A stretch of 64,000 bases of DNA, from contig NZ_JAKCFB010000015.1 in the NCBI RefSeq assembly GCF_024198235.1, positions 62,001 to 126,000 on the forward strand. The letters are read 5' to 3'. This stretch comes from Myxococcus dinghuensis (GTDB taxonomy: Bacteria; Myxococcota; Myxococcia; Myxococcales; Myxococcaceae). The notes below the pieces were generated by a model, which was not told where the DNA came from, made no database searches, and worked only from the letters and a program-made list of their open reading frames with translations. A program made the translations under genes and the position numbers. Below, in pieces: positions 1 through 64,000 of the stretch (position 1 is its first letter; every line of letters starts with the position of its first letter).

Positions 1-2417
1 ACCCGCGACGCGCGGCGCGCGGGCAGCCAGGTGGCGATGAGCGCCACGCTCCCCAGCAGCACGGAGAAGCCCACGAAGGTGAGCGGATCCCTCCCGCTCA
101 CGCCGTACAGCAGGCTCTCCATGTAGCGGCTGAGGACGAAGGCCGCGACCACGCCCAGGCAGATTCCCAGCCCCACGAGCTTCAGCCCCTGGTCCATCAC
201 CAGCCGCACCACCTGGCCGGGAGGCGCGCCCAGCGCCATGCGGATGCCGATCTCCTGCGTGCGCTGCGAGACGAGAAAGGAGATGACGCCGTAGAGGCCC
301 GCGGTGGCCAGCACGAGCGCGATGAGCGCGAACGCCCCCAGCAGCGACAGGTTGAGCCGCCGCCCCGCCACGGACTGCTGGATGATCTCCTCCATCGTGA
401 ACACGTTGTAGAGCGGCTGCTCGGAGTCCACGCTCCGCACCGCGGCCCGCAGCAGGGGCGCCACGTGGGTCGGGGACGCGGACGTCTTGAGCACCAGCGT
501 CACCGCCTGGAAGTACCAGAGCGTGGACTGCGCGTGGTTGTACGGCAGGTGGACCTCCGGCAACGGCTGCTGGTCCAGCCCCGCCTGACGCACGTCCCCC
601 ACCACGCCGATGATCTCCGCCGGCTGCCCGGCGAGGAGCAGCCGGCGCCCCACCGCGTCGCCCCCCTGGAAGTGTCGGCGCGCGAGCGCCTGGTTGACGA
701 TGACCACCCGCTCCTCGCGACGCCCGTCGTCCTCCGTGAAGTCGCGGCCCGCGAGCAGGGGGATGCCCAACGTCTTGAACAGGTCCGGGCTGGTGGTGCG
801 GAACTCCGCGAAGAGCGCCTTGCCGGGGTCTGCGGCGGGCTCGCCCTCCACGGCGTAGTCACCGCTCGTCCACGCCGTCTGGATGGGCAGGAGCGAGATG
901 AGCGCCGCGGACTGCACGCCGGGCAGCGCCCGCGCCTTCTCCAGGATGGGCTTGAAGAGGCGCTCGACGACCTCCTCGCGCGGATACTGGGCGGCGGTGA
1001 TGGGCAGGTGGGCGGTGATGACGTTGCGCGCGTCCAGGCCCGGCTCGGTGCCCAGGAGCGTCAGGAAGCCGCGCAGCAGGAGCCCCGCGCCCACCAGCAA
1101 CACGAGGGACAGGGCGATCTCCACGACCACCAGCGCCGCGCGGAAGAAGTGGTGCGAACGGGAGGGCGACAGCTTCGCGCCCGGCTCCGCGAGGCTCGCG
1201 CGCAGCGGCGTGCGCGTGGCCTGGAGCGCGGGCGCCAACCCGAAGGCGAGCGCGCTGCCCACCGACACCACCAACAGGAAGCCCACCACGCGCGCGTTGA
1301 GGGGCAGCTCCCCCGTCAGCGGGAAGGACGTGCGCACCCACGAGCCGAGCGTGTTGACGCCCCAGGAGCCCAGCAGCACGCCGATGACGGCGCCGAGGAG
1401 GGACAACAGCAGGCTCTCCACCAGGAGCTGTCGCACCACGCGGCCCCGGCTGGCGCCCAGCGCGAAGCGGATGGCGATCTCCTGCTGCCGCGTGGACGTG
1501 CGGGCCAGGAGCAGGTTGGCGACGTTGGCGCAGGCGATGAGCAACACCAGCAGCACCGCGCCCTGGAGCAGGAGCAGCGTGGGCCTCGCGTCCCCCACCA
1601 CCGTCTCCGCGAGGGAGACGGCCGTGGCGCTGCGTCCCGCCTGCTGGGCCGGATGTGCCTCCTCGATGCGCCGGGCGACCTCCCCCAGCTCCGCGCCCAG
1701 GGTGCGGGCCGAGGCCCCCGGCCGCAGCCGCCCGAGCACGCTCAGGAAGTGCGCGCCCCGGTTGTCCACGCGGTCCGCCGAGGGGACGAACGGCACGAAG
1801 ACGTCCATGCGCGCCCCGGCCGGGAAGCCCACCGTCGCCGGGAGGATGCCCACCACCGTGTGGGGCTGGCCGTCGAGCGTCAGCGTCCGTCCCACCAGGC
1901 CCGGGTCGGCGCCGAAGCGGCGCTGCCACAGGCCCTCGCCCACCACCACCACCGGCTGCGCCCCGGGGTGGTCGTCGCCGGGAGAGAAGCCGGGCCCCAG
2001 CTTCGGGGGGGTGCCCAAGACCTGGAAGAGGTTGGCCGTGGTCGCCACCACCGCCACCCGCTCCGCGCCCTCGGGCGTCATCAGGTTGCGGCCCTGGAGC
2101 TCGTACGCGGCCACGCCGTCCAGCGACGGGAGCTGCGCGGCCCAGTCCTGGTAGTTGGGCCACGACACGGAGCCCAGCCACTTCGGGTCCTGCGCGGGCG
2201 TCGTCTCGAAGAGCCGCACCAGGCGCTCGGGCTCCTCGTACGGCAGCGGGCGCAGCAACACCGCGTCCACCACGCTGAAGATGGCCGCGTTCGCCCCAAT
2301 CCCGAACGCCAGACACAGCACGGCGACCACCGTGAAGAGCGGGTCCTTGCGCAGCATCCGCAGGGCGAACTTGAAGTCGCTCCCGATGTCCCCCACCCCG
2401 TCGGCGATACGAGCCAT
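1..2417 (-). CDS. FtsX/MacB-type ABC transporter permease (ADOP-like), 3' end outside window
   Basis: This is a large inner-membrane permease of the type with two FtsX domains and periplasmic MacB-like core domains, the family often called acidobacterial duplicated orphan permease (ADOP). The N-terminus reads as a short cytoplasmic helix, then [20 protein letters not shown] and a transmembrane segment ending [20 protein letters not shown], which is the family signature. The last codons in the window read [18 protein letters not shown], the conserved C-terminal end, so only about ten to fifteen residues should be missing. The start is the ATG at 2417. No ATPase gene is next to it in the window, as is usual for orphan permeases. 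Such proteins probably move lipids, peptides or antibiotics out of the envelope; the substrate cannot be read from sequence. Confidence 0.88.
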
Positions 2418-2472
2418 GCGCACCTCGCGTGCGCGGAAGCCTAGCAAAAACAACTCACCCGGCAACGCGCCC

Positions 2473-3375
2473 TCAGGCGCGTGGATGGGCGGCGTCGTAG
2501 ACCGCCTGGAGCTGCTCCCAGGTGACGTGGGTATACCGTTGCGTGGTGGAGAGGCTGGCGTGACCCAGCAGCTCCTGGATGCTGCGGATGTCCGCGCCAC
2601 CGCCCAGCAGGTGGGTCGCGAAGGAGTGTCGCAGCGCGTGAGGGCTCACCTTGCGCGCGAGGGCACACTTGAGGACGTGGGCGTCCAGGTGTCTGCGGAT
2701 GCTCCGGTCCGTCAGGCGTCCGCCGCGCGCGTTGAGGAACAGGGCGTCCGGCGCCTGCGCGGGCCGGGGCTCGGCGAGCAGCTCGCCGCGACGGGCGAGG
2801 TAGGCCTCCAGCGCGCGGATGGCCTGGGCGTTGACGGGCACCAGGCGCTCCTTGCTGCCCTTGCCCATGACGCGGACGATGCGGCCGCTCCGGTCGACGT
2901 CGAGCAGGTCCAGGTCGCACAGCTCGCTGATGCGCAGCCCGCCGCCGTAGAGCATCTCCAGGATGGCCTTGTCTCGCAGGCCGAGCACGGCTTTCAGGTC
3001 GTGCACGTCGAGCAGCGCGAAGACCTCCTCCACCGGCAGCACCTTGGGCAGCGCCTTGGGCAGCTTCGGGCTCTTCACCAGCTTGGCGGGGCTGGCGGGC
3101 AGGAGCTTCTGGCGCACCAGGTACTTGTAGAAGGACTTGATGGAGGCGAGCCGGCGCGCGCGGCTGGCCGGTGCGTGGTCCGTGCTGAGCGTCCCCAGGT
3201 AGCCACGGATGGCCGCGTGGGTGCCGGCCAGGAGCGACAGCTTCATCCGCTCCACGAGGTAGCGCTCGTAGTCCGTCAGGTCGATGAGGTAGTTGCGCAC
3301 CGTGTGCGGCGACGCGCCCTTCTCGTCCTCGAGGTGGACACGGAACTGCTCCAGCAGGGGCGACAGGGTCTTCAT
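2473..3375 (-). CDS. xerC: Tyrosine recombinase XerC/XerD family
   Basis: A 300-residue site-specific recombinase of the Xer family, which resolves chromosome dimers at dif during division. The N-terminal SAM-like core-binding domain covers about residues 1-95 and the catalytic domain about 110-295. The full catalytic set is visible: R148 (GGGLRISEL), K172 (GKGSKERL), H246 and R249 ([14 protein letters not shown]), H272 ([10 protein letters not shown]) and nucleophile Y281 (RYTHV). The length is normal for XerC/D. A longer frame runs upstream, but the ATG at 3375 starts exactly at the usual Xer N-terminus and has a TACGCT element nine bases upstream, the spacing seen at several other starts here. 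XerC and XerD cannot be told apart with certainty without a tree; XerC is preferred. Confidence 0.9.
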
Positions 3376-3434
3376 GGCGAGGCCAGCGTAGGGGGCCCGG
3401 AGATCCTCGCAAGATTCCGGGCCCCTGGCACCCG

Positions 3435-5678
3435 CTACTTCGCCGGGGTCGCGGGCGCCGCCGGCGTGGGCGCCGCGGGCTTGGGGAGCAGGACGGAGCA
3501 GGACGTCTCCGACAGCCACTGCGCGTCGCACATGAAGGCGAGCAGCGGGTGGCGCACCTGCCACAGCAGGACGAAGAGGATGGCGACGGTGAGTCCCAGC
3601 CGGGCCCAACCGGACAGGCCCTCCGTGTCGCCGTCGTCCTCCTGCTGCTCGAGGAGCGCGGGGCGGACCATGTCGCGGCGGTCCACGCGGGCGCCCTGGG
3701 GCAACCTGGGGCGCCGCGTCACCAGCGTGGCCAACCCCCGCGTCAGCATGAGCCGGTCGTTGAGGGCCCAGCCGGAGCCCTCCAGCAGCAGCGCCAGGTT
3801 GCGCCGTCGCAGCTTCAGCCAGCCGAGCAGCCCCGCGGGCGCCATCACCACGATGGCGATGAGCGACGCGGCGGTGATGAGGTCCGCCATGGTCAGGGAC
3901 TTCACCTGGGAGACGATGAACGCGAAGGAGGAGCCCAGGGCCGCCGCCGCGATGCTGCCCGCGGCCACGAGCCCCGCCAGACCTCCCGCGGCCGGAGGCG
4001 CCGCCGCGGCGGGGGCGGCCGGTGCCGCGGCGGGAGGAGGCGCCGTCACGGCCTGGGTGTAGCCCGTCTCCAGCGTCGAATCGAAGGTCTTCTCACCCGC
4101 CGTCGCCAGCCCCTCCACCTTGCCGGTGACGAACGAGGCCATGCGCGTGAAGGGCATGGTCATCGACTCCCACAACGACACGGGCTGGCGGATGACGTGC
4201 GTCACCATGGCGTCGTGCTCCTGGCCGTTCACGTCGTAGAACACGCCGCGCTTGCCCACGTTGAGGTCCGTGCTGCGCCCGCGCGTGACGGGCACCGCCA
4301 CCTCGTAGCCGGGCGAGCCGTCCTTCGGCGCCACCATGACGTAGAGGATGCACGTGGTCCCCTGCCCCGCCAGCGCCGCGTGCTCCGCGCGGTTCTTCGC
4401 GAGCACGGACAGCGTGTACTTGCGCCCGCCGAGGATGAGCGTCCCCTTCTCCATCAGCGCCGGCGCCTTGGGCAGGTACAGGTTGGGCATGCTGATGAAG
4501 TTGTTGGCGAACACCAGCAGCCAGCGCTGGTACAGCACCAGGCGCTCCAGTTCGACGATGGCGCCCAGCGTGGGAGCCAACGACAGGTCCGCCGCGCAGG
4601 CGGCGTCGATGGCGGACAGGTCCGCGGCGTCCACCGCCGGCAGCGCGTCGACGTGCTTGTGCAGGGGGTTCGCGTCGCGCGTGGAGAACCACGCCAGCAC
4701 CGCGTCCGCCTTCGCGGACAGCTCGCGCCACGCGGCGTCGGTCAGCCGCTCCGAGTCCCCCGTCACCGGCGTGGCCACGTCCCGGCGGAAGGCCTCGAGC
4801 CGCTCGTACGCGGGGCCGCGCACCAGGCGGGTCCACGCCAGCACGCCGGACGCATCCGGCGGGGCGATGGGCAGCTCTCCCGCCGCCTTGCCCAACGCGG
4901 CCACGTCCCCGAGCGCGCCCTCCACCCGCTCCGCCCGCAGGCGCAGGTTCGCCGCGGCCTCCGGCTGCGCGGCCACGAGCCGGCACTGCAGGAAGTACGC
5001 GTCGAGCAACGGCGCCACCTCGCGGACGCTCCGCGCACGCGCCTCGCTCGCCTCGCCCCAGACGAAGACGTCACCGCGCTTCGCCACGTGCGCCAGCAGC
5101 GCGTCACGCTCCTCGCGGAAGCGCTTCAGCGTCGCGCCGTCGATGCCGGCCTCGCCCGAGCGGTTCTTCACCTCCGGGAACGACGCCATGATGTCGCGCG
5201 CGAGCGGGCGCAGGCGCTCCGGGAGGTGGTCCGGCGAGACGATGCCGTCGCCATTCTGACCTGTCTTGCGCAGCTCCTCGTCGCTGGCGCGCACCTGCGC
5301 GAGCGAGATGCGCCCCATGTCCGCCACGCCCAGCGTGCGGAGGATCATCTCCGCCGCGCCCTTGAGCGGCGCCCCCTCCGGGGAGAGCGAGGCCAGCTCC
5401 AACACGTCGCTGCCCGCGTCCGCGCCGCGGCGGTCCTTCAGCCGCAGGGCCGCCCACTCCACCGCGGTGCGCACCTCCGCCACCCGGATGCGTCCGTTGC
5501 CGTCCCCGTCCATGAACGTGAGGAAGGCGGGGTCGCAACTGAGCCCCTCCAGCGGACACGCGGTGGCGATCCACTGGGTCTCGGGGATTTTCGCCGCCTC
5601 CACGAGGACGTCGAAGGTGGAGATGTCGACCTGGAGCGAGCCGCCGTAGCGGCGATACACGAGCGAAGGAGCAGTCAT
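3435..5678 (-). CDS. EF-hand domain membrane protein of unknown function
   Basis: A 747-residue protein with no function I can name. Residues 57-68 form a textbook EF-hand calcium loop (DGDGNGRIRVAE, with the acidic residues at positions 1, 3 and 12). A second, degenerate loop (QNGDGIVSPD) lies near 141-150. The middle 400 residues are soluble and mostly helical. An Ala/Pro linker near 575-600 is followed by hydrophobic segments at about 600-660 and one near 695-718, so the long N-terminal part is tied to the membrane by its C-terminus. No signal peptide is seen, so the EF-hand probably faces the cytoplasm. The ATG at 5678 was chosen because the residues encoded upstream look like non-coding translation. 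It lies between xerC and a lipoprotein gene on the same strand, with large gaps, so is probably its own unit. Confidence 0.75.
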   Translation of the reverse strand: MTAPSLVYRRYGGSLQVDISTFDVLVEAAKIPETQWIATACPLEGLSCDPAFLTFMDGDGNGRIRVAEVRTAVEWAALRLKDRRGADAGSDVLELASLSPEGAPLKGAAEMILRTLGVADMGRISLAQVRASDEELRKTGQNGDGIVSPDHLPERLRPLARDIMASFPEVKNRSGEAGIDGATLKRFREERDALLAHVAKRGDVFVWGEASEARARSVREVAPLLDAYFLQCRLVAAQPEAAANLRLRAERVEGALGDVAALGKAAGELPIAPPDASGVLAWTRLVRGPAYERLEAFRRDVATPVTGDSERLTDAAWRELSAKADAVLAWFSTRDANPLHKHVDALPAVDAADLSAIDAACAADLSLAPTLGAIVELERLVLYQRWLLVFANNFISMPNLYLPKAPALMEKGTLILGGRKYTLSVLAKNRAEHAALAGQGTTCILYVMVAPKDGSPGYEVAVPVTRGRSTDLNVGKRGVFYDVNGQEHDAMVTHVIRQPVSLWESMTMPFTRMASFVTGKVEGLATAGEKTFDSTLETGYTQAVTAPPPAAAPAAPAAAAPPAAGGLAGLVAAGSIAAAALGSSFAFIVSQVKSLTMADLITAASLIAIVVMAPAGLLGWLKLRRRNLALLLEGSGWALNDRLMLTRGLATLVTRRPRLPQGARVDRRDMVRPALLEQQEDDGDTEGLSGWARLGLTVAILFVLLWQVRHPLLAFMCDAQWLSETSCSVLLPKPAAPTPAAPATPAK

Positions 5679-5920
5679 ACGGGGCGCGGAGGAAAGCACA
5701 TCCCGGGGCCGGCTCGCACGGGAAGCACTTGTCGCCGCGCGAAGTCCCGACACGGCAGGCGGGCCCGGCGGGAGCAAGTCCGCCGGCATGCCTCGCGCGG
5801 CGGGTCACGCCACACACCGCGGCTCTCGCGTGGAGGGAATCCAGACGTCCACCCCTCCCGGGTGCCCCACGCCCATCGGGCGCGAGCAGACCTCGCTCGC
5901 CCCACGAGGGCCCCCCAGGC

Positions 5921-7576
5921 TCAGGGCGAGGTGGACACGCTGTAGACGCCGGCCTTGTTGCCCTGGGCGATGAGGTAGACGGCGCGCGAGTCGTCCTTGC
6001 CCGCGAAGTAGACCGGCACCTGGATGCCCTGGTCCAAGGGCTTCCGGGCCTTCGTCTTCACGTCGTAGAGCGACAGGTCGTACGTGTCCGAGTCCATCCG
6101 CGCCGACGTGGCGAGCACGCGCTGGCCGTCCTCGGAGAGCTTGTAGCTGAAGATGCCCTGGAGCCACGTCTGCGGGTCCTCCTTGCGCGGCAGCTCCAGC
6201 GCCTTGAAGTCACACGCGCGGCCGTTGCGGATGCAGTTGGAGCGGAAGACCACCTGACCGTTGCCCGGCATGAAGCCGTAGCCGAAGACGCCCTGGTGGA
6301 CCTTCTCCGCCTTCTCCGCGCCCAGCGGATAGAGCATCAGGTCCACCGAGTACTCCGGCTTGAGGAAGCGCGACAGGAACGCCACGTAGCGGGCATCCGT
6401 GCCCCAGACGAAGTTGGGCACGCGGTCACCCACGCGCCGGGGCGCGCCGTCCGGCAGCGACACGACCGCCATCAACCCCGCCCGGGCCGTCACGTCGTAG
6501 CGGTCGAGGAAGCCCACCGCCTGCGAGTCCGGAGAGAAGGTGAACACCTCCACGCGCTCGCCCACCTTGCGGCCCGGGCCCCCCTCGGCGGGGCCGACGA
6601 AGAGGTCGCCCGGCACGTCCGGCTTGCCGTTCTCCGAGCGCGCCAGCCACTTGCCGTCCGGGGAGAAGGCGAAGGCCTGCGACGCCACGGCCAGCCGCTT
6701 GGGCTTCTGCGCGGGCAGCTCCGCGATGTACAGGTCGTAGAGGCCGCGCACCGACTCGCTGCGCACCTGGAAGACCACGCGCTTGCCGTCGGGGGACACG
6801 GCGTAGTCCCCCACCTGGTCCGCCAGCTTGCGCGGCGCATCCTCCGGCGAGTCCACGGAGACGACCGCCAGCCCGCCCGCCGCCGAGCCCCGGCGCTTGA
6901 TGAGCAGCGTCTTCCCGTCCGAGGTGAACTGCGCGGTGCTCACCTCGGCCGCCACGTCGACGAAGGGCCCCGCCGGCAGCGGCCCCAGCTTCAGCTTGCC
7001 ACCATCCACGAAGGCCAGCCGCGCACCGTCCGGCGACGGCAGCATGTAGCTCACCGCGGAGCCCAGCACCGTCGGGTCCGCCTTCGCGCCGTCCAGCACC
7101 GCGACGTTCAGCGAGCCGGACTGCGAGGCCGGGTTGTAGCCGGTGAGGAAGAGCGCGTGCTTCGAGTCCGCGGAGAACAACAGCCCGCCGGGGACGTTGG
7201 TCACGCCGTCACCCAGCTTGCGCGGCTCGCCGCCCTCCACCGGCACCACGAAGAGCTCGCCCAGCAGCATCTGCGGCGGCACGCCGTCGAGCCGGGGCTT
7301 CTGGCCGTTGAGCAGGTAGGAGGCGAAGCGTCCGTCGTGCGTCACGCGCAGGTCCGCCGCGCGGCCCGCGGCGAGGAGCAGGCCCTGGCCCGCGCCCGCG
7401 GGTCCGGGGCGCTCCTGGGCCGGGCGCGTTGCGGGCGGCGGCGTGGCCCCCGCGGAAGGGGCGGAGCCACCCCGCGAGGCGCCCTCGTCCCCGCCCTTCT
7501 TGCATCCCGCTCCGGCCACCATGAGCGCGGCCACCAGGCCCACGCCCATCCGTCGTCCCAGCCTCGGCCGCATCAT
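5921..7576 (-). CDS. Beta-propeller (PD40/WD40-like) lipoprotein
   Basis: A 551-residue predicted lipoprotein. The N-terminus has a basic stretch, a hydrophobic segment and a lipobox ending at C25 (VAGAGC). The rest consists of repeated TolB/PD40-like blades with the recurrent pattern SPDGKR(V)VF / SPDGKWLA / SADSKHALF, which suggests a six- to eight-bladed propeller. These folds usually scaffold protein contacts or bind peptidoglycan or envelope partners; no catalytic motif is visible. The start codon overlaps the stop of trmFO in an ATGA arrangement (start 7576, trmFO stop 7573-7575), so translation is coupled, although no functional link between a tRNA methyltransferase and a lipoprotein is obvious. 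Export, lipidation and propeller fold are inferred from sequence alone. Confidence 0.82.
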
Positions 7577-8949
7577 GCGCTCCTCTGCTCCTCGTGCCCC
7601 GGCGCGCCCGTCCCCGGGACGCCCGCGTGTGGCAGCCATGCCGCAAGGTCCTGCTTCGCCCGCGCCGAGTAGGCCGCGCGCTTGTCCGCCTTCTTCATCC
7701 GCCCCGTCAGCGGCGGGAAGAGGCCGAAGATGATGTTGGAGGGCTGGTGCGGGTAGTCCGGGGGGTGCGCCTCGCCCGTGACGTGCCGGTACAGCGCCCC
7801 CATCGCCGTCGTCGCCGGAGGCGGCACCCACTCCCGCCCCTCGAGCCGCGCGTGCAGCGCCAGCGCCACCAGGTAGCCACACGCCGCGCTCTCCACGTAG
7901 CCTTCCACGCCGGAGACCTGCCCCGCGAAGTACAGCCGGGACTCGCCCTTGAGCGACAGGTCCTTCGACAACAGCCGGGGCGAGTCGATGAAGGTGTTGC
8001 GGTGGATCTGCCCCATCCGCAGGAACTCCGCGTTCTGGAGCCCGGGGATGCAGTTGGTGAAGATGCGCTTCTGGTCGCCCCACGTCAGGCGCGTCTGGAA
8101 GCCCACCATGTTCCACGCCGTGCCCGCGGTGTCCTCCATGCGCAACTGCACCACGGCATGGGGCTCCTTCCCCGTGCGCGGGTCGCGCAGCCCCACGGGC
8201 TTCATCGGCCCGTAGGCCAGGGTGTCGTCGCCTCGCTCCGCCATGACCTCGATGGGCAGACAGCCTTCGAAGTATTTCGGTTCCTCGAAACTGTGCGGCA
8301 CCACCTTCTGGCCCGCCTTCACCTCGGCGATGAACCGGTAGTACTCGTCCCGGTTCATGGGCAGGTTGAGGTAGTCGTCCCCGCCCCCCTTGCCGTAGCG
8401 GCTCTGGCGGAAGGCGATGTCCAGGTCGATGGAGTCGCCGGACAGGATGGGGGCGATGGAGTCGTAGAAGTACAGCTTCGTCCCCACGTAGCGCTCCAGC
8501 TCCGCGGTGAGCGCGTCGGACGTCAGCGGCCCGGTGGCGATGACCACGGGCCCGTCCTCCGGCAGCTTCTCCACCTCGCCGGCCACCAGCTCCACGCCGG
8601 GCAGGCCCAGCAGGGACTGGGTGATGGCGGCGGAGAAGCGCTCGCGCTCCACGGCCAGCGCGTCCCCGGCCGGCACACGGTTCGCGTCCGCGCTGCCCAG
8701 CACGAGCGAGCCGAGCGCCCGCAGCTCCGCGTGCAACAGACCGATGGCGCTCTCCGGGTTGTCGGAGCGAAGGGAGTTGCTGCACACCAGCTCCGCGAGC
8801 TGATCCGACTTGTGGGCGGGGGAGCGCTTGTGCGGCTTCATCTCGCGCAGCACCACCGGCACGCCCCGGCGGGCGAGCTGGTATGCGCACTCCGTCCCCG
8901 CCAGCCCGCCCCCGATCACCGTCACCCGCTGCTGTTTCACGTCCGCCAT
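7573..8949 (-). CDS. trmFO: TrmFO, folate/FAD-dependent tRNA (uracil-5-)-methyltransferase
   Basis: A 458-residue flavoprotein that makes m5U54 (ribothymidine) in the T-loop of tRNA, using 5,10-methylene-THF as carbon donor and FADH2 as reductant. The FAD-binding Rossmann motif is at residues 11-20 ([10 protein letters not shown]). The family block [18 protein letters not shown] follows, with C56 the conserved cysteine near the active site. The length matches the family (430-470). A good ribosome binding site (GGGAGG, six bases before the ATG) fixes the start at 8949. Its stop codon overlaps the start of the downstream lipoprotein gene. The presence of TrmFO rather than the SAM-dependent TrmA is typical of many Gram-positives and deltaproteobacteria-like phyla. 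Confidence 0.95.
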
Positions 8950-9231
8950 CCTGAGCCTCCCGGGAGCGCCTCGCGCGTGCCCGTCCGTGGACTGTTACCA
9001 GGACTTCCCCGCCCTGTCCCGGTCGCGAAACCCCGGGCGTCAACCCGGCGTCCGGTCCCCCCGCCCCCGTCCGCCCGCCCGCCCCCCGAGCCACCGCGCC
9101 CGCTGGCTGGAAGGCGCGGTTTCCCCACCTGGGTTGCACCCCTACGTTTCTCGCGTTCGTCGCTCGGGGGCGGCCTGTCATCCGAGCGGGCGCAGGACCC
9201 ACCTGAAATTGGAACATCTGGAGACGAGGCC

Positions 9232-9618
9232 ATGAGCCGAGCCAATGACCTGTCGAAGATCCGCGAGATTCTCCAGCGCCGCCGGCGCGAGATCCTCGCC
9301 ACGAGCGCGGGCACCCACCGCGAGCTGACCGCCCTCAAGGACCAGGAGCGGGATCCCGAGTACGAGGAGAACGCCCAGTCGGAGCTGGCCGACTACACCC
9401 TGTCCAGCCTCATGGAGGCGCAGCGGCGCGAGGTCATGCTCATCGACGCGGCGCTCCAGCGCATGGACCAGGGCGTCTTCGGCGAGTGCGTGGACTGTGG
9501 CCAGGAGATTTCGCTGGAGCGGCTGGAGGCCCTGCCCTTCGCCATCCGCTGCGAGGAGGACGCCACCTCCCACGAGCAGGACATCCGGGGCGGCCCCTAC
9601 GCCTCGCCTTCCATCTGA
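9232..9618 (+). CDS. DksA/TraR-family zinc-finger protein with altered fourth ligand
   Basis: A 128-residue protein of the DksA/TraR family, whose members bind the RNA polymerase secondary channel and modulate promoters, often with ppGpp. The N-terminal two-thirds is a helical coiled-coil hairpin rich in Arg and Glu. The C-terminal zinc-finger region begins CVDCGQEISLERLEALPFAI. The canonical spacing C-x2-C-x17-C-x2-C is kept, but the fourth position is Asp (RCEED) rather than Cys. Asp can bind zinc, but the change may also mean weak or no zinc binding, as in cysteine-poor DksA paralogues elsewhere. The start has GGAG about nine bases upstream. It stands alone, divergent from trmFO and convergent with the motor operon, with a strong hairpin after it. 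Confidence 0.88.
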   Translation: MSRANDLSKIREILQRRRREILATSAGTHRELTALKDQERDPEYEENAQSELADYTLSSLMEAQRREVMLIDAALQRMDQGVFGECVDCGQEISLERLEALPFAIRCEEDATSHEQDIRGGPYASPSI

Positions 9619-9654
9619 CCCGGCGACCCGAGGGTCCGCGCCGAGCACCACCGG

Positions 9655-9684
9655 GGCGCTTCCATCCGCGAGGGTGGGAGCGCC
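9655..9684. terminator. Bidirectional terminator-like hairpin between convergent genes
   Basis: A 13-base-pair stem (two or three G-U pairs included) closes a GCGA loop: arm 9655-9667, loop 9668-9671, arm 9672-9684. It fills the gap between the DksA-like stop and the stop of the last motor gene, so it can serve both strands. No T-run follows on either side, so it may act as a pause or RNA-protecting stem, or with Rho. Confidence 0.65.
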
Positions 9685-10272
9685 TCAGTCGCCTTCCTTC
9701 TGGAGGACGACGAAGCGGTAGTTCTCCAGCTCGTTCTGCCCCGCCGTGTAGAGCACCGACAGCAGCATGTCGTAGGGGACCTTGCGGTCCGCGATGACGG
9801 AGAGTTCCTTGCTGAAGGGCGCCTGCGGGTTGCGCTCGGCGATGTACTTCAGCTTCTCCACCTCGCGCTTGAGCCGCGCGTCGAGCGGCAGCACCAACCG
9901 CCCCTGGAGCGCCTGGGCGGGGAGCTGGCCGTTCTCCAGCCGCAGCACCTCCTTGTCGCCCACGAGGATGCCCTTGGGGGTGATGGTGACGGCCACGGTG
10001 TCGCGCGGCGTCGCGCGCGTGGTGGACACCGGGGGGCGCACGTCCTCGGAGGCCGTCACCGCCGCGGAGGACGACGCGAAGGACTTGAGGAGGAACACCA
10101 GGAGGATGGTCATCATGTCCATCATCGCGGTGATGTTCAGCTCCTTGATCTCCCCCGCGGCCTCGCGCTCCTTGCGCTTCTTGCGCGCGAGCGCCCGGCG
10201 GAAGCGCAGCCGGGCCAGGGCCTCCTCGTCGGGGACGGGCACTTCGGAGGCGGTCGGCGTGGGCTCGGCCAT
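9685..10272 (-). CDS. TolR/ExbD-family motor subunit (Agl-type), second copy
   Basis: A 195-residue inner-membrane protein of the ExbD/TolR family. A charged cytoplasmic N-terminus of about 46 residues precedes one transmembrane helix (about 47-66, ITAMMDMMTILLVFLLKSF), which carries the essential proton-path aspartate D52. A periplasmic domain of about 125 residues follows. It is the last gene of a TolQ-TolR-TolR operon, starting three bases after the stop of the preceding TolR gene. In Myxococcus such sets power gliding (AglR-AglQ-AglS) or belong to the related AglX-AglV group. By order this would be the AglS-like position. Exact paralogue assignment needs a tree, so no symbol is given. Confidence 0.88.
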   Translation of the reverse strand: MAEPTPTASEVPVPDEEALARLRFRRALARKKRKEREAAGEIKELNITAMMDMMTILLVFLLKSFASSSAAVTASEDVRPPVSTTRATPRDTVAVTITPKGILVGDKEVLRLENGQLPAQALQGRLVLPLDARLKREVEKLKYIAERNPQAPFSKELSVIADRKVPYDMLLSVLYTAGQNELENYRFVVLQKEGD

Positions 10273-10275
10273 GGC

Positions 10276-10797
10276 TCAGGTCCCCGCCAGGGTGACGTCG
10301 GGGAACAGCAGGCGGCGCTGGGCGCCCTGCTCCTCGCGGATGGCGTCCATCGTCTGGATGAGCGCGTCGTACGGGATGTCCGGGTCCGCGCCGACGATGA
10401 CCTTCGTCTCCTTGGGGAACTCGGACTTGATCCGCACCATCCACGCGTTGAGGGCGGCGTAGTCGTACTCGCCATCCGCCTTCACGGGCACGGTGGGGGC
10501 GCCCTCCTCGCCGAGGATGGCGTTCTCGCTGCTGACGAAGTGGCCCTTGCGGGAGATGAGCACCGACAGGGTCAGCTTGGGCTCGTCCCCCGGCTGCTCC
10601 TGCGTCACCGCCGCCGCCGGCCCGCCGTAGCCCGGCGCGCTCACGTTGAGGATGCCGAACGAGGCCAGGCCCGTGATCGACAGCAACATGAAGATGATGA
10701 GGTTCATGAGGATGTCGAGGTACGGGACGATGTTCAGCTCGCCCGTCTCCTCCTCCTCTCGGACCTTCAGCTTGCGCCGGGAGTAGTGGAACGCCAT
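10276..10797 (-). CDS. TolR/ExbD-family motor subunit (AglQ/AglV-like)
   Basis: A 173-residue ExbD/TolR-family stator subunit. The short basic N-terminus leads to GELNIVPYLDILMNLIIFML, a single transmembrane helix (about 25-45) with the proton-carrying aspartate at D28. As I recall, the M. xanthus gliding stator mutant is AglQ D28N, so the position matches, but TolR homologues commonly have this Asp at 23-29, so the match is not proof. The periplasmic part is about 125 residues and lacks the long linker of E. coli TolR. It starts 19 bases after the TolQ-like gene. It would form the ion channel together with the TolQ-like protein and the second TolR-like protein. Confidence 0.88.
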   Translation of the reverse strand: MAFHYSRRKLKVREEEETGELNIVPYLDILMNLIIFMLLSITGLASFGILNVSAPGYGGPAAAVTQEQPGDEPKLTLSVLISRKGHFVSSENAILGEEGAPTVPVKADGEYDYAALNAWMVRIKSEFPKETKVIVGADPDIPYDALIQTMDAIREEQGAQRRLLFPDVTLAGT

Positions 10798-10816
10798 GGA
10801 CGCGCGCCCCCGCGGC

Positions 10817-11557
10817 TTACGACGCCCGGGCCTCGAGCTCCGTGGCCCCCGGATCCACGCCGCCGCGCCGCGACAGCAGGTTCTCCAGCTTCAGGGCGTT
10901 GAGCTCCAGGCTCTCCACCATGGCCTTGGCGTACGACGTGAGGAACAGGTGGAAGATGATGCAGAGCACCGCGATGGAGAGCGCGAACGCGGTGTTGTTC
11001 ATCGCCTTGGAGATGCCGTCCGACAGCAGCGACTGCTTCTGCTCCGCGGGCACGTTGCCCAGCGCCTGGAACGTGCCGATGAGGCCGAAGATGGTGCCCA
11101 CCAGCCCCACCAGCGTGGCGATGTTCGCCAGCGACCACAGCCACGGGATGCGCTTGGAGACGTGGGGGCTGTTCTCGACGATGGCCTCCTCCACGGCCTT
11201 GGCCACCTCGATTTCACCCCGGTTCGCGTTCACCAGCCCCGCGCGGATGACCTTGGCCAGCGGCGCCGTGGGCGCCATCCCGCACACCTTCACGGCCCGG
11301 TCCAGGTTGCCACCACGCACCAGCTTGGTGATCTGCTCCATGAACGGCGCCGGGTTCAGGTTGTACCGGAACACCAGCGTGACGATGCGCTCGAGCGCCA
11401 CCGCCAGCGAGCACGCCAGCCAGAACAGGTTCACGAACATGAACGGACCGCCATCCTTGAAGAACTTGATGACGGAATCCGTGAGACCCAGCTTTCCGGC
11501 GTCCGCGGCCGCGAGGCTCGCGTTGACCAGCAGCTCGCTGACCACCGAGGAAATCAT
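10817..11557 (-). CDS. TolQ/ExbB/MotA-family proton channel subunit (AglX/AglR-like)
   Basis: A 246-residue inner-membrane proton-channel subunit of the MotA/TolQ/ExbB family. Three transmembrane segments lie at about 40-58, 139-163 and 188-207. The large cytoplasmic loop lies between the first and second, as in TolQ. The signature LVGLVGTIFGLIGTFQAL is in the second helix. It leads a TolQ-TolR-TolR operon. In myxobacteria two relatives exist, AglR of the AglRQS gliding motor and AglX of the AglXV set. From memory, M. xanthus aglX/aglV lie about a dozen genes from aglZ, as here, whereas aglRQS is elsewhere. The synteny therefore favours AglX, while three-gene order favours AglR. Function is energy coupling for gliding or for the envelope. 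Confidence 0.9.
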   Translation of the reverse strand: MISSVVSELLVNASLAAADAGKLGLTDSVIKFFKDGGPFMFVNLFWLACSLAVALERIVTLVFRYNLNPAPFMEQITKLVRGGNLDRAVKVCGMAPTAPLAKVIRAGLVNANRGEIEVAKAVEEAIVENSPHVSKRIPWLWSLANIATLVGLVGTIFGLIGTFQALGNVPAEQKQSLLSDGISKAMNNTAFALSIAVLCIIFHLFLTSYAKAMVESLELNALKLENLLSRRGGVDPGATELEARAS

Positions 11558-11632
11558 TGCGCGACTTGTAGGGCGGGCCCGCCGAAGCTGTCAAGCCGTG
11601 GGCGGGCCAGCCCCCTGTAAACACTTGGGTTT

Positions 11633-14203
11633 TCAGGCCGCCGAGGAGGCGCTGGGGTCGGTGGGCACGCCGCCCTGCTCGGCCACCTCCCGCCGGTAGC
11701 CGCACTCCTTGTTGGGACAGGCGACGTACGCCCCGTCCCGCTTGGAGAACTTCTGGAGCAGGTACGGCGAGGCGCACTGGGGGCAGCTCTCCGCGAGCGG
11801 CCGGTCCCACGCCGCGAAGCGGCAGTCCGGGTAGCGGTTGCAGCCGAAGAAGATCTTCCCCCGGCCGCTGCGCCGCTCGGTGAGGTAGCCCTGCTTGCAC
11901 TCCGGGCAGTCGACGCCGATGGAGATGGGCTTGGACGTCTTGCAGTCCGGGTAGCCCGAACACGCCATGAAGCGCCCGAACCGGCCGCGCTTGATGACCA
12001 TGGGCTTGCCGCACTTCTCACACTTCTCGTCCGTCGTCTCCTCCTCGACGATGACGATCTTCCCCTCCGCGTCCCGCTTGAAGTCCTTGGTGTTCTTGCA
12101 GTCGGGGTAGTTCGAGCAGGCGAGGAAGTGCCCCATCTTCCCGAACTTGATGACGAAGTGGTTGCCGCACTTCTCGCAGGCGATGTCGGTCTTGATCTCC
12201 TCGCGCTTGACGTCGCGCATCTCCGCCTTCGCCTTCTCGAGCGTCTCCTTGAAGGGCCCGTAGAAGTCGTGCAGCACGGCCTTCCAGCTCGCGCCGCCGT
12301 CGGAGATCTGGTCCAGCTTCTCCTCCATCGTCGCGGTGAAGGTGACGTCCAGCTCGTGGGGGAAGTGCTTGACCAGCATCTCGTTGGTCATCTGCCCCAG
12401 GTCCGTGGGCCGGAAGCGCCCCTCCAGCTTCTCCACGTACTTCTTGTCCTGGATGGTGGAGAGGATGGCGGCGTACGTCGACGGACGGCCGATGCCCTTC
12501 TCCTCCAGCTCCTTCACCAGCGTGGCCTCGCTGAAGCGCGGGGGCGGCTGGGTGAAGTGCTGCTCGTGCAGGAGCTTCTGCAGGCCCAGCGTGTCGCCGT
12601 CGTTGAGCACCGGCAGGTCGCCCACGGCGTCCGCGCCGTCCGCGTTCTCGTCGCCGGCGGCCTTGGCCTTCTCCTTCTCCGCCTCCTCTTCCGGCGTCAG
12701 GCCCGCGCCGTACACCGCGAGGTAGCCGGGGAACTTCAGCGTGCTGCCGGAGGCGCGGAAGGTGGCGCGACCGGCGGCGATGTCCGCGCTCGTCTGGTCA
12801 TAGACGGCGGGCTTCATCTGGCACGCCACGAAGCGGTTCCAGATGAGCTCGTAGAGCCGGAACATGTCCTGCTCGTCCATGGCCTCGAAGAAGGGCCGCA
12901 CCCGCTCCGGCGGGTACTCCAGGGACGTGGGGCGGATGGCCTCGTGCGCGTCCTGCGCGCTCTTGCGGGACTTGTAGACCACCGGCTCTTCCGGCAGGTA
13001 CTCCGCGCCGTACTTCGTGCCGATCATCTCGCGCACCTGCTTCACGGCGTCGTCGGACAGACGGGTGGAGTCCGTACGCATGTACGTGATGAGCGCCGTC
13101 TGGCCCTCCTCGCCGAGGGGCACGCCCTCGTAGAGCTTCTGGGCCAGCGTCATCGTCTTCTTCGCGGTGAAGGACAGCCGGTTGGCCGCCTCCTGCTGCA
13201 GCTTGGAGGTGATGAACGGCGCGGGCGCGTTGCGGCGGCGCTCGCGACGGTCCACCTTGGACACCGCGAAGTCGGCCTTCTGGAGCTCGGCGACCAGGCC
13301 CTCGGTGATGGCGCGGTCCTTGAGTTCCACCTTCTTGCCGTCCACCTTGGACAGCTTGGCCTTGAACGGCGGCGGGCCGGACGGGCCCTCCAGGAGCGCG
13401 TCGAGCGTCCAGTACTCCTCGGGGACGAAGGCCTTGATCTCCGCCTCGCGCTCCACGATGAGGCGCACCGCGACGGACTGCACGCGGCCGGCGGACAGGC
13501 CCCGGCGGATCTTCTGCCAGAGCAGCGGGGAGATCTGGTAGCCCACGAGCCGGTCGAGGATGCGGCGCGTCTGCTGCGAGTCGTAGTTGTCCTGGTTCAG
13601 CTCGCGCGGCTGGGCGATGGCCTCCTGGATGGCCTTCTTCGTGATTTCGTTGAAGGTGACGCGCAGGGCGTCCGGGTGCGCGAGCTCCTCCTTGATGTGC
13701 CAGGCGATGGCCTCGCCCTCGCGGTCGGGGTCCGTGGCCAGGAAGACCTTGTCCGCGGACTTCGCCATCTTCTTCAGCTCGTTGAGCACCTTCTCCTTGC
13801 CCTTGATGACCTCGTATTCGGGCTGGAAGTCGTGCTCCACGTCGACGCCCATCTTGCTCTTGGGCAGGTCCTTCACGTGCCCCACGGACGCCTTCACCGT
13901 GTAGCCGGAGCCCAGGTACTTCTTGATGGTCTTCGCCTTGGCGGGCGACTCGACGACGACCAGGTAGTGCGGCCCCTTGCCGCGCGGCGCGACCTCCTCC
14001 TCCGCGTCCGCCTCCACCGTGGGCAGCCCGTCATCGTCGCCCTTGGAGGCGCGGCGGCGGGCCGCGGTCTTCTTCGCCTTGGCGGCCGTCTTCTTCGCGG
14101 CGGGCTTCTTCTTGGCCGCCGCGCGCCCGGTCGTCGCCTTGCGGGGCGCCTTCTCCTCGGTCGCCTCGGTCTCTTCCGCCTTCTTCTTCGTCCGCGTGGC
14201 CAT
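11633..14203 (-). CDS. topA: DNA topoisomerase I (type IA) with Lys/Ala-rich N-terminal extension
   Basis: An 856-residue type IA topoisomerase that relaxes negative supercoils by cutting one strand. The TOPRIM domain starts near 78 (YLVVVESPAKAKTIKKYLGS) and holds the acidic metal site ATDPDREGEAIAW (158-166). The catalytic tyrosine is Y374 in ITYMRTDSTRLS. Four C-terminal C4 zinc ribbons follow one another (each a CxxC with a later C..YPDC-type pair), instead of the three in E. coli. The first 75 residues are an unusual extension rich in Lys and Ala (AAAKKKPAAKKTAAKAKK), like a histone H1 tail, which should bind DNA non-specifically. The start at 14203 is 11 bases after the dprA stop, so the two are cotranscribed, with the motor genes 75 bases downstream. 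Confidence 0.96.
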   Translation of the reverse strand: MATRTKKKAEETEATEEKAPRKATTGRAAAKKKPAAKKTAAKAKKTAARRRASKGDDDGLPTVEADAEEEVAPRGKGPHYLVVVESPAKAKTIKKYLGSGYTVKASVGHVKDLPKSKMGVDVEHDFQPEYEVIKGKEKVLNELKKMAKSADKVFLATDPDREGEAIAWHIKEELAHPDALRVTFNEITKKAIQEAIAQPRELNQDNYDSQQTRRILDRLVGYQISPLLWQKIRRGLSAGRVQSVAVRLIVEREAEIKAFVPEEYWTLDALLEGPSGPPPFKAKLSKVDGKKVELKDRAITEGLVAELQKADFAVSKVDRRERRRNAPAPFITSKLQQEAANRLSFTAKKTMTLAQKLYEGVPLGEEGQTALITYMRTDSTRLSDDAVKQVREMIGTKYGAEYLPEEPVVYKSRKSAQDAHEAIRPTSLEYPPERVRPFFEAMDEQDMFRLYELIWNRFVACQMKPAVYDQTSADIAAGRATFRASGSTLKFPGYLAVYGAGLTPEEEAEKEKAKAAGDENADGADAVGDLPVLNDGDTLGLQKLLHEQHFTQPPPRFSEATLVKELEEKGIGRPSTYAAILSTIQDKKYVEKLEGRFRPTDLGQMTNEMLVKHFPHELDVTFTATMEEKLDQISDGGASWKAVLHDFYGPFKETLEKAKAEMRDVKREEIKTDIACEKCGNHFVIKFGKMGHFLACSNYPDCKNTKDFKRDAEGKIVIVEEETTDEKCEKCGKPMVIKRGRFGRFMACSGYPDCKTSKPISIGVDCPECKQGYLTERRSGRGKIFFGCNRYPDCRFAAWDRPLAESCPQCASPYLLQKFSKRDGAYVACPNKECGYRREVAEQGGVPTDPSASSAA

Positions 14204-14214
14204 GACTCTCCTAC

Positions 14215-15336
14215 CTAGATCTTCTCGTACAGCCTGCCCGGGTGCTGGACGACCAGCCCCGTCAACTCCAGCTCCACCAGCGCGCTGGCGAGCGCGGCGG
14301 CGGAGAGGGTGCTCCCGGTCAGCACCTCGTCGAATGTCCGGGGAATCCGGTCCAACAGCGCGTAGGCCCCCCGTGCTTCCGCGGAGAGTTCGTCCCACGA
14401 GCCCCCCGCTCCCGGCGCCACCACCTGCCCAGGCCGCGCGCCCACCACCCTCCACACATCTTCCGCCCCCAGGCAGGCCCGGGCATGCCCGTCCCGGATG
14501 AGGACGTTGCAACCCGCCGCCGCCTCCTGCCGGACATCCCCTGGCAACGCCAGGATCGGCCGGCCCTGTGCCCGCCCCGCCTGCGCCGTCAGCAGGCTCC
14601 CCGACTTCTCCCCCGCCCTCATCACCAGGACCGCGTCGGATGCGCCGGAGATGAGCCGGTTGCGCCGGGGGAACGTGGAGGTGCTCGCCCGGACCCCGGG
14701 CGGCAGTTCGCTGAAGAACACGCCGCCCCGCTCCAGGAAGTGCGGCAGCAGCCGCGCCTGCGCCGGGTCCAGCGCGTCCAGCGCCGACCCGAGGAACGCC
14801 CACGTCTCCCCCGCCACGTCCAGCGCGCCCCAGTGGCACGCCCGGTCCACCCCCGCCGCCGCCCCCGACACCACCCCCACCCCACCCTCGGCCACCCGCC
14901 GGGCGAACGCCCGGGCGAACGGCAGGAAGCCCTGGTCCGGATGTCGGCTGCCCACCATGGCCACCCGCCTGCGCGGATGACCCGGCTGGCCCCGGTAGAA
15001 GAGCAGCGGCGGCGCGTCGTCCACCTCCCTCAGCAGCTCCGGGTAGGTCCGCCCGCCCGCGAAGGCCACCCCCATCCGCCCGGCGTGGCAGGCCTCCAGC
15101 AGCCGCTCCGCCAGCAACGAGAGGTGCTCCACCGATGCCAGCCGGCGGCGCACCGGGGGGGAGACCGGCGCGTCGGACAGCCAGTCCGCCACGCGCGTGG
15201 ACGCCAGCGGCGCCAGGCGGCCGTCGGCGAATTGACGCAGAGCGGCCAACGTCCTCGGCCCCAGGCCGGGAACGGCCCAGAGCGCGAGGCAGGCCTGCTG
15301 CTCCATCGTGAGGCTGTCCGTCTCAGCGTCCGCCAT
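14215..15336 (-). CDS. dprA: DNA processing protein DprA/Smf
   Basis: A 373-residue DprA/Smf protein, which binds incoming single-stranded DNA and loads RecA during natural transformation. An N-terminal helical SAM-like domain is followed by the Rossmann domain with RRVAMVGSRHPDQGF and GVVSGAAAGVDRACHWGAL, then FPRRNRLISGASDAVLV, and a C-terminal winged-helix region (about 310-370). The ATG at 15336 is chosen over an in-frame GTG at 15360: a TATATA element at 15362-15367 and a TTGACC/TATGTG pair further upstream would place the RNA start near or after the GTG, and a G-rich site precedes the ATG. It is the first gene of a likely dprA-topA unit that may read into the motor genes. Confidence 0.93.
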   Translation of the reverse strand: MADAETDSLTMEQQACLALWAVPGLGPRTLAALRQFADGRLAPLASTRVADWLSDAPVSPPVRRRLASVEHLSLLAERLLEACHAGRMGVAFAGGRTYPELLREVDDAPPLLFYRGQPGHPRRRVAMVGSRHPDQGFLPFARAFARRVAEGGVGVVSGAAAGVDRACHWGALDVAGETWAFLGSALDALDPAQARLLPHFLERGGVFFSELPPGVRASTSTFPRRNRLISGASDAVLVMRAGEKSGSLLTAQAGRAQGRPILALPGDVRQEAAAGCNVLIRDGHARACLGAEDVWRVVGARPGQVVAPGAGGSWDELSAEARGAYALLDRIPRTFDEVLTGSTLSAAALASALVELELTGLVVQHPGRLYEKI

Positions 15337-15395
15337 ACCCGACCCCCACGCGGTTCCCACCTATATAGAAGATGGGTCCCCTGGGAGGGGCGCGA

Positions 15396-15424
15396 CACAT
15401 AAACACCGGACCGCCACCGGTCAA
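15396..15424 (-). promoter_or_regulatory. Candidate promoter for dprA-topA
   Basis: On the minus strand TTGACC (15419-15424) and TATGTG (15396-15401) are separated by exactly 17 bases, about 60 bases before the dprA ATG. A second AT-rich element, TATATA at 15362-15367, lies closer to the gene but has no -35 partner, so either could supply the transcript start. Confidence 0.45.
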
Positions 15425-15432
15425 GCACTCAA

Positions 15433-15452
15433 CCCCTCCACGGCTGGAGGGG
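15433..15452 (-). terminator. Hairpin terminator after the LysM gene
   Basis: A perfect 8-base-pair stem with a four-base loop (arms 15433-15440 and 15445-15452, CCCCTCCA paired with TGGAGGGG) lies about 20 bases after the LysM gene stop on the minus strand, just before the dprA promoter. Only two T residues follow, so it is a weak or Rho-assisted terminator. Confidence 0.6.
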
Positions 15453-15472
15453 ATGCACTTTTCCTGCCGACT

Positions 15473-16684
15473 TCAGCGGCTGGCGGTGGGAGCGTTCCCC
15501 ACCTGCATCACCGCCCGGTCCCCGTTGATGATCTCCTGGAGGGAGCGGATCACCAGGCAGTTGCTGGTGCGCTCCTTCACTTCGGTGACCATGCAGGTGC
15601 CGATGGACTCCCAGGGGTAGCTCTTCTCCTTCTGGTTGGGCTCCTTCACGGGCTTGCCCAGCACCTCGTTGGACGGGTCACCCTGGCGCAGGATGGTGAA
15701 GGTGTTGCCCAGCGCCACGCCGTCCGAGCTGCCGCGGTCGACGACCAGGGTGTGGTGCTCGCCGAACTGGGACAGGTACGGCACCAGGGCCGTGACGATG
15801 CTGCCCCGGACCTCCTTCGCGTTGGGCCGCGGCGCCACGCGCTCGCTGAGCTTCTCGCCGTAGGGGCCCACCAGGTCGCCGCGCTCGATGCCGTCCCAGG
15901 TGTCGACGATCTGCGCGGTGACGACGTTCTGGTCCACGCGGATGACGCGCAGCGTGCCCACGAAGTCCGTGAGGTAGCCCAGCTTGGCGCCCGACTTCGG
16001 GTGCTTCACTTCCTGCGTGGTGTGGAAGATGACGTAGCGGTCCCCCACCTTGGCGTCGCCCTTGCGCTTGAAGCGGACGTAGACGTTGTCGGGGAAGGAC
16101 AGCAGGAACGCGCCGCTGGTGGAGCCGTCGATGCGGCCCGCCTCGTCCAGCTCACGCGTGGTGACGAAGCCCTGCGTCGTCACCGGCCGGGAGGAGGACA
16201 CGTCGTAGCCGATCTTCCCGGACACCGACACCATGTCCCCGCCGGACAGCTCCGTGGGGGCGGCGACGTCCGGCGTCTCCTCGCCCGTGTCCACGCGCTG
16301 CGGGACCTCCTCGCCGTTGGCGAAGAAGCGCACCTGGTTGCCGGGGTAGATCCAGTGCGGGTTGGCGATCTCCGGGTTGTAGGACCAGACCTTCGGCCAG
16401 TACCAGGGGCTGCCCAGGTAGCGCGAGGACAGGTCCCACAGCGTGTCGCCGTCCTGCACGGTGTGGACCTCGCCGGGGGCGCTGTCGCGACCCTTGGGCG
16501 CGCCAGGGGGCAGTTGCACGGTGGTGCCGGAGGGGCGCTCGGGCGCCTCGTCCATCACGTCGGCGCCTTGGGTCTCGCCGCCGGTCTCCGTGTCTTCGTC
16601 ACCGCCCTCCTGCTGGGCGAACGCGCTCGTGGCGGGCGCGACGGCGAGGCTCAACATCAGCGAGGTGAGGATCCGGGAGCGCAT
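15473..16684 (-). CDS. Exported LysM peptidoglycan-binding protein
   Basis: A 403-residue exported protein. Residues 1-23 form a signal peptide with cleavage after AFA. An acidic, Pro-rich linker leads to one LysM domain at about 73-120 (VHTVQDGDTLWDLSSRYLGS through IYPGNQVRF), which binds peptidoglycan glycan strands. The remaining 280 residues are beta-rich and contain no enzyme motif I recognise. The ATG at 16684 has a strong ribosome binding site (GAAAGGA, seven to eight bases upstream). It lies 26 bases downstream of the CpoB/YbgF-like lipoprotein gene on the same strand, so the two probably form an operon concerned with the cell wall and outer membrane. The protein likely sits in the periplasm on peptidoglycan. 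Confidence 0.88.
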   Translation of the reverse strand: MRSRILTSLMLSLAVAPATSAFAQQEGGDEDTETGGETQGADVMDEAPERPSGTTVQLPPGAPKGRDSAPGEVHTVQDGDTLWDLSSRYLGSPWYWPKVWSYNPEIANPHWIYPGNQVRFFANGEEVPQRVDTGEETPDVAAPTELSGGDMVSVSGKIGYDVSSSRPVTTQGFVTTRELDEAGRIDGSTSGAFLLSFPDNVYVRFKRKGDAKVGDRYVIFHTTQEVKHPKSGAKLGYLTDFVGTLRVIRVDQNVVTAQIVDTWDGIERGDLVGPYGEKLSERVAPRPNAKEVRGSIVTALVPYLSQFGEHHTLVVDRGSSDGVALGNTFTILRQGDPSNEVLGKPVKEPNQKEKSYPWESIGTCMVTEVKERTSNCLVIRSLQEIINGDRAVMQVGNAPTASR

Positions 16685-16710
16685 CGCACGACGTCCTTTC
16701 GAAAGAAAAC

Positions 16711-17562
16711 TCACTGCGGGAGCGCGGCGAGCCGCTGCTCCGCCTGCGTGGCGGCGGCCGTCCCCGGGAACTGGGTGACGACACGCGTGTAGAGTGCACG
16801 GGCATCCGCGGCCTGGTTGAGCCGCATCCGACACTCGGCGAGCCGGAGCATGCCGTCCAGCATGGCGTCCCCGGCGGGATAGGTGGCGATCAGCCGCTCG
16901 AACGTCTTCGCGGCGTCCTTGAACTCGTCGAGCCCCATCTGGCCCAGCCCGCTGAAGTACAGCGCGTTGTCCGCGCGCGGGTGGCGGGGGTTCTCCTCGG
17001 AGAAGCGGCGCAGGCGCTGCACGCCCCCCTCCACGTTGCCGGTGCGCAGGAGCGCCACGGACTTCTCGAACTCGGCCTCCAGCACGTCCGGGTCCGGCGC
17101 GTCCGCCGGGTCCGCGTCCCGGGGGCTGGAGACCATCGTCGCCCCGCCGGAGTCCGCGGCCCCCTCGGAGACGGGGCTGATGAACATCTCCATCTGCTCG
17201 GAGTCCGGCTCCACCACCGCGACCGCCGTGGGCAGCCGGGGCGCCGGCTCGTAGCGCGGCTTGAGCTTCACCACCGCCAGCTCCGGCGTCGAGGACAGCG
17301 ACGCCGTCTCCTGCGTCGGGACGCTCGCCTCCTTCACCACCGAGGCGCCCTTCGCGCCCGACCCGCGCACCCGCTCCACGGCGGCGTGCGCCTCCAGGCG
17401 CTCCAGCCGCTCGGTCAGCCGGGTCTGCGAGTCACGCAGCGCGCGCAGCTCCGCCTGGAGCGCGCCGAGCTCCGCCTGGGAGGCGGCATTGCTGGCACAC
17501 GCGCCCAGCGCGCACAGGGGCGCGACGGCGAGCAGGCGGAGGATGATGGAGCGCGAGCGCAC
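16711..17562 (-). CDS. CpoB/YbgF-like TPR lipoprotein
   Basis: A 283-residue predicted lipoprotein (lipobox CALGAC, acylated C22). A coiled-coil stretch lies at about 28-62 (ELGALQAELRALRDSQTRLT), then a Pro/Ser/Asp-rich linker to about 160, then a C-terminal TPR domain (about 163-283) with EFEKSVALLRTGNVEGGVQ and LYTRVVTQFPGTAAATQAEQ. This order of coiled coil then TPR is that of CpoB (YbgF), which couples the Tol-Pal machine to peptidoglycan synthesis during constriction. E. coli CpoB is periplasmic and not lipidated, so the lipobox is a difference. A TATCCT-like -10 lies near 17600. The motor operon of TolQ/TolR type four genes away may be its functional partner, but this is inference. Confidence 0.8.
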   Translation of the reverse strand: MRSRSIILRLLAVAPLCALGACASNAASQAELGALQAELRALRDSQTRLTERLERLEAHAAVERVRGSGAKGASVVKEASVPTQETASLSSTPELAVVKLKPRYEPAPRLPTAVAVVEPDSEQMEMFISPVSEGAADSGGATMVSSPRDADPADAPDPDVLEAEFEKSVALLRTGNVEGGVQRLRRFSEENPRHPRADNALYFSGLGQMGLDEFKDAAKTFERLIATYPAGDAMLDGMLRLAECRMRLNQAADARALYTRVVTQFPGTAAATQAEQRLAALPQ

Positions 17563-17622
17563 GGGCCTCGACGGACGGATGGAAGTCGTCTCCGAGGATA
17601 GGAAGGCACGTCCAAGAGCGTC

Positions 17623-17647
17623 AAGAAAACGGCCGGTGTGGCCCGGC
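17623..17647 (-). terminator. Intrinsic terminator after pgeF
   Basis: On the minus strand, a few bases after the pgeF stop, GCCGG and CCGGC (17632-17647) form a five-base-pair stem with a six-base loop. It is followed by a TTTTCTT stretch (17623-17629), a rare T-run in this GC-rich DNA. The pattern fits a short Rho-independent terminator. Confidence 0.55.
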
Positions 17648-17650
17648 AGG

Positions 17651-18412
17651 CTAGAAGCGGTGCAGCACGTGGCTCAGGTGGCGCCCCGTCTTCCCCGCGT
17701 CGCGCCGGTGGGAGAAGAACCGCTCGGGCTCACATGCCGTACAGGCCTGTAGCACGTCCACGTGGGCGGGCTTGAGCCCCGCCCGCAGCAGCGACAGTCG
17801 CACCGCCCGTGACAGGTCCAGGTGGGGACGGCCGGCCCGTCGCTCCACGACCTCGTCGCCGAAGCGCGTCACGAAGCGCTGTCCCAAGTCATCCGAGACC
17901 TCGTAGCAGCACCGCTGGATGGCGGGCCCCACCGCCGCCAGGAGCCGCTCCGGCCTGGTGCCCCGGGCCACGAGGATCTCCACCGCGCGGGTGCTGATCT
18001 CCGCGTCCGTGCCCCGCCACCCGGAGTGCACCGCGGCCACGCGCCGCTTGTCGGGGTCCACCAGCAGCACCGGCACGCAGTCCGCGGTGCCCACCGCCAC
18101 CCAGGTCCCCGGCGTCTGCGTCCAGAGCCCGTCCGCCTCGCCCTCCGTGGGCCGCAGCGCCTCGCTCCCCTCCTCCGCGCGCGCCTCCAGCACGCGGTCG
18201 CCATGAACCTGTGACACACGACACAAGGCGCCCAGTGACGCCCCCGCCGCCGTCGCGAGCCGCCGCAGGTTCTCCTCCACCCGCGCCCGCTCGTCGCCCG
18301 TGGAGAACCCCAGGTTGAGCGAAGCGAACGGCCCTTCGGACACGCCGCCCGCGCGCGTCGCGAAGCCATGGGGGACGGGAAGCAGCGAGGACGTCAGCAG
18401 CACGGTCGACAT
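17651..18412 (-). CDS. pgeF: Peptidoglycan editing factor PgeF (YfiH/laccase-domain family)
   Basis: A 253-residue protein of the YfiH/DUF152 family, annotated as multicopper polyphenol oxidase in old records and shown in E. coli to keep wrongly built muropeptides out of the wall. The metal-site residues are in place: H70 (SQVHGDRV), C112 (GTADCVPVLL) and H129 (AAVHSGWRG). The C-terminal block CTACEPERFFSHRRD follows. Length is normal. The ATG at 18412 is preceded by AAGGGCGG at good spacing. It is transcribed away from the diguanylate cyclase gene and ends in a short terminator, so is probably monocistronic. Confidence 0.92.
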   Translation of the reverse strand: MSTVLLTSSLLPVPHGFATRAGGVSEGPFASLNLGFSTGDERARVEENLRRLATAAGASLGALCRVSQVHGDRVLEARAEEGSEALRPTEGEADGLWTQTPGTWVAVGTADCVPVLLVDPDKRRVAAVHSGWRGTDAEISTRAVEILVARGTRPERLLAAVGPAIQRCCYEVSDDLGQRFVTRFGDEVVERRAGRPHLDLSRAVRLSLLRAGLKPAHVDVLQACTACEPERFFSHRRDAGKTGRHLSHVLHRF

Positions 18413-18513
18413 GGTCCGCCCTTGTATCCGCCCCACCGCCACGACGCACCCGGACGGCCCGTCGCGCCGACGGATTGCGCTAGCGAAGCCGAAAAATTCC
18501 GATGCAAGTACGT

Positions 18514-18571
18514 TTGACAGTCCGCGTCAGGCCATTGACAATTCCGCAGACTCTTCGTGAAACAGGTTTCA
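18514..18571 (+). promoter_or_regulatory. Promoter/operator region of the haem-c diguanylate cyclase gene
   Basis: Two TTGACA boxes occur at 18514-18519 and 18535-18540. The first is 17 bases from GACAAT (18537-18542). The second is 17 bases from a palindrome TGAAAC-AG-GTTTCA (18558-18571), whose left arm would sit in the -10 position. The palindrome is a good operator candidate for a dimeric regulator. Confidence 0.5.
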
Positions 18572-18602
18572 TTCCTCGACGCCAGGGTCAACGAACGCAC
18601 GC

Positions 18603-20528
18603 ATGCCCCTAGGACCGGACACCGTAGGCAGGAAGCTCCTGTGGAGCATCGCCCTGCCCGGGCTCGTGGTCGCGCTGTTGGGCGTGGGGCACTTCTGGCG
18701 CGAGGCGCAGGTGTCCGTGCAGGACGCGACGCAGGTGGAGTCGCTCGCACTCGCGGAGTTCGTCGCCTCCACGTTCCTGCTCCCGCAGGGCCCGGGCGCG
18801 CCGCCGCACGACGCGGTGGCGGAGGTGCTGCGCTCGGACACGCGGCTGTTCCGCTCCGTCGCAGACGTGCGCGTGCTGTCGCTGGAGGGCGACGTGCGCT
18901 GGTCGCGCAACCCCTCGGAGGTGGGCACGCGACATCCGGAAGCGGCGCGGCTGACGACCCCGCGCCCGGAGACGGCGCGCTCGGACGACGGAGTGACGGA
19001 GGTGGTGCGTCCGTTGGGCGGCCCCGAGTGCGGCGGCTGCCACACGCGAGGCGACATCCCCGGCGCGAGCATCCTCCAGATGCGCATGGTGGAGCCGCCG
19101 CTGCACCAGCAGTTGACGCGCGTGTTCGGCGGGGCGCTGGGCTCGATGGTGTTCTTCGTCGTGCTGCTGTCGCTCGTCACCACGCTGTCGCTGCACTTCA
19201 ACCTCTCCCGGCCGCTGCGCAAGCTGAGCGCGGCCATGGGGCGGGCGGAGGCCGGGGACCTGCTGGTGCGCGCGGAGACGCGGGGCACGGATGAGATCGC
19301 CCGCCTGGGCGCGGCCTTCAACCAGATGCTCGCGCGGCTCACCACCATGAAGGTGGAGGAGATCGACACCCACCGCGACCTGGAGCTGGTGAAGGAGAAG
19401 CTGGCCCTCAAGGACGAACTGGAGGAGCGCCTGCGGGAGCTGTCGCTCCTGTTCGACGTGGCCCGCTCGCTCAACGCCACGCTGGAGCTGGACGAGCTGC
19501 TCGAGACGGTGACACGGCAGGTGGTGGAGCGGCTCCAGATTCCGGAGTTCTCCATCATGCTGGTCAACGCCGACGGCGCGCTGGAGATCCGCCACGCCTG
19601 GCCGGAGGAGCGCACCACGGAGGGGCTCACCTTCTCCGTGGGCGAGGGCGCGTGTGGCCGCGCCGCGCAGACGCACAAGGCCGTGTACCTGCCGGACGTG
19701 ACGGACCCGTCCAGCGTGTTCGCGCGGCGGGGGCTCATCGAGGGCGCCATGGACACCGGGGCCCTGCTCGCGGTGCCCATGGTCCACATGGACGCGCTGC
19801 TCGGGGTGATGAACTTCCAGCGTCCGCAGGTGGCCAGCTTCTCCGCGGAGGAGATCGAACTGCTCACCGCGGTGGCGGACCTGGCGGCGACGGCGGTGAA
19901 GAACGCCCGGCTCCACGCGGAGACGGTGAAGCTCACGATGACGGACCCGCTGACCGGCGTCCCCAACCGCCGGCACCTCTTCCAGCGCATGGAGCTGGAG
20001 ATGGCGCGGGCCCAGCGCTACGGCACGTCGCTGGCCCTGCTGATGGTGGACGTGGACCACTTCAAGCGGCTCAACGACCTGGCGGGCCACCGCGTGGGCG
20101 ACGAGACGCTCCGGAAGGTCTGCGACATCCTCCGCACGCGCGTGCGCAAGGTGGACACGCTGGCGCGCTATGGCGGCGAGGAGTTCGTCCTGCTCCTGCC
20201 CCAGACGCACAAGGCGGAGGCGCTGGAGGTGGCGGAGAAGCTGCGCCGCGCCATCGCGGAGACGCTGGTGCTGCCCCAGTCCGCCCTCCCCGGCGGCCAT
20301 GTCACCGTCTCCGTCGGCGTGGCGCACTTCCCGTCCGACGCCACCACGCAGGAGGCGCTCGTGGACAGCGCGGACGCGGCGCTCTATTGCAGCAAGCGCA
20401 CCGGCCGCAACCGCACCACGGCCTTCGAGCCCGGCATGGAGATCCACCCGGGCCGCGAGCGCGGGCCCCACGCGCCCCCCACCGAGCCCGCCGCGCCCAA
20501 GCCTCCGGGCGGCGTCGCCAAGGCCTGA
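18603..20528 (+). CDS. Diguanylate cyclase with periplasmic haem-c motif, HAMP, GAF and GGDEF
   Basis: A 641-residue membrane-bound c-di-GMP synthase. The order is transmembrane helix (about 13-30), periplasmic domain (about 31-177), second helix (about 178-198), HAMP (199-250), coiled coil, GAF (about 295-436) and GGDEF (about 440-610). The active site is GGEEF at 524-528 and the RKVD I-site (515-518) lies five residues before it, so product inhibition is expected. The periplasmic domain carries CGGCH at 143-147, a canonical CxxCH haem-c attachment site in the context GGPECGGCHTRGD. This suggests redox, NO, CO or oxygen sensing outside the membrane. The GAF domain has no obvious ligand motif. 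The start is the ATG at 18603, with two TTGACA boxes upstream. Confidence 0.92.
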   Translation: MPLGPDTVGRKLLWSIALPGLVVALLGVGHFWREAQVSVQDATQVESLALAEFVASTFLLPQGPGAPPHDAVAEVLRSDTRLFRSVADVRVLSLEGDVRWSRNPSEVGTRHPEAARLTTPRPETARSDDGVTEVVRPLGGPECGGCHTRGDIPGASILQMRMVEPPLHQQLTRVFGGALGSMVFFVVLLSLVTTLSLHFNLSRPLRKLSAAMGRAEAGDLLVRAETRGTDEIARLGAAFNQMLARLTTMKVEEIDTHRDLELVKEKLALKDELEERLRELSLLFDVARSLNATLELDELLETVTRQVVERLQIPEFSIMLVNADGALEIRHAWPEERTTEGLTFSVGEGACGRAAQTHKAVYLPDVTDPSSVFARRGLIEGAMDTGALLAVPMVHMDALLGVMNFQRPQVASFSAEEIELLTAVADLAATAVKNARLHAETVKLTMTDPLTGVPNRRHLFQRMELEMARAQRYGTSLALLMVDVDHFKRLNDLAGHRVGDETLRKVCDILRTRVRKVDTLARYGGEEFVLLLPQTHKAEALEVAEKLRRAIAETLVLPQSALPGGHVTVSVGVAHFPSDATTQEALVDSADAALYCSKRTGRNRTTAFEPGMEIHPGRERGPHAPPTEPAAPKPPGGVAKA

Positions 20529-20548
20529 GCCCCTCCACGGCGGAGCGC

Positions 20549-21142
20549 TCAGCGCGACACGAGCGTGCGCACCGTGGGCAGCATCAGGTCCGCCCACGCG
20601 TCGTAGCCCTCGTCCGACGGGTGGAAGCCGTCCTGCGAGAAGAAGCCTGGATTGGCGGGGAACGTCTCCCGGCTGGCCGAATAGAGGTCCACCAGGTGCA
20701 TGCCGTGCGCGCGCGCCAGCTCCGCGATGGCGGCGTTGAACGGCTCGATGCGGCCCTCGAACAAGGCGCTGGGGACCAGCCGGGCCACGGGCGCGAGCGC
20801 CATGTCCGCGATGTTCACCACCACCAGTGGGGCGCCCGTCTGCTTCAGCCGCCGGGCGATGCGGTCCAGGTCGTCCCGGAAGTCCTCCAGGGACGTGCCC
20901 CGCCAGATGTCGTTGGTCCCCACGCCGAGCGTCACCAGCGTGGGGCGCGCCGCGATGGTGGGCTTGACCTGTCCGGTGAAGACGTCGCGGATGCGCGCAC
21001 CGCTCTGCCCCAGGTTGGTGAGTCCCACGGAGAGGCCGTCCTTCCGCAGGCGGGAGGCGAGCCGCTCCGGATAGCCCCCGCCCCGACGGGCCCCCACCCC
21101 CACGGCCGTGCTGTCCCCCAGCGCGACGTAGTCGACGCTCAC
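20549..21142 (-). CDS. SGNH/GDSL-type hydrolase
   Basis: A 197-residue SGNH hydrolase (esterase, lipase or deacetylase class). Block I is YVALGDSTAVGVG with the serine nucleophile, block II is the Gly in NLGQSGARI, block III is GTND (LGVGTNDIWRG), and block V is SQDGFHPSDEGY with the Asp and His. The GTG at 21142 is chosen because GGGGAG...GGAAG precedes it and the protein then begins directly at the first beta-strand. No signal peptide is seen, so it is likely cytoplasmic, or the true start differs. It lies 20 bases after the htrA-like gene on the same strand, which suggests one transcript. The substrate is unknown. Confidence 0.87.
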   Translation of the reverse strand: MSVDYVALGDSTAVGVGARRGGGYPERLASRLRKDGLSVGLTNLGQSGARIRDVFTGQVKPTIAARPTLVTLGVGTNDIWRGTSLEDFRDDLDRIARRLKQTGAPLVVVNIADMALAPVARLVPSALFEGRIEPFNAAIAELARAHGMHLVDLYSASRETFPANPGFFSQDGFHPSDEGYDAWADLMLPTVRTLVSR

Positions 21143-21162
21143 CTTCCGTCTCCCCTCCCCCG

Positions 21163-22620
21163 CTACGGAACGCGCAGCGCGCGCAGGTAGCGGGCGCCGC
21201 CGGGGGTCGCCACGCGCAACAGCAGCGTGCTGCCGGAGGACGCGGAGCGGATCGCCTCCGCCAGGTCCTGGGCGCTCTTCACGGGCTTGCGGTTGGCCTC
21301 CACCACCACCATGCCCGCCTCGAGCTGCGCGCGGTCCGCGGGCGAGCCGGGCATCACGTCGGTGACGAGCGCGCCCTGCCGGTCGTTGAAGCCGGCCTGC
21401 TGGGCGGTGCGCGCGTCCAGGGTCTTCAGGCTGACGCCCACGCGCCGAGAGCTCTCCTGCTGCTCCTCCTCCCCTTGCGGCTTCTTGTTGGTGACCCCCT
21501 CCAGGTCCGGGCGCGTGCCGAGCGTCACCTTCACGTCCTGCTTCTTGCCCTCGCGAAACACGGTCAGCGTGGAGACGCTGCCCGGCCGCTTGAGCGCCAC
21601 GGTGCGGGTGAACTGGCCGCCGGACGTCACCGGCTGTCCGTCGATGGCGGTGACGACGTCGTCCGCCTTGAGCCCCGCCTTCGACGCGGGAGAGTTCGGG
21701 TTGATCTGTGTGAGGATGGCGCCCTCCGTGACGGGGAGCTTCAGCGCGCCGGCCAGGTCGCGCGTCAGGTCCTGGATGCCCACGCCCAACCACGCGCGCG
21801 TGACGGAGCCCTCCTTCTCCAACTGGGGCACCAGCGCCTTGACCAGGTTGCTCGGCACCGCGAAGCCGATGCCCGTGCCGCCGCCGACGATGGCCGTGTT
21901 GATGCCCACCACCTCGCCGCGCATGTTGAACAGCGGACCGCCGGAGTTGCCCGGGTTGATGGCCGCGTCCGTCTGGAGGAACTCGTCGTAGGGCCCCGCG
22001 CCGATGTCGCGCGCCCGCGCGGAGACGATGCCCAGGCTCACGCTGGAGGCCAGACCGAACGGATTGCCGATGGCCACCACCCAGTCCCCCACCCGCAGCG
22101 CGTCGGAGTCACCCAGCTTCACCGTGGGCAGCCCGTCCACCTTGTCCTTGATCTTCACCAGCGCCACGTCGGTGAGCGGATCACGCCCCACCACCGAGGC
22201 CGCGAACGAGCGGCCGTCGTCCAGCCGCACCGTGATGGACACCGCGTCCTCCACGACGTGGTTGTTCGTGAGCACGATACCGGACGGTTCGATGATGAAC
22301 CCCGAACCCGCGCCCTGGCGCAGCGGCTCCCGCTGCCCCCGGCCTCCGCCGAAGAAGCGGTCGAACAGCGGGTTGTCCTCCGAACCCCGCATGCCGCCCC
22401 CGCCCCTCGCCTGGACGTCCACGTTGACCACCGCCGTCTTCACCGACTCCACCAGCGGAGCCAACGACGGAAGCGCCTGGGCCTCGCGGGTGGCGGGCTG
22501 GAGGTTGCCGGCCTGCGCCGACGGGGCCGCGGCGGGCGCCTGCGCGAGCGTCGCCTGCGGCAAGGCGAGGAGCAACGCGGCGACCAGGGTCCTCCGGAAC
22601 GGAACGAGCGAACGGTTCAT
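21163..22620 (-). CDS. Periplasmic serine protease of the DegP/HtrA (MucD) family
   Basis: A 485-residue exported trypsin-like protease-chaperone. The signal peptide ends near LAQA (about 27). The protease domain holds H121 (LTNNHVVED), D151 (DPLTDVALVKI) and S226 (NPGNSGGPL). Two PDZ domains follow at about 260-345 and 375-470. A Gly-rich loop near 72-95 (ARGGGGMRGSEDNPLFDRFF) matches the LA loop of DegP-type proteins. It degrades or refolds damaged envelope proteins. The ATG at 22620 is preferred to a GTG six bases upstream because TGGAG sits five bases before it. Cotranscribed with the SGNH hydrolase gene downstream. Confidence 0.94.
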   Translation of the reverse strand: MNRSLVPFRRTLVAALLLALPQATLAQAPAAAPSAQAGNLQPATREAQALPSLAPLVESVKTAVVNVDVQARGGGGMRGSEDNPLFDRFFGGGRGQREPLRQGAGSGFIIEPSGIVLTNNHVVEDAVSITVRLDDGRSFAASVVGRDPLTDVALVKIKDKVDGLPTVKLGDSDALRVGDWVVAIGNPFGLASSVSLGIVSARARDIGAGPYDEFLQTDAAINPGNSGGPLFNMRGEVVGINTAIVGGGTGIGFAVPSNLVKALVPQLEKEGSVTRAWLGVGIQDLTRDLAGALKLPVTEGAILTQINPNSPASKAGLKADDVVTAIDGQPVTSGGQFTRTVALKRPGSVSTLTVFREGKKQDVKVTLGTRPDLEGVTNKKPQGEEEQQESSRRVGVSLKTLDARTAQQAGFNDRQGALVTDVMPGSPADRAQLEAGMVVVEANRKPVKSAQDLAEAIRSASSGSTLLLRVATPGGARYLRALRVP

Positions 22621-22703
22621 ATGCACTCCAAGCTAAAGCCGAATCGCGGCCCCGCAAGCCAAACCCACTCCGGGACCGGGCGGAAACACGGTGGAAGACG
22701 CCG

Positions 22704-24293
22704 TCACGCGGGTTGGTAGACGCGATAGTCCAGCTCTGGAAAGACGTTGTCCCGGGACTCGAGCTGGGAGAGCCAGGCTTCGTCCACCGAACCCGCGCGG
22801 AGCTGGTCGTGCAACCGGAGGAACCGCTGGACGTGTTCCCGGCTGCGTCGCCGGGCGTACTCCACCATGGTGCCGGTCTTCATGATGAAGGCCCAGTCGG
22901 ACCCCTGGGCGAGCAACAGTTCTCGCGCCGCCTGATTGAGGGCCCGGCGCTGGCGCGCGTCCGGCTCCCGGAAGTCCCTCGCCAGCTCCACCATCCTCCG
23001 CGCGCAGTGGTGCAGGTGGCGGTAGAGCCAGTCGTTGCTCTCGTCGAGCCACATCCGCGCGTAGCCCCCCGCGCCCCACGACGACATGGGCGGCGTGGCC
23101 ACCTGGTTCTCGGGGTTGTCGCGCAGGTCGTCCGCCGGCGTCACCAGGTCGAACGTCTGCTGCTCCCGCGCGGCCTTGCGCAGGAGCGCCTCCAGGAACC
23201 AGGGCCCCTCGAACCACCAGTGTCCGAACAGCTCCGCGTCGTACGGCGCGACCACGACGGGCCTGCGCCCCGACAGCCGCGACGCGAGGTATTCGATCTG
23301 CCGCTGGCGATGGACGAGGAAGTCTCCGGCGTGGAGGACGGCCCGCTCCCGCGCGGCCTCCGGCGCATAGGGCTGCTTGTCCTGCGTCTTGCCGGTGATG
23401 CGGAAGTACTTGAAGCCGGTGTTCTTGCGGTCTCCGGTCGGCTGGATGAACGGGCGGATGTAGTCCAGGTCCAGGTCCCAGCCGATGTCCCGGTAGAACT
23501 CGCGGTACATCGGGTCGCCCGGGTAGCCGTGCTCGGCGCTCCAGACCTGCTGGCTGCTGTCCGGGTCGCGCGCGTAGGCCGCGACGCCGGCCTCGGTGAA
23601 GATGGGCGCGTAGGGGCCGTGCAGCGGGCGGGGCACCGCGTCCGTGAGGCCGTGCGTGTCGACGAAGAAGTAGCGGATGCGTTCGGCGGCCAGCACGCGC
23701 TCCAACCCGGGGAAGTAGCCGCACTCGGCCAGCCAGATACCCGCGGGGTCCCTGCCGAAGGCGCCCCGGTAGTGGGCCGTGGCCACCATCACCTGCGCTC
23801 GCACCGCCTCGGGGACCTGCTGCATGAGCGGCAGGAAGCCGTGGGTCGCGTTGCAGGTGAGGATGTCCAGGTAGCCCGCGTCCTGGAGTCTCCGGAACGC
23901 GGCGACGAGGTCCCCGCGATAGCGGTCGTGGAAGGCGACACGCAGCGCTCGGAAGTGGTCCCGATAGAAGCGCGCCAGCCGACCGAAGGTGGCGTCGTCA
24001 CGGGTCCGGTGGACCTCGCGCTCCCCCAATTCGCAGAGCTGGTCCAGCTTGCGGGCGTAGCGCGACATCAACAGCTCGTCGCGCAGCATGGTGATGAGCG
24101 TGGGCGAGAGCGTCATCGCCAACCGGAAGCGAACGCCCTCCTCCGCGAGCCGGTCGAAGACGCCCAGCAGTGGCAGATACGTCTCCGAGATGGCCTCGTA
24201 GAGCCAATCCTCCTCGAGGAAGTCCTCGTGCTCGGGGTGCCGCACGAACGGCAGGTGTGCATGGAGGACGAGAGACAGGGAGCCCAGGCTCAT
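22704..24293 (-). CDS. Glycoside hydrolase family 57 1,4-alpha-glucan branching enzyme
   Basis: A 529-residue GH57 enzyme, best matched to the GH57 1,4-alpha-glucan branching enzymes that form alpha-1,6 branches in glycogen-like polymers. The N-terminal LVLHAHLPFVRHPE is the first conserved region. The nucleophile E190 is in WLAECGYFPGLE and the acid/base D352 is in APYDAELFGHWWFEG; both agree with characterised members. The C-terminal helical part is present, so the protein is full length. Cytoplasmic. It starts 27 bases after the DUF4912 gene stop on the same strand, a pairing that I recall from other genomes. A GT4 gene diverges from this pair, so the three probably act in storage or surface polysaccharide metabolism. 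Confidence 0.93.
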   Translation of the reverse strand: MSLGSLSLVLHAHLPFVRHPEHEDFLEEDWLYEAISETYLPLLGVFDRLAEEGVRFRLAMTLSPTLITMLRDELLMSRYARKLDQLCELGEREVHRTRDDATFGRLARFYRDHFRALRVAFHDRYRGDLVAAFRRLQDAGYLDILTCNATHGFLPLMQQVPEAVRAQVMVATAHYRGAFGRDPAGIWLAECGYFPGLERVLAAERIRYFFVDTHGLTDAVPRPLHGPYAPIFTEAGVAAYARDPDSSQQVWSAEHGYPGDPMYREFYRDIGWDLDLDYIRPFIQPTGDRKNTGFKYFRITGKTQDKQPYAPEAARERAVLHAGDFLVHRQRQIEYLASRLSGRRPVVVAPYDAELFGHWWFEGPWFLEALLRKAAREQQTFDLVTPADDLRDNPENQVATPPMSSWGAGGYARMWLDESNDWLYRHLHHCARRMVELARDFREPDARQRRALNQAARELLLAQGSDWAFIMKTGTMVEYARRRSREHVQRFLRLHDQLRAGSVDEAWLSQLESRDNVFPELDYRVYQPA

Positions 24294-24320
24294 AGGCGGT
24301 CGAGGGATGCGTCGGGTTTG

Positions 24321-26561
24321 CTACCGGCGGCGACGGCCCGAGGGTGGCTTGCGCTTGGGGGAGGACGACTGCGAGGGCTTCGTCGAGGGAGCGGGCGGCG
24401 CCACGGGACGCGTATCCTCCGCGCCAATGGCACGGGGAGGCGCCTCGAAGTAACGCAGGTCCGACATGCCCGGGACGCGCGCCGCGGACTCGAACAGCCT
24501 CAGGGCCGAGGCCCCGGAGAGCGGCGCCACGGCGGTCGCTTCCGTGACGGGCTCTCGAGGACTCGCCGGCGTGACCCGAGCCGCCTCGGGAGCCACGGCC
24601 ACCGGGACGGAGACCTCGGCCACGAGGAGCCGGGACGCGGGGGGCGGTGACTCGAAGTAGCCGGCCTCCAGGATGTGGTCCACCGGAGGCGGTGCTTCGC
24701 GGTGCGTCGATTCCGCCGAGGACGAAGGCATGGACGTGGAGACACCGGGCCGAGTCAGGTCCCCCCGGTCCGTCGCGGCGTCGCGCGGCGTGGCCGCGCC
24801 GTCCTTCGACGTGTCCGGTGCCAGGGAGCCACCGCGGCCCGGATGTGCCTCGGAGGCGCCGGGGACGCGCACGGGCATCTCCAGGTACCGGAGCTCCGTC
24901 CCCCCCGAGGAGCGTGGAGGCACGTCGTGCGTTCGTGGGGCCGCCGACCCCAGGGGGGATGGACCTCGGGCATTGGCGTCCCGTCCGCCCACCTCGGTGG
25001 CCACCGCGTAGCGCATGTCGGAGGCGCCACGAGGCCGCAGGGTGCCCAGGTCCAGATAGCGATGCAGGGACCACGGCCCCACCGCGGTCGGAGGTGGTGA
25101 CGCGACCGTCTCGTAGCGCAGGTCCGACGCCCCACCCGGCCCGCGCGCCACGGACAGGTACTCCCGAGCGCGCGGGGCGGAGGGCTGGGACACCCCGGCG
25201 CGCACACGGTCTCCGACGACCAGGTGTTGCTCGGAGGCTCCGGGGGCACGTTCCCGGGCCTCGAGGTACCGCTGCGTCACCTCGTAGCGTTGGTCCGAGG
25301 CCCCCGGTGGACGCGTGACGCCACCGAAGTGCAGGGCGGCCGCTTCGCCTCCGACCTCCTCGACCGCTCGCGCGCCCTCGAGTTCGAGGACGACGCGCTC
25401 AAGGTGGACCTCCGGCACCAGCCGCGAGCCCTCGCTTCCCGGCAGGGGAACGCGGCGCCAGGTGACGTACTCACGCTCCTCGACCCGAGACACGGACGCA
25501 CCGGGGCCCGACAGCTCGGCCTCCAGCGGTGGGCCGGGCAAGGTCATGAAGCGGAGGGTCGTGTCCGTGGACACGCCCGTGGGAGGAAGGGACGCCTGGT
25601 TGCTGGACGGCCCGATTCGCCGGGTCCGCCCATCCGCCGCGACGAAATGCACCTCCAGGCGGTACGTGCGTCCGGGGGGCAGGTCATGGAGGTAGTAGCC
25701 GCGCGAGTCGAGCGAACAGTCCACCTCGCGCACGAGCGATGCACCATCGAAGAGCCGCAGCACCGCCCTGGGCGACGCCAACTCCCGCTGCGCCTGGACG
25801 CGCGTGGCCACCTTGAAGTCCCAGAGCGCGAACAGCGTTTGGGGATCCCGAACGAACAACAGCACCGAGTCGTCGAGGTACTCACCCGGCAGGTCGCCAG
25901 CCCCCCCGCCATCCAGATCGAGCCGCTCGGAGACGTTCGCCTGCGCCGTCGACTCCTGGAGGTGATGCCGGCGGACCTCGGCCTCCCCACGCACGCGCGC
26001 CACGAAGAACCCCTCCACCACGGGCTCGGCGACATGCTGGATGGGAGGCACTTCAACCTCGGAGGATTTCTCCACGGAGGCGGAAGGGGGTTCGGACTGC
26101 GACGGCATGAGGGACTCTCGGCTGGCACGAGGCTTGGCTGGAAACGTCACCACGTGCGCGGGGCGTGCGGAATGGGTCTCTCTCGTGGGCTCCGGTGCCT
26201 GACTGGCCGCCGTCTGACTGGGCGCGGAGACGCGCCCACTCCCGGAGTGCTCGCCGGGGGATGGCGCGGGAGGGATGGGCGCGGACGTGGCCTCGTCGTG
26301 GGGCGCCCCCCCGTTCGGGTGAGCCCCGGGCGGCTGAGACATGCCAGGCTGGGAGTCGGACGGGGAATGCGACCGCCCGTCCTCGAAGCGCTTGCGCAGC
26401 TCCGAGACGACCAGGAACCGGGCGAGCCGCGCGAGTTGGGGCACGGAGGCCACGAGCGCGGCGATCAACTCCCTCTTCTTGAGCTTGCGGTAGTCGCTCC
26501 CCAGGTGCTTCCGAGCCAGTTCCCTCAGGGAACCGACGGTCACGCTCTTGAGGTCGTCCAT
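24321..26561 (-). CDS. DUF4912 protein with N-terminal SAP/Rho-N-like domain and degenerate repeats
   Basis: A 746-residue protein. Residues about 5-40 (SLRELARKHL..KLKKRELIAAL) look like a SAP/HeH or Rho-N-like helix-extended-helix motif. A Ser/Pro-rich linker follows. The DUF4912 domain lies around 215-325 (LLFVRDPQTLFALWDF through YRLEVHFVAADGRTRRIG), an immunoglobulin-like or carbohydrate-binding fold often found beside GH57 enzymes. The last 400 residues contain a degenerate repeat, each copy with PGASD(L/Q/M)RY followed by a short variable stretch, at least seven times. The ATG at 26561 is chosen because AAGGCG lies nine bases before it; an in-frame GTG at 26567 is too close. Cotranscribed with the GH57 gene. 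Function unknown; a glycan-binding scaffold is my inference. Confidence 0.82.
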   Translation of the reverse strand: MDDLKSVTVGSLRELARKHLGSDYRKLKKRELIAALVASVPQLARLARFLVVSELRKRFEDGRSHSPSDSQPGMSQPPGAHPNGGAPHDEATSAPIPPAPSPGEHSGSGRVSAPSQTAASQAPEPTRETHSARPAHVVTFPAKPRASRESLMPSQSEPPSASVEKSSEVEVPPIQHVAEPVVEGFFVARVRGEAEVRRHHLQESTAQANVSERLDLDGGGAGDLPGEYLDDSVLLFVRDPQTLFALWDFKVATRVQAQRELASPRAVLRLFDGASLVREVDCSLDSRGYYLHDLPPGRTYRLEVHFVAADGRTRRIGPSSNQASLPPTGVSTDTTLRFMTLPGPPLEAELSGPGASVSRVEEREYVTWRRVPLPGSEGSRLVPEVHLERVVLELEGARAVEEVGGEAAALHFGGVTRPPGASDQRYEVTQRYLEARERAPGASEQHLVVGDRVRAGVSQPSAPRAREYLSVARGPGGASDLRYETVASPPPTAVGPWSLHRYLDLGTLRPRGASDMRYAVATEVGGRDANARGPSPLGSAAPRTHDVPPRSSGGTELRYLEMPVRVPGASEAHPGRGGSLAPDTSKDGAATPRDAATDRGDLTRPGVSTSMPSSSAESTHREAPPPVDHILEAGYFESPPPASRLLVAEVSVPVAVAPEAARVTPASPREPVTEATAVAPLSGASALRLFESAARVPGMSDLRYFEAPPRAIGAEDTRPVAPPAPSTKPSQSSSPKRKPPSGRRRR

Positions 26562-26693
26562 AGACACGGTCGCCTTTAGGTCGCCGGACGAGGAGGGTCA
26601 ACGTGCCGGCATTCCGATGTGTTCGTCGCCCGACCCCACTCCTCCACCTCACCCGATGACACCCAGGAAACAGCCCGGTATTCTGCCCCCGCT

Positions 26694-29600
26694 TTGAGCG
26701 ACCTGCCCAGACTGCTCCTGTGCAGCTTCGACGTCATCCCCGGTCCGTCGGGATCGTCACGCCGTGTGACCGAGTACCTCAAGGCGCTGCCGGACCGCTT
26801 CTCCGTGGTGGTGCTGTCGGCGAAGACGCCTGACCACTCCCACATCGAGAAGTATCAAGGCGCCCGGCTGCTGCGCGTGCCAGTGGGCTCGGGGGACCTG
26901 GCGTCGCGAATCCAGGCCTTCGAGCGCGCGGTGCGCAGGCAGTTGGAGAGCGAGGACTACGCGCTGGCCCACTTCACCGACCCGTTCGGGGGCTACGCGT
27001 TGTGCGAGTTGAAGGGGGACTACGGCTACCGCCTCGTCTACGAGGCGCAGACCTTCCCCTCCCAGGAGCTGCGCTACACGCACCCGCAGACCGAGGGCGA
27101 CCGCCGCTTCCTCTCGAAGGTGCGCAGGCAGGAGTTGTTCTGCCTGATGAACGCGGACCTCGTCATCACCGGTTCGCAGACGACGCGCGCATACATCCAG
27201 TCCCTGGGGGCCAGCGAGGAATCCGTGCGCGTGGTGCGCGCCCCGGTGGACCTCAAGCCCTTCGAGCCGGACGTGCTGGGCGCGCCGGATGGCGACCCCT
27301 TCCGGTTGATGTACCTGGGCAGTCACGTCGGGTGGCAGGGCCTGCCCACGCTGCTGCGTGCGGTGGCGCTCGCGGGCGAGCAGGTCGACGTGCGCCTCAC
27401 GCTCGTGGGCGCGCAGCACCCCGACTGGCAACCCCACCTCGATGACCTGGTGAAGGACCTGGGGCTCAAGGACCGGGTGGAGTTCCAGGCCCCCGTGCAC
27501 CACGACGACGTGGCCAAGGTGCTCGCGCTGGCGGACGCGGGCGTGTTGCCGCTCGACGACGTGGAGCGCAACCGGTTGCAGGGCGGCCCCCTGGCGAAGG
27601 TGTCCGAGTACTTCGCCGCGGGCCGGCCGGTCATCGCGGCGGAGCTGCCCGTCACGCGCGAACTCATCCCCGAGGACACGGCCGTGTTCTTCCCCCCGGG
27701 CGACAGCCGGGCGATGTCCGAGCGGATCATCGAGCTGGCGCGAGACATCCCCCGCCGCGTGGAGCTGGGCCGCCGCGCGAGGGCCCACGCCGAGGCGGCG
27801 CTCGACGCGGGCATCATCCGCGGACAACTGCTGGACCTCTACGACTCGCTCCTGGAGAAGCGGGTCGGCCCGGTGCCCACCACGAGCGAGGACGATCTCC
27901 CCGCCCCCACCATGGTGACGGGCACGCCCACGAGCCGGCTGGCCACGCTCGCGCCACCGGACAGCGGGCGCGTTCGCATTCCCCAGCCCGACAAGCGCGA
28001 CGTGCCCGTGGAGAAGGCGCCCGCGCCCGCGAAGGACGAGCCCCCGACCGATGACGCCCCGGTGGTGATGGGGTTGGCGCTGGAGGACGGGCTCGACACG
28101 CGGCTGGTGAAGACGGAGCCGGATGGACGGCCCGTCGAGATGCCGGTGGTGATGGGACTGCCGCTGCGCGAGCGCGCCGCTCAGGCCCCCGCCGCGACCT
28201 CCACGAAGGCCCGTTCGGAGGCCGAGAGCGCGGAGGAGGATGGCGTCCAGGATGTCGTGGTGGGCACGCCGATCGCGCTCGGCGCGGACCCGACGCCGCT
28301 CACGCCCATGCGTGCGGCCACCGCGGAGGGACGGGACGAAGCGCAGCCCGGCGACGGCGAAGCCCACCAGCGCAGGTCGGAGGAAGCACAGGCCGCTTCG
28401 ACGAGCGCCGAGGGGCCCGCCCTCGGAGACGAGCCTCCCGCCCCCACCCCCATCGAGCCCCGACGCGGCCACCCGCGGGATTCCATGGAGGATGAAGGCG
28501 ACGTTCGCGCCTCGGAGACGCCGTCGTCACCGACCCCCGTGGTGAAAGCCCCTCCCCCGGATGAGCGCGAAGGCCTCGCGGATGAGGGGGAGCTGGCGTC
28601 GACTTCATCGGAAGCGCCCTCGTCTCCGACGCCTGTCGTGAAGGCCCCCGCGCCGCCTCCACTCGAGGAGCCGGAGTCTCCCGGAGCGGGCGCCTCGGCG
28701 GCGGGCTCGCGAGCACACGACGAGAGCGCACCGTACAGCGCCAGGAACGCGGCATCGCACACGCGCGAAGAGACGCACCGCAACGGCCGGAGTGCCCCCG
28801 CGCAGATGCGAGAGGAGTCTTCCGCGCATGAGGCCAAGGGGACGACCGCGCCGACTCACGAGGACCCGTCTCCGAACACAATCCGAGGGAGTGACTCGCA
28901 GGAGCATGAGGACGCGCCTCCGTCCACGCTCGGCAGGGGCAACGGTGCGCTGACGCGCGATGACGCGCTTTCGTCCACGCATGGCAGGAGCAACGGTGCG
29001 CTGACGCGCGATGACGCGCTTTCGTCCACGCATGGCAGGGGCAACGGTGCCCTGACGCGCGATGACGCGCTTTCGTCCACGCACGGCAGGGGCGACTGGG
29101 CGATTACCCGCGAAGAGCCGCCCACGCCGGGCAGGGGCGACTGGGCGATTACCCGCGAAGAGCCGCCCACGCCGGGCAGGGGCGACTGGGCGATTACCCG
29201 TGAAGAGCCGCCCACGCCCGGCAGGGGCGACTGGGCGATTACCCGCGAAGAGCCGCCCTCGCCCACGCCGGTCGTCAAGGCGCCCGCGCCCCTCCCGCTC
29301 GACGAGCCACCCTCTCCCACGCCGGTCGTCAAGGCGCCCGCGCCGCTCCCGCTCGACGAGCCCCCGGCCCCCACGCCGGTCGTCAAGGCGCCCGCGCCCC
29401 TTCCGCTCGACGAGCCTCGCTCGGAGCGCGAAGAACCGCCGTCGCCCACGCCCATCGTCAAGGCCCCGGCCCCCCTCCCGCTCGACGAGCCCCCGTCCCC
29501 CACGCCGATCGTGAAGGCTCCGGCGCCGCTCCCGCTCGACGAGCCCCCTTCACCCAGGCCCATCGTCAAGAGCCCGGCCTCGCTGATGCGGGACGAGCCC

Positions 29601-31124
29601 CCGGCTCCGACGCCCATCGTCAAGGCCCCGGCGCCGCTCCCGCTCGACGAGCCACCCTCTCCCACGCCCATCATCAAGGGCCCAGCCTCGCTGATGCGGG
29701 ACGAGCCCCCGGCTCCGACGCCCATCGTCAAGGCCCCGGCCCCCCTCCCGCTCGACGAGCCCCCTTCACCCACGCCCATCATCAAGGTCCCGGCCTCGCT
29801 GATGCGGGACGAGAGCGCGACCTCCCCGTCCAGCGTCAAGGTGCCGGCACCGCCCTCCCGCGACCTGACCACGGCACAGACGCCAGGTGCGCGGACGCAC
29901 GGGACGCCGGATCACGACGAGGCGCCGTCGCCGACGCCCATCGTGCCGACGCGGTCGATCCTCTCGAGCCGCAGCACGTCCTCGCGAGTGGAGACGCCCT
30001 CGCGGCGCATGTCGCCGCTGACTACCCCGACCAAGGGCGCATCCTCCGTGGATCCGGATCGTCCCTCGGGGCGCACCCACACGGTGGGCACCGACTCCGA
30101 ACGACCGTCGGCCCGCGCGGGCGCCAGCGGTACGGACGTCGAGCGCCCCTCGGGACGCACGAGCACCGTCGGCACCGACTCCGAACGGGCCTCTGTCCGC
30201 ATTCCCACATACGCGCCCGACCCGGAACGCCACGCGGGTCGCGATGCCAGCACGGGGGCCGACGCCGAGCGCTCCGGCCCGCGCTCCGCCCTCGGCTCGG
30301 AACGCTCCGGCTCACGCTCCGCCCTCGACGGCGACCGACTCCCGCCCATCGTGCGCCAGGTCACGCCCCCCGAACACGTCCGGGTGGCCTCGACACGCTC
30401 GACCACCAGCGAGGTGGAGCGCCCGCCGCCCGTCCTCACGCCGAACAGCGGCCACGCCGACTCGGAGCGGGCGCCGCCGGTCCTCCGTCCGCGCCACACG
30501 CCCAACGAGACGGAGCGCCCGCCCACCCTGCCGCCGCGTGCCTCGACGCCCCCGCCCGTCCCCCGTCAGCGCCCTCCGCGCCTCATGTCCATCGACGGAC
30601 CTCCGAAGCTCGAGCCGGTGAACGACGCCACGCCCCGCTCGGGCCTCCCCGTCCACAAGGCCACCGGCGCCACGCCGCACGAGCCCGAGGACGAGCCCGA
30701 GGAGATCTCCGAGGACGAGGCCCACGCCATCGACGAGGCCGAGGAGGGAGCCCCTACCCCACCCCACTCCCGCCCACGTCTGGACGAGCCGGATGAGATC
30801 AGCAGCGACGAGGTGGAGGACGCCGAGCTCTCCGTCAGCGGGGCCGCGCGGCTGATCGACGACGACGAGCTCCAGGAGGCGGAGCCCGACGCGGCCATCG
30901 ACGAAGCCCCCGGCGAGGACGAGGGCCCCGCCCCGGAGCCGCTCTCCTCGACGCTCAACCCGTGGTTCGCCCACCTCGCCCACGGGTATTGCCCCCCCGA
31001 GGGAACCCGGTTCGCCCGGCACACGCCCCCCACCACCTTCCCGGGGCGGGACGAGGACACGGATCCACCCCGCCTCCCGCCGTCGCCCGGTAAACAAGGC
31101 GCCGTTCGCGGCAAGGGGTCGTGA
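26694..31124 (+). CDS. GT4-family glycosyltransferase with very long Pro-rich repetitive C-terminal tail
   Basis: About 1476 residues. The first 390 residues are a complete GT-B glycosyltransferase of family 4: LLLCSFDVIPGPSGSSRRVT at the N-terminus, a donor domain with LGSHVGWQGLPTLLRAVA, and the family region EYFAAGRPVIAAELPVTREL. The remaining 1080 residues are low-complexity, rich in Pro, Ala, Thr, Glu and Arg, with exact tandem repeats (51, 45 and about 54-60 bp units) and a second group of SERPSGRT-like repeats, ending in an acidic segment. The start is taken as TTG at 26694, where a TATTCT element nine bases upstream suggests a leaderless transcript; a GTG at 26619 would add 25 residues. 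It diverges from the DUF4912-GH57 operon. The role of the tail is unknown. Confidence 0.83.
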   Translation: MSDLPRLLLCSFDVIPGPSGSSRRVTEYLKALPDRFSVVVLSAKTPDHSHIEKYQGARLLRVPVGSGDLASRIQAFERAVRRQLESEDYALAHFTDPFGGYALCELKGDYGYRLVYEAQTFPSQELRYTHPQTEGDRRFLSKVRRQELFCLMNADLVITGSQTTRAYIQSLGASEESVRVVRAPVDLKPFEPDVLGAPDGDPFRLMYLGSHVGWQGLPTLLRAVALAGEQVDVRLTLVGAQHPDWQPHLDDLVKDLGLKDRVEFQAPVHHDDVAKVLALADAGVLPLDDVERNRLQGGPLAKVSEYFAAGRPVIAAELPVTRELIPEDTAVFFPPGDSRAMSERIIELARDIPRRVELGRRARAHAEAALDAGIIRGQLLDLYDSLLEKRVGPVPTTSEDDLPAPTMVTGTPTSRLATLAPPDSGRVRIPQPDKRDVPVEKAPAPAKDEPPTDDAPVVMGLALEDGLDTRLVKTEPDGRPVEMPVVMGLPLRERAAQAPAATSTKARSEAESAEEDGVQDVVVGTPIALGADPTPLTPMRAATAEGRDEAQPGDGEAHQRRSEEAQAASTSAEGPALGDEPPAPTPIEPRRGHPRDSMEDEGDVRASETPSSPTPVVKAPPPDEREGLADEGELASTSSEAPSSPTPVVKAPAPPPLEEPESPGAGASAAGSRAHDESAPYSARNAASHTREETHRNGRSAPAQMREESSAHEAKGTTAPTHEDPSPNTIRGSDSQEHEDAPPSTLGRGNGALTRDDALSSTHGRSNGALTRDDALSSTHGRGNGALTRDDALSSTHGRGDWAITREEPPTPGRGDWAITREEPPTPGRGDWAITREEPPTPGRGDWAITREEPPSPTPVVKAPAPLPLDEPPSPTPVVKAPAPLPLDEPPAPTPVVKAPAPLPLDEPRSEREEPPSPTPIVKAPAPLPLDEPPSPTPIVKAPAPLPLDEPPSPRPIVKSPASLMRDEPPAPTPIVKAPAPLPLDEPPSPTPIIKGPASLMRDEPPAPTPIVKAPAPLPLDEPPSPTPIIKVPASLMRDESATSPSSVKVPAPPSRDLTTAQTPGARTHGTPDHDEAPSPTPIVPTRSILSSRSTSSRVETPSRRMSPLTTPTKGASSVDPDRPSGRTHTVGTDSERPSARAGASGTDVERPSGRTSTVGTDSERASVRIPTYAPDPERHAGRDASTGADAERSGPRSALGSERSGSRSALDGDRLPPIVRQVTPPEHVRVASTRSTTSEVERPPPVLTPNSGHADSERAPPVLRPRHTPNETERPPTLPPRASTPPPVPRQRPPRLMSIDGPPKLEPVNDATPRSGLPVHKATGATPHEPEDEPEEISEDEAHAIDEAEEGAPTPPHSRPRLDEPDEISSDEVEDAELSVSGAARLIDDDELQEAEPDAAIDEAPGEDEGPAPEPLSSTLNPWFAHLAHGYCPPEGTRFARHTPPTTFPGRDEDTDPPRLPPSPGKQGAVRGKGS
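28932..29084 (+). repeat. Three tandem 51-bp repeats in the GT4 tail
   Basis: Three head-to-tail 51-bp units (28932-28982, 28983-29033, 29034-29084) differ at only a few positions. Each encodes 17 residues reading GRGNGALTRDDALSSTH, with minor changes. Near identity at the DNA level, synonymous sites included, points to recent expansion. Confidence 0.92.
29085..29264 (+). repeat. Four tandem 45-bp repeats in the GT4 tail
   Basis: Four 45-bp units (starting at 29085, 29130, 29175 and 29220) follow directly after the 51-bp repeats. Each encodes GRGDWAITREEPPTP, the last with SP. Copies are nearly identical in DNA and share the GGCAGGGGC unit start with the previous array, so one array probably arose from the other. 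Confidence 0.92.
29254..29800 (+). repeat. Pro-rich repeat array, about ten copies of a PxPTPxVKAPAPLPLDEP-type unit
   Basis: About ten imperfect units of 54-60 bp encode variants of PPSPTPVVKAPAPLPLDE and PIVKGPASLMRDEPPAP. Several stretches over 40 bp are identical between units. The encoded chain should be extended and disordered, like a spacer or a ligand for multivalent binding. Confidence 0.88.
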
Positions 31125-31152
31125 AGCAGCCAACCGAGCCCCCACCGGAAAC

Positions 31153-31182
31153 TTTCCAAGCCTCCAGCCCGCCCAGTAGGAT
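31153..31182 (+). promoter_or_regulatory. Candidate promoter of aglZ
   Basis: TTTCCA (31153-31158) and TAGGAT (31177-31182) are 18 bases apart, about 40 bases before the aglZ ATG. A ribosome binding site GAAAGGG lies just upstream of the ATG, so this would give a normal leader of about 35 bases. Confidence 0.5.
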
Positions 31183-31223
31183 GTCGCGGTTTTCACTGCA
31201 CTTTTTCCGGGTGAAAGGGCTTC

Positions 31224-34200
31224 ATGGAGCGCCGCGTCCTCATCGTTGAAAGCCAGAACGACTTCGCCCTCAGCATGGCGACCGTGCTCAAGAGCGCGGG
31301 CTATCAGACAGCCATGGCGGCGACGGCCACGGATGCGCAGCGCGAGCTGGAGAAGCGCCGACCGGATCTCGTCGTCCTCCGAGCCGAGCTGCCGGATCAA
31401 TCCGGGTTCACGCTGTGCGGGCAGATCAAGAAGGGCAAGTGGGGCCAGAACCTCAAGGTCCTGCTGCTCTCCTCCGACACCGGCGTCGAGGGGCTGACGC
31501 AGCACCGCCAGACGCCGGGCGCCGCGGACGGCTACCTGGTCATCCCGTTCGAGATGGGTGAGCTGGCGTCGCTCAGCACGGGCATCGTCCCCCCGGGGAG
31601 CGACGAGTCGGACGCGTCGCTCGACGCGGCGCTCGCCGGCAACGCCCCGCGCGAGGCCCCGCCGCCCATGCCCGCCGTGCGCACCACCGCCGGAGGGCCG
31701 CCCAAGCTCCCCAAGCGCGAGCGCCGCAGCGCGATGACGGAAGAGGACCGCGCCTTCCTCGACCGCGCCTTCCAGTCCATCGCCGACCGCAAGGCGGAGC
31801 TGCTCGCCGAATCGCGCCAGCTCAAGCGCCCGCCCCCGCGCCGCGAGCTGATGGGCACGCCGGAGGGGAAGATCCAGATCCTCCGCGACGAGCTGAAGAC
31901 GCGCGAGGCACAGCTCGCCCGCCTGTCGGAGATCTGGAGCGTCCGCGAGCGCGAGCTGCTGTCCGGAGAGGACCGCCTCCACGAGAAGGACGTGGAGCTG
32001 CAGGGCCTGAAGATGCAGGTGGATGACCTGCTGCGCCGCTTCAACGAGGCCCAGCAGGCCATGCTCCAGAAGGAGCGCGAGCACGGCGCCACCGTGGACG
32101 ACCTCCTCCTCCAGAAGTTCTCGGCGGAGAAGGACCTCATCGAGGTCGTCGCCTCCAAGGAGAAGGACATCAACCTCCTGCGCAAGGAGGTCCACAACCG
32201 CGAGGACGAGCTGGCCCGCCGCGGCGCGGACCTGGACACCCTGCGCAACGAGCACGACAAGCTGGAGAAGCACCTCGGCGTCGTGACGCTCGAGTTCGAG
32301 GTCAAGGAGCAGAAGCTCCAGGACGCCCTGCGCGCCCAGGAGACGGAGAGCGCGCGGCTGGGCAAGCGCGGCGACGACTTCGAGGCGGAGCTGGGCCGCA
32401 CCGTCAGCGAGCGCGACCAGCGCTACGCCGAACTGGACGGGGAGATCCAGGCCCTCCAGGAGCGGCTGCAGCAGACCGAGCAGGAGCGCGACACCACCGT
32501 GCGCGGCCTGGAGACCCGGGCCGCCGCCGCCGAGGAGCACGGCACGCGCGCGGACGCGGAGATCACCCGGCTGAGCGCCGAACGCGACGCGATGGAGGCC
32601 CGCCTCGGCCAGCAGGTGGCGGACCTGGAATCCGACCTCGCGCGCACCACCAGCGAGCGGGATCAGCTCCGGCTGGACAAGGACGCCCAGGAGGCGGAGC
32701 TCAACCAGCGCGTCGAGGACCGCGACGCGAAGATCTCCACGCTCGACCGCGAGCTGTCGGAGACCATCGCCCGGAACGAGCACTCCGAGGCCGAGCTCAA
32801 CTCCACCATCCAGCAGCAGCTCGAGCGCATCGGCGAGCTGGAGGGTGAGGTCGAGGCCGTCAAGACGCATCTGGCGGACCGCGAGGCCGAGCTGACCGGC
32901 GAACTCCAGGCCCTCACCGAGGCCAAGAATGACCTCGAGGAGGACCTCACCGGCCGGCTCCAGGCGCTGCAGATCGCCAAGGACGCGCTGGAGCAGGAGC
33001 TCACGCAGCAGTTGGAGGAGCTCCGCGCGGCCAAGGCCGAGCAGGAGGCGGACCTCACCGGGCAGATCCAGGCCCTCACGCAGCAGTTGGAGGAGGCGCA
33101 GCGGCTCGGCGAGCAGCTCCAGGGCCGGGTGACGGACCTCGAGGACACCGTCGCCCAGCGCGACGCCACCATCGAGGGACTCCAGGGCGACGTCGCGACG
33201 CGAGACCAGCGCATCTCCGAGCTCAGCGGAGACCTGGAGGCCACCAGCCAGACGCTCGCGCAGACCCAGGACACCCTGTCGCGCACCGAGCAGCAGCTCT
33301 CGGAGACGCAGGGCCTGCTCGCCAGGACGGAGGAGTCGCTCTCCGAGACGCGCGGCGAGCTCGAGGCCACCAGCCAGACGCTGACCGACACGCAGGCGCG
33401 CCTGGCCCAGACGGAAGAGGCGCTGTCCACCACGCGCGGCGAGCTGGAGGCCACCAGCCAGACCCTCGCGCAGACCCAGGACACGCTGGGCCGCACCGAG
33501 GCCACCCTCGCCGACACCCAGGCGCGGCTCGCGCAGACGGAAGAGGCGCTGTCCACCACGCGCGGCGAGCTGGAGGCCACCAGCCAGACCCTCGCCCAGA
33601 CGCAGGACACGCTGGGCCGCACCGAGGCCACCCTCGCCGACACCCAGGCGCGCCTGGCGCAGACCGAGGGCTCGCTGGCGGAGACGCGCGGGGAGCTGGA
33701 GGCCACCAGCCAGACGCTCGCGCAGACCCAGGACACCCTCGAGGAGACGCGCGACCAGCTCGGCACCACCACCGCCCAGCGCGACGCGCTCCAGGCGGAC
33801 CTGGACGACACCCGCGCCCGACTCCAGGACACGAGCGACGCGCTCGCGCGCACCACGGACGAGCGCGACCAGCGCACCGCCGAGCTGCACGCCCTGTCCC
33901 AGGCGAAGGACGCCCTGGAGCAGGACCTCACCGGGCAGATCGGCCAGTTGCGCGGCGAGCTGTCGGAGACGCTGGGCAACTACGAGGCCGAGCGGGCCGC
34001 GCACGAGAAGCTGGCGGCCGAGACGAGCGCGCAGATCGAATCGCTCACGGGTGAGCGCGACGGGCTGCGCTCGGAGCTGGAGGCCACCAGCCAGACGCTG
34101 ATGCAGACCCAGGAGGCGCTGGCCGCGACCCGCGACCACCTGGCCCGCGAACAGCAGGGCCACGCCGCCACCCGGCAGCAGGCCGCCGCGAACCAGGCGA

Positions 34201-35591
34201 GCCTCGAGGCCGCGCTCAACGACACGCGCAACCAGGTCGAGGACCTGGGCGAACAGCTCACCATCACCAAGCACGAGCTGGGCGCGAAGGTCGCCGAGGT
34301 CACCCACCTGACCTCGCAGCTCGCGCAGGTGGAGGACGCGCGCGCCACCCTCAAGGAGCGCCTGGACACCCTCACCGAGGAGTCCCAGCGCCGCGAGGAG
34401 CTGCTCTCGAACGACCTGGCCACCAAGGGCAAGGAGCTGTCGGACACGCTGCGCAAGCTCACCCAGGTGACGCAGGAGAAGATGCGTCAGGCCGAGGTGC
34501 TCAACCGCGAGGTCGCCACCCGCACCGAGCAGCTCAAGGCCCTGGAGACGAAGCTCCAGACGCAGGCCGCCGACGCCAAGCGCCACGCGGACGGCCTGGG
34601 CCAGCAGATGGCCGGCCTCAACAACCAGTTCGAGCTGGCGAAGAAGGCCCTGGGCGAGCGCGACGAGCAGTTGCGCGCCGCGAACGCCGCCCACCAGAAG
34701 CTCGGCCAGGAGCGCGACGGCGTGGCCAGCCAGCTCCAGCAGTCCGAGGCCCGCCTCCAGCAGCAGACCCAGGCGGCGGCCCAGGAGCGCGCGGACGCCA
34801 AGCGCGCGGCGGACGAACTGGCCGCGAAGCTCGCCAAGGCCGAGCAGCGCATCGCCCAGCTCACCCAGGAGGCCCAGAAGAACGCCGCCGACGCCGACGC
34901 CAAGGCCAAGGACCTGCAGGGACAGGTCGCCGCCCGGGCGAAGAAGGCGCAGGACCTGGAGCTCGCGCTGGAGAACGCCCAGGGCGCCAAGGCCCGCGCG
35001 GAGAAGGAGCTGAACGCGAAGGTCGCCGCCGCCGAGGGCAAGGCCAACGAGGCCGCCGCCCGGCTCGCCACGGCCCAGAAGGAGCGCAAGGACCTGGAGG
35101 CCCGCCAGAGCAAGGAGCTTGAGGACCTCTCCGCCAAGCAGAAGGCGGAGCTGGAGCGCCGCGACGCCATCAAGGCCCAGGAGGTCGCCCGCCTGCAGCA
35201 GTCCGTGCAGGAGAAGAGCAAGGCACTCAAGGTCGCCGAGCTGGAGCTGGCGCGCTTCAAGAGCAAGGCCCCCGCCACGCCCGCCCCCGTCGCCGCGAAG
35301 GCCGCCAAGGCCGCGCCCGCGGACGACGACGACCTGGCCATCCGCACCCAGCTCAACCAGACCATCCCCCCGGCCGCCGTGGCCGCGCCGGCCCCCGCCG
35401 CCAAGGCCGCCCCCAAGGCCGCCAGGCCGGCTCCCGCCGCCAAGGCCGCAAAGGCCGCCCCCGCTCCCGCCCCCGTGGGCCTGGGCGAGGAGTCCGAGCC
35501 CACCGACCGGACCATGGTCGTCCAGCTCCCCGCCGCCGCTGCGAAGGAGGACGACGACTGGACGGCCCTGGTGGACGAGCTCGACAAGTAG
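31224..35591 (+). CDS. aglZ: AglZ, pseudo-receiver plus giant coiled-coil gliding motility protein
   Basis: A 1455-residue cytoplasmic protein matching AglZ, which marks focal-adhesion gliding complexes with MglA and the Frz pathway. Residues 1-120 are a receiver fold (RRVLIVESQNDFALSMATVL). The phosphorylation site is lost: the Asp expected after DLVVL is R53, and the acidic pocket reads VESQND, so it is a pseudo-receiver. From about 200 to 1360 the chain is a continuous charged coiled coil, with exact 42-residue repeats near 740-820. An Ala/Pro/Lys tail follows and the C-terminus reads EEDDDWTALVDELDK-like. I recall the M. xanthus protein as 1395 residues, so this one is longer, probably by repeat number. 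GAAAGGG precedes the ATG. Confidence 0.93.
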   Translation: MERRVLIVESQNDFALSMATVLKSAGYQTAMAATATDAQRELEKRRPDLVVLRAELPDQSGFTLCGQIKKGKWGQNLKVLLLSSDTGVEGLTQHRQTPGAADGYLVIPFEMGELASLSTGIVPPGSDESDASLDAALAGNAPREAPPPMPAVRTTAGGPPKLPKRERRSAMTEEDRAFLDRAFQSIADRKAELLAESRQLKRPPPRRELMGTPEGKIQILRDELKTREAQLARLSEIWSVRERELLSGEDRLHEKDVELQGLKMQVDDLLRRFNEAQQAMLQKEREHGATVDDLLLQKFSAEKDLIEVVASKEKDINLLRKEVHNREDELARRGADLDTLRNEHDKLEKHLGVVTLEFEVKEQKLQDALRAQETESARLGKRGDDFEAELGRTVSERDQRYAELDGEIQALQERLQQTEQERDTTVRGLETRAAAAEEHGTRADAEITRLSAERDAMEARLGQQVADLESDLARTTSERDQLRLDKDAQEAELNQRVEDRDAKISTLDRELSETIARNEHSEAELNSTIQQQLERIGELEGEVEAVKTHLADREAELTGELQALTEAKNDLEEDLTGRLQALQIAKDALEQELTQQLEELRAAKAEQEADLTGQIQALTQQLEEAQRLGEQLQGRVTDLEDTVAQRDATIEGLQGDVATRDQRISELSGDLEATSQTLAQTQDTLSRTEQQLSETQGLLARTEESLSETRGELEATSQTLTDTQARLAQTEEALSTTRGELEATSQTLAQTQDTLGRTEATLADTQARLAQTEEALSTTRGELEATSQTLAQTQDTLGRTEATLADTQARLAQTEGSLAETRGELEATSQTLAQTQDTLEETRDQLGTTTAQRDALQADLDDTRARLQDTSDALARTTDERDQRTAELHALSQAKDALEQDLTGQIGQLRGELSETLGNYEAERAAHEKLAAETSAQIESLTGERDGLRSELEATSQTLMQTQEALAATRDHLAREQQGHAATRQQAAANQASLEAALNDTRNQVEDLGEQLTITKHELGAKVAEVTHLTSQLAQVEDARATLKERLDTLTEESQRREELLSNDLATKGKELSDTLRKLTQVTQEKMRQAEVLNREVATRTEQLKALETKLQTQAADAKRHADGLGQQMAGLNNQFELAKKALGERDEQLRAANAAHQKLGQERDGVASQLQQSEARLQQQTQAAAQERADAKRAADELAAKLAKAEQRIAQLTQEAQKNAADADAKAKDLQGQVAARAKKAQDLELALENAQGAKARAEKELNAKVAAAEGKANEAAARLATAQKERKDLEARQSKELEDLSAKQKAELERRDAIKAQEVARLQQSVQEKSKALKVAELELARFKSKAPATPAPVAAKAAKAAPADDDDLAIRTQLNQTIPPAAVAAPAPAAKAAPKAARPAPAAKAAKAAPAPAPVGLGEESEPTDRTMVVQLPAAAAKEDDDWTALVDELDK
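33351..33686 (+). repeat. 126-bp tandem repeats inside the aglZ coiled coil
   Basis: Two nearly identical 126-bp units (33435-33560 and 33561-33686) are preceded by an 84-bp partial unit at 33351. Each full unit encodes 42 residues (RGELEATSQTLAQTQDTLGR followed by TEATLADTQARLAQTEEALS and two Thr), three 14-residue blocks, so copy number changes keep the heptad register. Confidence 0.9.
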
Positions 35592-35760
35592 CCCCCGCGG
35601 CGCCTGACCCCGTGCCCACCCTCCGAGCGTGTCCGCGCTCCAGCCGGTGGGCCGGGTCGGGAAGCCGGCGGGTGTGTCGGAACTCCGTCGGGGTGGGTGG
35701 GGCGACGTCACGGGAGCCCGTGGGCTCGACCGCGACATTCATGCCCTACCGGGGTGGAAC

Positions 35761-35982
35761 TCAGAGGGCGGCGCGCGCGTCGCGCACCAGCTCCTTGAAG
35801 TGCAGCGTGGAGAGCACGTCCCGCAGCGAGGCCTCCTGCCCCGCCAGGTGCGCCGCCTCCTGGGCCGTCCGCCAGCGGTTCACCAGCGTCCGCACGGCGA
35901 CGTAGCCCAGGAGCAGGGGAAAGCCTCCCGGGAGGAGGACCACCGCCACCACCAACACCATCCTCAACCACGCCCACATCAT
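35761..35982 (-). CDS. Small membrane protein, unknown
   Basis: A 73-residue protein I cannot name. The first 30 residues are strongly hydrophobic (MVLVVAVVLLPGGFPLLLGY), giving one or two transmembrane passes. The rest is a charged amphipathic helix (RTAQEAAHLAGQEASLRDVL). The ATG at 35982 (followed by a second ATG) is preceded by GCGAGG. It lies convergent to aglZ and divergent from the AAA ATPase gene. Coding is supported by the sensible membrane-plus-helix layout; expression is not proved. Confidence 0.6.
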   Translation of the reverse strand: MMWAWLRMVLVVAVVLLPGGFPLLLGYVAVRTLVNRWRTAQEAAHLAGQEASLRDVLSTLHFKELVRDARAAL

Positions 35983-36179
35983 GACCGCGAACCTCGCTGC
36001 TTTCCTTCGTGAGTGACGGGCATTGAGATGCACGACGTATGCCCGGGATTCGGAAATAAATTCCGCCTCAAGTTCCGAGGGGTTGCGGGCCAGCGACGCA
36101 GGCGTGCGGCCCGCCTGACAGGTGAACCCTGGCATTTTTGCCGCAGTCCGAGGGGAGGCCCTCGGTTAAGTTCCGCCCC

Positions 36180-37118
36180 GTGAGCACCCCTTCGACAGCA
36201 GAGGTTCGCGCCTTCCGCAGCGTGGCGGACGCGGAGCAGCACCTGGAGCAGGTGGGATACCTGCCTTCTCCGGAGATCGCCACGGCGGCCTACCTGGCGG
36301 ACCGGATGGACAAGCCCATCCTGGTGGAGGGGCCGGCGGGCGTGGGCAAGACGGAGCTGGCGCGGGCCATGGCCTCGGCGCTGGGGCGCGAGCTCATCCG
36401 GCTGCAGTGCTACGAGGGCCTGGACGAGGCCAAGGCCCTGTACGAGTGGGAGTACGCCAAGCAACTGCTCTACACCCAACTGCTCAAGGACAAGATCGGC
36501 GAGATGGTGCAGGGCACGACGTCGCTTTCGGACGCGGCGGACCGGCTGGCCTCGGGCGACGCGGTGTTCTTCTCCGAGCGCTTCCTGTTGCCGCGCCCCA
36601 TCCTGCGCGCGCAGTTGTCCGAGCGCCCCGCCCTGCTGCTGGTGGATGAAATCGACAAGGCGGACCCGGAGTTCGAGGCCTTCCTGCTGGAGGTCCTCAG
36701 CGACAACGCCGTCACGATTCCGGAGCTGGGCACCTTCCGGGCCAGGCACATCCCGCGCGTGCTGCTGACGTCCAACAACGCCCGCGAGCTGTCGGACGCG
36801 CTCAAGCGCCGCTGCCTGCACCTGCACATCGACTTCCCGGACCGCGAGCGCGAGCTGCGCATCGTCCGCTCCCGCCTGCCCCAGGTGCCGCAGGTGCTGG
36901 CCGAGCAGGTGGTGGAGGCGGTGGCCGCCATCCGCGCCCTCGACCTCAAGAAGGCCCCCTCCATCAGCGAGACGCTAGACTGGGCGCAGAGCCTGGTGCT
37001 GCTCAACGCCGAGCAGCTCACCTCCGACGTGGTCGCCTCCACGCTCAACCTCGTCCTGAAGTACGAGGGCGACATCGAGAAGGCCCGGGCCAACCTGCCG
37101 CAGATCGCCCAGGCGTGA
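36180..37118 (+). CDS. MoxR-family AAA ATPase
   Basis: A 312-residue AAA+ ATPase of the MoxR type. Walker A is GPAGVGKTE (51-59), Walker B is LLLVDEIDK (152-160), and sensor 1 is LLTSNNARELSDALKRRC. Such proteins act as chaperones that load metal or activate partner proteins, usually with a VWA-domain protein; no VWA gene is next to it here. The start is taken as GTG at 36180, with TAAGTT seven bases upstream and no Shine-Dalgarno site, which suggests a leaderless message. A TTG at 36138 would add 14 residues. A GC-rich hairpin follows the stop. Confidence 0.88.
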   Translation: MSTPSTAEVRAFRSVADAEQHLEQVGYLPSPEIATAAYLADRMDKPILVEGPAGVGKTELARAMASALGRELIRLQCYEGLDEAKALYEWEYAKQLLYTQLLKDKIGEMVQGTTSLSDAADRLASGDAVFFSERFLLPRPILRAQLSERPALLLVDEIDKADPEFEAFLLEVLSDNAVTIPELGTFRARHIPRVLLTSNNARELSDALKRRCLHLHIDFPDRERELRIVRSRLPQVPQVLAEQVVEAVAAIRALDLKKAPSISETLDWAQSLVLLNAEQLTSDVVASTLNLVLKYEGDIEKARANLPQIAQA

Positions 37119-37135
37119 GGCCGCGCCCCACCGGA

Positions 37136-37161
37136 GGCCTCCCCGCCGTCGCCGGGGGGCC
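37136..37161 (+). terminator. GC-rich hairpin after the MoxR gene
   Basis: GGCC-T-CCCC-G and C-GGGGGG-CC form an imperfect stem of about eight to nine pairs, 18 bases after the stop. No T-run follows. The patatin gene promoter element TATACT begins at 37170, so the hairpin separates the two units. Confidence 0.4.
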
Positions 37162-37185
37162 GGCCGCGCTATACTCGGCGGCCGC

Positions 37186-38601
37186 GTGCTCCTGAAGGAA
37201 CGTTTCCAGATCACCCGCCCGCTCGAGGAGATGGAGCTGGCGCTCGTGCGCGCGGTCCTGGCGGAGCCGGGGCTGCTCGACGCGCGCGAGGAGGCCACGC
37301 TGCGCACGGCGTTGTCGCTCGCCCGCCTCTACAAGGTCCCTCACGGCGAGCGAGATGTCGGCGTGGGCGCGCTCTTGACGCCCTTCCGCGAGGAGGTCGA
37401 GCGCAGGCTGTCCCCCGTGCTGCGCGGCCCCCGCGTCCCCACCCGGGACCGGCTCGTCCCCCACGTGCGCGACCTGCGCGAGCACGCCGCGCGCGCCCGC
37501 GACGGCGTCCTCGCGCGCCTGCGGGGCCGCATCCCTCCGGAGGCGTTGGACCGGGAGCTGCGCCACAAGGAGCTGGTGGTGGTCGCCGGCGGCGGGGGCG
37601 GCACCGCGTTCGTCTACCTGGGCGTGATGAACCTGCTGGCCGAGCACGGCCTCCAGCCGAAGCTGCTCGCGGGGGCGTCCATGGGCGCCATCCTCGGCCT
37701 GCTGCGCTCGCGCATGGCGCGCTTCGACGCCACGGAGATGATCAACATCGTCCGGGGCCTGTCGTTCCGGAAGCTCTTCCGGTTCATCTCCACGGAGAGC
37801 CGCTACGGGCTGCCCGCCGCGCTGCGCCTGTTCCTGCGCGCGGGCCTGGGGCGCTTCTTCGACGCGGGGCCCGAGGGCAGCGGCATGCGCCTCAAGGACC
37901 TGCCCGTGCCCACCCTCATCTCCGTGGGCGCCATCCGCCGGGGCATGCTCCCCCGCCCGCTGGAGTACTACGAGCGGCTGCTCGGCGGCAGCCCCCTGGC
38001 GCTGCTCAACCCCGTGGGCGTCGCCAGCCGCATCCAGGGCGCGATGGCCAGCATCGCGGAGCTGTTCACCCGCCCCGAAATCACCGTGCGCCTCCACCTG
38101 GGCGCCGACGACGCCACCTCGGAGTTCGACGCGCTCGACGCCGCGGGCTTCTCCTCCGCCCTGCCCGGCGTCATCCACTACGACGTGCTGCGCGAGGACC
38201 CCCGCATGCACGCGCTGCTCGACGGGCTGATGGCCCACCACGGCGTCTCGCGCTTCATCGACGGGGGCCTCGTCGACAACCTCCCCGCCAAGGCCGCGTG
38301 GAAGGCCGTGGCCAAGGGCCGCATCGGCACGCGCAACACCTTCATCCTCGCGCTCGACGGCTTCGCGCCGCGCCTGGCCACGCCCTTCTGGCTCCCCCTC
38401 CAGCGGCTCGCCGCGATGACCGTGGCCCCCAACCTCCCCTACGCGCACCTCGTCAAACGCTTCTCCCGCACCCTCTCGCCCCTCGAGGTCGTCCCCTCCG
38501 TCGAGCTCGCCTCCAAGGCCCTCCACTTCGGGCGCAAGGCCATGGCCGAGGACATGCCGCTCGTGTGCCGCATGCTCACTCCCCTGCCACACGTGCTGTG
38601 A
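37186..38601 (+). CDS. Patatin-like phospholipase
   Basis: A 471-residue protein with a patatin domain from about residue 128. The oxyanion-hole glycine stretch VVVAGGGGGT is at 131-140. The nucleophile S165 lies in the lipase elbow GASMG, and D359 of the dyad is in FIDGGLVDN. This fits a Ser-Asp lipid acyl hydrolase. The N-terminal 125 residues are helical and of unknown role. No signal peptide is visible, so it is probably cytoplasmic or membrane-associated. The start is GTG at 37186, ten bases after TATACT, which fits leaderless transcription. Whether it acts on host, prey or own lipids cannot be told. Confidence 0.9.
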   Translation: MLLKERFQITRPLEEMELALVRAVLAEPGLLDAREEATLRTALSLARLYKVPHGERDVGVGALLTPFREEVERRLSPVLRGPRVPTRDRLVPHVRDLREHAARARDGVLARLRGRIPPEALDRELRHKELVVVAGGGGGTAFVYLGVMNLLAEHGLQPKLLAGASMGAILGLLRSRMARFDATEMINIVRGLSFRKLFRFISTESRYGLPAALRLFLRAGLGRFFDAGPEGSGMRLKDLPVPTLISVGAIRRGMLPRPLEYYERLLGGSPLALLNPVGVASRIQGAMASIAELFTRPEITVRLHLGADDATSEFDALDAAGFSSALPGVIHYDVLREDPRMHALLDGLMAHHGVSRFIDGGLVDNLPAKAAWKAVAKGRIGTRNTFILALDGFAPRLATPFWLPLQRLAAMTVAPNLPYAHLVKRFSRTLSPLEVVPSVELASKALHFGRKAMAEDMPLVCRMLTPLPHVL

Positions 38602-38629
38602 AGAACGAACGCGAACCCGCGTTCACGCT

Positions 38630-38658
38630 TTGACCTCATAGCTTCATCTGGCTAGAAG
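38630..38658 (+). promoter_or_regulatory. Promoter of ilvE
   Basis: TTGACC (38630-38635) and TAGAAG (38653-38658) are separated by exactly 17 bases. The predicted RNA start is near 38665, which leaves a leader of about 35 bases with GAAGGA before the ATG at 38701. This is a good sigma-70-type match. Confidence 0.65.
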
Positions 38659-38700
38659 TCCCGAGGCAGTCCCACCCCATTTCCCCTCGAAGGACCTCGA

Positions 38701-39648
38701 ATGAGCTCGACCTCGTCAAACGTGTTGCGTGCGGATCAGATCTGGCTCGACGGCAAACTGGTGAAATGGGACGAGGGCCACGTGCACGTGATGACGCACG
38801 CGCTGCACTATGGCCTGGGCGTCTTCGAGGGCATCCGCGCCTATCGCACGCACGACGGGAGGCTCGCCGTCTTCCGACTGCGGGAGCACATCCGACGGCT
38901 CCTGGACTCGGCGCACATCTGCCTGCTGCACATGCCGTTCTCCGAGGACGAGCTGGTGGAGGCGTGCCTGGAGCTGCTGCGCAAGCAGAAGGACCTGTTC
39001 GCCAACGGGGCCTACCTGCGCCCGGTGGCCTTCATGGGTGACGGCGCCATGGGCCTGGGCGCGGTGAACCCCACGCGCGTGGCCGTCACCGCCTGGGACT
39101 GGGGCGCGTACCTGGGCGACAAGGGCATCCGCGAGGGCATCCGCGCCAAGGTGAGCTCCTTCACCCGCATGCACGTCAACGTGAACATGGTGCGCGGGAA
39201 GATCTCCGGCCAGTACGTCAACTCCATCCTCGCCAAGCGCGAGGCGGTGATGGCCGGCTACGACGAGGCCATCCTCCTGGACATCAGCGGCTTCGTGGCG
39301 GAGGCGTCCGGCGAGAACATCTTCATGGTGAACAAGAAGGGCATCATCAAGACGCCCCCGCTGTCCTCGCCCATCCTCGACGGCATCACCCGCGACACCG
39401 TGCTCAAGCTGCTGCGCGACAGCGGCCGCGCCGTGGACGAGGTCACCTTCACCCGCGACGCGCTCTACATCTGCAACGAGGTCTTCTTCACCGGCACCGC
39501 GGCGGAGATCACCCCCGTGCGCGAGGTCGACAACCGCACCGTCGGCACCGGCAAGCCCGGCCCCATCGGCCAGTTCGTGCAGGAGACCTACTTCCGCGTC
39601 GTCCGGGGCCAGGAGCCCCGCTACGCGGAGTGGCTCACCTACGTCTGA
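38701..39648 (+). CDS. ilvE: Branched-chain amino acid aminotransferase
   Basis: A 315-residue class IV PLP aminotransferase for the last step of leucine, isoleucine and valine synthesis. The family blocks are present: ALHYGLGVFEGIRAYRTHDG near 34-53, the PLP lysine K167 in VRGKISGQYVNSILAK, and EASGENIFMVNKKGIIKTPP with ILDGITRDTVLKL. The length is typical. The promoter and a ribosome binding site (GAAGGA) are well formed. In myxobacteria branched-chain amino acid and iso-fatty-acid metabolism also feeds development, but nothing in this locus ties the gene to that. Confidence 0.95.
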   Translation: MSSTSSNVLRADQIWLDGKLVKWDEGHVHVMTHALHYGLGVFEGIRAYRTHDGRLAVFRLREHIRRLLDSAHICLLHMPFSEDELVEACLELLRKQKDLFANGAYLRPVAFMGDGAMGLGAVNPTRVAVTAWDWGAYLGDKGIREGIRAKVSSFTRMHVNVNMVRGKISGQYVNSILAKREAVMAGYDEAILLDISGFVAEASGENIFMVNKKGIIKTPPLSSPILDGITRDTVLKLLRDSGRAVDEVTFTRDALYICNEVFFTGTAAEITPVREVDNRTVGTGKPGPIGQFVQETYFRVVRGQEPRYAEWLTYV

Positions 39649-39802
39649 CCCGAAGCCCACCCTCCCGGGGGAAGGGGTCGTCCCCGTCCCCCGCCCGTCC
39701 GTCCGGCAGCCAGGCCGGGGAGGTGTCCTCGCGACCCGCCCCGGCCCCGTGCTGCGCGTCGCCTGCCCGCGAATCACGGGATTGGGCTAGAACGAGGCCC
39801 CG

Positions 39803-41140
39803 ATGGCTCCCGCCGGTTACGCGTACGACGACAACCCGTTCAAGCTCGAGAACCCGTCCATCCTCGACATCGCTCCCGCGGAGCCGAAGTCGGTGGAGGA
39901 GACGGGGCTCAAGATGGGCCTCCTCGCGGACATCGCGCTGAAGTACCTGTACTACGCGGGGACCGGCACGGGCATGGGCATCGCGGACGAGATGCGGCTG
40001 CCCTGGCCCGGGGTCATCGAGCGCGTGGTGGACTTCCTCACCACGGAGAAGCTGGTGGACCTGCGCGGCGGCAAGGGCTTCGGCCGCGCCTCCGTGGAGT
40101 TCATCCTCACGGAGAAGGGCCGCGAGTACGCGCGTGACGCCCTCACCCGCACGACCTACGTGGGCCCGGCGCCGGTGCCCATCGAGCAGTACAACGCCCT
40201 CATCTCCAGCCAGACGGAGGAGACGCCCGTCGTCAGCCAGGAGGAGCTGGTGATGGCGCTCAGCCACCTCACCGTCCCCGCGGAGCTGATGGACAAGCTG
40301 GGCCCGGCCGTGAACTCCGGCCGCTCCCTGTTCCTCTACGGCCCCCCGGGCAACGGCAAGACGAGCCTCGCCGAGGCCGTCTCGCACATGTTCGGCGGCG
40401 AGGTGTACGTCCCCCACTGCCTGGAGATCGGCAACCAGATCATCCAGGTCCACGACCACCTCATCCACACCCCCGTCCCCCTGGAGATGGGCCGCGACGC
40501 CAACGGCCGCCGCCAGACGTTCGAGATGGACAACCGGTGGATGCTCTGCCGCCGCCCCGCCGTCGTCGTCGGCGGCGAGCTCACGCTGGAGACGCTCGAC
40601 CTCATCTATTCGGAGAGCACCCGCTTCTACGAGGCCCCGTTCCAGGTGAAGGCCAACGGCGGCATGCTCCTCATCGACGACTTCGGCCGCCAGAAGGTCC
40701 ACCCCACCGACCTGCTCAACCGGTGGATCGTCCCCCTCGAGAAGCGCGTCGACTTCCTCACCCTCCACACCGGCAAGAAGTTCGAGATTCCCTTCGATCA
40801 GCTCCTGGTCTTCTCGACCAACCTGGATCCCAAGGAATTGGTGGACGAGGCGTTCCTGCGCCGCATCAAGTACAAGATCGAGGTCGGCAACCCGGACGAC
40901 GAGTCCTACCGGGAGATCTTCCGTCGGGTGTGCGAGGCGGCGGGCATCCCCTACGTGGACCAGGCCGTCACGTACCTGTTCGAGCACTATTACAAGCCGC
41001 GGAGCATGCAACTTCGGGCCTGCCATCCCCGAGACTTGGTGGGACTCATCAGGGACGCGGCTCGCTACCGTCAAATCCCGCCGGCCCTCTCCAAGGACCT
41101 GCTGGACCAGGCGTGCGAGGTATTCCTCGTCAATCTGTAA
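39803..41140 (+). CDS. AAA ATPase with N-terminal winged-helix-like domain
   Basis: A 445-residue AAA protein. The first 120 residues look like a winged-helix fold (LLADIALKYLYYAGTGTGMG through VEFILTEKGREYARDAL). The ATPase core has Walker A GPPGNGKTS (180-188), Walker B GGMLLIDDFGRQ and sensor 1 LLVFSTNLDPKELVD. The C-terminal lid contains HPRDLVGLIRDAARYR. The combination is common in myxobacteria, but I know no assigned function. The ATG at 39803 has no Shine-Dalgarno site and a TAGAAC element nine bases upstream, so it is likely leaderless. It is followed after 86 bases by the Fic-fold gene on the same strand, with which it may act. Confidence 0.88.
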   Translation: MAPAGYAYDDNPFKLENPSILDIAPAEPKSVEETGLKMGLLADIALKYLYYAGTGTGMGIADEMRLPWPGVIERVVDFLTTEKLVDLRGGKGFGRASVEFILTEKGREYARDALTRTTYVGPAPVPIEQYNALISSQTEETPVVSQEELVMALSHLTVPAELMDKLGPAVNSGRSLFLYGPPGNGKTSLAEAVSHMFGGEVYVPHCLEIGNQIIQVHDHLIHTPVPLEMGRDANGRRQTFEMDNRWMLCRRPAVVVGGELTLETLDLIYSESTRFYEAPFQVKANGGMLLIDDFGRQKVHPTDLLNRWIVPLEKRVDFLTLHTGKKFEIPFDQLLVFSTNLDPKELVDEAFLRRIKYKIEVGNPDDESYREIFRRVCEAAGIPYVDQAVTYLFEHYYKPRSMQLRACHPRDLVGLIRDAARYRQIPPALSKDLLDQACEVFLVNL

Positions 41141-41226
41141 TGGATTTCGTTGTTACAACCGTGCGGAATTTCTAGAATCCGCACGCCGTTGAATCGCTCG
41201 GCCGCACGCCTCGGCGACCCCTTGGG

Positions 41227-42099
41227 GTGGCCCGGCGCAAGAAGGAGCCGCAGTCCGTGAAGGAACGCTACCAGGACATCGACGAGAAGAACGAGGCGCT
41301 GCGCGAGTACCTCGACATCTACAAGGACAAGCAGCCGGCGCGTGAGTTCCTCGAGCGGTTCGAGATGTCGTGGATCTACCACGACGCCGCGTTGGAGGGC
41401 GTGGTCTACACCCACCAGGAGCTGATGGCCGCGCTGTACCCGGGGCGCACCAGCGCCGAGGCGTCCATGATCCCGGTGGTGCTGGAGGTCCGCAACCACA
41501 AGGCGGTCTGCGACTTCATCCGCGAGGAGGCCATCGGCGCCAAGAAGCAGGCGCAGATCACGCTGACCACCATCAAGCGGATGCACGACCTGTTCCTCGG
41601 GAACACGCCGGAGGCGCTGGCGGAGCGCGCGCGCATGGAGCGGCGGGAGCGCACGGAGAAGGAGCTGGCGAAGGAGCGGGAGCGCTCGGGGCTGCGCAAG
41701 GACATGCCCCTGCACCGCACCTACTTCCACGACATCCACCAGCCCGCGAAGATCCAGCCCGCGCTGGAGAAGCTGGTGGACTACACGGCCAGCGCCGAGT
41801 TCCGCGAGTTCCACCCCATCAAGCAGGCCGCCACCGTCCAGCACAGCTTCCTGCAGATCTTCCCCTTCACGGAGCACAGCGGGAAGGTGGGGCGCATGTG
41901 CAGCAACCTCATCCTGCTGCGCAACGGCTACATGCCCGCCGTCATCCACTCCATCGACCGGCAGCGCTACTACGAGTCCTTCCGGGGCCCGGTGGCGCAG
42001 TTCCGCACGGTGCTGATGGACGCCATGGAGAACTCGCTGGACAACGGCGTCAAGTACTTCAGGGACCTGGGGCGCAAGTACAAGGCCATCAACAACTAG
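41227..42099 (+). CDS. Fic-fold protein with degenerate active-site motif
   Basis: A 290-residue Fic/DOC-family protein. The fold is supported by the N-terminal region ending in LEGVVYTHQEL, the helix LTTIKRMHDLFLG, and the motif helix region ATVQHSFLQIFPFTEHSGKV with GRMCSNLILLRNGY after it. The canonical motif HPFx(D/E)GNGRxxR is altered: F212 replaces the catalytic His, and DGNGR is EHSGKVGR. AMP transfer by the usual mechanism is therefore unlikely. The insert at 133-165 is highly charged. No antitoxin gene is adjacent; an inhibitory-like ALEG at 55-58 may be internal. The GTG start follows TTGGGG. Function could be regulatory, another nucleotide chemistry, or a dead scaffold. Confidence 0.85.
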   Translation: MARRKKEPQSVKERYQDIDEKNEALREYLDIYKDKQPAREFLERFEMSWIYHDAALEGVVYTHQELMAALYPGRTSAEASMIPVVLEVRNHKAVCDFIREEAIGAKKQAQITLTTIKRMHDLFLGNTPEALAERARMERRERTEKELAKERERSGLRKDMPLHRTYFHDIHQPAKIQPALEKLVDYTASAEFREFHPIKQAATVQHSFLQIFPFTEHSGKVGRMCSNLILLRNGYMPAVIHSIDRQRYYESFRGPVAQFRTVLMDAMENSLDNGVKYFRDLGRKYKAINN

Positions 42100-42206
42100 G
42101 CCCGGTGCCTCGCGAGCAGGGAGGCGTCCGGGCACACGGCCTTCCGGCGCGCCGTGAAGGCCGCGAGGCGCGTTCGCAACATTGGCGTGCGGGTGACACC
42201 GCACCC

Positions 42207-42230
42207 CCGATGTTGGGGGGAGAACATCCG
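42207..42230. repeat. Inverted repeat between the Fic and DHH genes
   Basis: CCGATGTT and AACATC(C)GG face each other around a GGGGGGAG centre (42207-42214 and 42223-42230). The arms give six to seven pairs. It lies 30 bases before the TAGAAC element of the DHH gene, so it could be an operator or the end of the fic message. Confidence 0.4.
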
Positions 42231-42273
42231 GCTTCTCGAATCCGGCGGCCGGAGGAAGTAGAACTGAGCATCC

Positions 42274-43395
42274 ATGCCCGCGACACAGTCCTTCAACAGC
42301 CGCCGTGGCCCGGGAAGCACCGGTGGCGAGCTGACGGAGCCCCCGCCACCACGCCTGGCCCTGCTGCCGGCCCGTGACAAGCTGGAGCGGCTCCTGCGTG
42401 TGGCCAAGGGCCACCGGAAGGCGCTCATCCTCACCCACGACAACCCGGACCCCGACTCGCTGGCGGCCGCCGTCGCGCTCGCCCACCTGCTGGAGCGCCG
42501 GGCGGACGTGGAGGCGCACGTCGGGTACGGCGGCATCATCGGACGGGCGGAGAACATCGCCTTCGTGAAGGTGCTGCGGCTGCCTGTCTCGCACATCTCG
42601 CAGATCGACTTCGACGAGTACGACCTGTTCGGTCTGGTCGACACCCAGCCCAAGGTGGGCAACCACTCGCTGCCGGCCCGGATGGAGGCCCACATCGTCG
42701 TGGACCACCACCCGCTGCGCGAGGAGAGCCTGGCCTCGCCCTTCGCGGACGTGGGCGGCGACTTCGGCGCCACGTCCACCATGCTGGTGGAGTACCTGCG
42801 CGCCGCGCGCGTGGAGCCCTCCGTGGAGGTGGCCACCGGCCTCTTCTACGGCATCAAGGCGGACACGCGGGACCTGGGCCGAGAGACGACGCAGACGGAC
42901 ATCGACAGCTACCTGTGGCTGTTCCCGCGCATCGACAAGTCGATGCTCGCGCAGATCGAACACCCGGAGCTGCCGGCACGCTACTTCCAGCTCTACCACA
43001 CGGCCTACGAGCGGGCGAAGGTGTACGGCGTCGCCATCGTCACGGACCTGGAGGAGGTGTACTCGCCGGACATGGTCGCGGAGGTCGCCGAGCGGCTCAT
43101 GTTCCTGGAAGGCACCAAGTGGTCGCTGGCCTTCGGCACGTACCGCAACCAGCTCTACTTCAGCCTGCGCGTGAAGGACCGGCGGATGAACGCCGGGCGC
43201 CTCATCCGGGAGATCTTCGAGGACTACGGCGGCTCCTCCGGCGGCCACGGCAGCATGGCGGGCGCCCGGCTCCCGCTGTCCGGCAAGGCCGCGCAGCGCA
43301 AGGCGCTCAAGCGCGAGCTGGTGGGCCGCTTCCTCGAGGCCTTCGGCGTGGCGGACGAGCGCCCCGTGTCGCTGCTGTCCGCGCAGGACTCGTGA
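42274..43395 (+). CDS. DHH-family phosphoesterase (NrnA-like)
   Basis: A 373-residue DHH/DHHA1 phosphoesterase. The N-terminal metal motif is LILTHDNPDPDSLAAA (51-66), the signature DHH is D144-H145-H146 (IVVDHHPLRE), and the C-terminal DHHA1 motif is GGSSGGHGSMAGARL. Relatives such as NrnA degrade nanoRNAs of two to five residues, c-di-nucleotide breakdown products and 3'-phosphoadenosine 5'-phosphate. The substrate here is not known. The ATG at 42274 lies nine bases after TAGAAC and has no Shine-Dalgarno site. The stop overlaps the GTG of the cysteine desulfurase gene (GTGA), so the two are translationally coupled. Confidence 0.9.
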   Translation: MPATQSFNSRRGPGSTGGELTEPPPPRLALLPARDKLERLLRVAKGHRKALILTHDNPDPDSLAAAVALAHLLERRADVEAHVGYGGIIGRAENIAFVKVLRLPVSHISQIDFDEYDLFGLVDTQPKVGNHSLPARMEAHIVVDHHPLREESLASPFADVGGDFGATSTMLVEYLRAARVEPSVEVATGLFYGIKADTRDLGRETTQTDIDSYLWLFPRIDKSMLAQIEHPELPARYFQLYHTAYERAKVYGVAIVTDLEEVYSPDMVAEVAERLMFLEGTKWSLAFGTYRNQLYFSLRVKDRRMNAGRLIREIFEDYGGSSGGHGSMAGARLPLSGKAAQRKALKRELVGRFLEAFGVADERPVSLLSAQDS

Positions 43396-44537
43396 TCTAC
43401 TGGGACCACAACGCCGCCGCGCCCGTGCGCGCCGAGGTGGCGGAGCTGCTCGCGCACGCCTTCACCCAGGGCGGCCACGGCAACGCCTCCAGCGTCCATC
43501 AGGCGGGCCGCGAGGCCCGCATGCGCCTGGACCAGGCGCGCGCGCGCGTGGCCCGGGTGCTGGGCTGCGAACCCAAGGAGGTCACCTTCACCGCGTCCGG
43601 CAGCGAGGCGGACGCGCTGGCGCTGATCGGCGCGTGGCACGCGCGCCCGCGTCCGGAGCGCCGTCGCGTGGTCACCTCCACGGTGGAGCACCCCGCCCTG
43701 CTCGGCGCGGTGGCGCAGTTGGAGGCCGCGGGCGCGGAGGTGGCGCGCGTCTCGCCGGGCCCGGACGGGCGGGTGCGCGTGGAGGACGTGCTCTCCGCGC
43801 TGACACCCGACACGGCGCTGTGCTCGCTGATGTGGGCCAACAACGAGACCGGCGTGGTGCAGCCAGCGCGCGAGGTGGCGTGGGCGTGCCGCGAGCGCGG
43901 AGTGCTGTTCCACACGGACGCGGTGCAGGCCGCGGGCAAGGTGCCCCTGTCGCTGCGCGAGGTGGACGCGGACCTGCTCTCCCTGTCCGCGCACAAGTTC
44001 GGCGGCCCCGCGGGGGTGGGCGTGCTGATGGTGCGCAAGGACGTGGACGTGCGCGCGCTGACGCCGGGCCACCAGGAGGGCGGCCGCCGGGGCGGGACGC
44101 AGAACGTCCCCTACGCGGAGGCGCTGGCCCTGGCCCTGGAGCTGGCGACGCGTGAACAGGAGGCGACGGCCGCGCGCGTGGGCGCGCTGCGCGACACCTT
44201 CGAGCGCGAGGTCCTCGCGGCCGTGCCCGACGTGGGGGTGAACGGCGCGGGCGCCCCGCGGGTCCCCAACACCAGCAACCTGCGCTTCGAGGGCGTCGAG
44301 GGCGAGGCGCTGCTCATGGCGCTCGACCTGGAAGGCATCTGCGTGTCGACCGGGGCCGCGTGCGCCTCCGGGACGCTGACGCCCTCGCATGTCCTGCGGG
44401 CCATGGGCCTCACCGCGCCCCAGGCGCGCGCGAGCCTGCGCTTCAGCCTGGGGCCCTCGACGTCCGCCACGGACGTGGAGCGCGTCGTCGAGGCCCTGCG
44501 CCGCCACGTGCCCACCGTCCGCGCGCTGGCGGGCTGA
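43392..44537 (+). CDS. Cysteine desulfurase (NifS/IscS family)
   Basis: A 381-residue PLP enzyme that moves sulfur from cysteine to an active-site cysteine. It begins IYWDHNAAAPV, the NifS N-terminus. The PLP lysine is K202 in SLSAHKFGGPAG, the histidine and aspartate blocks are STVEHPALLG and HTDAVQAAGKVP, and the persulfide cysteine is C324 in STGAACASGTLTPSH. No iscU, iscA or mnmA gene is next to it. The GTG at 43392 overlaps the stop of the DHH phosphoesterase gene by GTGA. It may serve tRNA thiolation or Fe-S assembly; the coupling to a nanoRNase-like gene is unexplained. Confidence 0.93.
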   Translation: MIYWDHNAAAPVRAEVAELLAHAFTQGGHGNASSVHQAGREARMRLDQARARVARVLGCEPKEVTFTASGSEADALALIGAWHARPRPERRRVVTSTVEHPALLGAVAQLEAAGAEVARVSPGPDGRVRVEDVLSALTPDTALCSLMWANNETGVVQPAREVAWACRERGVLFHTDAVQAAGKVPLSLREVDADLLSLSAHKFGGPAGVGVLMVRKDVDVRALTPGHQEGGRRGGTQNVPYAEALALALELATREQEATAARVGALRDTFEREVLAAVPDVGVNGAGAPRVPNTSNLRFEGVEGEALLMALDLEGICVSTGAACASGTLTPSHVLRAMGLTAPQARASLRFSLGPSTSATDVERVVEALRRHVPTVRALAG

Positions 44538-44813
44538 GCGCGTCGCGACGCCAGGCGGGCGTGGGCCGTCCATTCTTCACGTGGCCCTTCGCGGTCCGCG
44601 AAGCACGTGCGGGACAGGTGCGCCCCACCGGCCCCGGCGTCGCGCGCTCGCAACGCGCCACGTACGACGGGGCCCCCTTGACGCCCGTGGCGCGCGACAC
44701 GGCGCGAGCATCTACCGGTGAATGCCTCGCCGTCCTTCGGTGGCATAGCGGTTGATGATGGCTGGTCCGGTGGAAACCATGTCCGCCGCGGTCGGAATCA
44801 AAGAGGGGACGGC

Positions 44814-46439
44814 ATGCGCAACGAAGGGATGAGGCTGGGGCATCGGCGTGGACGCTTCGCGGCGCTGATATGGGGACTCGCGCTCGCATGTGGCCCTGGA
44901 ATGGAGCCGGCGCCGGAGGCACCGCGCATCCCCGAGGAGCAGTCCATCCGGCGCGGCGTCGGGGCCATGAGCCTGGAGGACGAGGGCCCCGCGGACGCGC
45001 CAGGAGACCGAGACGAGGGCGACACGGGGAATGGTGGGGACGCGGGCGAGGTGGAGCCGCCCGTGGTCGCCGCGAACGAGGCCGCGCTGCGGTTCCAGGC
45101 GACCTGTCCCTCCAGCCAGACGCCGCCGGTGGGGGCCACGCGGTACGTGGCGAACACGGGCCCCCGGGACCCCAGCAAGCCCCTGGGCTCGAGCGACAAC
45201 CCCTACCCCACCATCTCCGCCGCGGTGAGGGCCTCGTTTCCCGGGGACCTCATCCAGGTCCGCTCGGGCACGTACGCCGAGCAGATCGCCATCACCCCGG
45301 AGAAGGGCGCCCGCTCCGGCACCTTGAGCGCGCCCATCATCCTGCGCGGCGACACGACGAACAAACCCCGCATCGTCCCCACGGCGACCAACGTCGGCAG
45401 CCTGGTGATGGTGAGCCAGCCCTACTGGATCGTCCAGTCCCTCGAGGTGGACGTCCAGGAGCGCCCCTCCTTCGCCGTGCTCTTCCAGAACGCGACCTTC
45501 TGCTCGCAGATCCTCGACTCACGGCTGCACGGCGGGCGTGCCGGTGGCGGCGTCATCGCCAGCAACGCGGAGACGGTGCTCGTCCAGGGCAACGCCATCT
45601 ACGACTTCTCCAAGACGGGCACGGACTCCCACGGCGTCGCGGTGAAGGGGACCACGCGGGAGGTCTTCGTGCTGGAGAACGACATCCACGACGCGTCGGG
45701 AGACGCCGTGCAGTGCCAGCCCGACGCGGGCAACCGGCCCTCGGGGCTCTACGTCGAGCGCAACCAGCTCCACGACTGCGGCGAGAACGGCATCGACATC
45801 AAGGCGTGCGACAACATCAGCGTCAACACGAACACCATCTACAGCTTCCCCAACCTCGAGAGCTTCCCCTGGCAGGCGAACTCCTCGGCGGCGGAGGCGG
45901 TGCTCGTCCACGAGGACGCCACCAACATCCAGATCGTCGCCAACCGCATCTCCGTCGCCGGGCGCGGCATCTCCATCGGCGGGACGTCTGCGGTGGACAA
46001 CCCCGTGAACGTGACGCTGAGCAACAACACCGTCACCGACATCTTCAACTTCGCCAACCGGGGCAACGGCCAGGGCATCCGGATCGTCAAGGCCAACAAG
46101 GTGCGCGTGCTGGGCAACACCATCGAGCGCACGGTGGGCGAGGGCCTGCGCCTGGCGGCGGACGAGCCGCTCATCGTCACGGGCCTGTCCGTGTTCGACA
46201 ATACGCTGCGGAACATCAACTTCTTCGTGAAGCTGGGACGACCCCAGTACCGCCCCGGACTGCAGATGGACCGCAACCGCTACGAGGGGCCCGACGGCAA
46301 GTTCAGTTGCTTCGGCATCCTCGCGGAGGGTGACTTCACCGTGTGGCGCAACCGCCTGGCGCCCTATGGCCTGGAGCAGTCCTCCGTGAAGATCACCCCG
46401 AGCACTCCCGGGCCCCTACCAGCCCTGGTCGGGGAGTGA
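44814..46439 (+). CDS. Right-handed parallel beta-helix lipoprotein
   Basis: A 541-residue predicted lipoprotein (lipobox GLALAC, acylated C26) followed by an acidic Pro/Gly-rich linker to about 90. A block ATRYVANTGPRDPSKPLGSS then leads into typical coil repeats of a parallel beta-helix: YPTISAAVRASFPGDLIQVR, IVQSLEV, VLENDIHDASGD, VEVERNQLHDCGENGIDIKA-like and LSNNTVTDI. Folds like this include polysaccharide lyases and binding proteins; no catalytic set is clear. The ATG at 44814 has GAGGGGA upstream. It ends 24 bases inside a small convergent gene. Probably on the cell surface, acting on or binding glycans, but this is inferred from fold alone. Confidence 0.85.
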   Translation: MRNEGMRLGHRRGRFAALIWGLALACGPGMEPAPEAPRIPEEQSIRRGVGAMSLEDEGPADAPGDRDEGDTGNGGDAGEVEPPVVAANEAALRFQATCPSSQTPPVGATRYVANTGPRDPSKPLGSSDNPYPTISAAVRASFPGDLIQVRSGTYAEQIAITPEKGARSGTLSAPIILRGDTTNKPRIVPTATNVGSLVMVSQPYWIVQSLEVDVQERPSFAVLFQNATFCSQILDSRLHGGRAGGGVIASNAETVLVQGNAIYDFSKTGTDSHGVAVKGTTREVFVLENDIHDASGDAVQCQPDAGNRPSGLYVERNQLHDCGENGIDIKACDNISVNTNTIYSFPNLESFPWQANSSAAEAVLVHEDATNIQIVANRISVAGRGISIGGTSAVDNPVNVTLSNNTVTDIFNFANRGNGQGIRIVKANKVRVLGNTIERTVGEGLRLAADEPLIVTGLSVFDNTLRNINFFVKLGRPQYRPGLQMDRNRYEGPDGKFSCFGILAEGDFTVWRNRLAPYGLEQSSVKITPSTPGPLPALVGE

Positions 46440-46598
46440 CTTCTCGCGGACCTCCTCGTCCGGCTGGCCGTAGCCAGGCATCCCATCCTCCCGCGCCTCG
46501 TCCGGCTTGGGCGGGAGCCGCTCGGGCAGGTCCTCGCGCGTCTTCCGCTCCGGGGCCTGCTCCCGTGGGGTCGGCGGCTTCTTCGGCTCGGTCGCCAT
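46416..46598 (-). CDS. Small charged Pro-rich protein
   Basis: A 60-residue protein with no signal peptide or membrane segment, rich in Pro, Glu, Lys and Arg (MATEPKKPPTPREQ ... EEVREKSLPDQGW). It should be unfolded. The ribosome binding site GGAGGAGCGAG directly before the ATG is among the best in the window, which is the main reason to call it real. It overlaps the 3' end of the beta-helix gene by 24 bases on the opposite strand. Function unknown. Confidence 0.6.
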   Translation of the reverse strand: MATEPKKPPTPREQAPERKTREDLPERLPPKPDEAREDGMPGYGQPDEEVREKSLPDQGW

Positions 46599-46710
46599 CT
46601 CGCTCCTCCGCTCGCGTGAACACATCCGCTCGGAAGAGGATCGCCATCGTCGCGCGCGTCGGCAGCGCATCGTCGTGCCAGGGCGACCGGCCCACCAGGG
46701 GGCCGCTGGC

Positions 46711-47703
46711 CTAGCTGGCGCGAGAAGAGCCCGGGGGCACGCCGCCCTGGGGCGTCGACGGCGCGTCGTCACTGGCGCCGAACAGGCCACGCACCACCGC
46801 GGCGATGGCCAGCGGCGTGCCCACCCGCTCGTCATAGTGGGGCGCGAGCGCCTGGGCGAAGGACTCGGCCGAGGGGAAGCGGTCCTCGGGCCGTTCGGAG
46901 AAGGCGCGGCGGATGACGTCCTCCAGCGCGGCGGGCACGTCCGGACGCAGCTCCCGCAACGGGCGGTAGCTGCGCGAGCGGATGGCCTGGAACACCTCGT
47001 CCGGCGTGGAACCGGTGAAGGGCCGCTCCAGCGTCAACAGCTCGTAGAGCACCACCGTCGCCGCCCACAGGTCCGCCTCCGGGGTCACCTCGCCGCGCAG
47101 CGACTCGGGGGACAGGTAGTAGGGCTTGCCCAGCACCTCGCCCTCCTGGAGCTTGCCGTCCACCAGCACGCGCGAGACGCCGAAGTCGCCCAGCTTGATC
47201 TCCCCCACGCGGGAGATGAAGAGGTTCGAGGGGGACACGTCGCAGTGGACGATGCCCAGCGGCTCGCCCTGCGGCCCCGTGGCGGTGTGCGCGTAGGCCA
47301 GCGCCTCCAGCAGCACCTTGCCCAGGTACACCGCGAAGTCGAGCGGGAGCGGGATGCCACGGACCTTGCAGCGCCGGAGGATCTGCCCCAGGTCCCGCCC
47401 GTCCACCAGGTCCATGACGATGAAGTAGATGCCCTCCAGCTCCCCGGCATCGAGCACCGTCACGATGTTGGGGTGGTGCAGCTGCTTGGAGAGCTGCGCC
47501 TCGCGCGCGAAGAGCGACACCGACTCCGCGTCCGCCGTGAGCGCGGGCAAGAGGCGCTTGAGCGCGACCGTCCACCCCTCCCGGGGCCCCGACAGCACGC
47601 GGGCCCGGTACACCTCCGCCATGCCGCCCTTGCCGAGCACGGAGAGGACTTCGTACTGGCCGAAGACCCGCTGGGGCCGGGCGACCGGGGGCGTCTGGGT
47701 CAC
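46711..47703 (-). CDS. Serine/threonine protein kinase (non-RD)
   Basis: A 330-residue Hanks-type kinase. The glycine loop is LGKGGMAEVYRAR (24-36), the ATP lysine K49 (WTVALKRLL), the catalytic loop IVHCDVSPSN with D155, and DFG at D173. The usual HRD is HCD, so it is a non-RD kinase and activation-loop phosphorylation may not be needed. No transmembrane helix or sensor domain follows the kinase domain, so it is soluble. The GTG at 47703 overlaps the stop of the upstream TPR gene (GTGA), so the two are made together. Substrate and partner are unknown; the exported TPR protein cannot be a direct cytoplasmic partner. Confidence 0.92.
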   Translation of the reverse strand: MTQTPPVARPQRVFGQYEVLSVLGKGGMAEVYRARVLSGPREGWTVALKRLLPALTADAESVSLFAREAQLSKQLHHPNIVTVLDAGELEGIYFIVMDLVDGRDLGQILRRCKVRGIPLPLDFAVYLGKVLLEALAYAHTATGPQGEPLGIVHCDVSPSNLFISRVGEIKLGDFGVSRVLVDGKLQEGEVLGKPYYLSPESLRGEVTPEADLWAATVVLYELLTLERPFTGSTPDEVFQAIRSRSYRPLRELRPDVPAALEDVIRRAFSERPEDRFPSAESFAQALAPHYDERVGTPLAIAAVVRGLFGASDDAPSTPQGGVPPGSSRAS

Positions 47704-48704
47704 GGGCTCGTGCTTCCGGACCCCTGGGGGGGCCGCTTCCGGCCTTTCGCCGACCGCGCCAGCTCGATTTCGCCGCTCAGCTCCTTCACCATCTGCTGCT
47801 CCCAGGGCCGCGGCGGGGCCGACGGGTTCCAGCCCAGCGCCAGGGCCTTGCGCACCAGCTCGACGGAGCGCTGCGAATTGCCCAACTGGGCCTGCGTGCG
47901 CGCCTGCCACAAGAACACGTCCGGGCGCGCCGTCACGCCCTTGAGGCGCTCCAGGTGCTCCTCGGCCTTGGACGCGTTGCCCTGGTTCAGCTCGCACGCG
48001 ACCAGCCCCAGCAGCGCGTCCACGTTGCGCGGGTCCTGCCGGAGCGCGGCCTCGAACTGCGTCTTGGCCAACTGGTGCTTGTTGTTGGCCAGCAGGTGCT
48101 GGCCCTCGTCGACGGGCGAGCGGCCATCCTGCGCGCGCGGCCGCGCCGCCGCGACCTGCAACGCCCCCGTCGCGGAGGGAACAGCCGCCGCCTCGGACGC
48201 GCTCTGGCCCCCGCTCCCGGAGCCTCCCTTGGGCGAAGGCGGCTCCTCCTCCGACTCCACGGGGCCGCCCGTGCGCCGCAGCACCAGCTGCGTTCCGTTC
48301 TGCTGCGTGTTGCCCTGCTCCGGTCTGATCAGCGCCTTGGAGCGGCAACCCGCGCCCAGCCGGAACAGCGCGCTGAGGGTCGTGGACTGGGGGTTGTAGA
48401 ACGCCATCACCGGGACATCCTGCGTCCCCGCGCACTCGGCGCCGCCCTCCAGGCACAGCCGGACCTTGCCCACCAGGACGTTGCCCTGGAACTCACCCGT
48501 GATGACCTCCGTGCCCGGGGCGAACTTGCACTCGCCTCCGCTGCCCGACGAGGTGCCGACCAGGCGTTCTCCGTCCATGCGGAACTCGACCTGGCCGTAC
48601 GCATCCATCGCGTAGGAACCAGACAGCTTCGGTCCCGCCCACGCGAGGCCGGAGATGACGGAAAGAGCCGTCACGAGACCCTTGTTTGGAAGCGAGGGCG
48701 ACAT
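47700..48704 (-). CDS. Exported protein with TPR domain
   Basis: A 334-residue protein starting MSPSLPNKGLVTALSVISGL, an apparent signal peptide ending near AWA. A beta-rich N-terminal domain (about 25-130) has paired cysteines (ECKFAPG, LCLEGGAEC, LGAGC). A Ser/Gly/Pro linker follows, then TPR helices from about 200 (LLANNKHQLAKTQFEAALRQ and DVFLWQARTQAQLGNSQRSV). The ATG at 48704 is chosen because the alternative ATG at 48728 lies inside the -10 box TATGAT and would not be transcribed. The leader is only about 12 bases and has no Shine-Dalgarno site. First gene of a two-gene unit with the kinase. Confidence 0.82.
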   Translation of the reverse strand: MSPSLPNKGLVTALSVISGLAWAGPKLSGSYAMDAYGQVEFRMDGERLVGTSSGSGGECKFAPGTEVITGEFQGNVLVGKVRLCLEGGAECAGTQDVPVMAFYNPQSTTLSALFRLGAGCRSKALIRPEQGNTQQNGTQLVLRRTGGPVESEEEPPSPKGGSGSGGQSASEAAAVPSATGALQVAAARPRAQDGRSPVDEGQHLLANNKHQLAKTQFEAALRQDPRNVDALLGLVACELNQGNASKAEEHLERLKGVTARPDVFLWQARTQAQLGNSQRSVELVRKALALGWNPSAPPRPWEQQMVKELSGEIELARSAKGRKRPPQGSGSTSP

Positions 48705-48723
48705 GTGCGGGGTGGGGGCTCCC

Positions 48724-48753
48724 ATCATAGAAGGGGCAAGGCTGCCTTGTAAA
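48724..48753 (-). promoter_or_regulatory. Promoter of the TPR-kinase operon
   Basis: On the minus strand TTTACA (48748-48753) is 18 bases from TATGAT (48724-48729), one of the closest sigma-70-type matches in the window. The -35 box is 14 bases from the -35 box of the divergent 6S RNA promoter. Confidence 0.72.
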
Positions 48754-48767
48754 CGCGCGAGGATGCC

Positions 48768-48796
48768 TTGACCCCGCTGCCTCCCATCCTTATCAT
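48768..48796 (+). promoter_or_regulatory. Promoter of the 6S RNA
   Basis: TTGACC (48768-48773) and TATCAT (48791-48796) are exactly 17 bases apart, predicting an RNA start near 48803. It faces away from the TPR-kinase promoter, so the two may share control. Confidence 0.7.
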
Positions 48797-48802
48797 TTCA
48801 GA

Positions 48803-49016
48803 AGGTGGTCGCGAGTTTTCGCAGTCAATTCGAGGACTTGGTAGCACTGTAGCTTTGTTTCAAGGGCTGTCCCCTGCGGGGCGCGTGATGCCCAGCAGAA
48901 ATTCGAACCGATACGTCCATTCCGGGGTCCGTTTCGGTCGCCATGTGCAAGCCCTCCCCTCTCACGGGGGATGAGGGAAGCCTGCGGCGGCATGACTTCG
49001 GTCCCCACCTGGCTTT
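48803..49016 (+). ncRNA. ssrS: 6S RNA (SsrS) candidate
   Basis: A non-coding stretch of about 210 bases directly upstream of the 5-formyl-THF cyclo-ligase gene, the position of 6S RNA in many proteobacteria. It follows a strong promoter. The 3' part holds GCCTGCGGCGGCAT (48980-48993), identical to the end of the E. coli 6S RNA closing stem as I recall it. The 5' end AGGTGG (48804-48809) can pair with CCACCT (49005-49010), GGCT with AGCC, and TCCCCTG with CACGGGGGA, which leaves an open central bubble. 6S RNA binds the housekeeping RNA polymerase and mimics an open promoter. The ends are approximate, and the inner part of the closing stem is irregular. Confidence 0.75.
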
Positions 49017-49082
49017 TGAGGGTTCAATGGACGCTGGGCACACGGCCATGCGGCGGGGGACTTTTTCTGCGGAGCGGCGGCG

Positions 49083-49709
49083 GTGAGCGAGACGGTGGTG
49101 GAAGAGGCGGCGGCGGCGAGGAAGCAGACGCTGCGGGATGAGCTGACGGCGCGCCGCAAGGCGATGACGCCGGACCTCATCGACACGCGGGGTCTCAAGG
49201 TGCAGTCTCGGTTCCTGGCGACGCAGTACTATCAGAAGGCGAGGACGGTGGCCCTCTATGCCCCCATCCGGGGCGAGGTACCGACGCGGGACATCCTGAT
49301 CGCGGCGTTGCAGGACGAGAAGATCGTCTGCTACCCGCTGTCCCACGTGCACGGGAGGATCCTCTCCTTCCGGGCCATCAAGTCGGAGTTGGAGCTGGAG
49401 CCGGGGCGGTTGGGCGTGCGCGAGCCGACCAACTCCTCGGACCTCATCCCGGTGGACCAGATCGACCTGTTCGTCGTTCCGGGCCTGGGCTTCACGCGGG
49501 ACGGCAAGCGGCTGGGGCGTGGGGGTGGCTACTACGACGCCACGCTGCGCGCGGCCAGTCCGCGCAGCCGCCGGGTGGGCCTGGCCTTCAGCGACCAGCT
49601 CGTGGAGGTGCTGCCCACCAACGCCGACGACGTGGACATGGACCTCATCGTGACGGAGTCCGAGTCCTGCCGCGGCCTGTTCCGCGAGCCGGACTTCCTG
49701 GATACGTGA
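49083..49709 (+). CDS. fau: 5-formyltetrahydrofolate cyclo-ligase
   Basis: A 208-residue enzyme (YgfA/MTHFS) that turns 5-formyl-THF into 5,10-methenyl-THF with ATP. The family motif LGRGGGYYDATL with VVPGLGFTRDGKR before it is complete, and an N-terminal basic helix (KQTLRDELTARRKAM) matches the family. The GTG at 49083 is preceded by GGAGCGGCG. It lies just after the 6S RNA, the linkage known from gammaproteobacteria, where one transcript can carry both. Its stop overlaps the GTG of the next gene (GTGA). Confidence 0.94.
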   Translation: MSETVVEEAAAARKQTLRDELTARRKAMTPDLIDTRGLKVQSRFLATQYYQKARTVALYAPIRGEVPTRDILIAALQDEKIVCYPLSHVHGRILSFRAIKSELELEPGRLGVREPTNSSDLIPVDQIDLFVVPGLGFTRDGKRLGRGGGYYDATLRAASPRSRRVGLAFSDQLVEVLPTNADDVDMDLIVTESESCRGLFREPDFLDT

Positions 49710-50497
49710 AGCTGCTCTTCATGGGAGACGTGGTGGGTCGACCGGGGCTGCAGGCTGTCCGGGCCCTCCTGCCACGTCTGAAGGCCACCCATGGCATCGA
49801 CGTGACGGTCGCCAACGCGGAGAACAGCGACCAGGGCGCGGGGATGGTCCCGGAGACAGTCGACTTCCTGCTCTCCAGCGGCGTCGACCTGCTCACCAGC
49901 GGCAACCACTTCTGGTCCAAGAAGGCCATCCTCCCCTGGATAACGGCGCACCCGGACAAGCTGCTGCGTCCGGCGAACTATCCCAAGGGGACACCCGGAC
50001 GGGGCCACGGCCTCGTCACGCTGCCGGATGGCCGCGCGCTGGGGGTCATCAACCTGGAGGGCCGCGTCTTCATGCGCACCCACGAGAACCCCTTCGAGGT
50101 CGTGGAGGGGCTGCTCGCGGAGCTCAAGGCGCGCACGCCGTGCATCCTGGTGGACATGCACTGCGAGGCCTCCAGCGAGAAGAACGCCATGGGCGTGCAC
50201 CTGGACGGCCGCGTGTCCGTGGTGGTGGGCACGCACACGCACGTGCAGACGGCGGACGAGCGGGTGCTCCCGGGTGGGACGGCCTTCATCACCGACGTGG
50301 GCATGTGCGGCCCGCTCGACTCGGTCATCGGGATGAAGAAGGAGACGTCCCTGGCCCGCTTCCTGGGCCAGAAGCACGCCCCCTACGAGGTCGCGGAGAA
50401 GCTCGTCTACCTACAGGGCATCGTGGCGGACATCGACGACACCACGGGCCGGGCGCGCGGAATCGAACGGGTGCGCGTGCACCTGCCGGGCACCTGA
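49706..50497 (+). CDS. YmdB-like metallophosphoesterase (TIGR00282 family)
   Basis: A 263-residue calcineurin-like phosphoesterase of the TIGR00282/YmdB group. Metal residues are in MGDVVGRPG (Asp8 region), VANAENSDQG, LTSGNHFWSKK, and the C-terminal VVGTHTHVQTADE. YmdB of Bacillus hydrolyses 2',3'-cyclic nucleotides and influences biofilm and motility choice. The GTG at 49706 overlaps the fau stop, so both are translated together. The same order, fau followed by ymdB-like, may also be cotranscribed with the 6S RNA. Confidence 0.93.
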   Translation: MKLLFMGDVVGRPGLQAVRALLPRLKATHGIDVTVANAENSDQGAGMVPETVDFLLSSGVDLLTSGNHFWSKKAILPWITAHPDKLLRPANYPKGTPGRGHGLVTLPDGRALGVINLEGRVFMRTHENPFEVVEGLLAELKARTPCILVDMHCEASSEKNAMGVHLDGRVSVVVGTHTHVQTADERVLPGGTAFITDVGMCGPLDSVIGMKKETSLARFLGQKHAPYEVAEKLVYLQGIVADIDDTTGRARGIERVRVHLPGT

Positions 50498-50553
50498 AAC
50501 TCCGTGTCGAAGTGCCGGTGTCCCGGGTCGCTTTCGGCTAAGGTCCGCCGGCC

Positions 50554-51816
<1,263 letters not shown>

Positions 51817-51911
51817 ATGTCCCGGGGCGGCCCGCCGTCCCAGGCGCCACAGCCACTCGACACCCCGCCTCCCCGAGGGGACGGGGTGGGATTGGGATAG
51901 ACTCGCGCGCC

Positions 51912-53126
51912 ATGCGTCCTTCCGCCCTGTGCCTCGCCGTGCTGTTGAGCGCCCTGCCCGCCCTCGCGGGCCCGGGCGCCTTCGTCTCGGATGTCCGCGT
52001 GGACGCGGTGGAGCAACCGGAGTCGCCCCGGGTGGTGTTCACCGTGGAGCCCGGCACGTCGTATCCCCTGCTCAAGAAGGGTGGACCGGACCGGGCGTGG
52101 TGCAAGCTGCGGGGCACCACGGCGGAGGGCTGGGTGCTCTGCGAGGGCGCCCCCGAGTCCGCCATGCCCGAGCGCCCCAGCGAGGAACAGCTGGTGGCCG
52201 CGGACCGGGCGGACGCGGCCCAGCGCGCCGAGGGCCGGGAGCGGCTCCGGGCCGAGTTCGCGGCCCAGCGCGCGGAGAAGCCCCAGGACACCGGGCTCGC
52301 CCAGGCGGGGGGGCGCGCCGGAGCGGGCGCGGGCGCCCCCGCGCCGACCGACGACGATGACCTGGGGCCCACGGTGGAGGTGGCGGCCCCGGCAGCCCAG
52401 GCGCCTCGCGGTCCCATCACCGTGACGTGGAAGCCCGCCACCGGCTGCGCGACCACGTGTTCTCGCGCGCCGCTCTTCGCGAAGTCCCCTGCCCTGTCCG
52501 ACATGGACCGGGCGGTGCTGGACCTGTGCCCCGCCCGCCCGGATACGAGCGTGAGCGCGGGCGACGTGCGGCGCTTCGTCGCGCGGCACGTCAACGACCC
52601 GCGACTCCAACTGGCGCTGTCCGCGGCGGGGCGGCCGGGCGCGCGCCAGGCGAACATCGACTGGTTGACCAGCCTGTGGGTGGGCACCGGCCCGCGCAAC
52701 GCCTTCACCCATGTCTTCTGCGGAGACGATTGGGACCGGGGCCCCATCGGCGGGCTGCACTTCCTGCCGCGCTACGCCCAGCTCGAGGCGCAGGGGAAGG
52801 TCTGCTACGGCGGTCCGGTGAGCGGCGGCGCGGCGAAGCGCGGCGGCCAGTACCTCATCCGCTACCAGGGCGTCGCGCCGTGGTCCTGCGGCGAGAAGAA
52901 GGTCGGCGGCTTCACCGAGTCCCCGGACGCGGTGGGCCTCCTCTCCATCGGCACCCGGGCCTTCGCGCGCTGCTGCGCCCGTGACGGCGCGAAGAAGGAA
53001 GGCGGCGTCTACGCCGCCAAGGACCTGGGCGGGACGAACTGGCGCATCTGGTGTGGCACGCGCAACGGCACCTACGGCATCGCCACGCTGCACCCCACCG
53101 ACGACGCGGCCACCTGCGGCGAGTAG
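51912..53126 (+). CDS. Exported SH3-like plus EndoU-like protein
   Basis: A 404-residue exported protein. Residues 1-19 are a signal peptide (ALPALA). A bacterial SH3-like domain covers about 27-80 (VFTVEPGTSYPLLKKGGPDR). A charged and then Gly/Ala/Asp-rich linker runs to about 165. The C-terminal domain (about 240-404) resembles the EndoU/XendoU ribonuclease fold: FTHVFCGD with H267, then IGGLHFLPRYAQLEAQGKVC with H283, and a C-terminal GGTNWRIWCGTRNGTYGIAT. Ten or so cysteines suggest disulfides. If the fold is right, this is a secreted or periplasmic RNase, possibly a toxin, but no immunity gene is seen. The ATG lies eight bases after TAGACT. Confidence 0.7.
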   Translation: MRPSALCLAVLLSALPALAGPGAFVSDVRVDAVEQPESPRVVFTVEPGTSYPLLKKGGPDRAWCKLRGTTAEGWVLCEGAPESAMPERPSEEQLVAADRADAAQRAEGRERLRAEFAAQRAEKPQDTGLAQAGGRAGAGAGAPAPTDDDDLGPTVEVAAPAAQAPRGPITVTWKPATGCATTCSRAPLFAKSPALSDMDRAVLDLCPARPDTSVSAGDVRRFVARHVNDPRLQLALSAAGRPGARQANIDWLTSLWVGTGPRNAFTHVFCGDDWDRGPIGGLHFLPRYAQLEAQGKVCYGGPVSGGAAKRGGQYLIRYQGVAPWSCGEKKVGGFTESPDAVGLLSIGTRAFARCCARDGAKKEGGVYAAKDLGGTNWRIWCGTRNGTYGIATLHPTDDAATCGE

Positions 53127-53162
53127 GACGCCTGCCCCTCGCCGCCCGGTGGCCCCGCCGCC

Positions 53163-54554
53163 TCAGGGCTCCACGTACTCGCGAGGCCGGTAGCCCAACC
53201 GCACGGCCTCCTGCTGGCCGTGGCGCAGCGGGTCCTGGAACGCGCAGGTGTTGCCCGTCTGCGTCGAACAGCCCAGCGGCAACATCCGACGCCAGATGAG
53301 GTTGATGAGGTCGTCCGACATGGGCGAACTCCCGAAGGTGCCATAGCGCACGTGGATGAAGCGAGAGAGCGCCAGCGGGGCGATCCACGACGTCGTGGTG
53401 CGGGAGATGGGGTAGATGTCCACGCCGAACCCGTCCACCTGGAGCAACGGCGTCGCGTTGTAGGGGAACGGGCGGCTGGGGAGCACGCCGCTGTTCAGGT
53501 AGATGTCGACGTTCTCGCGGCCCGGCCACCCGGACAGCCCGGACGTGTTACCCCGTCCGGACGCGTCCAGCCCCGAGTCCAGCACGGTGAAGTAGCCGAC
53601 GAGCATCCGGTTCGGGTACTGCGCCGCCGGGTAGTCGTAGGGGTAGTCCTGCGGGTTGGACGCGTTGATGGAGGCCTGCGCGGTGAACACCCCGGGCGTG
53701 TGGAACAGGGCATCCGCGATGGGCTGGTAGGTGCTCAGCTTGGCCCGGAGGATGTCGTCGCCGGGCAGGTCGCCACCGCAGTGCTCACGCCACTCGGCGC
53801 GCAACGACTCCAGCGTCTCCCCGCTGCTCAGGTTGACGAACCGGATGTTGTGCTCCGACATGACGCGCCGCAGTTCGCTCGCCACCCGCTGCGCCTTCTC
53901 GAACATCCGCCCCATGGAGTCGATGGAGCCCGACGCGTCGCACAGGTCCTCCTGCGCGTACTTGTGGAAGCTCAACTGGTCCATCAGCACCAGCGGCTGG
54001 TGGGGGTTGGCCTCCACCAGCAGGGACAACACGTAGCTGCCGTGCCCCACGTTGCCCATGTCGTAGAAGCCATACACCTCGCGCATCGGCTCGGCGAGCG
54101 GACGCAGGTACTCGGCGGGCACGAAGTCCGGTGAGGCGAACTCACTCAACCCCTCGAAGAGCACCCGGGGCGCGCGCCAGGCGTGAGGCGCCGCGGTGAT
54201 GCTCCCCCCCGCACCCACGCGGTAGTAATTGCGGACCCGGTTCTTGTAACGGATGACGCGCGGCGGCAGCGTGGGGAACTCGTCGATGACGAGGATGGCC
54301 TCCCCGGTGTTGTGCGTCATGGCGAACTGCCCGGGCGCGAACGGGAAGTCCCCCCAATTACAACCTGATGTGTCGGATTGGCGGAAACAGGTGTCTGCGA
54401 GGACTCGCGTCCGGACGACCTCGATGCGCTCGGCGACCACCGGGTCCAATTGATAACCCGCGTCCGGCTCGGGCGTCGGCGCGGGGTCCGGCCCGCACGC
54501 GACCCCCGCCAGAACGAGTCCACAGACACCCCACCGCGATGAAAGGAATGACAT
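53163..54554 (-). CDS. Divergent subtilisin-like (S8) protease lipoprotein
   Basis: A 463-residue predicted lipoprotein (lipobox LAGVAC, acylated C20). It keeps what look like the subtilase elements in the right order: D91 in AILVIDEFP, H171 in VGHGSYVLSLLVE, the oxyanion Asn N241 in RFVNLSSGE, and S389 in TTTSWIAPLA, which aligns with the GTSxAAP block. The spacing fits an S8 fold, but the surroundings differ from common subtilases, so activity must be shown. Paired cysteines occur near the N- and C-ends. It starts eight bases after the stop of the anchored unknown gene and is third in the Hint cassette, so it is probably made with those two proteins and acts at the same membrane face. Confidence 0.78.
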   Translation of the reverse strand: MSFLSSRWGVCGLVLAGVACGPDPAPTPEPDAGYQLDPVVAERIEVVRTRVLADTCFRQSDTSGCNWGDFPFAPGQFAMTHNTGEAILVIDEFPTLPPRVIRYKNRVRNYYRVGAGGSITAAPHAWRAPRVLFEGLSEFASPDFVPAEYLRPLAEPMREVYGFYDMGNVGHGSYVLSLLVEANPHQPLVLMDQLSFHKYAQEDLCDASGSIDSMGRMFEKAQRVASELRRVMSEHNIRFVNLSSGETLESLRAEWREHCGGDLPGDDILRAKLSTYQPIADALFHTPGVFTAQASINASNPQDYPYDYPAAQYPNRMLVGYFTVLDSGLDASGRGNTSGLSGWPGRENVDIYLNSGVLPSRPFPYNATPLLQVDGFGVDIYPISRTTTSWIAPLALSRFIHVRYGTFGSSPMSDDLINLIWRRMLPLGCSTQTGNTCAFQDPLRHGQQEAVRLGYRPREYVEP

Positions 54555-54562
54555 GTCTTGGC

Positions 54563-55393
54563 TCAGCCCTCGAGGAGTGAGGCGGTCATCTGCGCGGCGC
54601 GCTCGCGGCCGTACTGGGCCTTGAGGCGAAGGAATACCACCTCATCATAGATGCGTCTGACGCTCTCTGGCATGGCGGACGAATACCCGAGCGAGCGGAC
54701 GAGGCCCGGGTCTCCATCCGCCAATGACTTCACACCCTTCACGTCGATGAAGGCATGCATCAGGTCTCGCAGGTCCGTGGTGCGTCCCTTGTTCAGCTCC
54801 TGACCCATCCCACCCACCGCGGTCAGCTCGCGGGCGATGGTGTCCACGGAGCCGAGCAGGTAGCGGTCGTCCCCGCGCTTCGCGGCGGTCTTCACCACCT
54901 CGATGGAGAAGAAGCGCGCCTCCGCCTGCATCTCCCCGAAGGCCTCGTGCGCGAAGGCCTCGTCGGCGATGGCCCGGGCGGCGATCTCCGCGCCCTGGGG
55001 CGACGCGAGGATGCTCTCCACGACCTTCCGGCGCTTCACGTTCTGGTTGTACAGCCCCTGCACGGACAACATCTCCCGGTAGTTCTCGAGCTGCGCGCCC
55101 AGGCGCTCGCGAGAGAAGCCACCGACCTGCTCCGGGGGCACGGGCGCCGTCGGCATCGCCGCCAGACGCTGGCGGGCCAGCTCCTCCGCCTTGGCCTCCA
55201 GCTTCTCCGCGACCTCCTTCGGGAGCCCCTGGGCCGACACGCCCAGCGCCACCGACTCCTGCGTCGCGCGCCCGTCCTCGGGCGAGGCGACGGCGGCCCC
55301 CGTGTCGGGCCTCGAGGACAACAGGACGCTCGCGCCCAGAACGAGGGCAGCCAACACCACCAGCGCCACGCGCCACTGAACCTTCTTGGACAT
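54563..55393 (-). CDS. Membrane-anchored helical protein of unknown function
   Basis: A 276-residue protein I do not recognise. One N-terminal transmembrane helix (about 8-27, RVALVVLAALVLGASVLL) anchors a periplasmic domain. A linker leads to a helical domain from about 60, with EVAEKLEAKAEELARQRLAA, ENYREMLSVQGLYNQNVKRR and repeated charged helices to the C-terminus (LKAQYGRERAAQMTASLLEG). No cysteine or catalytic motif is seen. It sits between the Hint lipoprotein and subtilase genes and probably shares their transcript: 85 bases after the first and eight before the last. A scaffold or chaperone role for one partner is possible but only inferred. Confidence 0.78.
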   Translation of the reverse strand: MSKKVQWRVALVVLAALVLGASVLLSSRPDTGAAVASPEDGRATQESVALGVSAQGLPKEVAEKLEAKAEELARQRLAAMPTAPVPPEQVGGFSRERLGAQLENYREMLSVQGLYNQNVKRRKVVESILASPQGAEIAARAIADEAFAHEAFGEMQAEARFFSIEVVKTAAKRGDDRYLLGSVDTIARELTAVGGMGQELNKGRTTDLRDLMHAFIDVKGVKSLADGDPGLVRSLGYSSAMPESVRRIYDEVVFLRLKAQYGRERAAQMTASLLEG

Positions 55394-55478
55394 GACTCGG
55401 CCTCGCCAGCAGGGAAACGCCAGGGCGGGGCGGCCCGGACGGCACCGCCCCACCACTTCGACGCGGATGCGCTAGGGC

Positions 55479-56423
55479 TCAGCGACGGACGACGATGGAG
55501 CCCAGCTCACGGGCCAGCTGGTTCTGCCACGCCAGGTCGCCCACGATGACGCCCTGCGCCGCCAGGAAGTGCCCCGCCTTGTCCTCGGAGGAGACCTCGA
55601 AGTTGAACACGTCCTCCTTGGTGAACTCGCGCGTCACGCGCTCGATGACGACGATCTCACCCTTGAGACCCACGAACTCGTCACCCGAGCGGACCGTCTT
55701 GGCCTCCACCACGCGGCCGTCGCTCAGCAGCATGCCGTGGTTCTGCGTCACGGCCAGGTTCTGGCCGTTGTCCAGGTGGAACACATAGAGGGCCGGCGAC
55801 TCCTCGCCGCGCGACACGGCGACGATGGGGCGACCCACGAAGCCCGGCGCCGTCAGCGTGGACTCCTCGTCGAGCGCGACGAGCTCCGTCGTCGTCTGCA
55901 CGGACTTCGCGGACAGCCACTCGCGGAAGCCCTTGGAGTCCAGCGTCAGGATCTGCGTGGTCGCCTCGAAGCAGCCACACTTGCAGACCGCGCCGATGTT
56001 GTTGTGGCGGTCGACCACCGGGTAGTAGCCCGTGGAGACGCCCCAGTTGTACGCGGCCTGGGTGATGAGCTGCAGGCCCAGCGCGTAGTCCAGCTCCGCC
56101 TGGCACTCCGTCCAGGAGATGCCGCCCACGCAGCGGCTGGTGTTCTGACCCGCGACGGACTGGTAGGTCGCCAGGTTCATGCCCGGACCGGTGTCCGAAC
56201 CACCCGTGCCACCACCACCGCCGCCACCACCACCGCCGCCGCCACCGCCGCAGAGGCCCTGGTTGAGCGCCTCGACCGGACACTCCTCGATGGGGATCAG
56301 CTCCTGCGTCGCGCTACCCACCGACTCCTTCTCGCTCTCCGACGCAGGCGTCGGCTGACCACAACCGGTTACCGCAAGGCCCATCCCCAGACACACAGCA
56401 AGCACAATGCCACGGCGATCCAT
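55479..56423 (-). CDS. Lipoprotein with C-terminal Hint (hedgehog/intein) domain
   Basis: A 314-residue predicted lipoprotein (lipobox AVTGC, acylated C21). A linker with 14 consecutive glycines (59-72) is followed by a Cys-containing middle part (90-150). The Hint domain begins at C151 in KCGCFEATTQILTLDS. Block B is LAVTQNHGMLLSDG (T226 and H229), followed by EAKTVRSGDEF. The last strand block is VFNFEVSSEDKAGHFLAAQG, and the intein C-terminal HN is replaced by GD (VIVGD). So the N-S shift and thioester step could work, but protein splicing should not. The result could be self-cleavage or attachment to a nucleophile, as in hedgehog or bacterial BIL proteins. GGAG precedes the ATG. First gene of the cassette. 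Confidence 0.86.
   Translation of the reverse strand: MDRRGIVLAVCLGMGLAVTGCGQPTPASESEKESVGSATQELIPIEECPVEALNQGLCGGGGGGGGGGGGGGTGGSDTGPGMNLATYQSVAGQNTSRCVGGISWTECQAELDYALGLQLITQAAYNWGVSTGYYPVVDRHNNIGAVCKCGCFEATTQILTLDSKGFREWLSAKSVQTTTELVALDEESTLTAPGFVGRPIVAVSRGEESPALYVFHLDNGQNLAVTQNHGMLLSDGRVVEAKTVRSGDEFVGLKGEIVVIERVTREFTKEDVFNFEVSSEDKAGHFLAAQGVIVGDLAWQNQLARELGSIVVRR
56208..56249 (-). repeat. Poly-glycine tract in the Hint lipoprotein gene
   Basis: Fourteen Gly codons, a mix of GGT and GGC (CCG/ACC read on the plus strand), make a 42-base repetitive run. It is a likely slippage site and forms a flexible linker between the lipid anchor and the rest of the protein. Confidence 0.9.
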
Positions 56424-56748
56424 GATTGGACTCCATTGACAGCTTGAGGTTTGGAGGTCGAGTCGCTCTGGACACCCGGTGCGCTCAATGATGAGCAGCC
56501 TGAGTCAACGGAGCCTCTCCCCTACTTCTGGGAATCACCAGCTCCAGGAGAGTCGCGCAAGGGATGATGCCGGATTCTCTTCCCGAGAGAGAGGAATCTC
56601 TCTCGGTGAACACTATCCACGCAAAGTGCGACAAAATCAATATACACGGAAATAGTGGAAACCCGTATGTATGTCGAATCACATTCCACGCCGCACGAAC
56701 AATTCCATCTCAACCACCCTGGATGGACATTCGTGCGGCATGGTCGTG
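56424..56748. other. Intergenic region between the alpha-2-macroglobulin and Hint genes, unusually AT-rich
   Basis: About 325 bases with no convincing gene. The base composition is much lower in GC than the rest of the window, with stretches such as AAAATCAATATACACGGAAA near 56633-56652. It must hold the Hint cassette promoter on the minus strand, but no single box pair stands out. It contains the 24-base inverted repeat listed separately. Confidence 0.6.
56583..56606. repeat. Perfect 10-bp inverted repeat with GGAA loop
   Basis: CCGAGAGAGA (56583-56592), loop GGAA, then TCTCTCTCGG (56597-56606). The two arms match perfectly. It lies about 140 bases after the alpha-2-macroglobulin stop and 160 before the Hint start on the minus strand, so it may be a terminator without a T-run, an RNA stem in the Hint leader or a protein-binding site. 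Confidence 0.75.
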
Positions 56749-59700
56749 CTATTTCGACGCTCCCACGGTAAGGACGGCGCCCGTCGAGTACGCGGTGAAC
56801 TCCGGCGCATACATGGATTGCACGGTGGCCGGGCCCACGCGGAAGGTGCCCGCCATGTTCGCGCGCAAGCGATACTTGAATGTGTATTCGCCCGCAGGCA
56901 GCCACTCGAAGAAGAAGTTGGTGTTCGCGTCGCGTGTCTCCTCGTACCAGACGATGCCGGAGTCCCACTTGTGGCGGGACTGCGCGCCCTCCGGCTCCAG
57001 GCCCGCCGCGCGGGGATCCCTCAAGTGGACGTACTCGGCCGCGTGCTTCGAGCGCAGCGACAGTTGCACCTCCACTTCGTCCCCGGGGACGAGCGCCGCG
57101 CCCTCGACGAGCGGGCGGAGCACCACCTGCTGGCCCTCGCGCGCGCGCAGGAAGTAGCGGCGTGACACGGAGAAGAAGTCACCCCGGTCCTCCTCCGGCA
57201 GCGTCTCCGTGGAGAAGTGCCACGTGGCGGAGGCGAAGGCGAAGCCCGGCGTCGTCTTCTCCACCACCACCGTGCTCATCGTCTGCGGCTGGAGCTCGGG
57301 CCCCGGCACCACCACCTGGTTCTTCTTGCCGGTGTACACGTCCGGGGCGAACTCCATGCGCGTGACGCGCGGCCCCACCGTCACCTGGGCGTCCTCGCGC
57401 ACGCCCAGCGCCCCTTCCGCCTCCAGGTACTTCACCAACGCGTAGAGGGCCTCCGCCGTGGCGCGCGTGGACTTCCAGTGGTTGAGCTTCTTGTCCAGGA
57501 GCAGCCACTGCACCAGGCCCTCGCGTCGGGTGTCCTTGGGCGACAGCTCGGTCAGCGTGCGCAGCGCGAAGGCGTGCGTCTCCGTGGTGTCGTTGTACCA
57601 GAGCCAGCTACGGTCCTCGGGCGCCCAGTACGTCCCCAGCTCCGGGCTCGTCTTCGCGGAGTCCATCACGCTGTCCCAGACGCGCCGGGCATCCGCGCTC
57701 CGGCCCGCGCGCGCGAGCGTCAGCGCCAGGTAGCCCTTGAGCATGGGGGAGTGCTCCTTCCAGTGCTTGAAGCTGAAGGCCAGCATCTGCTCCCGGTCCG
57801 AGGCGGTGAGCGCGTCGCCCGTGTAGCCCGGTCCCGGATAGGCGGAGGCCACGTGGTTGAGGAAGGTGATGAACTCCCAGCCCTCGCCCTTCTTCATCAG
57901 CTTGCCGGCGTACTCCTCGCGGAAGTGCCGCGCGAGATAGCCCCAGGCATTGCGCGTCATCTCCTCCGGCACCGGCACCTCGTACTCGAGGGCGCGCGAC
58001 AGGCCGTGGAGGATGTAGAGCGTCATGTACGGCGAGGGCGGGCCGCCCGGCCACCAGGGGAACCCGCCGCTGGCCGTCTGCGCCTTCTGCAGCTTCGCCA
58101 TCGCGGCGTTGCGCTCGGCGTTCGCCACCTTCGGGTCCAACACCTTCACATGGCCGGCCTCGCCCGCCGGGCCCCCCTTGGCCATCTCCAGCCACGGGGT
58201 CTCCTCCAGCGCCATCTTCCGGTTCGGGTCGACGGAGTCCCACGTCTCGAGGCGGGTGTCGCGCTCGCTCAGCGTCTTGGCCATCTTCGCCACCGCCGGG
58301 TAGCGACCATAGAGGCTGGTGAGGATGCCGGACGAGACGAAGCGGTTGAGCGTCTGCTCCGAGCACTCGTAGGGGTAGTCCACCAGGTACGGCAGGGCCT
58401 GGAGCGCGGAGTAGAAGAGCTGTGTATCCACCGTGACGACGAGCTGCTCGTTGATGCGCGTGGGGTCACCTCCCTGCTTCAGGTCGTCGAAGCGCATCGT
58501 CTTGGTGTCCTTGCCCTTGAGCGTGACGAAGCGCGACTGCGCCAGGTGGATGCGGCCGGGCAGCACGGGCAGCGGGCGCAGCTCGCCGTCGCTCAGGTTG
58601 CCGGCGCGGGCCTCCACGCGGAAGGCCACCTGCCCCACGCGCGCGGGCGTGGTGAGCGGGAAGCGCAGGTGGGTACCCTTGCCCGGGGCCACGTCGAAGG
58701 TCTGCGACGCGTTCTTCACCCCGAAGTCGGCGAGCAGGCTCTTGCGCGTCTCCACATCCACGATGTCCAGCGTGAGGGTGCCCTGCTGGGACCGCTCCGC
58801 CGCGTTGTTCACCACCACCTCCAGCACCGCGCGGTCTCCCTCGCGCAGGAAGCGCGGCACGTACGGCCGCACCATCAACTCCTTCACGCTCTGGGTCGTG
58901 CGCTGCGCGGAGCCGCCCTTCAAGTCGCGGGTGACGCCATGGACCCAGACGTTCCAGGCCGTCACCGAATCGGGGACGGTGAACTCCAGCGTGGCGGAGC
59001 CATCCGCGTCCGTGAGCAACTGCGGCACCCAGAAGGCGGTCTCCGCGAAGTTGGAGCGCATCGACACGGCCTCGGGGGACGCGCCTGCCTCGGGCGCCGC
59101 GTTCGCGGACTTCTCCTTCGCCAGGGGCTTCGCCACCGACTCCTGCATCACCATGCCCGGAGCGGGCGGTGGCGGCGGTGGCGGTGCGTCCGCGGGCTTG
59201 GGCTCGGCCACGGGCGCCGCCGACCTGCGCGCCCTCTCCATCCGGCCCGTCGCCATCATCGGACCGGAACCAAACCCGCCGCGCGCCCCCGGGCCCCCCA
59301 GTCCGTAGCCCTCCTCGAACTTGAGCCGGTCCACCGCGGGCGGCTCCCATCCCGGGGATTCACCGTAGCGGTCGGAGACGAGCCACATCGTGTTCGCGAC
59401 GGACAACGAGGACGGCAGGAGCGTGGTCGACCCCCGCGCCGGGTACAGCGCCGCCACGTCCTGGGGCGTGTGCTTCATGAACAGGTCGAGCGATTGGTCA
59501 TACATGTACGCGAGCAGCTCGGCGGCCCCCGCCTCCACCTTCGCCCCGCGAGGCCCCGTCACCTTCACCCGCCAGGTCTCCTTCGCGCCTGGGCGAAGCT
59601 TGTCGCGGAACGTGGAGAACTCGAGGCTCAGCTCCTTGTCGTCGAACGGCACGGACACCTGCGTGTTGAACCGGAGCAACTGCCAGTCACGCACCGCCAC

Positions 59701-62700
59701 CAGCACCGCGCTGAAGCCGCCGCGCAGCGCCTGCGTCACGGGCACCTCCACCACCGCGGGCGTCTGCCCCGCGACCAGGGGCATGCGCGTCACGCGCTTC
59801 TCCCCCTGGTACAGGTCCAGCATCAGCGGCTGTCCCTCGAAGCCGGACGCCACCAGGAAGCGCGCCACGTCGCCCACGCGCACCGTCGGCTTCTCCTGCA
59901 CCAGCGCGGCGGGCAGCGCCACCGGCGCGCGCGCCCCGGCCACCAGCAGCTCGCGCTTCACGGTGAACGTCTTCCCGAAGGCGTCCGTCGTCTCGTATTG
60001 CAGGCGATAGGCGCCCGCCTCCAACGCCGGCAGCTTCACGCGCGCGAGCCCCTGGGCGTCGTGGCGGACCTCTCCCTTCGCCCGCTCCGCGCCGTCCGCC
60101 CACGAGGCCAGCGTCGCCTGGAAGTCGTAGTCCTGCGCCCAGCGCGGCTGCTGCGCGTCACCCGGGGTGGGCGTGCTCACCGCGTCCGGGTCCTTGCGCG
60201 TCGGTGGCTGCACGAGCGGCTCGTCTGCGGGCAGCACGGGGCGCTTCGGCTGCTGGAGCGCGACGAGCCGCCAGCGCCCGGCGCCGGGGAGCGGCGCGCC
60301 GTCCAACGACGAGCGCACGAACCGCACCTCGGCGGGGGTCCCCTCGCGCAGGAAGTTCTCGTCCGTGTCGACGCGGCCCTCCACGGCGATGAAGCCCAGC
60401 CGGAAGGCACGCTCCGCCGAGCGCGTCTCTCCGCCCTCGTCCGTCGCGTCCGCCTCGATGCGATAGCGCCAGGTGAGGTCCTCCGAGCGCGCGGCGCGCT
60501 CATCCGCCTCGGGCGTGAAGTTCACCTGGAAGGAGCCGTCCTCCGCCAGCGAGGTCGTGCCGGCGGCCACGAGCTGCCGTTGCTGGGGGACGAAGGAGGA
60601 GCGCCACCCCCACCAGAACGGGAACACCGGCTCGCGGAACGCGCGCCAGCGCACGGTGCCCGTGGCCACGGGCAGGCCGAAGTAGTAGCGCGCCTCGCCC
60701 TTGAACGTGGCCGGCCGGTTGAGCCGCAGCGGGGCCTCCGGGTCCTTCAGCGAGACCTCGAAGGTGGGCCGCTTGTACTCCTCCACGCGCACCATGGCCG
60801 AGCCCCCGGAGTCGACACGCACCTGCCACAGCCCGAGCACGCGCCCGGTGGGGATGGCGAACTCCCCCGCCGCCGTGCCGAAGGCGTTGGTGCGGACCTC
60901 GCGCCGGGCGACCTCCTGGTAGTTGGGGTCCATCAGCGTCACCACGAGGCGCTCGTCCGGCCGCGTCTGGTAGCGCGCCTGCTCGCTCCGCCCCCGGAAG
61001 GCCACCACCTTCCACTGCAGCTTCTGCAACGGCCGGTAGACGCTGCGGTCCGTGAACACGAGCGACGACGTCAGTTCGCTGTCGCGATCCCTCGCGTAGA
61101 CGCTCGCGCCCGCGTCCAGCATCCGCGCCTCGCGCCCCTTCCCCACCACCAGCCGGTAGTACCGGTAGTCCGTCCTCGAAAGCTGGGGGAAGGACACCTC
61201 GCCCTGGGGATTGGTGGTCGCGCGGGCCACCTCGCGCAGCCCCGTGCGGTAGTCGACGAGGAACACCCGCACCAACGTCTCCGAGAGCGGCGCGCCCGTG
61301 TCGCCCTTCACGACGCGCACCTCCAGCGGCGCGCCCTGCCCACCCTGGGGGAGCGCCACCCACGGGACGATGGAGAGGAAGACCCCCTGTGCGCGGTTGG
61401 AGGCCTCGCGGAAGCCCGCGTCCGCCGAGGCGATGATGGCGTAGGTGCCGGACTCCTTCAGCGGGGGCGTCACGAAGGTACGGTGCTGCGCGAAGTCCCG
61501 CGTGGCGGGGAGCTGCGCGGTCCAGGACGCGACGGGCTTGCGGTTCTTCAGATACCCCCGCAGCTCGCCATCCGTGGGCAGCTCGCTCGAGTCGGACGAG
61601 CCCTTGAGCTTCTCGAGCCGCGCCTCCACGTCCACCGCGTACGCGCGGAAGTGGAGCGTGGGCACGTTGCGGTGGGTCACCTGGAGCGAGCGCTGGCCCG
61701 GGCCGTCCATCGTGAGGCCCGCCAGGGAGAAGTCGGGCGCCTCGATCTGCGCCTGGACGGTGCGACACCGCCGGCCGCCCACCGACTCCGGGAACCGGGT
61801 CCGCCCCTCGGACGCGAGCTGATGCGCGCGCACCAGGTGACCGGCCTCGCGCTCCAGCTCCGCCAGGAGCCCCTGCCCCATCGCCCACCAGGGCACGTCC
61901 TGGAACCCCTTCAGGTGCGCGGCGAGGTGCTGGCGCAGCCGGGTGCGGTCGTCCGCGTCCGTGAAGTGCCGGTGCAGCACTTCATGGCGCTTCAGCCTCG
62001 CCTCCAGCGCCGCCTCGCGCCGCCCCGCCGAGCGGTGCCAGGCCTCCAGGTCCCCCATCACCGCCGCCACCTTCAGGAGCGGATGGATGGCGGGGTCGCT
62101 CAGGTCCACCGTGGGCGTCCCCTCCAGCAGGGAACCCAGGTCGAGCCGGAAGACCTCGTTGGCGTGCTCCGGACGCCAGGTGCTGCTGTCCTGCAACAGG
62201 TCGACGCGCAGGTAGGAGACGGCGTCCCGCAACGTGGGGCGGATGCCGGCGGGGAACGTGTTGGGCTCGAGGAACTCGCCGAGCGCCTTCACCGGCTCCG
62301 CCCCCAGCGCCTGGCGCTGCTTCCACAGCGCCTCGAAGGCCCGCTGCGCCTCGGTGATGATCTGCTCGTACGTCCACGCCTTGAGGTCCACCGGGCCGGA
62401 GGACACGACCTGCTCGCGCTTGCGGACCTCCCAGGCGTAGGCCCGCGCGTACGTCACCAGCGCGTTGGCGTAGTAGAGGTCGAGCGTGGCGTGGGCCAGC
62501 GTGCCCTTGGGCCAGGGCTGCTCGCGCAGGAAGCGCACCGCCGTCTCGTAGCCGTGCAGGGCGGTGCGCAGTTGCACCGTGCGCACCAGCGCGCGCGTCC
62601 ACTCGGCCTCGTCCGGACCGTTCCGGGCGGCCTCGAGCCGGGCCTCCGTGCCCTGCGCGGCGGCCTCCACCTTCTGGTCGTCCACCAGCGCGTCGATGGC

Positions 62701-62805
62701 CTTCCACGACGGCGGGGCAGCCGCCAGGGCGGGGGCGGCGCTCAGGAGACACAGCAGCAACGACAGGGCGATGGACGGTGTCCGTATCCAAGGGGCGGCG
62801 AGCAT
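56749..62805 (-). CDS. Bacterial alpha-2-macroglobulin with thioester motif
   Basis: A 2018-residue exported protein of the alpha-2-macroglobulin family, a large protease trap. A signal peptide ends near SAAPALA (about 30). The N-terminal 330 residues are helical and specific to this type. Macroglobulin domains follow (HFRAYAVDVEARLEKL, VYRPLQKLQWKVVAFRGRSE). The thioester CxEQ motif is C1481-SEQ (DYPYECSEQTLNRF), followed by the thioester domain helices and a receptor-binding-like C-terminus. E. coli YfhM is a lipoprotein paired with PBP1C; here the signal lacks a lipobox and no pbpC gene is adjacent. The ATG at 62805 follows TAGAGT by seven bases. It likely traps proteases of prey or rivals in the periplasm. 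Confidence 0.93.
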   Translation of the reverse strand: MLAAPWIRTPSIALSLLLCLLSAAPALAAAPPSWKAIDALVDDQKVEAAAQGTEARLEAARNGPDEAEWTRALVRTVQLRTALHGYETAVRFLREQPWPKGTLAHATLDLYYANALVTYARAYAWEVRKREQVVSSGPVDLKAWTYEQIITEAQRAFEALWKQRQALGAEPVKALGEFLEPNTFPAGIRPTLRDAVSYLRVDLLQDSSTWRPEHANEVFRLDLGSLLEGTPTVDLSDPAIHPLLKVAAVMGDLEAWHRSAGRREAALEARLKRHEVLHRHFTDADDRTRLRQHLAAHLKGFQDVPWWAMGQGLLAELEREAGHLVRAHQLASEGRTRFPESVGGRRCRTVQAQIEAPDFSLAGLTMDGPGQRSLQVTHRNVPTLHFRAYAVDVEARLEKLKGSSDSSELPTDGELRGYLKNRKPVASWTAQLPATRDFAQHRTFVTPPLKESGTYAIIASADAGFREASNRAQGVFLSIVPWVALPQGGQGAPLEVRVVKGDTGAPLSETLVRVFLVDYRTGLREVARATTNPQGEVSFPQLSRTDYRYYRLVVGKGREARMLDAGASVYARDRDSELTSSLVFTDRSVYRPLQKLQWKVVAFRGRSEQARYQTRPDERLVVTLMDPNYQEVARREVRTNAFGTAAGEFAIPTGRVLGLWQVRVDSGGSAMVRVEEYKRPTFEVSLKDPEAPLRLNRPATFKGEARYYFGLPVATGTVRWRAFREPVFPFWWGWRSSFVPQQRQLVAAGTTSLAEDGSFQVNFTPEADERAARSEDLTWRYRIEADATDEGGETRSAERAFRLGFIAVEGRVDTDENFLREGTPAEVRFVRSSLDGAPLPGAGRWRLVALQQPKRPVLPADEPLVQPPTRKDPDAVSTPTPGDAQQPRWAQDYDFQATLASWADGAERAKGEVRHDAQGLARVKLPALEAGAYRLQYETTDAFGKTFTVKRELLVAGARAPVALPAALVQEKPTVRVGDVARFLVASGFEGQPLMLDLYQGEKRVTRMPLVAGQTPAVVEVPVTQALRGGFSAVLVAVRDWQLLRFNTQVSVPFDDKELSLEFSTFRDKLRPGAKETWRVKVTGPRGAKVEAGAAELLAYMYDQSLDLFMKHTPQDVAALYPARGSTTLLPSSLSVANTMWLVSDRYGESPGWEPPAVDRLKFEEGYGLGGPGARGGFGSGPMMATGRMERARRSAAPVAEPKPADAPPPPPPPAPGMVMQESVAKPLAKEKSANAAPEAGASPEAVSMRSNFAETAFWVPQLLTDADGSATLEFTVPDSVTAWNVWVHGVTRDLKGGSAQRTTQSVKELMVRPYVPRFLREGDRAVLEVVVNNAAERSQQGTLTLDIVDVETRKSLLADFGVKNASQTFDVAPGKGTHLRFPLTTPARVGQVAFRVEARAGNLSDGELRPLPVLPGRIHLAQSRFVTLKGKDTKTMRFDDLKQGGDPTRINEQLVVTVDTQLFYSALQALPYLVDYPYECSEQTLNRFVSSGILTSLYGRYPAVAKMAKTLSERDTRLETWDSVDPNRKMALEETPWLEMAKGGPAGEAGHVKVLDPKVANAERNAAMAKLQKAQTASGGFPWWPGGPPSPYMTLYILHGLSRALEYEVPVPEEMTRNAWGYLARHFREEYAGKLMKKGEGWEFITFLNHVASAYPGPGYTGDALTASDREQMLAFSFKHWKEHSPMLKGYLALTLARAGRSADARRVWDSVMDSAKTSPELGTYWAPEDRSWLWYNDTTETHAFALRTLTELSPKDTRREGLVQWLLLDKKLNHWKSTRATAEALYALVKYLEAEGALGVREDAQVTVGPRVTRMEFAPDVYTGKKNQVVVPGPELQPQTMSTVVVEKTTPGFAFASATWHFSTETLPEEDRGDFFSVSRRYFLRAREGQQVVLRPLVEGAALVPGDEVEVQLSLRSKHAAEYVHLRDPRAAGLEPEGAQSRHKWDSGIVWYEETRDANTNFFFEWLPAGEYTFKYRLRANMAGTFRVGPATVQSMYAPEFTAYSTGAVLTVGASK

Positions 62806-62866
62806 GGTCGGCACTCTAGACGCAGGCCGCCGCCCGGGCGTTCCACTTCCCGCGCGACCCGTGGCG

Positions 62867-63487
62867 TCAGGGAGCCGGCGCGGACACGGGGGCCTTGCGG
62901 CGAAGACCCACGAGGTAGACCTCCATGCTCGCCCCGCGCGTGGCCTCCGGGCGGACCACCTTCACCTCTTCGAAGAGGGCGCGCACCTGGTTGCGGAAGT
63001 CCTCGAAGTCCCCGCCCATGAACACCTTGGCCACGAAGGACGAGCCGGGCCGGCCACGCGCCGTGGCGATCTCCAGCGCCTTGCCCGCCAGCCGCAGGCT
63101 GCGCGCCTCGTCCGTGGCCTTGATGCCGCTCGTCTTGGGCGCCATGTCGGAGATGACCGCGTCGAACGGCCCGTCGTACAGCGCGGAGAGCTTCGCGTCG
63201 AAGTCGTCCGCGAGTACGTCCAGCACCGCCGTCTGCACGTGCCGCTGGGTGAAGGGGCGGATGGCGACGATGTCCACGCCGATCACCCGGCCGGCCCCTC
63301 CCACCGCGTCCGCGAGGATCTGCAGGAACCCTCCGGGCGCCGCGCCCAGGTCGAGCACCACGTGGCCCTTCTTCACCATGGGGAAGCGCTTGATCAGCTC
63401 GTCGACCTTGAAGGCCGAGCGCGCGCGGAGCCCCTCTTGCTTCGCTTTCTGGAAATAGTGGTCTTTAGGACGGTAGGGCTTGCCCAT
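62867..63487 (-). CDS. rlmE: 23S rRNA 2'-O-ribose U2552 methyltransferase RlmE (FtsJ)
   Basis: A 206-residue SAM-dependent methyltransferase. It begins MGKPYRPKDHYFQKAKQEGL, typical of RlmE. The SAM motif is VVLDLGAAPGGFLQIL (44-59). The catalytic K-D-K-E set is complete: K27 (RSAFKVDEL), D114 (ISDMAPKTSG), K154 (FVAKVFMG) and E189 (ASMEVYLV). Methylation of U2552 in the A-loop assists late 50S assembly. The ATG at 63487 fits the family N-terminus; an in-frame ATG at 63508 would add seven atypical residues. It lies upstream of the alpha-2-macroglobulin gene with a 61-base gap and is probably separate. Confidence 0.95.
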   Translation of the reverse strand: MGKPYRPKDHYFQKAKQEGLRARSAFKVDELIKRFPMVKKGHVVLDLGAAPGGFLQILADAVGGAGRVIGVDIVAIRPFTQRHVQTAVLDVLADDFDAKLSALYDGPFDAVISDMAPKTSGIKATDEARSLRLAGKALEIATARGRPGSSFVAKVFMGGDFEDFRNQVRALFEEVKVVRPEATRGASMEVYLVGLRRKAPVSAPAP

Positions 63488-63586
63488 GTCAGAGGGGGTC
63501 CCTACCATCCGCTACTGTCTTCGGGAAGCCGGAGCAGTCGCGGGTGTGTGCAGGCCCGCGCAATGGCGTGCCCGGAGGACGTCCCG

Positions 63587-64000
63587 ATGTTTACCCGGAG
63601 CTTGACGGTGGCGCTGTGCATCACCCTCCTGTCCTCGGGTGCTGCCCTCTACTGCTACACCCGGGCGGACGCCCTGCAGGTCCGGGGGCAGTGGCTGATG
63701 GAGCGCGGGACGGCCCAGGCGGAGGACTACGCCACGCGGCTGGATGGCCGGGCCGCGGACGCGCAGCTCAAGACGTTCGCGGAGCGCCGGGGCGTCCTCG
63801 AGCACGCCCACCTCTGGCAGCGCGGGATGATGCTGAGCGTGCTGGTCTCCGCCCTGTCGCTGGTGGGGGCGTACGTCTTCTTCCTCCTCAAGCGGCTGGA
63901 CGACCAGTTGCTGGACGCCATGGGCGAGCTGCGCGCGTCGGCGCCGTCGCCGGGGCCCTCTCCCGCAGAGCGGACACCCGCGCTCGTCTCGAGCCTCCAG
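63587..64000 (+). CDS. Membrane protein with two transmembrane helices, 3' end outside window
   Basis: The first 138 codons of an open gene. Helix one is at about 5-22 (SLTVALCITLLSSGAALYCY), then about 58 residues in the periplasm with charged helices (GTAQAEDYATRLDGRAADAQ), and helix two at about 81-101 (MMLSVLVSALSLVGAYVFFL). After that comes a cytoplasmic segment starting KRLDDQLLDAMGEL and turning Pro/Ser-rich. The layout resembles a sensor or chemoreceptor-type N-terminus, but the deciding C-terminal domain is not in the window. GGAGGAC lies about seven bases before the ATG. Confidence 0.7.
   Translation, partial: MFTRSLTVALCITLLSSGAALYCYTRADALQVRGQWLMERGTAQAEDYATRLDGRAADAQLKTFAERRGVLEHAHLWQRGMMLSVLVSALSLVGAYVFFLLKRLDDQLLDAMGELRASAPSPGPSPAERTPALVSSLQ

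Follow-up and report, generated by a model that had tools for sequence, protein, structure and literature searches.

A predicted periplasmic c-haem Cache domain joined to a diguanylate cyclase in Myxococcus

The closest described counterparts of the sensor considered here belong to two chemoreceptors of Geobacter sulfurreducens, GSU0582 (structure 3b47) and GSU0935 (3b42). Each carries a single CxxCH motif in a periplasmic helix hairpin and antiparallel sheet, which lies between two transmembrane segments and is followed by a HAMP domain. In GSU0935 the ligand opposite His144 is Met60 or water, and in GSU0582 it is water opposite His143 in the crystal and Met60 upon reduction. Axial ligation changes with redox state, and CO and NO are bound (PMC8396549). 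GSU0935-like c-haem sensor domains also occur in Anaeromyxobacter chemoreceptors (PMC3831638).

A second group, sCache_heme, is the DUF3365/Tll0287-like family (PF11845). Here the CxxCH stands before the last strand of a Cache domain that is fused to HAMP and to outputs including GGDEF/EAL (PMC12889525, a 2026 preprint). c-di-GMP enzymes are named there among the outputs of c-haem Cache domains, and one HAMP-linked haem Cache is described as binding NO tightly, releasing it slowly and forming no stable oxygen complex. In GSU2622, known from a list entry in PMC8396549, a c-haem motif, HAMP, GAF and a c-di-GMP enzyme share one chain, as in the protein studied here, but the enzyme is an HD-GYP (breakdown) and not a GGDEF (synthesis). 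Haem also governs cyclases by other means. In PA14_53310 haem binding to a periplasmic domain lowers diguanylate cyclase activity, but that domain is a CHASE4 and the haem an added b-type ligand (PMC13277305). The oxygen-sensing DosC/YddV (DgcO) has a haem-gated GGDEF, but its sensor is a cytoplasmic globin without CxxCH attachment (PMC8846402). Finally, one periplasmic cytochrome c of Myxococcus xanthus, TfcP, has just one CxxCH (PMC8833165). Among the papers listed in searches on this point we recognised no report of covalent periplasmic haem affecting the activity of a diguanylate cyclase, which is weak evidence of absence since most subscription journals lay outside the search. A sequence-only reading of the locus described below had implied more novelty than this record allows, given that c-haem Cache sensors with c-di-GMP outputs have already been described from sequence (PMC12889525; GSU2622 in PMC8396549).

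The window analysed here, a stretch of 64,000 nucleotides, comes from the 10.4 Mb genome of Myxococcus dinghuensis. It contains a gene (Table 1) whose product consists, in order, of a first membrane helix, a periplasmic domain, a second membrane helix, HAMP, GAF and GGDEF, and whose NCBIfam match is diguanylate cyclase. Residues 32-172 are placed in the periplasm because they lie between two membrane stretches, with HAMP inside. The sequence-only reading had pointed to CGGCH in this loop, and hydropathy agrees with the placement; the two cysteines of the motif are the only ones in the loop. The same reading was right about the output end, where all 61 aligned rows share GGEEF as well as the Arg and Asp of the I-site, and the two motifs are separated by five residues, as expected. 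It was also right about a cytoplasmic GAF domain, which Pfam places downstream of the second membrane helix and HAMP.

Table 1. The cyclase gene, its parts and its immediate surroundings, in window coordinates
Feature	Position	Strand	Basis or remark
Diguanylate cyclase with putative periplasmic c-haem sensor domain	18603..20528	+	641 aa from ATG; ORF list and translation
First membrane helix, residues 11-31	18633..18695	+	hydropathy (stretch about 8-31); model helix 6-58
Periplasmic Cache-like haem domain (predicted), residues 32-172	18696..19118	+	models, fold matches, profile search
Second membrane helix, residues 173-197	19119..19193	+	hydropathy (stretch about 171-202); model
HAMP domain, residues 200-247	19200..19343	+	Pfam, E 7e-14
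Cytoplasmic GAF domain, residues 295-432	19485..19898	+	Pfam, E 5e-19
GGDEF domain, residues 446-604	19938..20414	+	Pfam, E 2e-47
I-site RKVD, residues 515-518	20145..20156	+	alignment and sequence
Active-site GGEEF, residues 524-528	20172..20186	+	alignment and sequence
CGGCH, residues 143-147, putative haem-c attachment site with proximal ligand His147	19029..19043	+	
His69, candidate distal haem ligand	18807..18809	+	invariant in 86/86 readable orthologues
Sigma-70-like promoter candidate TTGACA-17-GACAAT	18514..18542	+	about 60 bases before ATG; consensus match only
Cu-oxidase_4 (PgeF/YfiH-type) gene, divergent neighbour, marks conserved locus	17651..18442	-	

The surroundings of the gene add little. 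Its PgeF, SGNH hydrolase, HtrA and TPR neighbours give no hint of function, and an Rfam search around the gene gave no match. The candidate promoter was found once upstream, against 0.0 (sd 0.1) expected from shuffles. A 662-aa open frame on the minus strand opposite the cyclase presumably just reflects the high GC content. Elsewhere in the window very long open frames of 1,455 to 2,021 aa occur on both strands (30312-35738 and 56749-63021).

Conservation of the motif in an alignment had been set beforehand as a test of the proposed haem site. The family was searched in 96 genomes with the first 258 residues of the protein as query, and the sensor domain was found in the same protein in 87. 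The motif is intact in every one of these, with Cys143, Cys146 and His147 kept in 87 of 87, and the refuting outcome, a motif that varies between orthologues, did not occur. The family members are true orthologues: a divergent PgeF-type gene adjoins the cyclase in 44 of 45 named loci (the exception, L122, starts inside the cyclase at its contig end). The nearest named relatives are species of Myxococcus; loci with a name come from Myxococcus, Corallococcus, Archangium and Hyalangium, among others. One record titled Comamonas sp. KCTC 72670 (BNCN01000003.1, L087) holds a Myxococcus cyclase locus; its title looks wrong.

The mean conservation of the loop is only 0.675 (61 full-length rows, left after 10 of 71 had been dropped as duplicate, truncated, loop-less or of other protein types), so invariance within it stands out. 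Just eight of the 141 loop positions are invariant in these rows: A51, F58, H69, S101, G139, C143, C146 and H147. In the wider census A51 is kept in 83 of 87, F58, H69 and S101 in all 86 that are readable and G139 in 87 of 87; the row that is unreadable at His69 comes from a gene split between contigs (G092). What if CGGCH is nothing but a chance motif in the loop of a high-GC genome? The GC content does speak for this, and it is all that was found to do so. However, CxxCH turns up in the loop in only 2-5 of 10,000 shuffles, and it is conserved throughout the 87 while its two middle residues vary (GG, GS, AG, AS, SG, TG, AD, SA, MS, EG, MT, ES and NS). A chance origin is refuted by the alignment, and we put its probability close to nil.

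The domain was not found without CxxCH among the family, distant GGDEF and kinase rows examined. It can be lost as a whole. Among the nine other family genomes, two (G001 and G083) have an orthologue that lacks the periplasmic domain, one (G013) yields no more than a fragment where its contig ends, and six (G052, G081, G082, G084, G085 and G086) gave no sensor match beyond HAMP in the family search. The two shortened orthologues, L061 of G001 and L062 of G083, occupy the same locus, flanked by PgeF and HtrA (SGNH is also present at L061). They keep HAMP, GAF and GGDEF, and only a short loop connects their two membrane helices. In other words, they are natural sensor-less versions. Both genomes retain cytochrome-c assembly genes. 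In a tree of the cytoplasmic part L061 and L062 stand apart, with weak fork support (81/65 for L061; L062 is on an open fork), and the loss of the sensor was likely two separate events.

The fold was approached by modelling. A model of residues 1-262 reached pLDDT 78.5, and one of residues 32-173 reached pLDDT 85.8 and pTM 0.82. In the models a long helix at the N terminus is followed by a second, short one and by an antiparallel sheet, and CxxCH occupies a short helix or a loop directly before the last strand. The top fold matches are Cache domains, including WalK (7dud; Z 11.4, 3.3 A over 124 residues) and CitA (Z 9.3, 3.6 A over 115 residues), and the periplasmic domain is predicted to have the Cache superfamily fold. 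The two Geobacter sensors rank lower. GSU0582 (3b47) and GSU0935 (3b42) stand in one Foldseek list at ranks 10 and 16, and 3b47 stands in a second at rank 12, with probability 0.99 and 3.3 A over 82 columns; superposition of whole chains on them is limited because both crystals are swapped dimers (PMC8396549). Tll0287 (5b82) is absent among the best 50 matches listed of each of four fold searches, which excludes nothing.

These top matches are haem-free Cache domains, and this is the point in favour of another explanation. Perhaps the domain is an ordinary ligand-binding Cache in which CxxCH is structural or binds a metal (e.g., zinc) and is never loaded with haem. Against a domain without haem are the exact haem-c signature, with both cysteines and the histidine in every member, the finding that no examined member keeps the domain without the motif, and the presence of cytochrome-c assembly genes in the genome (three matches to Cytochrome_C_asm, PF01578). 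A further point against it is that a broad profile matches the two crystallised c-haem domains, as described next. Taken with these points, we regard this explanation as very unlikely.

The evidence for that kinship comes from relatives outside the family. The family profile (A1) was searched over 195 Myxococcota genomes, and its matches extend to other families and classes. The raw tally of 184 of 195 genomes was rejected as a distribution because most of it consists of HAMP matches. Relatives were picked by eye among the matches listed, and the 20 that were fetched, together with five more kinases, are examples and not a census. Among these examples and two kinases from the family search (L063 and L064), CxxCH is present in 14 of 14 distant GGDEF proteins (L155-L168) and in 13 of 13 histidine kinases (L063, L064, L169-L174 and L220-L224). 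Myxococcota histidine kinases with the same kind of CxxCH Cache sensor form part of the picture, many of them in families other than that of the window. Eight distant cyclases were run against Pfam, and all eight have HAMP, GAF and GGDEF; both of two kinases run in this way have HAMP, HisKA and HATPase. The cyclase and kinase sensors are homologous (hhalign, 95.6% with the motif masked).

Against the PDB, the narrow profile A1 gave mostly HAMP matches and reached 3b47 only at E 0.11, and a single kinase sensor as query found nothing useful. Profile A3, built from 41 sensors, matched both Geobacter structures, 3b47 with E 7.9e-6 (92 columns) and 3b42 with E 2e-4; significance for 3b47 was reached only after the kinase and distant cyclase sensors had been added. 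The top A3 row, a cytochrome c555 trimer (E 4e-9), was discarded, since it consists of three weak matches around the motif and was taken to reflect motif similarity only.

Neither Pfam nor NCBIfam has a match in residues 32-172 of the window protein. The nearest Pfam model is PF21563 (Mcp40H-20_sensor), which presumably covers GSU0582 and GSU0935. It does not match the window protein at E 1, and it does not match in the protein's own genome, but there the positive controls gave no match either. Weak matches to it are seen in 12 of the 41 sensors (best E 3e-4; L165 scores 16.0 bits against a cut-off of 27). PF11845 has no match in the window protein or its genome, although matches above its threshold do occur in 42 of the 193 Myxococcota genomes. 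When the family was compared by hhalign with 28 Myxococcota PF11845 domains (two of 30 loci, L194 and L198, were dropped), similarity was 71.7% on 21 columns around the motif and 0.5% with the motif masked. Membership of PF11845 was rejected on these grounds, the sequence similarity seen in this comparison being confined to the motif, and it follows that not every result on c-haem Cache domains is transferable. The A3 matches to 3b47 and 3b42, together with the null masked PF11845 test, place the domain nearer to GSU0582 and GSU0935 than to Tll0287. One haem-free chemoreceptor Cache (L065) aligns with a gap where CxxCH stands, which fits CxxCH as an inserted motif. Within its own genome, the search for haem Cache domains gave one full-coverage match, that of the window, and two short weak ones. 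Overall, the earlier proposal that a covalent periplasmic haem feeds a diguanylate cyclase is well supported by conservation, predicted fold, motif position, kinship to two crystallised c-haem sensors and assembly genes, although the haem itself is predicted from sequence and models.

The likely distal ligand is where the cyclase branch and its relatives may part. Met60 of GSU0935 sits 80 residues before Cys140. The kinase relatives have a methionine 79-83 residues before the first cysteine in 12 of 13 cases (the exception is L063). The window protein has no methionine at this position (residues 60-64 are LPQGP). What it does have is the invariant His69, at the start of the second helix and 74 residues before Cys143. 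By eye, a histidine also starts the second helix in 11 of 14 distant cyclases (L167 and L168 are without it and L160 is partly masked). With methionine absent and His69 invariant in the cyclases, against methionine in the kinases, ligation in the cyclase branch may be His/His, as opposed to His/Met in Geobacter and probably in the kinases. The kinases also have a histidine 60-65 residues before the first cysteine in 13 of 13 cases, which would be an alternative ligand in that branch.

These observations lead to a model that we consider probable, in which the protein is a one-component membrane diguanylate cyclase with a periplasmic c-haem Cache and an output that follows periplasmic redox state or NO. 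The cytochrome-c maturation system would join haem covalently through Cys143 and Cys146. His147 would be the proximal ligand; the distal one is most likely His69, from the helix hairpin that would cover the haem. A redox change of the haem iron, or displacement of His69 by NO (or CO), would move the N-terminal helices against the Cache sheet. Movement would then pass through the second membrane helix, HAMP and GAF to alter how two GGDEF domains meet. c-di-GMP output would track periplasmic redox state or NO, with the I-site capping it, and a further input may come from the cytoplasm through the GAF domain. As the signal, redox would rank first and NO second, and O2 is unlikely.

A narrower version of this model is a plain redox switch. 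The haem would be attached and held between a fixed His69 and His147, there would be no gas input and the protein would read the state of periplasmic electron transport. The persistence of His69 in all 86 readable orthologues and of the helix-start histidine in most distant GGDEF relatives fits this. So does a protein with firm six-coordinate Cys/His ligation that showed weak NO binding and to which redox roles were assigned (PMC12889525). What does not fit is the NO binding of GSU0582, GSU0935 and the HAMP-linked haem Cache, which occurs even in the six-coordinate state (PMC8396549, PMC12889525). Moreover, His69 is a candidate ligand. A switch closed to gases seems to us rather unlikely, and the model with redox or NO as input is retained.

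A broader scenario can be sketched, and it is offered tentatively, as possible but on the doubtful side. The cyclases would represent a separate c-haem Cache lineage, predicted to be His/His and joined to HAMP-GAF-GGDEF since early Myxococcota, whereas the kinase sisters kept the methionine. A change of distal ligand would have adapted a single sensor to two kinds of output, leaving predatory myxobacteria with a conserved periplasmic redox gauge for c-di-GMP.

M. xanthus has the cyclase too, with CAGCH (L029). The conserved ATG gives 644-645 aa in the M. xanthus group, and the only near length fit in the strain table of PMC4877007 is MXAN2997 (646). MXAN2997 is probably the orthologue, judged by length only. 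Deleting it left growth, motility and development unchanged under the conditions used (PMC4877007). This counts against the model, to the extent that an orthology assigned by length only is correct.

Sensors of this type are already known, and the general idea is in print. The branch described here is one without a Pfam or NCBIfam model, strictly conserved and with its own candidate haem ligand. How haem state is passed on to an output has been difficult to measure in c-haem Cache sensors. In the papers considered here, the examples studied are isolated chemoreceptor sensor domains, stand-alone domains or a HAMP-only protein. In the window protein an enzyme with a simple assay is part of the same chain, in a model genus, and this would provide a direct enzymatic read-out. 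If the reading as a His/His lineage is true, haem state could be linked to an enzyme activity that can be assayed within one chain. For the myxobacteria themselves, the finding suggests that c-di-GMP, which in Myxococcus controls both motility and development, receives an input from periplasmic redox state or NO. The gene concerned is one that, to judge from its probable orthologue in M. xanthus, can be deleted without visible phenotype under the conditions used.

Follow-up and report, generated by a model that had tools for sequence, protein, structure and literature searches.

A gene set of the cell envelope recurs in the myxobacteria, which are predatory soil bacteria, and one complete three-gene copy lies in the window, the stretch of 64,000 nucleotides of Myxococcus dinghuensis analysed here (contig C32 of the source genome, G000; G and L numbers denote genomes and loci). 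Judged by its sequences, the set appears to pair a Hedgehog/intein-type protein that cuts itself (HINT) with a dedicated membrane-anchored partner (MID) and usually with a secreted protease, represented in the window by PROT. The tight core of the set is HINT plus MID, while the protease is optional and replaceable.

Layout of the gene unit

The open reading frames of the window confirmed that three genes lie close together on the minus strand, as an earlier note on this DNA had described, all in one orientation and with gaps of 85 bp between HINT and MID and 8 bp between MID and PROT (Table 1). Because HINT is preceded by a gap of 325 bp and PROT faces a convergent neighbour downstream, the three genes can be one transcription unit. 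Its promoter likely resides in the 325-bp gap; no sigma-70 promoter match was found there.

Table 1. Features of the gene unit, in window coordinates
Feature	Position	Strand	Basis or remark
HINT, 314-aa lipoprotein with C-terminal Hint domain	55479..56423	-	ORF; residue conservation; family profile
HINT conserved N-domain, about residues 82-150	55974..56180	-	ends at Gly150, predicted cleavage junction
HINT Hint domain, residues 151-296	55536..55973	-	Cys1 = Cys151 at 55971-55973
HINT T226	55746-55748	-	Hint block-B TxxH residue
HINT H229	55737-55739	-	Hint block-B TxxH residue
MID, 276-aa protein, N-terminal membrane helix and helical domain	54563..55393	-	AlphaFold model; homologue matches
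PROT, 463-aa lipoprotein, divergent subtilase-fold protease (by model)	53163..54554	-	invariant D/H/S; structural match
PROT D91	54282-54284	-	invariant in 28 homologues where ungapped
PROT H171	54042-54044	-	invariant in 28 homologues where ungapped
PROT S389	53388-53390	-	invariant in 28 homologues where ungapped
Lower-GC gap of 325 bp upstream of HINT	56424..56748		candidate promoter region

Across this gap, on the same strand, the unit adjoins a gene for an alpha-2-macroglobulin-like protein of about 2000 aa (56749-62814). We rejected it as a fourth part of the cassette, since it persists in genomes with a reduced or broken cassette (G003, G005, G014, G015) and was not seen in the other cassette loci examined. 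The convergent gene beyond PROT (51912-53126, plus strand) encodes a secreted protein with a weak match to EndoU nuclease (E 9e-5, under the Pfam cut-off).

HINT and its catalytic residues

The N-terminus of HINT carries the lipobox VTGC, and Cys21, Cys151, T226 and H229 are all invariant among 10 close relatives. The single HINT sequence matched the Pfam model PT-HINT only under the Pfam cut-off (E 0.0013); 19 of 22 family members matched it, the best at 3e-6. Against solved structures, the family profile found a bacterial intein-like (BIL) domain (2LWY, E 4.6e-6), the radA intein (9.4e-6) and other inteins at about 1e-5. HINT is thus a lipoprotein with a Hint domain, as had been proposed.

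We then compared 120 non-redundant HINT homologues, selected by the TxxH motif, so that its Thr and His (both 120/120) were selected for, while Cys1 was not a criterion. Of their Hint domains, 119 begin with Cys and the remaining one with Ser, and the residue before this position was only ever Gly, Ser or Ala. In all 120, the terminal His-Asn of inteins was replaced by Gly-Ser, Gly-Asp or Gly-Thr, the window's HINT having Gly295-Asp296 at this place; a self-splicing intein is thereby ruled out. The Hint domain spans 143-151 aa in the family and is followed by a tail of 17-36 aa. HINT therefore retains the residues for thioester formation and has lost those for C-terminal cleavage, so that, as in Hedgehog, its chemistry should go no further than cleavage on the N-side.

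The N-domain in front of the Hint domain has no Pfam match. Its Cys98 and Cys147 are kept in 99-100% of the 120 relatives and probably form a disulfide. In 25 out of 145 related ORFs the N-domain is present without a working Hint domain, and all 25 have a Cys at the place four residues before Cys1. Some of these paralogues end right at the predicted junction or beside it, one with FCAE-stop (L120, 9984-10331) and two with CESIY-stop (L162, L165), while others have a different C-terminal part in place of Hint, for example Cys-rich repeats. Such proteins argue that the N-domain is the product unit and the Hint domain its processing tail. Between lipobox and N-domain runs a stretch of glycines (about residues 58-74; 56204-56252, minus strand) whose length varies and which is missing in some relatives.

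MID accompanies HINT

The AlphaFold model of MID (pLDDT 83) shows a membrane helix at residues 4-24 and, after a linker of low confidence, an all-helical domain at residues 59-275, and MID matched no Pfam family, which bears out its description as a single-helix anchored protein without a family. A fold search returned only generic helical repeats, with Z up to 6.7, under the chance level for helical models. At many loci the same position beside HINT is held by a MID-like family of the same build (clusters C4 and C6, which iteration joins into one). Profile comparison of MID with MID-like proteins by hhalign was colinear and scored 61-67% in local and up to 78% in global mode, against less than 1% for unrelated clusters, and on these profiles the two are probably distant homologues.

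In 195 Myxococcota genomes, we found 13 strong MID matches in 11 genomes, every one beside HINT, and 38 places with distant MID-like genes, each of the 38 with a HINT gene no more than about 3 kb away by coordinates. No MID without HINT was found among these genomes. Over all fetched loci, MID or MID-like genes shared the strand of the nearest HINT in 81 of 81 cases.

PROT, a subtilase-fold lipoprotein

The lipoprotein Cys20 of PROT is invariant, and so, wherever the alignment of 28 homologues is ungapped, are its Asp (26/26), His (27/27) and Ser (27/27), which stand in subtilase order along the sequence. The oxyanion Asn is not fixed in the homologues, both candidate positions also holding Asp, Ser or other residues. 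PROT matched no model of Pfam or NCBIfam, Peptidase_S8 (PF00082) matched none of 12 family members, and sequence and profile searches against PDB chains found nothing. The AlphaFold model (pLDDT 75, pTM 0.80) has a subtilase fold. Its best Foldseek matches were kumamolisin (E 3e-4), site-1 protease and other subtilases, and on structural realignment VIA reached Z 13.7 (rmsd 4.5 over 254 residues), the top 50 rows being subtilases throughout. As the profile of PROT gave no alignment with that of ordinary S8 proteases, it is the model on which the subtilase fold rests. By this model PROT is a divergent subtilase-fold lipoprotein family, and the subtilase-type lipoprotein that had been read from its motifs is upheld. 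A distant homologue (L125, 7866-9098, E 8e-22) occurs near a relative of the Hint family in a Myxococcota genome of 1.8 Mb (G173).

Conservation of the cassette

About a dozen other units in Myxococcaceae have HINT, MID and PROT in the same order and on the same strand. The close cassette is present in G063, G069 and G062 (tandem copies), G029, G040, G053, G144, G156 and G159, and in G017 with a broken PROT. All three genes are under purifying selection (pN/pS 0.16-0.32 in a close pair of genomes), and their pairwise distances correlate with r 0.93-0.97 (Mantel p 0.0002) over ten units, to which shared species history contributes.

PROT is also found, in at least ten genomes, with neither HINT nor MID. 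At the syntenic position of the window, G003 and G005 have PROT only, the PROT of G014 is split into two pieces and G015 retains a remnant. Conversely, in the single-contig genome G017, PROT is frameshifted (L031, 4780-6215) next to an intact HINT and MID, and a second, intact PROT lies elsewhere in the genome. PROT is thus dispensable to the HINT-MID pair, and pair and protease can be lost separately. Because no MID was found without HINT, yet PROT often stands alone, the protease is the optional part. The profile search across the 195 genomes therefore sustains part of the cassette proposed earlier: order and strand recur, neighbours stay neighbours and MID is always near HINT, but it is HINT and MID that form the lasting unit.

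Exchange of the protease

MID or a MID-like gene accompanied 59 of 68 HINT loci, and a protease 52; the loci are mutually related, so such proportions describe the sample and are no statistical test. At an S8 gene density of about 11 in 10.4 Mb, a gene would be expected to have one within 8 kb by chance about 2% of the time. More than one protease clan is represented, namely PROT, ordinary S8, M4 and M1, the last two jointly at many Myxococcus loci; one locus (L036) has a possible S1-like protein, by motif only. Beta-propellers (SBBP, Kelch, RCC1) and a CxxCH protein also stand beside the HINT-MID core. In 16 of the 68 loci, several of them at contig ends, the stretch examined showed no recognised protease, its place being taken by propellers or CxxCH proteins. 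Loci L045, L049, L118 and L121 combine HINT and a MID-like gene without a recognised protease. Myxococcota with genomes of 1.7-1.8 Mb have the layout HINT-S8-MID-like-Kelch, and a HINT-MID-like pair occurs in the gammaproteobacterium Algicola sagamiensis.

The earlier note had suggested that the members might process each other. The exchange of PROT for S8, M4, M1 or propellers beside the same core counts against a specific cleavage pair of PROT and HINT and favours a client or co-effector.

Discussion

We consider it somewhat probable that in this conserved envelope module of myxobacteria a lipid-anchored protein that processes itself in the manner of Hedgehog works with an obligate handler anchored in the membrane and with a protease as client. 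The mechanism that we infer, and with it a purpose for the module, would run as follows. HINT would be exported as a lipoprotein precursor composed of a small, probably disulfide-bracketed N-domain and the C-terminal Hint domain. The latter, assisted by T226 and H229, would catalyse an N-to-S acyl shift at Gly150-Cys151, a cleavage that we propose from the conserved residues and from established Hint chemistry (PMC7664689). As HINT lacks the C-terminal His-Asn and cannot splice, an outside nucleophile should resolve the thioester; this could be water or else an amine or hydroxyl group that an envelope partner provides. The Hint fragment would thereby be set free, and the N-domain would stay on its lipid anchor, possibly with a covalent bond to something else. 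MID, with its one-helix membrane anchor the obligate partner of HINT, is most likely a periplasmic handler that would contact the HINT precursor and hold or deliver it until it arrives at its site. PROT would be an exchangeable envelope subtilase, a client at the same site that may act on an outside substrate or remove the spent Hint fragment. Doubtful, if possible, is the bolder joint proposal of a bacterial Hedgehog-like surface system, in which HINT, with MID as its dedicated membrane-anchored handler, would hand its N-domain covalently to an envelope acceptor and the swappable surface proteases or propellers would serve as acceptors or co-effectors.

Might the protease, be it PROT or its S8, M4 or M1 substitute, instead be the maturase of HINT, with Hint cleavage following or minor? 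A protease is indeed near HINT at most loci, and the spacing of MID and PROT, at most 8 bp in the window as in its relatives, points to translational coupling. The idea is weakened by the change of clan among loci at which the N-side active site of HINT stays complete, by the four loci with HINT and a MID-like gene and no recognised protease, and by the solitary PROT genes, and we hold it to be unlikely. These solitary genes, together with the lack of any MID found without HINT, also speak against MID as a steric foldase for the protease, with HINT an independent neighbour. Lif-type foldases consist of an N-terminal membrane helix, a variable linker and an all-helical periplasmic domain. MID shares this architecture and immediately precedes PROT; no sequence or fold match to Lif was found, however, and MID is tied to HINT and not to an enzyme. 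The Pfam Lif model (PF03280) matched none of 18 MID and MID-like members; a genome search for Lif was silent everywhere, its controls included, and so carries no weight. A foldase role strikes us as decidedly improbable.

Two further readings concern the Hint domain itself. It could be catalytically silent, a structural or binding module, given that only the N-side residues remain and the C-terminal His-Asn is gone. Near-absolute conservation of Cys1, Thr and His over 120 proteins and an invariably small preceding residue make this quite unlikely. That PT-HINT is the best Pfam match might point to a delivery unit of the polymorphic-toxin type, with Hint releasing a toxin; with Hint at the C-terminus and only the short tail behind it, there is nothing to release, no immunity-like gene was seen and the ends are conserved rather than polymorphic, so that we give this reading hardly any weight.

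The autoprocessing module that we prefer has its closest parallels in known Hint systems. The Hog domain of Hedgehog performs N-side chemistry only, whereas BIL domains yield mostly N- and C-cleaved products (PMC7664689). With Hedgehog (Hh-N plus Hog), HINT shares a secreted N-domain, a C-terminal Hint, the motif small residue-Cys-[FY], TxxH and the lack of a C-terminal Asn. It differs in being bacterial, in an N-domain without Pfam match, in its gene partners and in showing no sign of sterol; its Hint domain is about 145 aa long, and the tail is too short for a sterol-recognition region. With BIL domains HINT shares the bacterial Hint fold, 2LWY being the best PDB profile match of the family, but the BIL His-Asn for C-cleavage is the pair replaced throughout the HINT homologues. 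PROT in turn resembles subtilases (S8) and sedolisins (S53) in fold and in Asp-His-Ser order, and is set apart from S8 as a divergent lipoprotein family without Pfam match or profile alignment.

In the parts of its account available to us, Burglin 2008 described a divergent, unnamed bacterial group whose proteins have signal peptides, a Hint domain at the C-terminus and, upstream of it, two conserved Cys; its members include STIAU_1829 and MXAN_6253 and occur in Stigmatella, Myxococcus, Reinekea, Photorhabdus, Serratia and Yersinia (PMC2362128). By this description the HINT family, which shares these features and myxobacterial members, is probably the same; the gene neighbourhood, the partner and the protease are absent from those parts (PMC2362128). 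No main-text mention of MXAN_6253, STIAU_1829 or plu1731, as typed, was found in the partial literature searched, nor any description there of the HINT-MID pair, its association with proteases, the PROT family or the cassette. The view that no system of this make-up had been described thus stands, within that literature, for the cassette, while the Hint family itself has probably been seen before.

Secreted bacterial Hint proteins, noticed by 2008 without a role, are here placed in a conserved gene neighbourhood and given an obligate partner, which opens a way to test their role. Myxococcus xanthus, a species open to manipulation, also has the wider module, and its strain AM003 carries HINT-MID-like-S8 (L115 and L129). 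Our analysis also defines, in PROT, a family of model-predicted subtilase-fold lipoproteins missed by every Pfam model. If the N-domain is indeed transferred to an acceptor, this would be a bacterial parallel of Hedgehog processing.

Some neighbours of Hint genes recur as well. Many HINT-MID-like-S8 loci (L106, L107, L108, L141-L145, L155-L159) have two flanking genes in common, which come as a pair, one for a HEAT/vitellogenin-N protein (C8) and one for a beta-rich secreted protein (C7). The source genome encodes two more Hint proteins, on contigs C13 and C59 (L101, 4204-6102, 632 aa; L102, 2801-4726, 641 aa), which end in Gly-Asp, not His-Asn, and have long unrelated N-parts; their relatives are common in Myxococcaceae. 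A family of CxxCH-motif lipoproteins stands beside several Hint proteins (L101, 6382-7938; L045, 8872-10998 and 15849-17906; L112).
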